From a virus, in the IMG/VR virus record IMGVR_UViG_3300042564_001059, positions 1-34,730 of that record: a DNA stretch of 34,730 nt; one strand, 5' to 3'. The notes under the pieces are model-generated. The model saw only the letters and a program-made list of their open reading frames with translations, had not been told where the DNA came from and did not search any database. The position numbers were made by a program, and so were the translations under genes. Of the stretch, positions 1 to 34,730 are shown piece by piece (positions within the stretch are counted from its first letter, which is position 1; each line of letters begins with the position of its first letter).

Positions 1-144
1 GGCGGTCGGACGTGGGTGATCGGGCCGTGGGTTGCCACCACCGCTGCGAAGTCAAGCACCAGGCAGTCGGTCTTGCCTAAGTGCGGCCTCATGCCGCGCA
101 CGGCCATTTGCAAGTAAAGCCCTGGAGACATAGTAGATCGCAAG
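1..144. repeat. Terminal direct repeat, left copy
   Basis: These 144 bases recur at 34587-34730 with a single difference (G at 18, T at 34604). The repeat lies inside the helicase gene and the difference is synonymous (Ile ATC or ATA). This is what a circular or circularly permuted genome gives when an assembler opens it at an arbitrary point. True short terminal repeats of the virion DNA are an alternative, but would less naturally fall inside a gene. Confidence 0.9.
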
Positions 145-1106
145 AACGCAATGCAATCCAAGGCAGGAAAATCGTAGCCTGTCGTTAAAATTCCAACTGA
201 GCAAATAGCACGCATTCGACCAGACTCAAAATCGGCCAACTTGCGCTCGCGCTCAGACTTGCTATGCGTTGCATCCAACGACTCGGCAGGAATGCCGGCC
301 CCACGCAAGCATTCGGCTACATCTTCAGAGTGAGCAACACCAGAGCAAAAAATTAGCCAATGCTCGCGGTTGCTTGCCCTCTCGATAATCTCTTCTACCA
401 CGGCGCCGTTGTGATCGTCGGTGTTGAACTTTGCCTCCATCTCGGACGCAATGTATTCCCCTTGGCGCTTGTGCAAACCGTCTGTGTCTAGCTTGTGATT
501 GGTAATCTTTGATCGCAACGGGACAAGGTGCGCTTTGGAAACCAGCTCCTGGATGCTGACAGGCTCCAAAATATCGGAAAAGATTGCGGTTGGTCCTTCA
601 GTTATCAGACCTTGCCCAAGCCTGTAGGGGCTGGCGCTCAATCCAACGATCCGCATGGCTGGATTGATTTTCAGCAAGTCGGCAATCAGCTTCCGATAAA
701 TGCCACTCTCGGCGGTTGAAACAGCGTGCACTTCGTCAATGATGCACAGATCAATGTGCCCAATCTCCTTGCTACGATTGGCCACAGATCCAATGCCGGC
801 ATAGGTGATTGGCTCATCAAGTTGGCGTTTACCAACACTGGCGCTGTAGATGCCGAATGGCGCATCGGGCCACAATCTGCGCAGCTTGTCAGCGTTTTGA
901 AGGATCAGCTCTTTGGAGTGGACCAGCATCAAAATTCTTGTCTCCGGCCAGTTTTGCAACGCATCCTTTGCCAACGATGCAATCACCACCGACTTGCCGG
1001 ACCCGCCAGGCATGTTCAGTACTGGATGGCCAGTTGCGTTCTTTTCAAACCACGCGTAAAGCATGTTCAGTGCCCGTGTTTGATATTCACGCAATTGCAT
1101 TGTCAT
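1..1106 (-). CDS. SF2 DEAD/DEAH-like helicase, N-terminal part (runs off left edge)
   Basis: Probable ATP-dependent DNA helicase or translocase of superfamily 2. Visible motifs: Walker A P33-GGSGKS39, motif II IIDEVHAV, motif III GLSASP, and further on the QMAVRGMRP motif VI, which is repeated at the other end of the window. Joining this part to 34586-34073 gives 1620 bases, exactly 540 codons, so the protein is about 539 aa. The start at 1106 (MTMQLREYQ) is chosen because AGGAGG lies five bases upstream; an in-frame ATG at 1100 is the alternative. Its first 20 bases overlap the end of the HNH gene, which carries the ribosome binding site. It belongs to the leftward replication and recombination unit. 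The family is certain; the exact role (replication restart, recombination, or DNA modification defence) is not. Confidence 0.9.
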   Translation of the reverse strand, partial: MTMQLREYQTRALNMLYAWFEKNATGHPVLNMPGGSGKSVVIASLAKDALQNWPETRILMLVHSKELILQNADKLRRLWPDAPFGIYSASVGKRQLDEPITYAGIGSVANRSKEIGHIDLCIIDEVHAVSTAESGIYRKLIADLLKINPAMRIVGLSASPYRLGQGLITEGPTAIFSDILEPVSIQELVSKAHLVPLRSKITNHKLDTDGLHKRQGEYIASEMEAKFNTDDHNGAVVEEIIERASNREHWLIFCSGVAHSEDVAECLRGAGIPAESLDATHSKSERERKLADFESGRMRAICSVGILTTGYDFPALDCIAFLRSTMSPGLYLQMAVRGMRPHLGKTDCLVLDFAAVVATHGPITHVRP

Positions 1107-1848
1107 TTCTTCCTCCTTTTTTTAAATTTTCAACAGCCCACAAAGGCTGAAGATTTTTATAGTGAGAAAGCACAATTACATCATCAATTGTTTTCGCATT
1201 TGATAATGGAATAATATGGTCAATGTGCCACTTTCCATGATTCAACCAATCCATTCCTTCCAAAAATTTAGACTCTATATAGTGTCTAGCACAATCAATT
1301 GAGCAGCCTAATATTTCCTCTGTTTTATTTGATTTTTTCAATCCTCCTCTTCTAAATGCGTCAACTATCAAACCCCTTATCTTTTGTTTTGATGCAAAAA
1401 TTGGGTCTGTTTTTAACTTGATTTTTCTCCAGGAATTTACTGTTTCCCTGCGTTTTTCTTTGTTGTTTTCAAGCCAGTTTTTTGAATAAACTTTATTCTG
1501 TTCTTTCGTTTTCTCTCTGTATAAATCTCTTATTGGCTTTAATCTGTCTTTATTTTTATCATGATATTTTTTACTAGACTGAATTACCTTTAAAGGATTT
1601 TTAGATTTCCATTCTTTATTTTTTAAATATATGTAACCTGCGTTTTCTTGTCTCCATTTTTTATTTGATTCTTTAACTTCTTTTGTTTTTTCTAAACTTC
1701 TTTTTTTGCATAAATACGCATTGCATTCAACACACAAACCAGAAGTAACAAATCTTTCTGATATGTGTTCTCTAATACATTTTTTTCCAGTAAAATAGCG
1801 AGCCAAAACATTTGCAATTGCAAATTTTCTTGAAATTAATTTATTCAT
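1087..1848 (-). CDS. HNH homing endonuclease
   Basis: A free-standing HNH nuclease of 253 aa that probably cuts phage DNA lacking it and so spreads its own gene. The C-terminal HNH core is clear: HIDHIIPLS from residue 208, then HYKNLQPLWAVENLKKGG. The N-terminal region has Cys residues (CIREH, CVECNAYLC) and a long Lys-rich stretch that probably binds DNA. The gene is strikingly AT-rich, with Lys, Asn and Ile codons unlike its GC-rich neighbours, which points to transfer. It fits with no gap: its ATG overlaps the TGA of the upstream nuclease by four bases, and its end overlaps the helicase start by 20. It does not visibly interrupt either neighbour. Confidence 0.9.
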   Translation of the reverse strand: MNKLISRKFAIANVLARYFTGKKCIREHISERFVTSGLCVECNAYLCKKRSLEKTKEVKESNKKWRQENAGYIYLKNKEWKSKNPLKVIQSSKKYHDKNKDRLKPIRDLYREKTKEQNKVYSKNWLENNKEKRRETVNSWRKIKLKTDPIFASKQKIRGLIVDAFRRGGLKKSNKTEEILGCSIDCARHYIESKFLEGMDWLNHGKWHIDHIIPLSNAKTIDDVIVLSHYKNLQPLWAVENLKKGGRNDNAIA

Positions 1849-2897
1849 TTAACAATTCTTCCATTAAATTGTTTTCTCAAATCATGAAGCGTTTTCCATG
1901 ATTCTTTATCTGCGCAAGCATTAGAATTTGCAAGCAATTCTTTTGAACTAAAAACACCTTCATTTTCTGGGTCGCCATTAGCAACGTCCACTCCGTTTAT
2001 TTCATACACAGCAGTAAAGTTGTCTTTTCCATCCTTCATGCGCCATTTTACCATGTCAGGGTGCAGGACATGGCTGCCGCAGCCGGTGTATTGGGTTTCA
2101 ATCGGAATCACGCTGCGGTCAAATCGTGCGCATGTCCAATGCGCATCGCTGTCTGGCGTGGAGGGCTCCGCCGTGCTGTGCGCACAGGTCCGGCAATTCA
2201 CTTCCTTGGTCTTCTTGCTGCCGTGGCAGAAGTCATGCGCTGCGCAGAACTTGCACTCGTACCAACTTGGATTGCTGGACAAGGGCTCGGGCATCCTGTC
2301 CGCCAGAGCAATGCGATGCCCGCGAGCAATCAGGCGCTCGGCCTCGGTGTGACTTGCTCGCAAACGCTCGGTGTAGATGCGGTCATCGTCTTTGCAGACT
2401 GCAAAGTACAAGGCGCGGTCAATGTTCGTGCCAGCCATGTAGACCTGCATCTGCGCGGCGTGGACCGGTTTGGATTTCTCTACGCCGTGCTTGACCAGAT
2501 CGTCAAACGATTTCTTGCTGTGCGTCTTGGCCTCGAAGATGTGCCGAGCCTTTGGCGCACCAGGGACGCCAGATTCGATGATGCCATCCAGACTGCCGGA
2601 GACGTGCGAGCCAAAATCAACCCGGGCCTGGGCTCCCTCGGTGCTGTGTATCTCAATCCCAATGCTTTTGAGGTCCGCCGCTATGGTGGCCTCCTCCATC
2701 CGGCCCCGCCGAAACAAGCGCAGGATGCGACCAGGGAAGGGCTCGCGCACCGCCCAGCGGAAGGACAGCCACAGCCACCTATCACAGGCGTGACCAAGTT
2801 GGCTGGCACCGAGGTGCGACCTGGGTAGCTCGACCTGGCGCTCGTGGGCGGCGTCGATGGCCGCGGCTACCTCGTCGGGGATTGGGATTGCACTCAT
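1845..2897 (-). CDS. PD-(D/E)XK nuclease, RecB/Cas4-like
   Basis: Predicted DNA exonuclease of the PD-(D/E)XK fold, 350 aa. The active-site pattern is GSLDG (Asp104) followed by FEAKT (Glu122, Lys124). One Cys before the fold (C38, in HACDR) plus C215-x2-C218-x5-C224 after it resembles the four-Cys iron-sulfur staple of Cas4 and AddB nucleases. A second Cys set (C235-x2-C238, C256, C273) follows, perhaps a zinc module. Start 2897 is preferred over 2912 because its ATGA overlaps the stop of the upstream gene. The last 60 or so codons are AT-rich, like the adjoining HNH gene. With the Sak4-like ATPase it probably forms a phage recombination pathway: the nuclease resects ends and the ATPase pairs strands. 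Confidence 0.8.
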   Translation of the reverse strand: MSAIPIPDEVAAAIDAAHERQVELPRSHLGASQLGHACDRWLWLSFRWAVREPFPGRILRLFRRGRMEEATIAADLKSIGIEIHSTEGAQARVDFGSHVSGSLDGIIESGVPGAPKARHIFEAKTHSKKSFDDLVKHGVEKSKPVHAAQMQVYMAGTNIDRALYFAVCKDDDRIYTERLRASHTEAERLIARGHRIALADRMPEPLSSNPSWYECKFCAAHDFCHGSKKTKEVNCRTCAHSTAEPSTPDSDAHWTCARFDRSVIPIETQYTGCGSHVLHPDMVKWRMKDGKDNFTAVYEINGVDVANGDPENEGVFSSKELLANSNACADKESWKTLHDLRKQFNGRIVK

Positions 2898-3163
2898 TTG
2901 ATGTGGCTCCAAGTCTCATAAGACAGCACCTTCTCAATGGTGCGTGGATGAACGCCGTACTTTTCCGCCAGTGCGGAATTGCTCAAGGTCTCGGCAATGT
3001 GGGCCAGCAGGTCTAGGCGGTTTTCCTTGGCCTGACGGATCTCCTGCACTTCTGCTGGCGTGAGTTTGCTATGCGTCAGGGCAACGCCCCGGCGGGCCAT
3101 GGAGCGAGCGCGTGACAAGAACTCGGCTCGCTCTAGGACGTGATCGGGGCGGTGCTGTCGCAT
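2894..3163 (-). CDS. Small helix-turn-helix protein
   Basis: An 89-aa basic protein. Residues about 58-82 (LSNSALAEKYGVHPRTIEKVL) read as a resolvase or MerR-type helix-turn-helix, and the preceding LTPAEVQEIRQAKENRL segment is often found next to such helices in phage proteins. It probably binds DNA, as a regulator or accessory factor. It is coupled on both sides: its ATG overlaps the TAA of the 54-aa gene upstream (TAATG), and its TGA overlaps the nuclease ATG. No ligand domain is present. The exact function is unknown. Confidence 0.7.
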   Translation of the reverse strand: MRQHRPDHVLERAEFLSRARSMARRGVALTHSKLTPAEVQEIRQAKENRLDLLAHIAETLSNSALAEKYGVHPRTIEKVLSYETWSHIK

Positions 3164-3327
3164 TAGGTGGCCTCGGGCTCGGCAGGCTTGACCCAGGAGA
3201 CCTCGCAGCCGTCGTAGTGCATTTCCACCATGTTGAGCTTGTGCTCTTGATAGTCAAAGTCCATTTGTTTGTTTGTCCACTCCAGAATTGCTTCTGTAAT
3301 CTCTTCTTTGCTTAACTTGATAATCAT
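3163..3327 (-). CDS. Hypothetical 54-aa protein
   Basis: Begins MIIKLSKEEITEAILEW and ends KPAEPEAT. A good ribosome binding site, AAGGA, sits eight bases before the ATG, and the stop overlaps the next start as TAATG, so it is very probably translated. The protein is acidic in its first half, predicted helical (KEEITEAILEWTNKQ), then a short strand-rich stretch. The N-terminal IIKLSKEEITEAI style is common in small phage proteins encoded near replication genes, but no function is known. It follows a 9-bp-stem hairpin that separates it from the DUF669 gene. Confidence 0.7.
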   Translation of the reverse strand: MIIKLSKEEITEAILEWTNKQMDFDYQEHKLNMVEMHYDGCEVSWVKPAEPEAT

Positions 3328-3356
3328 GATGTAAGTCCTTGTTTTGTAAGGTAAAA

Positions 3357-3388
3357 GCGTGACAGGTTCCTAGATTTATCTGTCACGC
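3357..3388 (-). promoter_or_regulatory. Hairpin between DUF669 gene and 54-aa gene
   Basis: GCGTGACAG (3357-3365) and CTGTCACGC (3380-3388) form a perfect 9-bp stem with a 14-base loop. Read leftward it is followed by TTTT, so it may act as a weak terminator or attenuator. Two half-sites of a dimeric DNA-binding protein are an alternative. It occupies the only real gap (75 bp) inside this part of the leftward unit. Confidence 0.5.
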
Positions 3389-3402
3389 CAGGGTTTGCTA
3401 TC

Positions 3403-3876
3403 TCACTTCGCCCAAGGCGGCGCAGCCTTCGCGCCAGCAGAAGGAGCCACCGGCTTGCTTGCCGCAGGCATTGCCCCGCCGGCGATGCCAGCAAAGTCTT
3501 TGACCTCGTTGCCCTCGCCGTACTGATCGCTGCTGGTGATCGCCAGCTTGATCTTCAGCTGCCCGCCGATGAGTTGGTCGGTGTCGTTCACCTTTGCCAG
3601 GCCAATGGCCCGCATCAGGCTGTTCAGCTGCTGGCGGCCAATCTCCTCCGCCTTCGGGTTCGGGTTGCTGATGTTGAGGTTGCCAAAGATCGTGCGACCC
3701 TGGTGGCTCGGGCCGGTAATGTCGTACTTGAGCGAGATGTAGCGACCAGTGCCAGCCTTGGTGTCTTTGACGGTCGCCTGCGTGATGGCTGCCGTGTACC
3801 AGCCGGCAGGCAGGGGCTCAAAGCTCTTGCCCATGGGCAGGTCAGCAGCGACGAATGTTTCTCCGAATGAGGCCAT
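3403..3876 (-). CDS. DUF669 family protein, probable ssDNA-binding partner
   Basis: 157 aa. The core FGETFVAADLPMGKSFEPLPAG, the strand-rich middle with GRYISLKYDITGP, and the HQGRTIFGNLNISNPN motif match the phage DUF669 family. The tail from about residue 130 is a low-complexity Ala/Pro/Lys stretch ending PPWAK, as in single-strand binding proteins whose tails contact partners. DUF669 genes usually lie next to RecA-fold ATPases of the Sak4 type, as here (two genes upstream). The likely role is coating single strands during phage recombination or replication; that role is inferred from context. The start has AAGGA nine bases upstream. Confidence 0.75.
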   Translation of the reverse strand: MASFGETFVAADLPMGKSFEPLPAGWYTAAITQATVKDTKAGTGRYISLKYDITGPSHQGRTIFGNLNISNPNPKAEEIGRQQLNSLMRAIGLAKVNDTDQLIGGQLKIKLAITSSDQYGEGNEVKDFAGIAGGAMPAASKPVAPSAGAKAAPPWAK

Positions 3877-3881
3877 GATGT

Positions 3882-4247
3882 TTATTCCTTGGTGATTGAA
3901 AAAGACGGGCGACCCGCCGTGGTGGTGATCGCACCCAGGAGCGGGCGCGTGATGGATTCGTCAGCCGACTTCCAAGCCGACGAATTGATTTCCGGTTTCC
4001 AGCGGAAAAGGGAGCCAAGGTGCTCGGCCAGGCCCGCCTCGGCAGCAATGGCCTGCAGCTTGTCGCTGTCGATCTTGTGGTTCAGGCGGCCAGCGATCTT
4101 GACCGTGTAGCCGAGGTTCATGAAGGTCTTCGTGCCTTCCATGTCCTTGGCAATCTTGAACTGCTCGATCATGGCGTCTTCGACAACCCGGCGGGCCTCG
4201 GTTGCCAAGCGCTCGGCTTCCTTACACGCCAACCAGACGCCGATCAT
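3882..4247 (-). CDS. Conserved phage protein in recombination module (DUF7173-like)
   Basis: 121 aa from the ATG at 4247, which overlaps the TGA of the ATPase gene (ATGA). The N-terminal third is helical (ACKEAERLATEARRVVEDAMIEQF). The second part holds a pattern I recognise from phage recombination modules: YTVKIAGRLNHKIDSDKLQ, then HLGSLFRWKPEIN, then AITTTAGRPSF. The family name DUF7173 is from memory and uncertain. Genes of this kind sit between DUF669 and Sak4-like genes, so it is likely an accessory factor of that system. No catalytic residues stand out. Confidence 0.7.
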   Translation of the reverse strand: MIGVWLACKEAERLATEARRVVEDAMIEQFKIAKDMEGTKTFMNLGYTVKIAGRLNHKIDSDKLQAIAAEAGLAEHLGSLFRWKPEINSSAWKSADESITRPLLGAITTTAGRPSFSITKE

Positions 4248-4921
4248 TTCGCACCGCCGATCTTGCTGATGATGTGATAGAGGTCTGGCGTTTCCCAGGC
4301 GCTCAACTTGCCGCTGCGATCCTTCGCCAGCCAGAGGCCGTCGCTGTCGCACATGAGTGCCCGCTGGCTTATCCCTTCGGCGTCTTTCTCAACCCGCAGG
4401 GCCAAGACTTCGTCGAAAAAGTAAGGCAAGGCCTGGCCGGTCTTGTTACCCGGCATTGAGGGCGAGTAAAGAACCCGGCCCATCTCGTCCTGCGTCTTCT
4501 CGAGCTTTGCCGACATGTAGACGTGGCGACCAGGCAGGTCGCGAAAGGCGCGGATGATATCGGCCATCTGTTCTTGCATCGCGCCATAGGCTGCGCGTGG
4601 GTCTTTGTTGCTCTTCTTCTCGGCGTTCAGGACCACCTCGGCGATCTCCGAGATAGAGTCCAGCGCCACGCTCTGGTAATCCTTTGCCTCGTGGCTGTCG
4701 CGCAGCCAGCTGTATGCCTCCATCAGGGTGGCCATGCTGGTCACCTCGATGTAGGGCAGGTTGGCATCTTGAATGCTCAAGAGCCCACCCTCGGCGCTCA
4801 GGATGATTGGCGCTGGCAGGGTTGCTGCTAGCGTTGTTTTGCCTGCGCCGGCTTGGCCGTAGACAAGGATCTTGGCGCCGTTCGACGCCAGGGTGGACGT
4901 GGTTTTTAGGTTGATGGCCAT
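4244..4921 (-). CDS. Sak4-like RecA-fold ATPase (AAA_24)
   Basis: 225 aa. The Walker A motif is GQAGAGKTT (22-30), and the Walker B strand is SVALDSISEI at about residues 83-92. A Gln/Lys-rich central region (GRHVYMSAKLEKTQDE) follows. Length and motif order fit the phage Sak4 family, RecA-like ATPases that promote single-strand annealing or exchange, usually with a single-strand binding protein; the DUF669 gene two genes downstream is the likely partner. The ribosome binding site GGAGG lies seven bases before the ATG, inside the end of the 51-aa gene upstream. Plain P-loop ATPase with another use is the fallback. Confidence 0.85.
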   Translation of the reverse strand: MAINLKTTSTLASNGAKILVYGQAGAGKTTLAATLPAPIILSAEGGLLSIQDANLPYIEVTSMATLMEAYSWLRDSHEAKDYQSVALDSISEIAEVVLNAEKKSNKDPRAAYGAMQEQMADIIRAFRDLPGRHVYMSAKLEKTQDEMGRVLYSPSMPGNKTGQALPYFFDEVLALRVEKDAEGISQRALMCDSDGLWLAKDRSGKLSAWETPDLYHIISKIGGAK

Positions 4922-4923
4922 CT

Positions 4924-5079
4924 TCAGGCCTCCAGCATTTTGATGAGCTTGGCGCGGTGCGCAATGTAGAAGTCCAACATCTTGGCAACATCCGCCGGTC
5001 GGAGGTCAGCGGCTTGCGCTTGCTCCTTGGCAATGAAGCGGTCGCAGTCGGCGATGGCTTGGTTGATCTTTGCGTTCAT
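4924..5079 (-). CDS. Hypothetical 51-aa helical protein, first gene of leftward unit
   Basis: Begins MNAKINQAIADCDRFIAKEQ and ends RAKLIKMLEA. It is wholly helical and charged, probably a short coiled coil. AAGGAA lies five bases before the ATG, and the stop is two bases from the ATPase start, so translation is likely coupled. It is the first gene after the divergent promoter region and so among the earliest leftward products. No family recognised. Confidence 0.65.
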   Translation of the reverse strand: MNAKINQAIADCDRFIAKEQAQAADLRPADVAKMLDFYIAHRAKLIKMLEA

Positions 5080-5208
5080 CTTGCTTCCTTCTGTGTCAGC
5101 ACTCGTCGGGAAATCCGTTCAGTGCATGGATGCCATCCTACCTCATCTTTTCGACTTGTGCTATACTTTTTTTCGATCTTCACCAACTTTTTTTCAGGAG
5201 TACGTTCT
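5080..5208. promoter_or_regulatory. Divergent control region between the two transcription units
   Basis: All genes left of here run leftward and all genes to the right run rightward, up to 29367, so this 129-bp gap must hold the main promoters for both directions. It contains two T-rich tracts (about 5166-5173 and 5188-5194). The rightward promoter is annotated separately. For the leftward direction I see only weak matches (TTGGTG 15 bases from TATAGC, overlapping the rightward -10), so that promoter is not placed. A small HTH protein encoded immediately to the right may bind here. Confidence 0.6.
5159..5167 (+). promoter_or_regulatory. Extended -10 promoter for rightward unit
   Basis: TGCTATACT matches an extended -10 element (TGn followed by TATACT), so a good -35 is not needed; none is visible at 17 bases. 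It lies 42 bases before the ATG of the HTH gene at 5209. It reads like a host sigma70-type promoter. It is the best promoter-like match in the gap. Confidence 0.5.
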
Positions 5209-5397
5209 ATGATGACCATCGAGCAAGTCGTTGCCGCTCTGCAAGACCGCAAGGTGCGGGTCGTTGCGGCGGCCACCGGCCTGCACTACAGTACCGTTCT
5301 TGCCCTCCAGCGAGGTCGCTCCAAGCGGCCACGCATCACCGCGATACAGCGGTTGTCGACCTATCTACTGAAGGCGCCGAATGGCAGACCTGACTAG
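5209..5397 (+). CDS. Small HTH protein, Cro-like
   Basis: 62 aa, beginning MMTIEQVVAALQDRKVRVVA. Residues about 6-50 give a helix-turn-helix (VVAAATGLHYSTVLALQRG), followed by TAIQRLSTYLL as a closing helix, the layout of Cro and other XRE-type regulators. Start 5209 has AGGAG eight bases upstream; ATG at 5212 is also possible. It is the first rightward gene, beside the divergent promoters, and so a good candidate for the switch or timing regulator. Its end overlaps the primase-helicase start by 17 bases. No matching long repressor gene is present, so lysogeny is not implied. Confidence 0.75.
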   Translation: MMTIEQVVAALQDRKVRVVAAATGLHYSTVLALQRGRSKRPRITAIQRLSTYLLKAPNGRPD

Positions 5398-7327
5398 CAT
5401 CTTCGGCGGCGTCTACGCTCTCCCAGAGCCCAAGAGGATTGAGCCACCAGACGAGCAGCTAAGAGAGGCAATGGTAGAAGCCGGCCTGGAGCCGCCAGAG
5501 GCGATCTACCTAGACGGCAAGCTACACAGGTTCAACTCTGGCACCAAGGGCACACCGGGCCACAGCAAGCCCGGTTGGTACGTGGCATTCGGCGATGGCG
5601 TACCGGCAGGGCGGTTCGGGTGCTGGCGGGCAGGCATCGAGCAGGCCTGGCAGGCTGAGATGGGCAGGAAACTTACCATCGCGGAAGAAATGGCGCACAC
5701 CCGGCGAATGGCCGAGGCCAAGGCGGCACGGGAGGCCGAGCAGGAGCGCAGCCAAGCGGTTGCCGCTAGCACCGTGGATGCGATCTGGACAGCAGGCGGC
5801 GCAGCGAGCGCCGATCACCCGTATCTAGCACGCAAGGGCATCGCACCCAATGGCGCAAGGATCACCGGCGACGGGCGGCTGATGGTCCCGCTATATGGCG
5901 CCGAAGGTGATCTAGCCAGCGTGCAGTACATCGCAGTCGATGGCGAGAAACGCTATCACCCCGGCGGCGCTACTGGGGGCAAGTTCTGGATGCTCGGCGA
6001 GCCTAGCAGCACCATCTACATCGCCGAGGGCTTCGCGACTGCCGCAACGATTCACCAAGCCACCGGCAAGGCGTGCGCAGTGGCGTACAGCGCCAGCAAC
6101 TTGGTCCCAGTCACCGGAGCGCTGCGGGAGCGGTTCGGCGCACAACAAGACTTGGTAATTGTTGCCGACAACGATGCGTCTGGAGTTGGCCAGCGCTACG
6201 CAGAGCAGGCCAGCGCCAAGTATGGCGCCAGGTCAGTGATGCCGCCCGCGGCTGGGGACGCCAATGATTACGTTCAGGCCGGCAACGACCTGGCGGCGCT
6301 GCTCGAGCCTGCAGTAAGCGACTGGTTGATGCCGGCGGACGAGTTCTCCCGCCAGCCAGCGCCGATTCGGTGGATGGTCAAAGGCTGGATTCAGCAAGCG
6401 GCGCTCATCATGATCCACGGCCCGAGCGGAGGCGGGAAGACCTTCGCCACGCTCGACTGGTGCCTGCGGATGGCCCAGGGCCAACCGGACTGGTTCGGCA
6501 ACCGGGTCACGCCAGGGGCGATTGTCTACCTTGCCGGCGAGGGCCACCATGGTCTGCGCAGCCGGATAGCGGCTTGGAAGGAGCACCATGGGAATGGTCA
6601 GGCGCTTAATATGTATCTCAGCAAGAGCGGCTGCGATCTAGATACTCCAGAGGGCTACCGCAAGGTCTCCGAGCACATCCGGGCGCTACCCATCAAGCCC
6701 GCCATCATCACGATAGATACCCTGCACCGCTTCAACTCCGGCGATGAGAATTCATCCCAAGACGCCAAGGCGATGCTTGATGCCTGCGCTATGTTAATGG
6801 CTGAATTCAATTGCACCATCATACTAGTCCACCATACTGGAGTTTCTGAAGAGACTCAGCACAGGGCTCGAGGCTCCAGCGCTTGGCGTGGTGCGCTGGA
6901 CATTGAGATCAGCATCGTGCCGGCCAAGGGCGACGCGCCGATGGAGATTATCCAGCGCAAGAGCAAGGACGCCGAGTTGGCGGCTACCTTATATGCTACG
7001 CTTGAGAAAGTAGTTATTCCGGGTTGGTTTGATGAGGACGGCGAGCCGGTGACGAGCGCGGTGCTGGTGCAGGCAGGCGAGCCCACCAAGACCGCCAAAC
7101 GCAAGCTGCGCAGCACCAACGCGAACGTGGCTTGGGAGGCGTTCAAGACGCTCAATGCCAGGCTGGTCGCCAGGTCGGAATGGAGGCAAGCGTTCGATGA
7201 ACTGTCAGAGTTGGAGTCTACGAACAGCAAGAAGCAAGCGTTCGCCAGGGCCGTTGTGGAGCTTCTGGAGCGAGGCGAGATGGTCGAGGAGGAGCCCGGA
7301 ATTTATGAGCTGGGGATCGGATTTTGA
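5381..7327 (+). CDS. TOPRIM primase and RepA-like AAA helicase fusion
   Basis: 648 aa with two enzymatic parts. The N-terminal half carries a TOPRIM fold: IAEGF with Glu216, and the DND acid pair at 263-265 (VIVADNDASG), as in DnaG-type primases and phage P4-like proteins. A zinc-ribbon at the very start is not visible. The C-terminal half is a RecA-fold hexameric helicase-like ATPase of the RepA/AAA_25 type: Walker A GPSGGGKT at 347-354, Walker B IITIDTLHRF, and ILVHHTG. A winged-helix-like tail ends the protein. It probably primes and unwinds at the phage origin. The GGGTACA array starts three bases after the stop, which fits an initiator encoded beside its origin. Confidence 0.85.
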   Translation: MADLTSIFGGVYALPEPKRIEPPDEQLREAMVEAGLEPPEAIYLDGKLHRFNSGTKGTPGHSKPGWYVAFGDGVPAGRFGCWRAGIEQAWQAEMGRKLTIAEEMAHTRRMAEAKAAREAEQERSQAVAASTVDAIWTAGGAASADHPYLARKGIAPNGARITGDGRLMVPLYGAEGDLASVQYIAVDGEKRYHPGGATGGKFWMLGEPSSTIYIAEGFATAATIHQATGKACAVAYSASNLVPVTGALRERFGAQQDLVIVADNDASGVGQRYAEQASAKYGARSVMPPAAGDANDYVQAGNDLAALLEPAVSDWLMPADEFSRQPAPIRWMVKGWIQQAALIMIHGPSGGGKTFATLDWCLRMAQGQPDWFGNRVTPGAIVYLAGEGHHGLRSRIAAWKEHHGNGQALNMYLSKSGCDLDTPEGYRKVSEHIRALPIKPAIITIDTLHRFNSGDENSSQDAKAMLDACAMLMAEFNCTIILVHHTGVSEETQHRARGSSAWRGALDIEISIVPAKGDAPMEIIQRKSKDAELAATLYATLEKVVIPGWFDEDGEPVTSAVLVQAGEPTKTAKRKLRSTNANVAWEAFKTLNARLVARSEWRQAFDELSELESTNSKKQAFARAVVELLERGEMVEEEPGIYELGIGF

Positions 7328-7329
7328 CC

Positions 7330-7437
7330 GGGTACAGGGTACAAGCGGGTACAAGCGGGTACAGTTGTACCCGGGCGAAAGACGTGTTTGGGGTACAACC
7401 GGGTACACACCCCTTTAGGGGTGTACCCGCTGTACCC
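7330..7437. repeat. GGGTACA array (candidate origin, operator or packaging site)
   Basis: Six direct copies of GGGTACA (starting at 7330, 7337, 7347, 7357, 7391 and 7401) and three inverted copies, TGTACCC (7366, 7422, 7431), lie in 108 bases. Copies at 7337, 7347 and 7357, and at 7391 and 7401, are exactly 10 bases apart, one helical turn, so a protein could bind along one face. CGGGTACA-GT-TGTACCCG (7356-7373) is a perfect palindrome around a 2-base centre. ACACCCC-TTTA-GGGGTGT (7407-7424) is a hairpin. The rest of the gap to 7545 has TATCCGGATA (7459-7468) and an AT-richer stretch near 7497-7527. Position between the primase-helicase and terS fits an origin or a pac/TerS site. Confidence 0.75.
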
Positions 7438-7545
7438 GAACATCGTGCGGAAAAAGCGTATCCGGATAGGGAAAACCCTTAGATGGGGTGGTCTGCTTAA
7501 TTTTTAGGCAGTTGTGGGAAAATTTGGGATAGGGGCGATTCAGAC

Positions 7546-7971
7546 ATGTCGAAAATAACAACAGTGGCCGACAAGGCGCAGCAAATCGAGACGGTGCTGT
7601 CTGGCATGGCGACAGAAGGCCTGAGCCTGCGCAAGGCGTGCCTGAAGGCTGGCGTAGCCAGGCCGACGTTTTTGTTGTGGTGCGATGGTGACGCGGCGCT
7701 GGCTGACCGCTACACGCGTGCGCGAGACGAGCTCATAGACGGCATTGCCGATGAGATTCTGTTGATTGCCGACGAGCCGGTAAATAGCACAGACTCTGGA
7801 GCTACTGACTCTGGATCAGTCAACAAGCAAAGGCTGCAAATAGAAAGCAGAAAATGGCTACTATCTAAATTAGCCCCAAAGAAATATGGGGATAAATTAG
7901 AATTATCTGGAGATTCTGAAAACCCATTATTGTTTTCAAGAATTGAGCGAGTAGTAATCAAGAATGGGTAA
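7546..7971 (+). CDS. terS: Terminase small subunit
   Basis: 141 aa. The N-terminal half has the helix-turn-helix typical of TerS, LSLRKACLKAGVARPTFLLW, followed by the ADRYTRARDELIDGIADEI helix that supports oligomer formation. It recognises the packaging site and loads the large subunit. It overlaps terL by eight bases. The last third (about 7800-7971) is AT-rich, with codons such as TTA, ATA and AGA unlike the rest; two GACTCTGGA copies sit at the border. The ribosome binding site is weak (AGGGG, ten bases away). Confidence 0.85.
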   Translation: MSKITTVADKAQQIETVLSGMATEGLSLRKACLKAGVARPTFLLWCDGDAALADRYTRARDELIDGIADEILLIADEPVNSTDSGATDSGSVNKQRLQIESRKWLLSKLAPKKYGDKLELSGDSENPLLFSRIERVVIKNG

Positions 7972-9190
7972 ATCCCTTGAAATAAAGACCCCCGAATGGT
8001 CACTCCCCCTCCTAGAGGCTAGCCGCTACAAAGGAGCCTGGGGCGGCCGAGGTTCTGGCAAGTCTCATATGTTCGCCGAGATGATGCTCGAGGAACATAT
8101 CATCAATCAGTCGCAATCTAGTGTTTGCGTGCGCGAGATTCAGAAATCCTTGAATCAATCGGTTAAGCGCCTGCTGGAGATGAAGATTCAGGAGATGAAT
8201 GCTGGCGCCTATTTCGAGGTTCAAGATGCGGTCATCAAGTCCAAGAAGGCAGACGGCAGGATCATCTTCCAGGGCATGCAGAACCACACGGCGGACAGCA
8301 TCAAGTCGCTGGAGGGATACGACCGTGCTTGGGTCGAGGAGGCGCAGAGCTTGAGCCAGACCAGCCTAGACCTGCTCCGGCCAACGATCCGCAAGCCGGG
8401 GTCCGAGCTCTGGTTCACTTGGAACCCCCGCCAGGCCAGCGATCCGGTGGACCTGCTGCTGCGTGGCCCAACGCCGCCGAAGGACGCGACCGTCATCCGC
8501 GTGAACTATGCCGACAACCCGTGGTTCCCGACCGTCCTCAAGGACGAGATGGAGTACGACAAGCGGCGCGACCCGGACAAGTACCAGCACGTTTGGCGTG
8601 GCGAGTACCTCCAGAACAGCCAGTCGCGGGTGTTTCGGAACTGGCGCATCGAAGACTTTGACGCACCGCCTGACGCGATCCACCGGCTTGGCGCGGACTG
8701 GGGGTTCTCTGTTGACCCGACCACGCTGGTGCGCTGCCATATAATTGGGCGAACACTGTACATCGACTTTGAAGCCTACATGGTGGGCTGCGAGATCGTC
8801 AACACGCCAGAGCTGTTCATGCAAGTGCCAGAGGCCGAGAAGTGGCCCATCGTGGCCGACTCAGCCAGGCCGGAGACGATCAGCCACATGAGGCGCAACG
8901 GGTTCCCGAAGATTATGACGGCGGTCAAAGGGCCGCGGTCGGTCGAGGAAGGCATCGAGTTTTTGAAGAATTACACTATCGTCGTGCATCCTCGGTGTAC
9001 GCACACGATTGACGAGTTGACGCTTTACAGCTATAAGACTGACCCATTGACAGGCAAGATTCTGCCCGTGCTTGAGGACAAGAAGAACCACGTGATTGAC
9101 GCGCTTAGGTATGCTTGCGAAGCGGTGCGGCGTGCAAATACAGTAAAACCGCAGACCGTCATCCCGATGAAGACCGTCAGCAAATGGTGA
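7964..9190 (+). CDS. terL: Terminase large subunit
   Basis: 408 aa, the packaging motor and nuclease. ATPase domain: Walker A GGRGSGKS (27-34), Walker B and catalytic Glu in RAWVEEAQ, coupling motif WFTWNPRQ. Nuclease domain of RNase H fold: LGADWGF (first Asp), IVADSARPE (second), and NHVIDALRYA (third). This pattern is of the PBSX/Terminase_3 type rather than the longer P22 gp2, so the packaging motor and the P22-like capsid appear to come from different lineages. Headful packaging is likely for this group and agrees with the circularly permuted look of the assembly. Confidence 0.93.
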   Translation: MGKSLEIKTPEWSLPLLEASRYKGAWGGRGSGKSHMFAEMMLEEHIINQSQSSVCVREIQKSLNQSVKRLLEMKIQEMNAGAYFEVQDAVIKSKKADGRIIFQGMQNHTADSIKSLEGYDRAWVEEAQSLSQTSLDLLRPTIRKPGSELWFTWNPRQASDPVDLLLRGPTPPKDATVIRVNYADNPWFPTVLKDEMEYDKRRDPDKYQHVWRGEYLQNSQSRVFRNWRIEDFDAPPDAIHRLGADWGFSVDPTTLVRCHIIGRTLYIDFEAYMVGCEIVNTPELFMQVPEAEKWPIVADSARPETISHMRRNGFPKIMTAVKGPRSVEEGIEFLKNYTIVVHPRCTHTIDELTLYSYKTDPLTGKILPVLEDKKNHVIDALRYACEAVRRANTVKPQTVIPMKTVSKW

Positions 9191-9199
9191 GGAACTAAG

Positions 9200-11245
9200 A
9201 TGGCCAGAATGTCCAACGATCAACGCATTGCCAACCTGCACACCGAGGCGCTGGCGCAGTTCAACGACATTCAGAGCGCGATGCGCGACGAGCGCCTGCA
9301 GTGCCTGCAGGATCGGCGCTTCTATTCGCTCTCCGGCAGCCAGTGGGAAGGCCCGCTCTGGGATCAGTTCGAGAACAAGCCCAAGTTCGAGGTGAACAAG
9401 ATCCACCTGTCCGTGATCCGCATCATCAACGAGTACCGGAACAACCGCATCACGGTGGATTTCGTCAGCAAGGACGGCGAGGAGAACGACAAGCTGGCCG
9501 ACGTTTGCGACGGCCTGTACCGTGCCGATGAGAATGATTCGGTGGCGAACGAGGCTTACGACAACGCCTTCGAGGAGGCGGTCGGTGGCGGGTTCGGAGC
9601 CTGGCGGCTGCGTACTGCCTACGAGGACGAGGAAGACCCCGAGGACGATCGGCAGCGCATCAAGATCGAGCCGATCTTCGATGCCGATAGCTCGGTGTTC
9701 TTCGACCTCGGCGCCAAGCGCCAGGACAAATCAGACGCCAAGTACTGCTTCGTTGTCACCAGCATGACCCGCCAAGCGTACAAAGACACCTGGGGCGATG
9801 ATCCGACCGACTGGCCCAAGATCATCCACCAGTACGAGTTTGACTGGTGCACGCCTGATGTGGTCTACGTGGCCGAGTACTACAAGGTCGAGGAAAAGAG
9901 CGAGACCATCCGCATTTTCCAGACTATCACCGGCGAGGAGGAGCGCTACAGCCAGGCGGACTTCGCCAACGACGATACGCTCGAGGAAACCCTGCTGGCG
10001 GTCGGCAGCCTGGAGGTGCGCCAGAAACGCGTCAAGCGCAAGAAGGTCCGCAAGTACGTCATGTCAGGCGGCAAGGTGCTTGATGACGCCGGGTACATCG
10101 CCGGCAAGTGCATCCCGATTGTTCCCGTCTTCGGCAAGCGCTGGTTCGTGGACAACATCGAGCGCTGCATGGGTCACGTGCGCCTGGCAAAGGACGCCCA
10201 GCGCCTCAAGAATATGCAACTCTCCAAGCTCGGCGAGATCAGCGCCTTGTCATCGGTCGAGAAGCCGATACTGGTGCCCGAGCAGGTCGCTGGCCATCAG
10301 ATGATGTGGGCCGAGGACAACCTAAAAGACTATCCGTACCTGCTCATCAACCCGGTCACCGACCAGAACGGCAACCAGGCCATCAGCGGGCCAGTCGCCT
10401 ACACGAAAAGCCCCAACATCCCGCCCGCTATGGCGGCACTGCTCCAGATCACCGAGCAGGACATGCAGGATATTCTTGGCAACGCTCAGGGAGCAGACAA
10501 GATGGTCAGCAACATCTCCGGCAAAGCCGTCGAGATGATCCAGGCCCGGGTGGACATGCAGACCTTCATCTACATGTCCAACTTTGCCAAGGGCATGAAG
10601 CGCTGCGGCGAGATTTGGTTGAGCATGGCCAAGGACGTCTACACCGAGAGCAAGCGGCGGATGAAAACGCTCACCCAGACCGGCGAGACCGACATTGTGG
10701 AGTTGATGCAGCCGACGATTGACCAGGAAACCGGCGAGATGGTCATGGCCAACGACCTCGGCGCGGCGGCGTTTGACGTCAACGTTGACGTTGGCCCGTC
10801 CAGCAGCAGCAAGAAGGCCGCCACGGTGCGAGCCTTGACCGGCATGCTCCAGATCACCCAAGACCCCGAGACGGCGCAGGTATTGGGCGCTATGGCGATG
10901 ATGAATATGGAGGGAGAGGGCATCGAGGATGCGAATTCGTACTTCCGGAAGAAACTCCTGCGCATGGGCGTTGTCCAGCCAACCGACAAAGAGAAGGAAG
11001 AGTTGATGGCGGAAATGCAAAACACGCCGCAAGACCCGAACACCATGTACTTGCAGGCCGCAGCCGCCAACGAAGAGGCCAAGGCCGCCAAGGCTCGGGC
11101 CGATACGGTCGAGACCATCGCCAACTCGGAGCTTCGGAGAGCTCAGACTCTGGAGACGCTCGGCAAGGTGGACGAGTCCGCCCAGAACATGGCGATCACC
11201 AACGCCGAGGCCATCCAAAGGATGATCCAGGGCCAAGGCGCGTGA
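9200..11245 (+). CDS. P22-like portal protein
   Basis: 681 aa (P22 gp1 is about 725). It begins MSNDQRIANLHTEALAQFND and has the family core NEYRNNRITVDFVS, an acidic wing (RTAYEDEEDPEDDRQ), and the stem region followed by MQDILGNAQGADK. It forms the dodecameric ring at one capsid vertex through which DNA enters and leaves and onto which tail factors bind. The C-terminal part is long and helical (AAANEEAKAAKARADTVE), as in the P22 barrel. GAGGA is six bases before the ATG. Ten bases separate it from terL. Confidence 0.92.
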   Translation: MARMSNDQRIANLHTEALAQFNDIQSAMRDERLQCLQDRRFYSLSGSQWEGPLWDQFENKPKFEVNKIHLSVIRIINEYRNNRITVDFVSKDGEENDKLADVCDGLYRADENDSVANEAYDNAFEEAVGGGFGAWRLRTAYEDEEDPEDDRQRIKIEPIFDADSSVFFDLGAKRQDKSDAKYCFVVTSMTRQAYKDTWGDDPTDWPKIIHQYEFDWCTPDVVYVAEYYKVEEKSETIRIFQTITGEEERYSQADFANDDTLEETLLAVGSLEVRQKRVKRKKVRKYVMSGGKVLDDAGYIAGKCIPIVPVFGKRWFVDNIERCMGHVRLAKDAQRLKNMQLSKLGEISALSSVEKPILVPEQVAGHQMMWAEDNLKDYPYLLINPVTDQNGNQAISGPVAYTKSPNIPPAMAALLQITEQDMQDILGNAQGADKMVSNISGKAVEMIQARVDMQTFIYMSNFAKGMKRCGEIWLSMAKDVYTESKRRMKTLTQTGETDIVELMQPTIDQETGEMVMANDLGAAAFDVNVDVGPSSSSKKAATVRALTGMLQITQDPETAQVLGAMAMMNMEGEGIEDANSYFRKKLLRMGVVQPTDKEKEELMAEMQNTPQDPNTMYLQAAAANEEAKAAKARADTVETIANSELRRAQTLETLGKVDESAQNMAITNAEAIQRMIQGQGA

Positions 11246-11332
11246 TCTATTGTCAGATGCTCTAAAATAGTTCAGAATGTATCAACGGCATCCGCCCAGC
11301 CGTTCTAAATGGGTGAGTTTGATGGGGTCAAA
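11246..11332. promoter_or_regulatory. Gap before scaffold gene: weak promoter and hairpin
   Basis: This 87-bp gap holds TTGTCA (11250-11255), 17 bases from CAGAAT (11273-11278), a weak sigma70-like pair that could raise expression of scaffold and coat. AACGGC (11284-11289) and GCCGTT (11299-11304) form a 6-bp stem not followed by a T-run. Both calls are weak. Confidence 0.3.
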
Positions 11333-12178
11333 ATGAAGCAGGCAGATATTGGAGAGGACGACCAAGACACTGGCGTTATTGAGGACAGCACCGAGGACAG
11401 CAGCAATCCAGTTGCCGACCAGGAAGAGTCTGATGATGCCGAGGAGGAGGTTGTAGTATCCATCGGGGAGGAAGCGCCGCCTCCCGAGGAGCAGACTCAC
11501 GCGCCGGAATGGGTTCGCGAGCTGCGCAAGTCACACCGAGAACTGCAGCGCCAGAACCGCGATCTGCAAGCGAAGCTACAAACCACGCAGACTGAGACCA
11601 AACCGGTCACGCTGGGGAAAAAGCCAACGCTTGAGGATCACGATTACGACGCGGACAAGTTTGAAGTAGCACTGTCGGATTGGTTTGATCTGAAAAGAAA
11701 AGCCGCCGATGTAAGCGCCAGGCAAGAGGCTGAAGTTATGACTCAGCAGAAGGCCTGGCAGTCCAAGCTGGACAGCTACGGTAAGGCGAAAGCCGAACTG
11801 CGAGTGAAGGATTTTGAAGACGCCGAGGCCGTGGCCCAGGAACTCTTCAGCATCACCCAGCAAGGCGTCGTGCTACAAGGTGCCGAGAATCCGGCGCTGG
11901 TGATTTACGCACTCGGCAAGAACTTGAAGAAGGCAAAGGAGCTATCCGAGATTACAGACCCCGTGAAGTTTGCTTTTGCGGTAGCGAAACTGGAGAAGGA
12001 CTTAAAAGTGACGAACCGCAAAGCAGCCCCGCCGCCCGAGAAAATCGTGTCAGGAACTGGCCGATCATCAGGGGCGGTGGACTCAACCCTAGAACGTCTG
12101 CGAGCAGAAGCGGAGAAGACTGGCAACATGACCAAGGTCATTCAGTACAAAGCGCAAAAGCGAGCGGCATCCAAATAG
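11333..12178 (+). CDS. Scaffolding protein, P22 gp8-like
   Basis: 281 aa, very acidic at the N-terminus (GEDDQDTGVIEDSTEDSS), coiled coil at about residues 65-110 (RELRKSHRELQRQNRDLQAKL), and a short basic C-terminus (QYKAQKRAASK). This is the pattern of P22-type scaffold: helical middle, and a basic C-terminal helix-loop-helix that binds the coat. Its place between portal and coat agrees. Start 11333 is chosen because GGGG lies five bases upstream; an in-frame ATG at 11309 would add eight residues but has no ribosome binding site. It is needed for procapsid assembly and then leaves. Confidence 0.85.
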   Translation: MKQADIGEDDQDTGVIEDSTEDSSNPVADQEESDDAEEEVVVSIGEEAPPPEEQTHAPEWVRELRKSHRELQRQNRDLQAKLQTTQTETKPVTLGKKPTLEDHDYDADKFEVALSDWFDLKRKAADVSARQEAEVMTQQKAWQSKLDSYGKAKAELRVKDFEDAEAVAQELFSITQQGVVLQGAENPALVIYALGKNLKKAKELSEITDPVKFAFAVAKLEKDLKVTNRKAAPPPEKIVSGTGRSSGAVDSTLERLRAEAEKTGNMTKVIQYKAQKRAASK

Positions 12179-12198
12179 TTTTAATCTAAGGATTTATC

Positions 12199-13470
12199 AT
12201 GAGCAATTCATTCTCAAAAGAAGAGCGCGTAGCGTTCGAAGACATTCTCGAAGGTTTCCAAGACTTGCTGGTTCTGTCGCGCCACGTCTCGGTCTACAAC
12301 ACCGACCAGACGATGATGGCCCGTACCAACGACACCATCTGGCGCCCGATGCCTTACATCGCCCAGTCGCAAACCAGCGCACCCGGCACGCCCGTCACCT
12401 ATCAGAACATGACCCAGTTGTCAGTTCCCAGCACCATCGGCTTTAGCCAAACGGTGCCATGGACCATGACAACCCTTGACCTGCGCGATGCGCTGCAAGA
12501 GGGCCGCCTGGGCGAGAGCGCGAAGCAGAAGTTGGCCAGCGATATCAACGTGGCGATCATGAACACCGCAGCCGCTCAGGGCACGCTGGTGGTTCCGATC
12601 GTTGGCGCCGCCGGTGACTATGACGACGTGAGCCTGTGCGACACGATCATGAACGAGCAAGGCGTGCCTGACTACGACCGCTTCCTGGGCTTGTCCAGCC
12701 GCGATTACAACGGCATGGCCGGCAACCTGGCGGTGGCGACTCGCTCCTTCGGCAACCCAAAATCTAACCTCGCTTACGAGCGTAACCAGGTCGGGATGGT
12801 CGCAGGCTTCGACACGTACAAGTTCGACTACGCCAACCGCATCGCCGTGGCAGCTGGTGGCGTAACCACCATTGACACTAGTGGCGCCCAGGCTCAGTAC
12901 GTGCCACAGGCTACCTCGACCTCGGTCGGCGGCCAGATCAACGTGGACAACCGCTACCAAACCGTTACCGTGTCCAACTCGGCTGGCGTTGTGGCTGGTG
13001 ATGCGTTCACGATTGACGGTATCTACGCGGTGCATCACATCACCAAAGTGTCTACCGGCCAACTGAAGACCTTCCGCGTCATTAGCGTTCCCGCCGGTGG
13101 CGTGACCTTGGTCATCAGCCCTCCGATCATTGCAGCCACGGCACCGGCCACCGATGCTGAACTGCAGTACAAGAACGTGCAGCTGGTTACCGCTGCCGGC
13201 GCTGCGGCACTGAACTGGCTCAACACTGGAGCCTCGGCGATCAACGTCTTCTGGCAAAAGGACTCGCTGGAAATCCTGCCAGGCCGTTACGCCATCCCGT
13301 CCGATGCTGGCACCGCAGTGATGCGTGCCACCACCGACCAGGGCGTTGAACTGGTGATGCAGAAGTTCTACGATATCGACAGCATGGTCATCAAGTACCG
13401 CCTTGATACCTTGTTCGGTGTTGTGAACAAACAGCCGGAAATGTCAGGTATACTTTTGTTTAATCAATAA
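12199..13470 (+). CDS. Major capsid protein, P22 coat-like (HK97 fold)
   Basis: 423 aa (P22 gp5 is 430). Family features: an N-terminal ILEGFQDLLVLSRHVSVYN segment, PGTPVTYQNMTQLSVPSTIGF, LDLRDALQEGRLGESAKQKL, and a C-terminal VMQKFYDIDSMVIKYRLDTLFG. The middle (about 225-330) is strand-rich, where P22 coat carries its inserted I-domain. It forms the icosahedral shell with the scaffold. AAGGA six bases before the ATG is a good ribosome binding site. The reading frame looks complete, so the GIY-YIG gene that follows does not interrupt it. Confidence 0.93.
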   Translation: MSNSFSKEERVAFEDILEGFQDLLVLSRHVSVYNTDQTMMARTNDTIWRPMPYIAQSQTSAPGTPVTYQNMTQLSVPSTIGFSQTVPWTMTTLDLRDALQEGRLGESAKQKLASDINVAIMNTAAAQGTLVVPIVGAAGDYDDVSLCDTIMNEQGVPDYDRFLGLSSRDYNGMAGNLAVATRSFGNPKSNLAYERNQVGMVAGFDTYKFDYANRIAVAAGGVTTIDTSGAQAQYVPQATSTSVGGQINVDNRYQTVTVSNSAGVVAGDAFTIDGIYAVHHITKVSTGQLKTFRVISVPAGGVTLVISPPIIAATAPATDAELQYKNVQLVTAAGAAALNWLNTGASAINVFWQKDSLEILPGRYAIPSDAGTAVMRATTDQGVELVMQKFYDIDSMVIKYRLDTLFGVVNKQPEMSGILLFNQ

Positions 13471-13499
13471 TTAAACAAGATAATACCGCTTAGTGTGCT

Positions 13500-13531
13500 A
13501 TCATGCTCTTGAGTCAAATCAGGAGCATGAT
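13500..13531 (+). promoter_or_regulatory. Hairpin covering the GIY-YIG ribosome binding site
   Basis: ATCATGCTC (13500-13508) and GAGCATGAT (13523-13531) form a perfect 9-bp stem with a 14-base loop. The Shine-Dalgarno AGGAG (13521-13525) is partly inside the right arm, and the ATG follows at once at 13532. In transcripts that start upstream the site would be hidden, reducing endonuclease translation. T4 I-TevI is known to be held back in this way. Confidence 0.65.
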
Positions 13532-14278
13532 ATGTACACCCTCTACAAGTTGCTTTTTGCGTCAGGCAAGGCCTACATTGGGCAAACGGTGCGCACTATG
13601 AACACCCGCATTGCGCAACACAAACGGTCCGCTAGAAGCGGAAGTCTGCTTCCTGTGCATTGTGCGTGGCGTAAGTATGGTGAGCCGGCCATCTCATTGA
13701 TTGCTGAGTTTGACACGCAAGAAGAACTGCACGCCGCTGAAAAAGCAGCAATCATTGCCTTAGGCGCGTTGGCCCCACAAGGGTACAACGTCGCCTATGG
13801 TGGTGAAACAGCCCCATCCAAGAATCCAGATGTTGCCGCAAAGATTTCCGCAAAAGCTACAGGCCGCAAGTTTTTAGACACAACTGCATGGTCTGATGCT
13901 GCATCAAAACTTTGGCAGAACGATGAATATCGTTTGAAAGTGACTGAAAGCCTTAAGGCGGCATGGACAGATGAGATGCGCGCGGCACGATCTTTGAAAG
14001 TAAAACTGGCATGGCAAGATCGCAAGGCATCCGGCTATGCAATGCCAGAATCAACCAAGCAAAAACTAGCCGCTTACGAGCGAACTCCAGAAACCCGTGC
14101 CAAGATGAGCGTCTCGGCTAAAACTCGCAAACGTTCGCCGCGAGACGACAGCACAAAGCAGAAAATTGCAGGCAAGACAGCCGGCTCGTGGCAAGACCCT
14201 GTTATCAGGGCCAAGCGCCTAGCATCCATGCAGTTGGCCCGTGAGAAACGCAAACAGGAAAGAACACCATGCCCCTAA
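13532..14278 (+). CDS. GIY-YIG homing endonuclease with NUMOD-type repeats
   Basis: 248 aa. The N-terminal domain begins MYTLYKLLFASGKAYIGQT, a GIY-YIG variant (YTLYK...AYIGQT), followed by the catalytic Arg in the RIAQHKRSAR region and the Glu in EKAAIIALG. The C-terminal half has repeated Lys-rich DNA-binding units (STKQKLAAYERTPETRAKM, STKQKIAGKT), as in NUMOD3-containing homing enzymes. Start 13532 has AGGAG six bases upstream, hidden in a hairpin. It sits right after the coat gene and overlaps the next gene by ten bases. It is probably a selfish insertion, free-standing, with no visible group I intron. Confidence 0.88.
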   Translation: MYTLYKLLFASGKAYIGQTVRTMNTRIAQHKRSARSGSLLPVHCAWRKYGEPAISLIAEFDTQEELHAAEKAAIIALGALAPQGYNVAYGGETAPSKNPDVAAKISAKATGRKFLDTTAWSDAASKLWQNDEYRLKVTESLKAAWTDEMRAARSLKVKLAWQDRKASGYAMPESTKQKLAAYERTPETRAKMSVSAKTRKRSPRDDSTKQKIAGKTAGSWQDPVIRAKRLASMQLAREKRKQERTPCP

Positions 14279-14439
14279 AAAAAGGCTACTCCGAAAAGTC
14301 GATCTCTAAAAACATCGGCAAAGAGATGAAGGCAGGGATGCCCCAGAAGCAAGCCATCGCCGTTGCGCTATCTACCGCCAGGACTGCTGCGATGAAGGCT
14401 GGAAAGCCCGGCAAAGCCCCAGCAAAGGCCAAGAAGTAA
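14269..14439 (+). CDS. Small basic protein, DUF6496-like
   Basis: 56 aa, MPLKKGYSEKSISKNIGKEM then AGMPQKQAIAVALSTARTAA and an Ala/Lys/Pro tail. The pattern Gx-S-x-x-x-x-x-N-I-x-x-E-M with PQKQA-x-A-x-A is a known small phage and bacterial family (recalled as DUF6496) of unknown function. The Lys-rich tail suggests nucleic acid or capsid binding. Its stop overlaps the next start as TAATG, and it overlaps the GIY-YIG end by ten bases. AGGAAAG before the ATG is a reasonable ribosome binding site. Confidence 0.75.
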   Translation: MPLKKGYSEKSISKNIGKEMKAGMPQKQAIAVALSTARTAAMKAGKPGKAPAKAKK

Positions 14440-14849
14440 TGCAACTCCCGGCCATGCTCTACCAGTCGCCAGGGCAAATCCCAAAGCCTGGCGGCACTGG
14501 CACCTACAAGATCATCGGCGTGCAGACCCAGGAGCAGGCTGACGCCAAGCTAGCAGCCGGCTGGTTTGCATCGTCCGATGAGGCTATCATCGCTGCTGGC
14601 GACAAGGCCAGCGGCCCGGTTAAGATCAAGGCCAAGTGGCTGCGCAAGCCAGTCAAGAAGCACAAGCCCTCAAAGCCTCTAGACTGGCGCGAGTTAACCA
14701 AAGCGGCGGCACCAGCCCCAAAGGATGACGCACCACCAACGCGGCAAGAGCTTGAGCTCAAAGCGCGAGAGCTAGACATTCGCTTCGACGGTCGCACGCC
14801 GGACAGAAAGCTGGGACAATTGATCCAGCACCGAATCACAGGAGTCTGA
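14439..14849 (+). CDS. Phage head-region protein with HeH/LEM-like C-terminus
   Basis: 136 aa. The N-terminal part (MQLPAMLYQSPGQIPKPGGT, then KIIGVQTQEQADAKLAAGWF) looks like a compact domain known in small phage structural proteins. A Lys/Pro linker (WLRKPVKKHKPSKPLDWRE) follows. The last 35 residues, TRQELELKARELDIRFDGRT and on to LGQLIQHRI, fit the HeH/LEM-like fold common in phage head completion proteins. The position between coat and gp4-like genes supports a head or connector accessory. The start overlaps the previous stop (TAATG). Confidence 0.6.
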   Translation: MQLPAMLYQSPGQIPKPGGTGTYKIIGVQTQEQADAKLAAGWFASSDEAIIAAGDKASGPVKIKAKWLRKPVKKHKPSKPLDWRELTKAAAPAPKDDAPPTRQELELKARELDIRFDGRTPDRKLGQLIQHRITGV

Positions 14850-14852
14850 GCA

Positions 14853-15335
14853 ATGGGATGGACAAAGCGCCAGTTCGTAACGCAGGCCTTCGAGGAAATC
14901 GGGCTGGCGTCCTACGTCTTTGACCTCACGCCGGAGCAGCTCGACAGCGCTCTGCGCCGACTCGATACCATGATTGCATCGTGGAATGCACTCGGCATCC
15001 GCCTGGGCTACCCGCTCCCCTCGAGCCCGCAGGACAGCGATCTAGACGAGCAGACCAACGTCCCGGATTCATCCAACGAAGCGATCTACACCAATCTCGG
15101 CGTGAAGCTGGCCCCAAGTTACGGCAAGCAGGTTATGCCGGACACCAAGATGACGGCCAAGGAGACGTACAATACCCTCCTGTCCAGGGCCGCCATGCCG
15201 ATTGAGCAACAGATGCCAGGAACCATGCCATCTGGCGCAGGTAACAAGCCTTGGAGGGTCTACGACAATCCATTCCTGGCGCAGCCTGTCTACCCAACCC
15301 TGGCCGGCCAGGATGGCCCGCTCGAATACACCTGA
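14853..15335 (+). CDS. P22 gp4-like head-completion and tail accessory factor
   Basis: 160 aa (P22 gp4 is 166). The family signature is clear: MGWTKRQFVTQAFEEIGLA, then LDSALRRLDTMIASWN and LGIRLGYPL. It probably binds the portal after packaging, closes the channel and provides the landing place for the tail hub. P22 gp4 has lytic activity, but no catalytic residues can be assigned here. GGAG is eight bases before the ATG. Confidence 0.85.
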   Translation: MGWTKRQFVTQAFEEIGLASYVFDLTPEQLDSALRRLDTMIASWNALGIRLGYPLPSSPQDSDLDEQTNVPDSSNEAIYTNLGVKLAPSYGKQVMPDTKMTAKETYNTLLSRAAMPIEQQMPGTMPSGAGNKPWRVYDNPFLAQPVYPTLAGQDGPLEYT

Positions 15336-15347
15336 AAGAGGCCACAC

Positions 15348-15803
15348 ATGCCGACGATCAATCAACTAGCAGGCCTCAGTCAGATATCCGGCGGCGATCT
15401 GCTGCCGATCTACGTCCCGAACAACGGCGATGCTCGCAAGGTCTCTGTCAGTCAACTGCTGGCGTACTTTCAGACCGTCTTTGCAGCGCCTACCGTCTCC
15501 ACCAACCTCTACACCCCGGGCGCTGGGTTCAACATTACCGTTCCAACGCCGGTAAGCGAGCAGCAGTGGATGTTGCTGCAGCCAGCCGGCACGCTGGCCA
15601 CCGGCACGATCACGCTCCCGCTCAATACCGGGACGCCAGACGGGACGCAGTTGCTGGTGACCACCACGCAGATCATCACGGCATTCACGTTGGCGCTCAA
15701 CGGCGCTGCCGCGGCATTCGGAGCGCCGACCACCTTGGCCGCCAATGCGTTCTTCACCATGCGTTTTTACCAAGCGACCAACTCTTGGTATCGCATCGGC
15801 TAA
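15348..15803 (+). CDS. Structural protein with tail-fibre-like start
   Basis: 151 aa. It begins MPTINQLAGLSQISGGDLLPI, a motif seen at the N-termini of many phage fibre and virion proteins, followed by KVSVSQLLAYFQTVF. The rest is small, Thr/Ala-rich and strand-forming (TGTITLPLNTGTPDGT, TNSWYRIG), typical of beta-rich virion decoration or fibre domains. The last 60 residues resemble the end of the 27452 gene in style. It has no catalytic motif. It lies between the gp4-like and gp10-like genes and so is likely a virion component. AGAGG is six bases before the ATG. Confidence 0.6.
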   Translation: MPTINQLAGLSQISGGDLLPIYVPNNGDARKVSVSQLLAYFQTVFAAPTVSTNLYTPGAGFNITVPTPVSEQQWMLLQPAGTLATGTITLPLNTGTPDGTQLLVTTTQIITAFTLALNGAAAAFGAPTTLAANAFFTMRFYQATNSWYRIG

Positions 15804-15821
15804 TCTTCAGGAGCGAACCCA

Positions 15822-16124
15822 ATGCCTTACAACTCAGCCCCATTTTCGCCAGGCTACAACCGTGGCGTCATCGTGTCCCCAGGAGCGGCATCGGCCACCG
15901 CAACGGTTACCGGCGCCACGCAGACCGTCTGCCTGACCAACCTCGGCGCAAATGTCTGCTACATCCGCTTTGGTGAAACCGCCCCGGTGGTCGCGACCAC
16001 AGCAGATTACCCGGTGCCGGGAGGCGCACAGGTAACTATCACCAAGCCCGGCGATTACAGCCTAATGGCGTACATCTCCGCAGCCGGCACGTCCCTACAC
16101 GTCATGCCTGGCGAGGGCTTCTGA
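15822..16124 (+). CDS. Small beta-rich virion protein
   Basis: 100 aa, MPYNSAPFSPGYNRGVIVSP. Thr/Val/Gly-rich strands (TATVTGATQTVCLTNLG, VCYIRFGETAPVVATTADYP, GAQVTITKPG) fit a compact beta sandwich such as a decoration or tail protein. This sort of protein is common in podovirus structural cassettes. It has a very good ribosome binding site, AGGAG, eight bases before the ATG. No function known. Confidence 0.6.
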   Translation: MPYNSAPFSPGYNRGVIVSPGAASATATVTGATQTVCLTNLGANVCYIRFGETAPVVATTADYPVPGGAQVTITKPGDYSLMAYISAAGTSLHVMPGEGF

Positions 16125-16125
16125 G

Positions 16126-16260
16126 ATGTACCCGCTGACTCGGCTGCGCTTCCGAATCCGTTTCTGGAATATCGGTGGCGGGCCGATTGCCGGAGCGCTG
16201 CTGCAGGAAGATGGGTTCTTCCTGCTGCAAGAGGATGGCGCGTATATTCTGCTTGACTAG
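16126..16260 (+). CDS. 44-aa protein with LLQE-type repeat
   Basis: MYPLTRLRFRIRFWNIGG is followed by ALLQEDGFFLLQEDGAYILL, two and a half copies of a unit L-L-Q-E-D-G-x-x. The same unit occurs in the gp10-like protein (residues about 402-423). GAGGG is eight bases before the ATG, and one base separates it from the previous stop, so expression is likely. The repeated unit looks like strands of a small beta structure or beta solenoid. A stand-alone copy of a tail-factor module is one reading. The function is not known. Confidence 0.6.
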   Translation: MYPLTRLRFRIRFWNIGGGPIAGALLQEDGFFLLQEDGAYILLD

Positions 16261-16266
16261 GGCATC

Positions 16267-16551
16267 ATGGGCGCCAAAGACTCAAGACTGGATCGGGCTG
16301 GCGTCGCGGGCTACAACAAGCCCAAGCGCACGCCATCGCATCCGACAAAAAGCCATGTCGTCGTAGCCAAGGCCGGAGACCAAGTGAAGACCATTCGCTT
16401 CGGGCAGCAAGGCGTATCCGGGTCGCCGAAGATGGAGGGCGAGTCAAAGGCATCCCAGGCTCGCCGAGAGTCATTCAAGGCCAGGCACGCCGAGAACATC
16501 TCCAAGGGCAAGATGAGCGCAGCGTATTGGGCCGATAAGGTCAAGTGGTAA
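16267..16551 (+). CDS. Conserved small basic phage protein
   Basis: 94 aa, very basic. The conserved middle runs HVVVAKAGDQVKTIRFGQQG; the end ARRESFKARHAENISKGKMS is followed by AAYWADKVKW. I recognise this pattern from other podoviruses and from unrelated phages, where it is annotated only as hypothetical. The Arg/Lys/His content suggests nucleic acid or metal binding, but nothing is proven. It sits just ahead of the gp10-like gene. The ribosome binding site is weak (AGGG), with translation perhaps reaching it from the previous gene six bases away. Confidence 0.65.
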   Translation: MGAKDSRLDRAGVAGYNKPKRTPSHPTKSHVVVAKAGDQVKTIRFGQQGVSGSPKMEGESKASQARRESFKARHAENISKGKMSAAYWADKVKW

Positions 16552-16554
16552 GCC

Positions 16555-18069
16555 ATGCAAATTCCAATCTTGAACGGAATTTACACTGACGGCACGCCGG
16601 AAATTCGCACCAGCTATCCCGTCAATCTGGTGCCCGTGCCAAAGGTCAGCGGCATCAGCAACGGCTTCCTGCGCCCAGGTGATGGCATTGTCGCCAATGG
16701 GACAGGCCCAGGCGTTGACCGCGGCGGCATCGAGTGGAACAACATCTGCTACCGGGTCATGGGCTCGAAACTTGTGTCGGTGTCAAGTGCTGGGGCGGTA
16801 ACAGTTCTTGGCGATGTTGGCGGGCCAACCACCAACCTAGTGACCTTTGACTACAGCTTCACCAGCCTGGCGGTCGCGTCCGGTGGCCGCCTGTACTACT
16901 GGAACAGCACCGCAGGGTTGCAGCAAGTGACAGACCCAGACCTGGGCTTCGTGATCGACTTCTGCTGGGTCGATGGCTACTTCATGACCACCGACGGCCA
17001 GTACCTAATCGTCACAGAGCTAAACGATCCATTCGCCGTCAACCCGCTGAAGTACGGGTCAAGCGAAGCGGACCCTGACCCAATAGTGGCGCTGCTTAAA
17101 CTTCGCAACGAGGTTTACGCCCTCAATCGGCACACCGTCGAGGTCTTCAACAACATAGGCACCGATCTTTTCCCGTTCGCAAGGATCGAGGGCGCTCAGA
17201 TTCAAAAGGGCTGCATCGGGACTCAGGCCTGCTGCGTTTTTGTTGATGCGATGGCCTTCCTTGGCGGCGGGCGGAACGAGGCACCCGGCATCTATCTTGG
17301 CGTCTCCGCAACCACAACAAAGGTCAGCACTCAAGAGATCGACAACATTCTTCAGCGGTACACCGAAGACCAGTTGAGCACGGTAAAGCTAGAGGCCAGG
17401 AACGACAAGGCTCACGAACACCTCTACGTTCACCTGCCAGACCAGACGCTGGTCTACGACGCATCGGCCTCTCGAGAGTTGCAGGAGCAGGTCTGGTTTG
17501 TTCTAGCCAGCACCACCACTGGCATCGCGCAGTACCGGGCCAGGAACATCGTCTGGTGCTACAACAGGTGGCTGGTCGGCGATCCGCAGTCCAGCGCCAT
17601 CGGGTATCTCGTGCAGGACACCGGCCACCACTGGGGCCAGCAAGTGCGCTGGGAATTCGGCACGCTCATCGTCTACAACGAGAGCAATGGCGCCATCTTC
17701 AACAAGCTAGAACTGGTGGCATTGACGGGAAGCGTTGCCCTGGCCACACAGGTGGTCAACGGTTTGCTTCAAGAAAACGGGTTCTTTTTGCTGCAAGAGA
17801 ATGGCGAATACATCCTGCTCGAGCTTGCCGTCCAAAATTTAGCAGCGCTTGGCAACCCGCAGATCAGCACCAGCTACTCGCTGGACGGCAGATCATGGAG
17901 CCAGGACAAGTTTATCTCGGTAGGCACCACTGGGGACACCAAGAAGCGCCTGGCGTGGTTCCAGCAAGGCCACATGCGTAACTGGCGCATCCAACGCTTT
18001 AGGGGCGACAGTAGCGCCCACGTGTCATTCGCCAGGCTTGAGGCCCAGCTAGAAGCACTGGCGTTCTAA
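16555..18069 (+). CDS. P22 gp10-like tail hub / DNA stabilisation protein
   Basis: 504 aa (P22 gp10 is 472). It begins MQIPILNGIYTDGTPEIRTS and has the family's beta-propeller-like body: NNICYRVMGSKLVSV, LYYWNSTAGLQQVTDPDLGF, DGYFMTTDGQYLIVTELNDP, VYALNRHTVEVFNNIG, and a C-terminal GHMRNWRIQRFRGDS. It probably forms the tail hub under the gp4 ring and helps keep DNA in. A short extra segment, LLQENGFFLLQENGEYILLE (about 404-423), matches the 44-aa ORF upstream and is likely an insertion in the C-terminal half. The ORF fits the family length otherwise. Confidence 0.85.
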   Translation: MQIPILNGIYTDGTPEIRTSYPVNLVPVPKVSGISNGFLRPGDGIVANGTGPGVDRGGIEWNNICYRVMGSKLVSVSSAGAVTVLGDVGGPTTNLVTFDYSFTSLAVASGGRLYYWNSTAGLQQVTDPDLGFVIDFCWVDGYFMTTDGQYLIVTELNDPFAVNPLKYGSSEADPDPIVALLKLRNEVYALNRHTVEVFNNIGTDLFPFARIEGAQIQKGCIGTQACCVFVDAMAFLGGGRNEAPGIYLGVSATTTKVSTQEIDNILQRYTEDQLSTVKLEARNDKAHEHLYVHLPDQTLVYDASASRELQEQVWFVLASTTTGIAQYRARNIVWCYNRWLVGDPQSSAIGYLVQDTGHHWGQQVRWEFGTLIVYNESNGAIFNKLELVALTGSVALATQVVNGLLQENGFFLLQENGEYILLELAVQNLAALGNPQISTSYSLDGRSWSQDKFISVGTTGDTKKRLAWFQQGHMRNWRIQRFRGDSSAHVSFARLEAQLEALAF

Positions 18070-18072
18070 AGC

Positions 18073-19317
18073 ATGGCAACCACTGCGCCGAACTCTCGGA
18101 AACTCAATCTGACGCGGGATCAACTCGCGCAGTTTTTGACCGACCAGCAGCAGATCAGACAGTTCGAACTGCTGTTTTCCGTTGCTGATATAGCGCAGTA
18201 CACTCCGGACGAGGTGCTGGAGGTCAATATTGCCGCCGGCACCGCCCAGGCCACAGCGAATGATGCACTGGCGCAACTCACTCGCATCGCCAATGCAGTA
18301 GAACTGCTGGCGGCGGCCCCAGTCATTGAGAACAACAACTCTGTTGTTACTGATTACATCGACTTCGATCAATCCGCACCACACGTTTCCCGCATGGCAC
18401 GCATGGCGTGGAACGAGACAGACCAAACCGCTGATATTGGGATGGAGTACGGCGTTGTTCAGCAAGTTGGGCTAGAAACCTACGCTCGCGTAGCCAACTT
18501 CACCGGCGTCACCATCCCCAACGGCACGGTAGTAGGCTTTACAGGAGCCGTTCCCGATAGCGCGTTGTCGATTGCTCCATACCTAGCAAATGGCGCAACA
18601 AACACGCTATATGTTGTTGGCATAATGACGCACGATTTACCGGACACTGGCGAAAAAGGATACTGCACTGTATGGGGGTTTGTGCGCAATCTGGACACCA
18701 GTGCGTTTACGTTGGGCGACATTTTGTACGCCTCGCCTACCGTGGCGGGAGGGCTTACCAATGTTAAGCCTACTGCGCCAAATAACGTGGTTCCAATTGC
18801 AGCCGTTCTGCAAGTTGGCACAACTGACGGCGTTATATTTGTACGCCCAACCATTGAACAGCAAATTTATTACGGCGAATTCACCAAAACAAATAGCCAA
18901 AGCCCTGCTGTAATCAACACGGCTTATCCGTTGCTGTTCACTAATACAGAGATCGCCAATGGCGTCAGTATTGGCGGAACAACATCGCAAATTATCGTTG
19001 CCCAGGCTGGCTTGTACAACATTGCCTGCTCGGTACAGATTACATCAACCAATTCATCTCAGAAATCTATTTGGGTTTGGTTGCGATTGAATGGCACAAC
19101 TGACTTTACTAATTCAGCTAGAGTTGCATCTATCACGCTGAACAATGGGTATTTGGTAGTAACGCTAAATGAAGTTGCGTCCTTGCTTGCTGGTGATTTT
19201 ATTGAAGTAATGTATGCCGCAAATAATACTAACGTTAGTATTTCCACCGTTGCGGCTACCGCTTTTGCTCCGGCAGCGCCAGCCGTCATCCTTGCCGTCA
19301 CTCAAACCGAGCAATAA
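18073..19317 (+). CDS. Virion protein with TNF/C1q-like end; candidate tail needle or fibre
   Basis: 414 aa. Residues 1-75 are helical (LTRDQLAQFLTDQQQIRQFE) and could form a trimer coiled coil. The middle (about 100-265) is a Gly/Thr-rich beta domain (IPNGTVVGFTGAVPDSALSI). The last 140 residues, from YYGEFTKTN, read as a jelly roll of the TNF/C1q type (AGLYNIACSVQI, WVWLRLNGTTDFTN, LLAGDFIEVMYAA). It lies where P22 has gp26, the tail needle, and Sf6's needle has a TNF-like knob. The needle idea is inferred from position and fold style. The C-terminal third is AT-richer than the start. Confidence 0.6.
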   Translation: MATTAPNSRKLNLTRDQLAQFLTDQQQIRQFELLFSVADIAQYTPDEVLEVNIAAGTAQATANDALAQLTRIANAVELLAAAPVIENNNSVVTDYIDFDQSAPHVSRMARMAWNETDQTADIGMEYGVVQQVGLETYARVANFTGVTIPNGTVVGFTGAVPDSALSIAPYLANGATNTLYVVGIMTHDLPDTGEKGYCTVWGFVRNLDTSAFTLGDILYASPTVAGGLTNVKPTAPNNVVPIAAVLQVGTTDGVIFVRPTIEQQIYYGEFTKTNSQSPAVINTAYPLLFTNTEIANGVSIGGTTSQIIVAQAGLYNIACSVQITSTNSSQKSIWVWLRLNGTTDFTNSARVASITLNNGYLVVTLNEVASLLAGDFIEVMYAANNTNVSISTVAATAFAPAAPAVILAVTQTEQ

Positions 19318-19325
19318 AAGCCATC

Positions 19326-19661
19326 ATGACCGTAACCGTTAAAGTACTGATCCCAGCAAAGCAGGCCGAGAACAGCCAGACCACGCAGTACACCGCCATC
19401 AACTGCAAGGCGATCATCGACAAATTCACCGCCACCAACACTAGCGGCGGCAACGTAACAATCGGCGTCAACCTGGTGACCAGTGGCGGCAGCGCTGGCG
19501 CGGCCAACCTGATCGTGGACACTCGCAGCATTGCACCGGACGAGACCTACACGTTCCCGGAGTTGGTTGGCCAGGCGCTAGAGACCGGAGGCCTCATCTC
19601 TACCATTGCCAGCGCAGCCACATCGCTGACCATCCGCGCATCAGGCCGCGAAATCACCTAA
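19326..19661 (+). CDS. Beta-rich structural protein
   Basis: 111 aa, MTVTVKVLIPAKQAENSQTT, then IIDKFTATNTSGGNVTIGVN and TLTIRASGREIT-type ending (SLTIRASGREIT). The pattern of a membrane-free beta sandwich with a KF-x-x-x-N-T-S-G motif is frequent in phage head or tail accessory proteins. It may be a virion decoration or needle-associated protein. The ribosome binding site is weak; eight bases separate it from the previous gene, so coupling is plausible. Function unknown. Confidence 0.6.
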   Translation: MTVTVKVLIPAKQAENSQTTQYTAINCKAIIDKFTATNTSGGNVTIGVNLVTSGGSAGAANLIVDTRSIAPDETYTFPELVGQALETGGLISTIASAATSLTIRASGREIT

Positions 19662-19672
19662 AGGAACGCAGC

Positions 19673-20074
19673 ATGAAAGAATTTATGGTTATCCCCCAGG
19701 GCTTTGCAGGCCTGCCGATGGGCGAGGAGTTCATCACCACGGCCGAGAACAAGAAGAACACCGATACCGTCATCGAGGACTGGATGCTCGGCCCCGAGAA
19801 CCCATCCAACGAGCCAACAGCCAACAAGGTCTTCTGGGTCGCTGTTGGCAAGGCGATGCAGGTGGACGAGAAGGAGGCCAGGCGCCGCCGGTGCTCGAAC
19901 TGCGAGTACTACGACAACAGCACCATGACGCAGGCTAAAATGGAGCGCATCCCTCGCAACGGCTGGGACACCGAGGCCGGGTTCCGAGGCTACTGCAACA
20001 AGTTCGAGTTCATCTGCCACGACTTGCGCGTTTGCCAGGCCTGGGACGAGCGGGAATTTGAGATGGAAGATTGA
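19673..20074 (+). CDS. Cys-rich conserved phage protein
   Basis: 133 aa. The first half is MKEFMVIPQGFAGLPMGEEF and a linker; the second holds a Cys array: RRCSNCEYYDN, then RGYCNKFEFICHDLRVCQAW (C-x2-C, then C, C and C). Such an arrangement can bind zinc or an iron-sulfur cluster. Residues around the cysteines (CEYYDN, GYCNKFEF) are of the kind conserved across phages. It is a virion-cassette gene with a strong ribosome binding site (AAAGGA, seven bases). Function unknown. Confidence 0.6.
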   Translation: MKEFMVIPQGFAGLPMGEEFITTAENKKNTDTVIEDWMLGPENPSNEPTANKVFWVAVGKAMQVDEKEARRRRCSNCEYYDNSTMTQAKMERIPRNGWDTEAGFRGYCNKFEFICHDLRVCQAWDEREFEMED

Positions 20075-20152
20075 CGGGTTGTCAAAATGTGTGAAAATCA
20101 AGTCGCTGAGTCTATCGGGTTGCCAGCGGCTCACCCTGCACAGGAATGCCCG

Positions 20153-20593
20153 ATGAGTCATGCATTGGTTCAGGAAGTCAAAACTGGCACCGAGCCAATC
20201 TATCGCCTGGAGGCCGAGCTTCTAAAGCTGCCCCAGGTGAGAATGCCCGTTGAGCACGCCTTCTGTGCCGGCCTGTACGCTCGCACAATGCACATCCCAG
20301 CCGGAACCGTCCTGACTGGCGCAATTCACCGAGAGGAATCGTTTTTCTTGGTGCGCAAAGGCCAGTTGATTGTCAGCACAGACAGTGGACCCCGCACCCT
20401 CGCGCCAGGTGATATGAGTGTCTCTAAGATTGGCGCAAAGCGTGCTGGAATTACCTTGACTGACGTCGAGGTGACTACATTCCACGCCAACCCAACCAAC
20501 GAGCAGGAACCGCAAGCGCTGTGGGACTTGTTCACCATTCCGGCGCCAGCACCAGTTCTTGAGGCCTTACAGACGGCGCACTTGGAGAGATAA
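20153..20593 (+). CDS. Cupin-fold protein in the structural cassette
   Basis: 146 aa. The cupin core is visible: YARTMHIPAGTVLTGAIHRE, followed by FFLVRKGQLIVSTDSGPRTL and APGDM. The second motif is weaker, and the metal set is not complete (only one clear His with Glu), so catalysis is doubtful; cupin folds also serve as structural modules. Start 20153 has AGGAA six bases upstream; ATG at 20087 would add 22 residues with a poor ribosome binding site (TTGACG and GAAAAT nearby might be a weak promoter instead). It lies before the ejection-protein genes, where P22 has gp14. Confidence 0.6.
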   Translation: MSHALVQEVKTGTEPIYRLEAELLKLPQVRMPVEHAFCAGLYARTMHIPAGTVLTGAIHREESFFLVRKGQLIVSTDSGPRTLAPGDMSVSKIGAKRAGITLTDVEVTTFHANPTNEQEPQALWDLFTIPAPAPVLEALQTAHLER

Positions 20594-20595
20594 AA

Positions 20596-21243
20596 ATGAC
20601 ATTCGGACTATCAGGAGCAGCACTGGCCGGCATTGCCGTTGGCGGCTCAACGCTTATTTCAGGGATGATGCAGGCCGATGCAGCATCAAGCGCGGCAGGA
20701 ATTCAAGGCGCAGCCGCGCAGGCCGGCATTGACGAGCAGCGCAGGCAATTCGATACAGTTCAAAAACTGCTTAAGGATTACACAGAGGCAGGCCCAGGAG
20801 CACTTGCAGCGCAGCAAGAATTACTTGGCCTCAAAGGCCCAGAGGCCGAGCGCGCAGCCATTGAGCGCATCAGTGGTGGCGAGACATACAAAGCCCTTGC
20901 CGCGCAAGGTGAAAACGCACTGTTGCAGCAAGCATCGGCTACCGGCGGCCTGCGTGGCGGCAACATTCAGGCCGCGCTTGGCCAGTTTCGCCCTCAACTT
21001 CTATCCAGTCTCATTGACCAACAATACGGGCGACTCGGCGGCATGACAAGCCTGGGCCAGGCATCAGCGGCTGGTGTTGGGGCTGCCGGGATGCAAACAG
21101 GGGCCAATGTGTCAAATCTTTTAGGACAGCAAGGCGCAGCACAAGCCGGCGCTGAAATTGCCCAAGGCAAAGCATTCAGCGCAATTCCATCGGCAATCTC
21201 TGGCGGCCTTGGTTTGTTTACTGGCCTGGGAGGGAAATTCTGA
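20596..21243 (+). CDS. DNA ejection protein, P22 gp7-like
   Basis: 215 aa (P22 gp7 is 229). The N-terminus is hydrophobic and Gly/Ala-rich (LSGAALAGIAVGGSTLISGM), followed by a helical body QAGIDEQRRQFDTVQKLLKD, then TGGLRGGNIQAALGQF and a Gly-rich end. It is probably ejected into the host and may help form a channel across the envelope. Its stop overlaps the next gene's ATG. GGAG is eight bases before its start. The family is recognised by sequence style and by its position first of three. Confidence 0.75.
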   Translation: MTFGLSGAALAGIAVGGSTLISGMMQADAASSAAGIQGAAAQAGIDEQRRQFDTVQKLLKDYTEAGPGALAAQQELLGLKGPEAERAAIERISGGETYKALAAQGENALLQQASATGGLRGGNIQAALGQFRPQLLSSLIDQQYGRLGGMTSLGQASAAGVGAAGMQTGANVSNLLGQQGAAQAGAEIAQGKAFSAIPSAISGGLGLFTGLGGKF

Positions 21244-22649
21244 TGCCAGCACCAATCGACTACAGCGTTCAAATCGCTGACCCAACACAAGCCTTCTTGA
21301 GCGCATTCCAAACCGGCGCAAGCGTTCAAGAGGCTAGATTAAAACAAGAGCAGCAGCAACAGCAACTGGCCAACCAGAAGACGATCCAAGAAGGGTTCAA
21401 CAAGTTGCGTCAGCCAGGCGCAACCGCTGCCGACTATGCCAACCTCTCAATGATGTTGCCAGAGGCGCAAGCCAAGGCCGTGCGCGAAAGCTTTAGCATG
21501 TTGTCGGGCGAACGTCAGCAAGCAGCATTACAACAATCTGGACAGGTTTTCTCTGCATTCAAAGCAGGCCAGCCAGAAATTGCCATTAGCCTACTCGAAC
21601 AACAGATCGAAGGAAAACGCAACTCCGGCGACGAGGCAGGCGCCAAGTTCTTGGAGACCTGGCGAGATGTGGCCAAGGTGAACCCACAAGCCACCGAAGA
21701 CTATTTCGGGTTCACCATCTCGCAAATGCCTGGCGGAAAAGAAATAACTGAATTTGCCATCAAGATGGGCGCAGAGCGTAGAGCGCAAGCCAAGGCGCCG
21801 GCAGAACAAATCGAAGCCGTTGCAAAAGCAGACGCGGCAGTAGCAGACGCAAAGACAAAACAAGCCACAGCCATTACCGCTCCAGACAAGACAGCCGCTG
21901 ATCTTGCACTGGCAAAAGCAAACGCAGCCAAGGCGGCGGTCGAGGCTAAGTTTTCAGAGCAGGTTGCACTTGCGGACCTTGCAAGCAAAGCCGCCGCCCT
22001 TGGCCTGACAAAAGCTCAGACCGGATCGGCGCTGGCCCAAGCTAGAAAACTCAGCCTTGAGTCTCAAATAGCAGTGCTTGAACTGGAGGCACTCAAAGCC
22101 GGCACCCCCGACCCGGCCAAAGCATTCGATCAAGAGGAAAAGCTGCGCAAGGAATTCCAAGCCCGCACCAAGGTTTATGGCGAGCTTGGCACTACTTATT
22201 CAAACATTGAATCATCCGCCAAAGTAAAAACAGGCCCAGGCGACATTGCGCTAATCACCGGCTTTATGAAAATGCTTGACCCTGGTTCGGTTGTGCGTGA
22301 GACTGAATTCGCAACGGCCCGCGATACCGCTGGTCTGTACACAAGACTTGAAAACAGCTTGAAGAAGGCAGAAAGCGGCCAGTTCCTGCAGCCCAAACAA
22401 CGAGAAGAATTCGTCAACCTTGCCAAGCAATACCTAGACTCAGCGCAGAAGAAGGCAGGCGATGACAGGAAGGCGCTCGGCGTGGTGGTCAAGAACTACA
22501 AACTCAACCCTGACAATGTGTTTGGGCCTGAGACAACGGCAACCAACGATCCAAATATCGTGATAGTTGGCGGCCGGAATTACACGCGCCCCGCAAACTT
22601 CAATGATGCGCAGTGGGCCGAGTACAAAAAATCAGTGGGGGCGCAATGA
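21243..22649 (+). CDS. DNA ejection protein, P22 gp20-like
   Basis: 468 aa (P22 gp20 is 471). It is long, helical and Ala/Gln/Lys-rich: EARLKQEQQQQQLANQKTIQ, a central Ala-rich coiled coil (AVADAKTKQATAITAPDKTA), and a more globular C-terminal domain (GDIALITGFMKMLDPGSVVRE). This is the usual makeup of the second ejection protein. Its ATG overlaps the previous stop, and its own TGA overlaps the next ATG, so the three ejection genes are translationally coupled. No catalytic motif is visible. Confidence 0.75.
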   Translation: MPAPIDYSVQIADPTQAFLSAFQTGASVQEARLKQEQQQQQLANQKTIQEGFNKLRQPGATAADYANLSMMLPEAQAKAVRESFSMLSGERQQAALQQSGQVFSAFKAGQPEIAISLLEQQIEGKRNSGDEAGAKFLETWRDVAKVNPQATEDYFGFTISQMPGGKEITEFAIKMGAERRAQAKAPAEQIEAVAKADAAVADAKTKQATAITAPDKTAADLALAKANAAKAAVEAKFSEQVALADLASKAAALGLTKAQTGSALAQARKLSLESQIAVLELEALKAGTPDPAKAFDQEEKLRKEFQARTKVYGELGTTYSNIESSAKVKTGPGDIALITGFMKMLDPGSVVRETEFATARDTAGLYTRLENSLKKAESGQFLQPKQREEFVNLAKQYLDSAQKKAGDDRKALGVVVKNYKLNPDNVFGPETTATNDPNIVIVGGRNYTRPANFNDAQWAEYKKSVGAQ

Positions 22650-25000
22650 GTCCAGAGGAATGGCTGGCATCTCAGACCAAGCAGGCTGCGCCAGCGGCCT
22701 CTACGCCCGCTCCCACAGCGCCTGCTGCGGCCCCAATGTCGCCAGAGCAGTGGGCGGCATCACAGCCGAAGATGGGATTCTTTGAAGGCCTGGCTGAATC
22801 GATTACCGGCACCGCCCGAGCAACGCCTGAGACTCAAGCGCTGCCCGAGTGGACGAGCATGCCAGAGCTCAACCAAATGAGCGTGGCATCATTCAAGACG
22901 GCGCTTGGCTCACTTCTAACCAACCCCAAGGAGACGGTGCAGATTCTGCAGGCCAATTTTCCAGGCGTGCAAGTTCGCCAGGATGCCAAGGGAAATTACC
23001 TGCTGCGCTCGTCGGTTGACCAAAAAGAATACGCGATCCCGCCAGGATTCAGCATGGGGGACATTCCTCGCGCAATCGGTGGGCTTGCAGCATTCACACC
23101 AGCAGGCCGAGCGGCAACCATCCCCGGCGCAATCGTTGGCGCTGGCGCAACGCAAGCGGCGATTGAGGTAAGTCAAGCGGCAACTGGCGGCAGAACTGGT
23201 TTAACAGACCTTGCTGAAATAGGTATTGCAGCAGCCACTGGCCCCGTGGGACAGGTTTTGCAGCGCGTAATCCCTCCGGCTGTACAGGCGGTCAGGAGAG
23301 GCGCGCAAAGCGTTACGGGTGGCCGAGCTCCAACCCCTATGCCGACGCCGGCGGCTCGCGTTGAGCCCATGATGGCTCCGGAGATTCCTGCGGCGGTGCC
23401 GGAGGTTGTGCCGCCAGTTGCGCCGGCAATGGCCCCGGCCGCAGCGCCTACCGTATCCGTCATCGCAGAAGAAGAAGTCGGAAAGCTGGTCAAGCAAGCC
23501 GCTGGCACAGGCTTCGGCTCGGCTGGCGCACGCGACCGGCTGGCCGATCTTGCCCAGGTCAACGTGGCGGCGAAAGAGGCAGCCGAACGCCTGGGCATCC
23601 AACTGCCTGCCGATGTGTTCAGCGACAACCCACAAGTTCGAGCAGCCGCAGGCCTGACCCGATCCGCCGCAGGCAGCGAGGCCGAAGCCGCTTGGCGCAA
23701 TACCGTTACGCAGGCCGTGGACAAGGCCGACGATGTAATCAAGCAGTTCGACGCCACCTTCGTTGAGGGTGCAGTCGCGCCAGGCGTGGTGTCGCAGAAG
23801 ATCAAAGACTCGCTGACCAAGACGCGCTCAGACCTTAATACTGAAGCGGGCAAAATTTACAATGCGGTCGATGAGGTGGTGCCAAAAACATCGCCGGTCA
23901 GCCTGCCAAAGCTCCAAGAAACCCTTGCCGCCGTCAAGGACGAGGTTGGCGAAACTGGCATGTCTGCGGCCGAGCGCAATCTTTCCAAGATGATCGATGA
24001 GGGCGGCATCACCTACGGCCGTCTCCAGCGTGAAAAAGGCTTGATCGGCAAGGCCATCAACAAGATGGAGTCGCCCTACGGCAGCATGGCCGAAGCGGAC
24101 CTCAAGCGCCTGTATGCGGCACTGGCCGACGATCAACTGACGAACGTGGGCAACATCGGCGGCGAGGAACTGCGCCAGCAACTGCGCGCAGCCAATCTGA
24201 TCTATGCCAAAGAGCGCGCATTGGGCAAGCGCATCGTGAATGCGTTTGGCAATGACATTGAAGGCAGCCTAGCCAACAAGATGCGCACCGCCATCACTGG
24301 CGCCGCCAAGGGCGATGCGGGAGAGTTCAACCGCCTACTCAAGACTGTCCCAGAAGACCTGCGCAAAGAGACGGTGGCTACCGCGCTGGCGTCCGTCACG
24401 CGCTCGGCCAGGGGCGCCGAAAAGGGTGGCTTTGGGTTCTCAGAGTTCGCCGATATTTACCCGAAGCTGCGCGCCAATCCGCCGGTCTACAAGACCATCG
24501 TGGACACGCTTGGCGAGGGATCATCCAATGTGCTGCGTGACCTGTACGAGATCTCCAAGCGCGTCACAGATGCCAGGGCTAACGTCCTGACAACCGGCAA
24601 GGCGAACCAGGCGCTGATGCAAGGCATGCAGGCCGAAAGCCTGATCGGCAAGGTGATGGAAAGCACATTGGCCAAGGGTCTGGTGACTGGCGCAGCAGCA
24701 ATGGGCGGCCCGGTTGCGGCAGCAGCAACATCCGTGATAACCACTGCCATGACACAAGGCAACAAGGACGCTCTCAAGGCGGCCGGAAAGCTGTTCGCTG
24801 ATGAGGGTTTTCAGAAGCTGGCGGTTGAAGCCGCGACCAGGGGCGCGCCAAGCGCCGCTAGCATTCGTCGTGCGGCCATGTCACAATCCTTCCAGAAATT
24901 TGCAGACGCGGCCAAATTGCCGAAAACATTGGACGCCAGAATTCAGTGGCTGCAGAATGCGGCTCAGACTGAGCGCCAATTTGACCAGGAAAGCCAATAA
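22646..25000 (+). CDS. DNA ejection protein, P22 gp16-like
   Basis: 784 aa from the coupled ATG at 22646 (an earlier in-frame ATG at 22613 is unlikely). P22 gp16 is 609 aa, so this one is longer. The N-terminus has two copies of M-S-P-E-x-W-x-A-S-Q joined by an Ala/Pro linker. A Gly/Ala-rich hydrophobic stretch follows (GLAAFTPAGRAATIPGAIVG), then a Pro/Ala linker (PAAVPEVVPPVAPAMAPAAA), then a long helical body and another hydrophobic Ala stretch near the end (AAMGGPVAAAATSVI). Membrane insertion on ejection is plausible. No lytic transglycosylase motif is seen. Confidence 0.75.
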   Translation: MSPEEWLASQTKQAAPAASTPAPTAPAAAPMSPEQWAASQPKMGFFEGLAESITGTARATPETQALPEWTSMPELNQMSVASFKTALGSLLTNPKETVQILQANFPGVQVRQDAKGNYLLRSSVDQKEYAIPPGFSMGDIPRAIGGLAAFTPAGRAATIPGAIVGAGATQAAIEVSQAATGGRTGLTDLAEIGIAAATGPVGQVLQRVIPPAVQAVRRGAQSVTGGRAPTPMPTPAARVEPMMAPEIPAAVPEVVPPVAPAMAPAAAPTVSVIAEEEVGKLVKQAAGTGFGSAGARDRLADLAQVNVAAKEAAERLGIQLPADVFSDNPQVRAAAGLTRSAAGSEAEAAWRNTVTQAVDKADDVIKQFDATFVEGAVAPGVVSQKIKDSLTKTRSDLNTEAGKIYNAVDEVVPKTSPVSLPKLQETLAAVKDEVGETGMSAAERNLSKMIDEGGITYGRLQREKGLIGKAINKMESPYGSMAEADLKRLYAALADDQLTNVGNIGGEELRQQLRAANLIYAKERALGKRIVNAFGNDIEGSLANKMRTAITGAAKGDAGEFNRLLKTVPEDLRKETVATALASVTRSARGAEKGGFGFSEFADIYPKLRANPPVYKTIVDTLGEGSSNVLRDLYEISKRVTDARANVLTTGKANQALMQGMQAESLIGKVMESTLAKGLVTGAAAMGGPVAAAATSVITTAMTQGNKDALKAAGKLFADEGFQKLAVEAATRGAPSAASIRRAAMSQSFQKFADAAKLPKTLDARIQWLQNAAQTERQFDQESQ

Positions 25001-27427
25001 ATGACCGTCCTCTTAGTCCAGCCGCCGTACCCACTCTTCACCGATACAGCGGGCCAACCGCTGGACAATGGCTATGTTTGGGTCGGAGAGGCAAATCTAG
25101 CGCCTCAGACCAACCCTATCGTTGTCTACTGGGACGCCGCCCTAACACTGCCAGCGGCGCAGCCACTGCGCACATCTGGTGGGTACGTTGTCAATGCCGG
25201 GACACCGGCTGTAGTATATGTCGGGTCGCAATATAGCATCTTGGTGCAGAACAGTAAAGGCAGCGCCGTCTACAGTTCTTCTTTGTCTGGCGAAGCGGAT
25301 ATTAACGCATCTCAGGTTATTTATGACCCGGCAGGTGTTGGCGCAGTTCCAACTACTGTGCAGGCTAAATTACGTCAAAGCGTAAGCGTTAAAGACTTTG
25401 GCGCAATTGGCGATGGTTCAAACGACGATACCTTAGCAATTCAGTATGCGGTTAACGCTTGCCAGTTATCTGGCGCTAGCTTATACATACCTACAGGAAC
25501 GTATAGAACAACGTCATCTATTAACATTACTACACGGTTGCATTTGTACGGTGATAGCGCGCAAACAAGCACCATAATATCTACCGCTAATGAAGCAATA
25601 ATTGTTACTGTACTGGCGGGCCTAAGCAACAGGTTCAGCCACTTCCATGATTTTGGCATTGAACCGGCAACTCCTGGGACTGGCATTTCTGGATTTGTGT
25701 GCAGAACGGCCGCAATAACAGGTTTAATGTCAAACTTCGTTATAGAACGCATCTACATTGCGGACTTTGGCAGTTTTGGCCTTGTTTTTGACAACAGCGT
25801 CAGTAATCCAAACGGATTCTTTACATTTAGCATTCGCAGATGTTGGTTTTCCAATGGAATGAATCTTATAAAGATTGGTGATTCTGTAAACATTGAAGAA
25901 AACACAATTACTGATGGCGGCACAGTACAAACAAATTTTAGCGGTGGTCGCCCAGGTATCCTTTACACAAGCATTGGCGCAGATGCTCGGCAAGTTGTAT
26001 TTCGCAGCAATAGTATTACAACCTCCGGCGGCGCAATTGTTGCGCTTAACGCTTCGCAGTTGCGCATTGAAAATAATCAGTGCGAGTATCCATTTTATTA
26101 TTATATTCCGTATGGTGCTAGCACTACAGCGTACTATGATGCGCAAATTTACCTATCCAACTGCACCTATACTGAAATACGTGGCAACACCATACAGCCT
26201 GGCGGCGGTTTTGTAACCAATGTTACCGGCACCACCAATAGCACTACGTCGGTTACTGCAGTCAGTTCAATGTCCAACGTCTATGTTGGATGCACGGTCA
26301 AGGGCTCTGGAATCCCGGATGGCACTACGATCACCGTAGTGGGTGCCAGCTCGTTCACAATGTCTGCGGCGGCAACAACATCGTTGGTTGGAACGGCGCT
26401 TGTTATTGGGTACTCGCCAGCGTATGCCGTCTTGATGGAAGGCGCTACGTGCTCGTTTAACGTCATTGAGATGAATGACATATTCAGAGGAACGTACTCT
26501 CATATCGGACTCAACGCTGGCCCTGGCGTCCCGGTTGCCACGCTCGGCCTCGGCAACACCTATGCTGGCGGCACCAGCGGATCGACGCCAGACCTGTACA
26601 ACCCGGACGGCAACTTGTACGGATGGGGGTTGCCGCAAGTCACTTCTACTACGCTACCTCCAGCAACCACCACCGCTGGAGCGCTGGTCTACAGCACCAC
26701 CGATTCCACGGTGCAGTTGAGCAACGGGGTTGTGTGGTCCCAGCTTGGTGGCAACCCATCCCCGACGCTGGACAGCATCTTCACCAACTCGCTGGTGGAC
26801 CTGTGGACAACCAACGGCCAGGTAGCTGGCCCACCGGATCAGTTTGCGGTGGCTGGAACCTCCACGGCGGTGGCCGAGGCCTCTATTGTGTGGCCGTTCA
26901 ACTTGACTGCCACTAGCATCAAGTACACACAGAACAGCGCGGCTCTTGCCAACTCACTGCGCGCAACGCCGTCCAATCAACCTTGGCTCGCTACCGAAAC
27001 GCTCTCGATCCTGGCGGCACTCTATATGCCCACCACCGCCAACAGGACGGTGCGCATATACAGCGATCTTGGCGGGAGCACCGCGCTGCTTGGCGAAGTG
27101 GTTGCTGACTCGGCCTGGCACACCATCACCACCTCGTTCAACATCACCCCAGGAACCACTTGGGGCTTGTACATTGCGATCTACAACACCACAACGGGCC
27201 TGTTTACCGCCACTGGAGAGGTCTGTTATATTGGAGGCCTGAACATTACGCGAGGGTCTGTGTCGCAAGCATCGCTTTCGGACAGTGCTGGGCGTCGGGC
27301 ATGGGTCGCAAACAACGTCACCTATGCGCCGCCATTCCTAGGCGCACGGGCGTATGTGTCCGGCACGGGCAAGTGGTACATGGCTGCCGGCCAGGCATCC
27401 CCCGCCGACTGGATCATCCTCAACTAA
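25001..27427 (+). CDS. Tailspike with P22-type head-binding domain and beta-helix
   Basis: 808 aa (P22 gp9 is 666). Residues 1-110 are the P22 tailspike head-binding domain: GYVWVGEANLAPQTNPIVVY, LTLPAAQPLRTSGGYV, and YSILVQNSKGSAVYSS. From residue about 125 the pectate-lyase-type right-handed beta-helix begins (SVKDFGAIGDGSNDDTLAIQ). A small inserted domain at about 405-471 has the GSGIPDGTTITVVGASSFTM type motif known from other phage tails. C-terminal beta domains end with a carbohydrate-module-like part (NRTVRIYSDLGGSTALLGEV). It recognises and probably cleaves a host surface polysaccharide. The catalytic acids cannot be assigned. The helix region is AT-richer than both ends. Confidence 0.85.
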   Translation: MTVLLVQPPYPLFTDTAGQPLDNGYVWVGEANLAPQTNPIVVYWDAALTLPAAQPLRTSGGYVVNAGTPAVVYVGSQYSILVQNSKGSAVYSSSLSGEADINASQVIYDPAGVGAVPTTVQAKLRQSVSVKDFGAIGDGSNDDTLAIQYAVNACQLSGASLYIPTGTYRTTSSINITTRLHLYGDSAQTSTIISTANEAIIVTVLAGLSNRFSHFHDFGIEPATPGTGISGFVCRTAAITGLMSNFVIERIYIADFGSFGLVFDNSVSNPNGFFTFSIRRCWFSNGMNLIKIGDSVNIEENTITDGGTVQTNFSGGRPGILYTSIGADARQVVFRSNSITTSGGAIVALNASQLRIENNQCEYPFYYYIPYGASTTAYYDAQIYLSNCTYTEIRGNTIQPGGGFVTNVTGTTNSTTSVTAVSSMSNVYVGCTVKGSGIPDGTTITVVGASSFTMSAAATTSLVGTALVIGYSPAYAVLMEGATCSFNVIEMNDIFRGTYSHIGLNAGPGVPVATLGLGNTYAGGTSGSTPDLYNPDGNLYGWGLPQVTSTTLPPATTTAGALVYSTTDSTVQLSNGVVWSQLGGNPSPTLDSIFTNSLVDLWTTNGQVAGPPDQFAVAGTSTAVAEASIVWPFNLTATSIKYTQNSAALANSLRATPSNQPWLATETLSILAALYMPTTANRTVRIYSDLGGSTALLGEVVADSAWHTITTSFNITPGTTWGLYIAIYNTTTGLFTATGEVCYIGGLNITRGSVSQASLSDSAGRRAWVANNVTYAPPFLGARAYVSGTGKWYMAAGQASPADWIILN

Positions 27428-27451
27428 TGTTTTTCCAAGGAGCAAAACGCA

Positions 27452-28036
27452 ATGGCTGACTCAAAAATCAGTGCCCTCCCGGCAAGTACCACGCCCCTAG
27501 CGGGAACCGAAGTTCTGCCGATTGTCCAAAGCTCGACCACCAAGCAAGTCTCGGTGGCCAACTTGACCGCTGGGCGGGCTGTAAGTGCTTTGAGCCTGAG
27601 CTTGACTACTGCGTTGCCGGTGGCTAGTGGCGGGACTGGGGTTGCCTCAAGCACGGGGACCGTGGCGGTTGTTCTGAGCACATCGCCAACGCTGACAACC
27701 CCCACGATCTCGGGATACGTTGAGTCAGTAGCTGCGCTGGGAACGGTTGCAGGCACGGCAACAATCGTCATCACGGCAGGCACAGTTGTCACCGCTACGC
27801 TGACGGCCTCAACGCCTTGTACGTTCGCAATGCCGACCTCCCCCACGGCAGGCAATTCGTTCATCCTTCGCTTGACTCAGGCGGCCACAGGCATGACTAC
27901 AGCCACCTTTACCGGCGTCAAATGGCCCGGCGGCACTGTGCCGACGATCACAGCAACGGCCAGTGCAGAGGACATTCTCAGCTTTGTCTACATCGGCACC
28001 AGCTGGTACGGTAACGCAGCCCAGGCGTTCGCATAA
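27452..28036 (+). CDS. Tail-fibre-like structural protein
   Basis: 194 aa. The start SKISALPASTTPLAGTEVLP, with VSVANLTAGRAVSALSLSL and LPVASGGTG, is a widespread phage tail-fibre and virion N-terminal pattern. The remaining half is Thr/Ala-rich and beta-forming (CTFAMPTSPTAGNSFILRLT). It ends overlapping the next gene as TAATG. It probably carries or joins an adhesin such as the Gly-rich protein that follows. AAGGAG before the ATG is a strong ribosome binding site. Confidence 0.65.
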   Translation: MADSKISALPASTTPLAGTEVLPIVQSSTTKQVSVANLTAGRAVSALSLSLTTALPVASGGTGVASSTGTVAVVLSTSPTLTTPTISGYVESVAALGTVAGTATIVITAGTVVTATLTASTPCTFAMPTSPTAGNSFILRLTQAATGMTTATFTGVKWPGGTVPTITATASAEDILSFVYIGTSWYGNAAQAFA

Positions 28037-28866
28037 TGTTCGCAGCACCAAATCAATTCTTAGCCAGGAAAAAACCTGCGGTTGCTCCTACAGCGGTTGA
28101 ATATCTTGTTGTTGCTGGGGGCGGTGGCGGTGGCGGCGCAAATAGCGGTGATGGTTGTGGCGGTGGCGGTGCTGGTGGATTTAAGACAGCCGCCGGGTTT
28201 GCTGTTTCATCTGGCGTTGCAATTACGGTAACGGTTGGACTTGGTGGGGCTGGTGGAAATCCCGGAACAAACGGCAGTAACTCTGTTTTTTCAACAGTTA
28301 CCTCATTGGGCGGTGGCGGCGGCGCAGGCGGCGTTGGTAGTACTGGCGGATCAGGTGGCGGCTCAGGCGGGGAAATAACGCCGGGTGGTTCTGGAACAGC
28401 AGGGCAAGGAAATAACGGCGGTGATGGCGGTGCCATCTTATTCAACGGTGGCGGCGGTGGCGGCGGTGCTAGCGCAGTTGGTGCAAACGGCACCACTGCT
28501 AGTGGCGGCACTGGCGGCGCCGGTACAGCGTCTAGTATTTCAGGGTCCAGCGTAACTTATGCTGGTGGTGGCGGCGGAAGCTCAGGCAACGCTGGTACGG
28601 GAGGCGCAGGAGGCGCAGGAGGCGGCGGCACTGGCGCCGGTACATCCGATACAGCCACAGCGGGAACTGCCAACACAGGCGGCGGGGGCGGTGGCGTGCG
28701 CGCTGGCATAGGACAAACCTATCGCGCAGGCGGTTCAGGCATAGTCATCATCCGCTACGCCGACACATTTGCCGCAGCCGCATCGACCACAGGCTCACCG
28801 ACCATTACCGTTGCTGGTGGTTACCGCGTCTATAACTGGACTGCTTCGGGAAGCATTACGTTCTAA
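28036..28866 (+). CDS. Glycine-rich tail adhesin-like protein
   Basis: 276 aa, with about 170 residues of Gly-rich sequence (runs such as AGGGGGGGANSGDGCGGGGA and GGTGGAGTASSISGSSVTYA). It begins MFAAPNQFLARKKPAVAP and has VEYLVVAGGGG, a typical entry into this family; it ends with GSGIVIIRYADTF and RVYNWTASGSITF, which also recurs in other phage tail tips. Comparable Gly-rich proteins form polyglycine-II bundles that bind host receptors in T-even phages (gp38). An adhesin or receptor-recognition role is inferred. DNA repeats in GGC/GGT codons make it recombination-prone. Confidence 0.7.
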   Translation: MFAAPNQFLARKKPAVAPTAVEYLVVAGGGGGGGANSGDGCGGGGAGGFKTAAGFAVSSGVAITVTVGLGGAGGNPGTNGSNSVFSTVTSLGGGGGAGGVGSTGGSGGGSGGEITPGGSGTAGQGNNGGDGGAILFNGGGGGGGASAVGANGTTASGGTGGAGTASSISGSSVTYAGGGGGSSGNAGTGGAGGAGGGGTGAGTSDTATAGTANTGGGGGGVRAGIGQTYRAGGSGIVIIRYADTFAAAASTTGSPTITVAGGYRVYNWTASGSITF

Positions 28867-28870
28867 CCGT

Positions 28871-29131
28871 ATGCCTTCACTCCCCCAGGACAAAGCCAAC
28901 CACTTCTTCTATGGCAGCTTGATCTTCCTAGCCGCCCTAGCCATCCTGCGCCGCCCTGACGCCGCCTATGGCCTCGTGGTGCTGGCCGCAGTGGGCAAGG
29001 AGGTGCTCGACTGGCTCTCCAACCAACGTGCTATCAGAGCAGGCTTGACGCCCACGCATGGCGTAGAATGGTTCGATGCCCTGGCAACCTGCGCCGGCGG
29101 GGCGGTGCCTTTACTTGCTAGGATGATCTGA
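28871..29131 (+). CDS. Membrane protein, YfiM-like
   Basis: 86 aa. DKANHFFYGSLIFLAALAIL holds a hydrophobic helix, and VGKEVLDW plus GVEWFDALATCAGGAVPLLA follow, resembling the DK-H-GS, KE-x-x-D and D-x-x-AT-GG pattern of YfiM-type proteins found in phages. It probably has two or three membrane segments. It might be a lysis or envelope-modifying accessory. Its stop overlaps the next ATG. The ribosome binding site is weak. Confidence 0.6.
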   Translation: MPSLPQDKANHFFYGSLIFLAALAILRRPDAAYGLVVLAAVGKEVLDWLSNQRAIRAGLTPTHGVEWFDALATCAGGAVPLLARMI

Positions 29132-29367
29132 TGGATTCGCAACACCTGATCGACATTGGCCTTGCTACCGCTTGCGCGGTTACCGGCTGGTTCGCTAGGG
29201 AGTTGTGGACTTCGGTTAAGCTGCTTCAAACCGACCTGACCCGCCTATCGGTCGAGCTACCCAAGACGTATGTGACGCGGGACGATTACCGTTCAGACCT
29301 CAAAGAGATCCGCGACCTGCTGGGGCGCATCTTTGACAAACTGGACGGCAAGGTCGACCGGTCATAG
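29131..29367 (+). CDS. Single-TM coiled-coil protein
   Basis: 78 aa. The N-terminal helix (HLIDIGLATACAVTGWFAR) is hydrophobic, and a charged coiled coil follows (VKLLQTDLTRLSVELP, DLKEIRDLLGRIFDKLDGK). This resembles small phage membrane proteins such as haemolysin-XhlA-like or holin-associated proteins, but no exact match is claimed. It is the last gene of the rightward unit. Its final codons overlap the last leftward gene: its Ser TCA reads as the TGA of that gene. Confidence 0.65.
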   Translation: MDSQHLIDIGLATACAVTGWFARELWTSVKLLQTDLTRLSVELPKTYVTRDDYRSDLKEIRDLLGRIFDKLDGKVDRS

Positions 29368-29604
29368 CAGCGCCGAAATCCCCACAGTCACCATCTCGCT
29401 CTTGAGCTTGCTAGGGTTGGTCTTCGCCATCACCCGCAGCGCCACTGCCGCGAACGTCTCGATGCCGGCCCAGGCGTCCTCTAGGTGCGGATCATTGAGC
29501 GCCAGAATGTGCGCTCTGATCGTCAGAACGTCAGCCATGTAGGCGTCCCGGATGGCGTCTATCGCCGCTTTAGTTGGTCGCATGGGAAGTCCACTAGTTG
29601 CCAT
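29362..29604 (-). CDS. Hypothetical 80-aa helical protein, last gene of leftward unit
   Basis: Begins MATSGLPMRPTKAAIDAIRD; the middle AHILALNDPHLEDAWAGIET is helical. No family recognised. Start 29604 overlaps the upstream gene by 46 bases; ATG at 29583 overlaps less and is an alternative, neither with a clear ribosome binding site. It ends tail to tail with the last rightward gene by six bases. Confidence 0.5.
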   Translation of the reverse strand: MATSGLPMRPTKAAIDAIRDAYMADVLTIRAHILALNDPHLEDAWAGIETFAAVALRVMAKTNPSKLKSEMVTVGISALL

Positions 29605-29969
29605 ACTGAATTCGGTGCGTTGATCCTAAACGGTTTGGCTACTCGCCTTGGCGCCAGTTCTGACGCAGCCTGGCGTGCGGCGATCCTTGCTGTCTTTCGG
29701 TCCCTGCACGCCTTGTGTTGCAACTTGCGCTTCGTCCAGCGCCCAGCGTCTAACTCTGCTGCTCGCTCAGGCGATGCCCATCGAGCAGTGACGCCGCTGC
29801 CGGCCACGCCCAGCAGCCTCGCCTTGCGGGCAAAGCACAGAATCTTGCGGGTCTTGTCGAGCGTGATCGCCATGCGCAAATGCATGTCAACTGTGCTCAC
29901 GCCGTTGGGGTACTCGCGCACTATGTTGGATGCTAAGTGCATCAGCAACTCGGTGTCAGGATGCATCAT
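29559..29969 (-). CDS. Hypothetical protein, possible winged-helix
   Basis: 136 aa. Residues about 8-55 (HLASNIVREYPNGVSTVDMH, then ITLDKTRKILCFARKARLL) could form a winged helix-turn-helix. A basic segment follows (WTKRKLQHKACRDRKTARIA), then INAPNSVWQLVDF. It may bind nucleic acid. Two in-frame ATGs (29969, 29966) lie after GAGAG. It overlaps the 53-aa gene upstream by 14 bases. Not recognised as a known family. Confidence 0.6.
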   Translation of the reverse strand: MMHPDTELLMHLASNIVREYPNGVSTVDMHLRMAITLDKTRKILCFARKARLLGVAGSGVTARWASPERAAELDAGRWTKRKLQHKACRDRKTARIAARQAASELAPRRVAKPFRINAPNSVWQLVDFPCDQLKRR

Positions 29970-30117
29970 CTCGTACTCTCAAGGTTCCGCCTTCGTGCAT
30001 CGCCAGTAGCAACTGCGCGATGACGATCTCTTGGCGTTTGACTTCGCGCTTGAGGCGTTCGTTCTCCGCTAGGGCATCGCCTAGCAAGAGGTCAAGTTTA
30101 CGTTCGGTCTCGGTCAT
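29956..30117 (-). CDS. Hypothetical 53-aa coiled-coil protein
   Basis: MTETERKLDLLLGDALAENE, then RLKREVKRQEIVIAQLLLAM: a continuous amphipathic helix with leucine spacing typical of a short coiled coil, so probably a dimer. AAAGGA six bases before the ATG is a strong ribosome binding site. It overlaps both neighbours (20 bases upstream, 14 downstream). No function known. Confidence 0.6.
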   Translation of the reverse strand: MTETERKLDLLLGDALAENERLKREVKRQEIVIAQLLLAMHEGGTLRVRDDAS

Positions 30118-30349
30118 TTTTTTCCTTTAGCTTTGCTTCTGCTGCTCTAATAAACTCCACAACCTCACTCTTGAACGCAATCACGAATCTTGTGAGTTTA
30201 TTTACATCAGCCTTTGTCAGCCCTTGCCACTCAAGCTTCGTATAAAGCGGCAAAGCTCGTTGGCCTTGCTGGATATCGGTTGGGTTATCGGTTACATACA
30301 CAGACTTACCGTCTTCTGTGTAAACCATCCATGCTACGGGCTCAACCAC
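30098..30349 (-). CDS. Conserved small phage protein with ALPLYT motif
   Basis: 83 aa from a GTG at 30349, which overlaps the stop of the previous gene by eight bases; an in-frame ATG at 30400 would overlap it by 59 and is less likely. The core VAWMVYTEDGKSVYVTDNP, then ALPLYTKLEWQGLTKADVNK, is a pattern seen in many phages (VAW...ALPLYT) of unknown role. The C-terminal half is helical and basic (VVEFIRAAEAKLKEK). It is a typical minor early gene. Confidence 0.65.
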   Translation of the reverse strand: MVEPVAWMVYTEDGKSVYVTDNPTDIQQGQRALPLYTKLEWQGLTKADVNKLTRFVIAFKSEVVEFIRAAEAKLKEKNDRDRT

Positions 30350-30698
30350 CGGGTTCAATCCAAAACAACTCGCCAATCTGCTCTGCCGTGTACTCCGCAA
30401 AGTCGTTACTGGCCCACTTAACCATCGTTTTGCCGGTGGTGGATGTAGCCTCTACAGTGCAAAGTTCGTCGGTTTCAATGCATCTCAAGATGTCGCCTCG
30501 GTGCAAAGCCAACTCCCTTGAACAGGCGTAGCAAAGCTTGGCCCTCTTGCACGTTTCCCCGCAGTCCCCCACCTGCGCTAGGTCAACACGCCCAGCCTGC
30601 CACGCATCCCACTCCCCGCAGGTAGCGCTTTTGTGCAAATGCGCACTGCCGCCCCAATGTTTATCGGCCCACGCTTCAAACGCGGTGCGCTCGTTCAT
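30342..30698 (-). CDS. Hypothetical protein with MNER start and Cys pairs
   Basis: 118 aa. MNERTAFEAWADKHWGG opens, then ATCGEWDAWQAGR, a motif common in small phage proteins. Cys residues in GDCGETCKRAKLCYACSREL may bind zinc. The C-terminal part is beta-rich and mentions TVEATSTTGKTMVKWASNDF. It is coupled to the gene upstream (ATGA, 30695-30698). Function unknown, but families with FEAW starts are frequent in siphophages and podoviruses. Confidence 0.65.
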   Translation of the reverse strand: MNERTAFEAWADKHWGGSAHLHKSATCGEWDAWQAGRVDLAQVGDCGETCKRAKLCYACSRELALHRGDILRCIETDELCTVEATSTTGKTMVKWASNDFAEYTAEQIGELFWIEPGG

Positions 30699-30898
30699 AG
30701 CTCAATTTCAAAGTGGTTCATTATCAAAGACTTAACGGTATCGCCGCAGTAACATTCTTCCGCCAACTCGGCGCACTTTTTCACAATGAGGTCGGCGAAC
30801 TCTTCCAGCGCGACCCGTTGCACCGGGCCAATGCTGGCCCAGTCGTTCAGTCGTTCGAACCCAGGTCGGCTGAGTAGCTCTTTAATTCGTTCGTTCAT
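30695..30898 (-). CDS. MNER-family small protein (first paralogue)
   Basis: 67 aa, MNERIKELLSRPGFERLNDW, then LEEFADLIVKKCAELAEECY and LIMNHFEIEL. This start and the FADLIVKKCA/HFEIE ends are the mark of a small phage family of unknown role. It is related to the next gene upstream (FAELIIAEC, HFGVEE). Starts and stops overlap by four bases on both sides. Confidence 0.7.
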   Translation of the reverse strand: MNERIKELLSRPGFERLNDWASIGPVQRVALEEFADLIVKKCAELAEECYCGDTVKSLIMNHFEIEL

Positions 30899-31086
30899 TC
30901 TTCAACTCCAAAATGTTGTCTAATGGTCATAGCGTCAATTGCCCGCACTTGATCGCAACATTCAGCAATAATCAACTCGGCAAACCGCTGCACGTTGATA
31001 AAGTCGGCAGTGCATTCCTCCCTTCCGCGAGAGTCAACGGTAATGTCGAAGCAGCCGTCCATTAGTTTTCTAATTCGTTCGTTCAT
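30895..31086 (-). CDS. MNER-family small protein (second paralogue)
   Basis: 63 aa, MNERIRKLMDGCFDITVDSR, then INVQRFAELIIAECCDQVRA and IRQHFGVEE. It shares the MNERI start, the FA(D/E)LI block and the HF-x-(I/V)E end with its downstream neighbour, so the two are likely a tandem duplication that has diverged. ATGA overlaps join it on both sides. Function unknown. Confidence 0.7.
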   Translation of the reverse strand: MNERIRKLMDGCFDITVDSRGREECTADFINVQRFAELIIAECCDQVRAIDAMTIRQHFGVEE

Positions 31087-31313
31087 GGCTCAACCCTCTG
31101 CTTAATGCCCAACATCTCTCGATGCAAATTCTCCAGCATCACCCGGTAGGGTGACTGGGGCAGGCAGTCCGTTGCCAGCTTGCATCGGTCTGCAAATGCA
31201 TCAGTGCGTACAGCTTCGCGTACAACGGCCCGCACTTTCGCAAGCATGTCGTCAGGGTGAGCACTGGTCGGCCAACGCCACCCCATCAGTTCCGCAATGC
31301 GTTCATCGGTCAC
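31083..31313 (-). CDS. MNER-like small protein with GTG start
   Basis: 76 aa. It starts with GTG (31313) overlapping the holin stop as GTGA, with GGGAG seven bases upstream. MTDERIAELMGWRWPTSAHP, then ASVREAVR-type helix VRAVVREAVRTDAFADRCKL. The TDERI-x-E-L opening resembles the two paralogues that follow. Function unknown; it is directly after the holin. Confidence 0.65.
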   Translation of the reverse strand: MTDERIAELMGWRWPTSAHPDDMLAKVRAVVREAVRTDAFADRCKLATDCLPQSPYRVMLENLHREMLGIKQRVEP

Positions 31314-31687
31314 GATGCAACTCCCTTAATTTTTTCCAGCGAACGCAACCCACCAAGGCCCAGCATCCCCAGCATCAGTTGCCACAAGTTGTCGTCGATG
31401 CCAGGCAGCGTCGGCAGCGGGTGGTCAAGCACAATGCCGGCCCACTGGACTAGCGGTCTGGCGATGTATTGACACGCCAGCGCCGAGGCGCAGACCCAGC
31501 CAATCGCTGGGCGCCAACCGCTCGTGAAGGCGCTGGGGCTCGATGCCTCGGCGCGATTGACGTCCAGCTGGCCCTGGACGATGGCGACCTGAGCGGCAAG
31601 CTGCGCCGCCTCGGCTGCGCTCTTGTCCGGCCAGATGCGGGTGATGACGGTCTGCGCCAGTTCGACGCCTGCGGTTAGGGGATCCAT
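31310..31687 (-). CDS. Holin, three-TM family (GTA_holin_3TM-like)
   Basis: 125 aa from ATG 31687, with GGAG eight bases upstream. The N-terminal helix is amphipathic (AAEAAQLAAQVAIVQGQLDV). The signature GWRPAIGWVCASALACQYIA holds the second membrane segment and is followed by DDNLWQLMLGMLGLGGLRSL. This family makes holes in the inner membrane that release endolysin. It lies right after the lysozyme gene and overlaps it by 13 bases. Upstream residues in a longer ORF are not needed. Confidence 0.8.
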   Translation of the reverse strand: MDPLTAGVELAQTVITRIWPDKSAAEAAQLAAQVAIVQGQLDVNRAEASSPSAFTSGWRPAIGWVCASALACQYIARPLVQWAGIVLDHPLPTLPGIDDNLWQLMLGMLGLGGLRSLEKIKGVAS

Positions 31688-32097
31688 TCGTCCGTCTCCA
31701 TCTGCTTGGCCATGCGATGCGCTCGTGCTGGCGTCTGCTTGGCCCAGGCGCTGTCCAACATCTCCATCGCTGCTTCGCTGTACTGTCCATCCTCGATTGA
31801 CCCCAGTGCGCGCTTGAACTTGAGCAGCCCGCCAATGCCCATTTGAAAGGCCATGCCGATCAGCACCGCCTGGCGCGGCTCGGACAGTCTGGGCACCCAC
31901 GGCAGCGCCAACAATACCTCGCGGGTCTTGATTTTGATATCGTTCTCAAGCAAGAAGTCGATCTCGTCTGGCGACAGGCCGCCGCCCTTGCGCGAGTCGA
32001 TCAGCCGGCCCACGCCGATGGTCCAGTACCCGAGCGAGTCTTGGTAGGCGCAGGACTCGGCGCCCTCTTCCCTCAAAAGTTGGCTCTTCAGGTCCAT
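31675..32097 (-). CDS. Endolysin, T4-type lysozyme (GH24)
   Basis: 140 aa from ATG 32097. The triad falls at Glu11, Asp20 and Thr26, the same numbers as T4 lysozyme (LLREEGAESCAYQDSLGYWT). Conserved GVGRLID, RQAVLIGMAFQMG and the closing MAKQMETDEW block follow. It cleaves the MurNAc-GlcNAc bond of peptidoglycan. No signal peptide or SAR segment, so it needs the holin that follows. GGGGTG is about seven bases before the start. It overlaps both neighbours (10 bases with the GTG gene). Confidence 0.9.
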   Translation of the reverse strand: MDLKSQLLREEGAESCAYQDSLGYWTIGVGRLIDSRKGGGLSPDEIDFLLENDIKIKTREVLLALPWVPRLSEPRQAVLIGMAFQMGIGGLLKFKRALGSIEDGQYSEAAMEMLDSAWAKQTPARAHRMAKQMETDEWIP

Positions 32098-32276
32098 AGC
32101 GTCACCCCGTAAGCCAGCGCCAGTACCCAGACACTGAAGGCAACGGCTCGGTTGAACCACGACCATCGGTTTCTGTAGTGGGTGATGGCGTAACCGTCGC
32201 CGCCGAAGGCTTCGTCGAGCGATCTACAGAAACGGCGAGTTGTTCCGTTGTGCTGAACCGGTGGTTGTTGTAACAC
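32088..32276 (-). CDS. Small single-TM protein with GTG start, beside endolysin
   Basis: 62 aa. It starts at GTG 32276 with a near-perfect ribosome binding site, AGAAGGAGAT, four bases upstream. CRSLDEAFGGDGYAITHYRN is followed by a membrane helix (VAFSVWVLALAYGVTLW). The R-S-L-x-E-A-F-G start is known in small phage proteins of this type. It may assist lysis or anchor elsewhere. It overlaps the zinc-finger gene in another frame over its entire length up to 32102. Confidence 0.65.
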   Translation of the reverse strand: MLQQPPVQHNGTTRRFCRSLDEAFGGDGYAITHYRNRWSWFNRAVAFSVWVLALAYGVTLWT

Positions 32277-32359
32277 TGGTATCTCCTTCTGGTTGAATTG
32301 TCGGGCGCGGCCCGAGTTGAAAGCACGCCGGCTGGCGCGTTACAGCGGGGGCATTGCAT
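32102..32359 (-). CDS. NrdR/Ogr-like zinc-finger protein
   Basis: 85 aa from ATG 32359. MQCPRCNAPAGVLSTR, then RRRYQCYNNHRFSTTEQL: Cys3, Cys6, Cys29 and His33 fit the zinc ribbon shared by NrdR regulators and phage Ogr-like activators (C-P-x-C ... R-R-R-x-C ... R-F-x-T-x-E). The remainder is Ser/Thr/Pro-rich and overlaps the GTG gene in another frame. Small proteins of this family bind DNA or RNA polymerase. The ribosome binding site is weak; translation may pass on from the 43-aa gene that it overlaps by 20 bases. Confidence 0.55.
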   Translation of the reverse strand: MQCPRCNAPAGVLSTRAAPDNSTRRRYQCYNNHRFSTTEQLAVSVDRSTKPSAATVTPSPTTETDGRGSTEPLPSVSGYWRWLTG

Positions 32360-32471
32360 ATAACGGCACCGCATCGCATCCGAGGCCCACCCAATATTCC
32401 ATCTCCTCGCGGCGCCTGGTGAGCAGGATGCAGACATTGCTTTCAAGGACCATCCAACCGATGTGTGTCAT
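32340..32471 (-). CDS. Hypothetical 43-aa protein with PLYAMPPL end
   Basis: MTHIGWMVLESNVCILLTRR, then EYWVGLGCDAVPLYAMPPL. The closing (A/V)PLYA-x-P-P block is common at the ends of small phage proteins. Its ATGA overlap with the 34-aa gene supports translation. Function unknown. The zinc-finger start lies in its last 20 bases, in another frame. Confidence 0.55.
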   Translation of the reverse strand: MTHIGWMVLESNVCILLTRRREEMEYWVGLGCDAVPLYAMPPL

Positions 32472-32572
32472 GCCAGCCACGCAATCAACGCCACTAGGGC
32501 GACGATCCAGACAGCGCAGAACAAGCTCTGGCGGGCCGCGGCGCGGCAGAAGTACTCTTCTCTGTCTTTCAT
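32468..32572 (-). CDS. 34-aa membrane peptide
   Basis: MKDREEYFCRAAARQSLFCA, then VWIVALVALIAWLA: a charged start and one C-terminal membrane helix. Both ends have ATGA overlaps. It is one of three tiny membrane proteins around the lysis genes and may belong to lysis or to envelope defence. No family recognised. Confidence 0.55.
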   Translation of the reverse strand: MKDREEYFCRAAARQSLFCAVWIVALVALIAWLA

Positions 32573-32772
32573 GTCTTTGACCTCTCTGGCCACCAGTCTG
32601 GCCGTGGATACCACACTACGTCATCGGCTGATTCCTTGGCGCTGTAATGACGTATCTGGTGCTCGTTGTCGCTGTCCAGGCAGGCCCAAGACCAGCACTT
32701 GCCGTTCCACCAGCGCACCTTGTGCTCGCCGGTGGGCCACCAGCCTACGCTTGGCGGCGGCTTATTCTTCAT
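32569..32772 (-). CDS. Trp-rich phage protein, DUF551-like
   Basis: 67 aa, MKNKPPPSVGWWPTGEHKVR, then WWNGKCWSWACLDSDNEHQI and VVWYPRPDWWPERS. The Trp-rich VRWWNG...W-Y-P-x-P-x-W layout resembles small phage DUF551-type proteins. Starts at 32772 (GGTGGG upstream) or at 32790; the former is chosen. It overlaps the upstream gene by 11 bases and the next by four. Function unknown. Confidence 0.6.
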   Translation of the reverse strand: MKNKPPPSVGWWPTGEHKVRWWNGKCWSWACLDSDNEHQIRHYSAKESADDVVWYPRPDWWPERSKT

Positions 32773-33040
32773 CGTACCCACCATCGCCATCAAAGCGCTC
32801 TTGCTCGTCTAAGGCGAGCAGTTCGATTGCCTCGATCTTGTCGGGGCTCAGGAGGCCCAGAATGTCCACGTCCTTGATGTAGGCCGCCGCCAGGCACATG
32901 GTGCTGGGGTAATCGGGGTGATCCCCGTGGCCTGCGCACTCGGGCTCGTAATCTAGGTGGCAGACCAATGGCTGGTCCACGTCGTCTATGTTGTAGACGA
33001 ACTCCACGCTATCCAGCGGGCAGGGTGGGGCGCCGTTCAT
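32762..33040 (-). CDS. Hypothetical acidic protein
   Basis: 92 aa from ATG 33040, coupled by ATGA. MNGAPPCPLDSVEFVYNIDD, then CHLDYEPECAGHGDHPDYPS; many Asp/Glu, and Cys/His residues that might bind metal. The end is very acidic (EQERFDGDGGYDEE). An acidic small early protein could mimic DNA, but that is only a thought. No family recognised. Confidence 0.6.
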   Translation of the reverse strand: MNGAPPCPLDSVEFVYNIDDVDQPLVCHLDYEPECAGHGDHPDYPSTMCLAAAYIKDVDILGLLSPDKIEAIELLALDEQERFDGDGGYDEE

Positions 33041-33201
33041 GACAGCGCCAAGCGCGAGCCGTCTGCAAAGTTGAGCGCTACCAGGCGCTCGCCATCGCAC
33101 TCTTCCGCCACCGAGGCGTTGAGCGCGTCGAACAAGGCGCGCTTGTATCCGGCAATGCCGAAAGCGTTAGCGAGCAGGAGCTTGTGTTTGGTTGCGATCA
33201 T
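33037..33201 (-). CDS. Hypothetical 54-aa protein
   Basis: MIATKHKLLLANAFGIAGYK, then RALFDALNASVAEECDGERL and NFADGSRLALS. ATGA overlaps on both sides make it part of a compact chain. Basic start, mixed alpha/beta. Function unknown. Confidence 0.55.
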   Translation of the reverse strand: MIATKHKLLLANAFGIAGYKRALFDALNASVAEECDGERLVALNFADGSRLALS

Positions 33202-33272
33202 GACAGGGCAAAGAAGAGGAAGGTGGCGCCAGCAAGCCCTAGGGCTGCGGCGAAGAGGGTGTCTTGGATCAT
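33198..33272 (-). CDS. 24-aa membrane peptide
   Basis: MIQDTLFAAALGLAGATFLF then FALS: almost all one membrane helix with Gly-x-x-x-Gly-like spacing. A strong ribosome binding site AAGGAG stands five bases before the ATG, and its stop overlaps the next start as ATGA. It is well below usual gene-finder limits. Confidence 0.5.
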   Translation of the reverse strand: MIQDTLFAAALGLAGATFLFFALS

Positions 33273-33286
33273 GGGGGCTCCTTGGT

Positions 33287-33334
33287 GCCCGGCGCTGGCC
33301 GGGCTGGGTTGGTTGCGTCAAAACCCTTTGACGC
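33287..33334 (-). promoter_or_regulatory. Two adjacent hairpins
   Basis: GCGTCAAA-ACCC-TTTGACGC (33315-33334, 8-bp stem) overlaps the stop of the 61-aa gene. GCCCGGC-GCTG-GCCGGGC (33287-33304, 7-bp stem) lies just before the ribosome binding site of the 24-aa gene. Neither has a T-run when read leftward. They may be processing or stability elements, or terminators of the Rho-dependent kind. Confidence 0.5.
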
Positions 33335-33503
33335 TGTACACGCGGCGCGTGTAGTGCGCCCACTTGCGCAAGTCACGCTTGCCACTTTCGTGGCTGTAAC
33401 CGCAGCCATCAGCCACCCACTTGCGCCATGACGCGATGGTGGTTTCTGAAAACCCCATGCGGGCAAGAGCGGCTGCTGCTTTATTGATTCGTTTGTTGTT
33501 CAT
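33318..33503 (-). CDS. Small HTH-like basic protein
   Basis: 61 aa from ATG 33503 (AGGAC eight bases upstream). MNNKRINKAAAALARMGFSE, then TTIASWRKWVADGCGYSHES, then LRKWAHYTRRVYSVKGF. The ARMGFSETTIASWRKW part is compatible with a helix-turn-helix. Its start sequence resembles MNER-type openings. A DNA-binding regulator is possible. Confidence 0.55.
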   Translation of the reverse strand: MNNKRINKAAAALARMGFSETTIASWRKWVADGCGYSHESGKRDLRKWAHYTRRVYSVKGF

Positions 33504-33565
33504 GGTCTTTGTCCTGTTCGCTGGTTGCGGGTTGGTGTGAGAAGCATAATACCCAAAAAAAAGCA
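33504..33565. other. 62-bp gap with T8 tract
   Basis: Between the VRR-NUC gene and the 61-aa gene. Read leftward, it holds TTGATG, then TTTTTTTT and TATTAT. The hexamers are only 12 bases apart, so a normal promoter is unlikely. No strong stem stands before the T-tract. No function assigned. Confidence 0.25.
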
Positions 33566-33901
33566 TCAATTCTTAGGTACAAACCCTAGGTTTCGCATCT
33601 TTTCTTTAGCATCTTCCTGCCCGCGCCCAACGATCACATGGTGCCCCAGGCTGCGCAGGTAGTCGTGCCAGCTTTGCTGCTCCGACGAAACGCTGCCGCC
33701 CTTCTCCCGCTTCATCTCGATCCAGAGCAGCCAGGCCGGGACGAACAGGTCGGGCACGCCAGCCGATACGCCCTCGGCCTTCAAGCGTCCGGCGGCGGCG
33801 ATGCCTCGAAGCCCGCCGTTGGGTATCGCAAAGACCCTCACCCCGCAGGCCTGGCGGATCCACTGCACCAGCTCGCGCTGCTCTTCGTGTTCTGTTTTCA
33901 T
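33566..33901 (-). CDS. VRR-NUC domain nuclease
   Basis: 111 aa from ATG 33901. The VRR-NUC pattern is clear: MKTEHEEQRELVQWIRQACG, IPNGGLRGIAAAGRLKAEGV, GVPDLFVPAWLLWIEMKRE (catalytic D and E-x-K), and SSEQQSWHDYLRSLGHHV. Family members are structure-specific endonucleases (Holliday-junction or flap). It probably resolves branched DNA in phage replication or recombination. Its ATG overlaps the stop of the 63-aa gene (TGATG). Confidence 0.85.
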   Translation of the reverse strand: MKTEHEEQRELVQWIRQACGVRVFAIPNGGLRGIAAAGRLKAEGVSAGVPDLFVPAWLLWIEMKREKGGSVSSEQQSWHDYLRSLGHHVIVGRGQEDAKEKMRNLGFVPKN

Positions 33902-34092
33902 CAGAAGGGCAGGTCCATCACCCACTTGTCGCAGGCATCCGGCGTGGCGGCGAAGTCCTCCGGCGGCTCTTTGAAGAACTCCACGCACAGACCGTCCGTG
34001 CCGTACATCTCGCAGCTGTGGCAGCACTTGGGCGGGCCGGCCTCGAGCATCTTGTAGTAGACAGTGACAATTTCAGGCTGTTTGTGGCGCAT
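33901..34092 (-). CDS. 63-aa Cys-rich protein
   Basis: MRHKQPEIVTVYYKMLEAGP, then CCHSCEMYGTDGLCVEFFKE, ending DACDKWVMDLPF. Cys residues C-C-x-x-C, C and C may form a zinc-binding knuckle. It overlaps the helicase end by 20 bases and the VRR-NUC start by one. Similar Cys proteins occur near VRR-NUC genes in phages; function unknown. Confidence 0.65.
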   Translation of the reverse strand: MRHKQPEIVTVYYKMLEAGPPKCCHSCEMYGTDGLCVEFFKEPPEDFAATPDACDKWVMDLPF

Positions 34093-34730
34093 CTAGTTTC
34101 CATTTTCTTTGAAGCACACGGTGATATTTACCGTCCATCTTGTACTCGATCATGTCTGGCGGCTCGCCGCAGGAGAGAATGTCGGCCACCACGTCCAGCG
34201 GGTTGTAGAGGTCGGACACAAGCACATCGGCACCCGAGGCGATCTCTGCCACAGTCCGCCTGGCCTTCTCGCCCGCATAGCCTGGATTGTTGATCGGCAT
34301 GTATTCGCTCACTGGCGCGTCCGACAATGCCCCGTAATAGGTGACCATCAACATCTCCTGCCCACTGGCCCGGCTGACATGCTTGCGCCAGCGCCAAGCA
34401 GTCACCTCCATCTCTTTGCCCGCCAACCCCATAATGTCATCGTTCTGGAGCTTGAGCTTCTTAACTTCAGGCTCCGGGAACGGATGCCCGCAGGCAGGGC
34501 ATACACGGGCCGCCAGGGCGCATAACTCCTGACAGTTGTCGCATACCTTCACTGGCGCGGCCCCCTCCTTCTCGCCCTTCTTGTTAGGCGGTCGGACGTG
34601 GGTTATCGGGCCGTGGGTTGCCACCACCGCTGCGAAGTCAAGCACCAGGCAGTCGGTCTTGCCTAAGTGCGGCCTCATGCCGCGCACGGCCATTTGCAAG
34701 TAAAGCCCTGGAGACATAGTAGATCGCAAG
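34073..34730 (-). CDS. SF2 helicase, C-terminal part (continues at left edge)
   Basis: C-terminal part of the helicase starting at 1106; the 34587-34730 stretch duplicates 1-144. It holds the helicase motif VI (YLQMAVRGMRPHLG), then a zinc-ribbon CDNCQELCALAARVCPACGH (C-x2-C ... C-x2-C), then a beta-rich C-terminal domain (EMEVTAWRWRKHVSRASGQE, then MLMVTYYGALSDAPVSEY). Extra C-terminal zinc and domain parts are common in phage SF2 helicases of the type encoded with recombination genes. The stop overlaps the 63-aa gene. Confidence 0.9.
   Translation of the reverse strand, partial: LRSTMSPGLYLQMAVRGMRPHLGKTDCLVLDFAAVVATHGPITHVRPPNKKGEKEGAAPVKVCDNCQELCALAARVCPACGHPFPEPEVKKLKLQNDDIMGLAGKEMEVTAWRWRKHVSRASGQEMLMVTYYGALSDAPVSEYMPINNPGYAGEKARRTVAEIASGADVLVSDLYNPLDVVADILSCGEPPDMIEYKMDGKYHRVLQRKWKLDAPQTA
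34587..34730. repeat. Terminal direct repeat, right copy
   Basis: Matches 1-144 except at 34604 (T; G at 18). Bases 19-144 (126 long) are identical, as would follow from k-mer overlap joining in an assembly with one variant. The unit length is thus 34,586 bp. Confidence 0.9.

Follow-up and report, generated by a model that had tools for sequence, protein, structure and literature searches.

What is the function of a compact array of GGGTACA repeats that lies between the gene for a primase-helicase and the gene terS in the 34.7-kb record of a phage whose portal and coat genes are of the P22 type and whose small terminase (TerS) is of the Sf6 type? The earlier note on this DNA had counted nine copies, six direct and three inverted, within 108 bases, five of them in 10-base steps, and had taken them for an array bound by an initiator or by TerS, that is, an origin, a pac site or an operator. 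Here, the window denotes the whole stretch of 34,730 nucleotides that was analyzed.

An array of short repeats adjoins the primase-helicase gene

An exact recount agrees with the number, orientation and spacing given before: plus-strand copies start at 7330, 7337, 7347, 7357, 7391 and 7401 and minus-strand copies at 7366, 7422 and 7431, with 10-base steps at 7337-7347-7357 and 7391-7401. On both strands together the window holds 12 copies of GGGTACA versus 1.87 expected from 100 dinucleotide shuffles, none of which (0/100) reached 12. Nine of the 12 are packed into 108 bases, and the three outside the array are single copies, about as many as chance gives; in other 218-bp stretches of the window no 7-mer is repeated more than six times. 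Two details had to be amended. The array does adjoin the helicase gene, with its first copy starting at the third base after the TGA (7325-7327) and not after three bases, and the stretch read as a perfect palindrome is interrupted at its center by a GT, which is not self-complementary; it therefore consists of two head-to-head copies, with perfect 8-bp arms and a 2-nt spacer. A hairpin with the core ACACCCCTTTAGGGGTGT (7407-7424), overlooked earlier, has two iterons as its outer stem. The features of the locus are collected in Table 1.

Table 1. Features of the array locus, in positions of the window
Feature	Position	Strand	Remark
Gene of a small Cro/C1-type HTH protein, preceding the helicase gene	5209..5397	+	Rejected as reader of the array
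Primase-helicase gene, 648 aa, proposed initiator	5381..7327	+	Toprim_3, AAA_25 / RSF1010 RepA-like motor, C-terminal winged helix (predicted)
Codons 556-648, predicted C-terminal winged-helix domain, proposed iteron reader	7046..7324	+	AlphaFold2, identity profile, matched-core comparison
Iteron array, nine exact GGGTACA	7330..7437		Kept at the same place in all close relatives
Head-to-head iteron pair, 8-bp perfect arms, central GT	7356..7373		Such a pair recurs in most arrays
Hairpin, outer stem of two iterons	7400..7429		Core words enriched after helicase genes
Leader, array to terS	7438..7545	+	40-bp stretches up to 62% A+T
Sf6-type small terminase gene (terS)	7546..7971	+	Adjoins the array here, not in many relatives

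The primase-helicase combines a Toprim_3 domain (aa 212-300, E 1.2e-11), with the motif EGFATA at aa 216-221, and an AAA_25 / RSF1010 RepA-like motor (aa 318-489, AAA_25 E 1.6e-36), for which RSF1010 RepA (1g8y) was the only PDB sequence match (E 3e-5). The C-terminal stretch has no Pfam match and is predicted to be a winged helix: the AlphaFold2 model shows the element order H-E-H-H-E-E of that topology with a core pLDDT of about 93, and its structural matches were largely winged helices (linker histones, cullin WHB, Rok, MCM), none of them with E below 0.001; the P4 alpha domain was absent among the matches listed. The model of the full-length protein is of lower confidence (pLDDT 76, pTM 0.40), with T7 gp4 and Twinkle as best PDB matches and RSF1010 RepA also among the matches.

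The two ends of the window (1-144 and 34587-34730) overlap, the last 100 bases recurring at 45-144, and they split a helicase gene on the minus strand; the record therefore looks like a circularly permuted, near-complete genome. Judged by eye, the translation of 1087-1848 resembles an HNH endonuclease and that of 13493-14278, after the coat gene, a GIY-YIG endonuclease.

Arrays follow the same helicase gene in other phages

Viral and genome collections were scanned for this helicase, which gave 251 genes with enough sequence 3' of the stop codon and, after dereplication at 90% identity, 102 loci. An array was scored where one hexamer occurred at least five times in a span of 160 bp that lay no more than 400 bp from the stop. 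By this measure 73 of the 102 loci carry an array after the helicase gene, versus 34 of 1,853 control windows from the same loci. The earlier note had named absence from close relatives as a reason to abandon its reading; the array is present in all of them, and the reading is not refuted on this point. The repeated word differs by lineage (GGGTACA, CGGTACA, GGGACA, GGACAA, CGTAAC, GGTAAC, GGTTCA, CGGGAC, CCGTAC and others), also among isolates: Salicola phage CGphi29 has GGGGACAT, Idiomarinaceae phage 1N2-2 CGGTACA and Alteromonas phage PB15 GGTTCAC. A layout recurs, with direct copies, an inverted copy, a spacer, direct copies, the hairpin (with a CCTWTAGG-like core) and an inverted copy. 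Its core words are enriched after helicase genes, CCTATAG being found at 14 of the 73 loci versus 0.4 expected and CCTTTAG at 18 of 73 versus 1.7. In L085 the N-terminus of the protein does not align to the TOPRIM part, yet motor and tail are of the same types and the array is there.

Searching from the side of the array leads back to the helicase. Each of the 30 viral contigs that contain the array's initial 19 bases (30/30) encodes this helicase, with its end no more than 39 bp from the match, and so do 31 of 42 contigs that contain the phased GGGTACA triple. Among the other 11, contig L337 starts inside the array, one (L346/L350) encodes a distant AAA_25 helicase some 330 bp ahead of its array, one (L347) has an array (14 TGTACCC from 3404 on) after the gene for a DUF927 protein whose tail is a Cch-type HTH, and eight (8/42) have an array with no known helicase in the flank examined. 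The array after the gene is missing in a subclade (L042, L073, L079 and their kin) whose helicases are about 62% identical to that of the window, with 60-68% identity in the core, and have a similar C-terminal type; no array was found elsewhere in three near-full records of 31-37 kb.

Several further observations concern the form and setting of these arrays. The helicase type of L347 is unrelated to that of the window, and its array word is similar. The 37.7-kb record L338, which yielded no AAA_25 protein, has at 2505 a GGTACA array with hairpin near-identical to that of L346; this array could be an origin without an initiator of its own. In L110, L126 and L132 the entire array, including the hairpin, is flipped in polarity relative to the helicase gene. 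G-rich words occur in array regions at 18 of 73 loci (GGGGGCA, 1.8 expected) and 20 of 73 (GGGGCAA, 3.1 expected), lying in array spacers as in L055, L078, L250, L267 and L334; the window has a weak version, GGGCGAA, at 7373-7379.

The array is probably not a TerS-bound site

P22-like phages have their pac site within terS or close to it, and in the window the array stands directly before that gene, so one might take it for the TerS-binding site for headful packaging. Elsewhere the two part company. Only 5 of 44 suitable array loci have a TerS match within 600 bp; in relatives with the same array a ParB-like or another gene occupies this place, and TerS, where detected, is more than 1.4 kb off. 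The array of the window is 99% identical to those of L016 and L024, despite following genes that are unrelated (identity about 0.4). Because the next gene changes and TerS is often more than 1 kb away in close relatives, the array is most unlikely to be a pac site, and the proposal of a TerS-bound element is dropped; we would give it only the slightest chance.

The array word and the helicase tail change together

Six relatives share the gene after the array and differ in the array word: L016, L013 and L020 have nine GGGTACA, and L029, L032 and L031 have nine CGGTACA. Across this switch the DNA identity is 0.87-0.94 over helicase codons 1-555 and drops to 0.63-0.64 over codons 556-648. It is 0.74-0.75 for the array, 0.88-0.91 for the sequence immediately 3' of it and 0.94-0.96 beyond that. 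The divergent block is thus confined to codons 556-648 and the array, which indicates that tail domain and array were exchanged, or diverged, as a unit. These comparisons of sequences suggest that the repeat word and the helicase tail domain vary in step, as a lock and its fitting key would.

A matched-core comparison of 127 distinct array-bearing proteins links the array to the C-terminal domain in the same way. At a core identity of 0.95-0.985 the C-terminal identity was 0.92 for pairs with the same word versus 0.59 for pairs with different words, the pairs being non-independent and mostly from the clade of the window; lower bands of core identity pointed in the same direction. A partial Mantel test of iteron against C-terminal domain over 44 loci gave a weak signal that does not separate this domain from the core.

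The same switch bears on the proposal that the array is the operator of the small HTH protein encoded upstream. Repeats and inverted pairs would suit a dimeric regulator of the Cro/C1 type, and its gene precedes that of the helicase. The HTH protein is, however, identical between L016 (GGGTACA) and L029, L031 and L032 (CGGTACA), remaining unchanged while nine of nine copies switch their word. No GGGTACA, with up to one mismatch allowed, was found at 4900-5210, where the protein's own promoter region would lie, and no promoter-like site was found at the array. Since the array changes independently of the HTH protein, we reject the operator of the earlier note, for which the odds now seem very long.

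Evidence that the array is probably a replication origin

Some loci of this type also carry DnaA boxes. One to three perfect boxes (TTATCCACA) flank the array at 13 of the 73 array loci (including L088, L267, L230, L085, L172 and L232), a density of 0.52 per kb beside arrays versus 0.01 per kb elsewhere in the same loci, or about 50-fold; none was found beside the array-less relatives, nor is there one in the window itself. This evidence for an origin is independent of the repeats. The earlier note had also proposed a look at cumulative GC skew, which has no clear inflection at the array in the window. Its reading as an origin or initiator-bound array is supported by the constant place of the array, the joint change of word and tail and the DnaA boxes in relatives. 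We consider it about 80% probable, judging from sequence comparison, that the array is the phage's replication origin or main initiator-binding element and is read by the primase-helicase encoded upstream.

We infer that binding, melting, priming and the start of replication take place at the array, in the following manner. The C-terminal winged helix of the primase-helicase would bind the GGGTACA iterons that follow the gene. Helicase subunits would be loaded at the direct and inverted copies, which are partly in steps of one turn, and might form two assemblies that face each other around head-to-head pairs. Opening of the DNA would then fall to the RepA-type motor and priming to the TOPRIM domain, possibly, as a guess, at the hairpin. 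The array itself has no conspicuous AT-rich stretch at which the DNA might open. The leader between array and terS is a possible opening region by inference only; it is not conserved in relatives with a different downstream gene.

A different division of labor is conceivable, in which the helicase binds the array and the array is a control or accessory site, acting in copy-number control or autoregulation or in the manner of crr, with the DNA opened elsewhere. The satellite phage P4 indeed needs two elements, the cis-required region crr just past the alpha gene and ori more than 2 kb away, and the lack of a conspicuous AT-rich region inside the array would fit. Against this, no second array was found in the window, nor in array-bearing relatives read at length (G006, positions 1-40000; G007, whole), and DnaA boxes cluster at the arrays. 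We regard a control site as unlikely, at something like one chance in eight.

An element just 3' of a gene, with a conserved hairpin, might also act as RNA or as transcription terminator of the helicase gene, and the array strand does fold well, beating 200 of 200 shuffles (z -4.67), which is what inverted repeats would give. There is, however, no T run and no terminator call, and Rfam yielded at the array two insignificant matches (E 0.21 and 0.42), far below gathering scores. The direct repeats are conserved too, and polarity is flipped relative to the gene in the three loci named above. The missing T run, the lack of a significant Rfam match and the flipped polarity speak against a terminator or RNA, to which we attach hardly any probability.

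Rfam matches above gathering score numbered three in 16 relatives (tRNA, abiF and int-alpA), none of them called part of an array. The abiF RNA (RF03085) lies at 7468-7504 of L081, Salicola phage CGphi29, and the int-alpA RNA (RF02996), just above its gathering score, at 6266-6333 of L235, 277 bp after the helicase stop.

Implications

That iterons can lie beside an initiator gene is known. In the literature searched, which comprised papers other than those under subscription, no such arrays are described for this helicase type, nor did we find there a version that relies on one protein with a RepA-type motor, or any account of how widely it is spread, of its recurring layout or of the joint change of tail and array. 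The arrays may represent a widespread, unannotated class of phage origins in which the address is set by a swappable cassette, made up of the tail winged helix and the adjoining iteron array; we hold this broader idea at even odds. If it is true, phages with a near-identical replication backbone would gain a new origin specificity by swapping the cassette, in analogy to plasmid incompatibility groups, and might in this way evade co-infecting phages and satellites that compete with them or steal their origin. It would thereby become testable whether escape from such competition or from satellites is a reason for phages to change their origin specificity.

The proposal would provide an origin for many cultured and uncultured phages in which the start of replication is unannotated, along with a sequence rule for locating it, namely a repeated hexamer and a hairpin just 3' of a gene for a primase with RepA-type helicase. 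With dozens of C-terminal domains, each matched to an iteron word, nature would also supply the data for working out a protein-DNA recognition code.

Comparison with known replication systems

The archaeal plasmid pRN1 (orf56/orf904) has a small repressor gene, a replication protein with a C-terminal winged helix and an origin 3' of it (PMC4234260). The window shares the order of repressor gene, replication gene and downstream element, the last being the origin in pRN1. The pRN1 protein is a primase-polymerase with an SF3 helicase, unlike that of the window, and its origin is a 100-nt stem-loop without iterons.

For the Rep protein of staphylococcal pathogenicity islands (SaPI), PMC7581432, citing Ubeda 2007, states that the C-terminal domain recognizes iterons directly downstream of the rep gene. 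SaPI Rep/ori and SCCmec Cch2 resemble the window in having iterons directly 3' of the initiator helicase gene and matched to its C-terminal domain, the match in the window being made by comparison of sequences. SaPIs use a separate primase and a different helicase type, and they are satellite or island elements and not P22-like phages.

P4 alpha binds repeats through a winged helix, then unwinds and primes (PMC4234260). In the P4 sequence crr comprises ten type-1 iterons (GGTGAACA), 46-345 bp past the alpha stop, and ori has six in steps of 10-11 bp. Alpha and the window protein are alike in uniting a TOPRIM-type primase and a helicase in one protein, with the primase motif EGYATA in alpha and EGFATA in the window; the repeat-binding winged helix at the C terminus of alpha has a predicted counterpart in the window protein. 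Both systems have short iterons in direct and inverted orientation, GGTGAACA resembling GGGTACA in form. They differ in the motor, which is an SF3 helicase in alpha and RecA-like, of the RSF1010 RepA type, in the window, and in the number of arrays, two in P4 (ori and crr) and one in the window.

At RSF1010 oriV the work is divided among RepC, RepA and RepB', and the ssi hairpins (ssiA, ssiB) are primase starts (PMC4234260). The RepA-type hexameric motor and the combination of iterons with hairpins are common to RSF1010 and the window. RSF1010 employs three separate proteins, whereas primase, motor and proposed iteron reader are fused in the window; the iterons of RSF1010 are longer. The window protein thus unites a P4-like primase, an RSF1010-like motor and a predicted winged-helix tail, and it is for this combination that we propose it as the binder of its own iterons.
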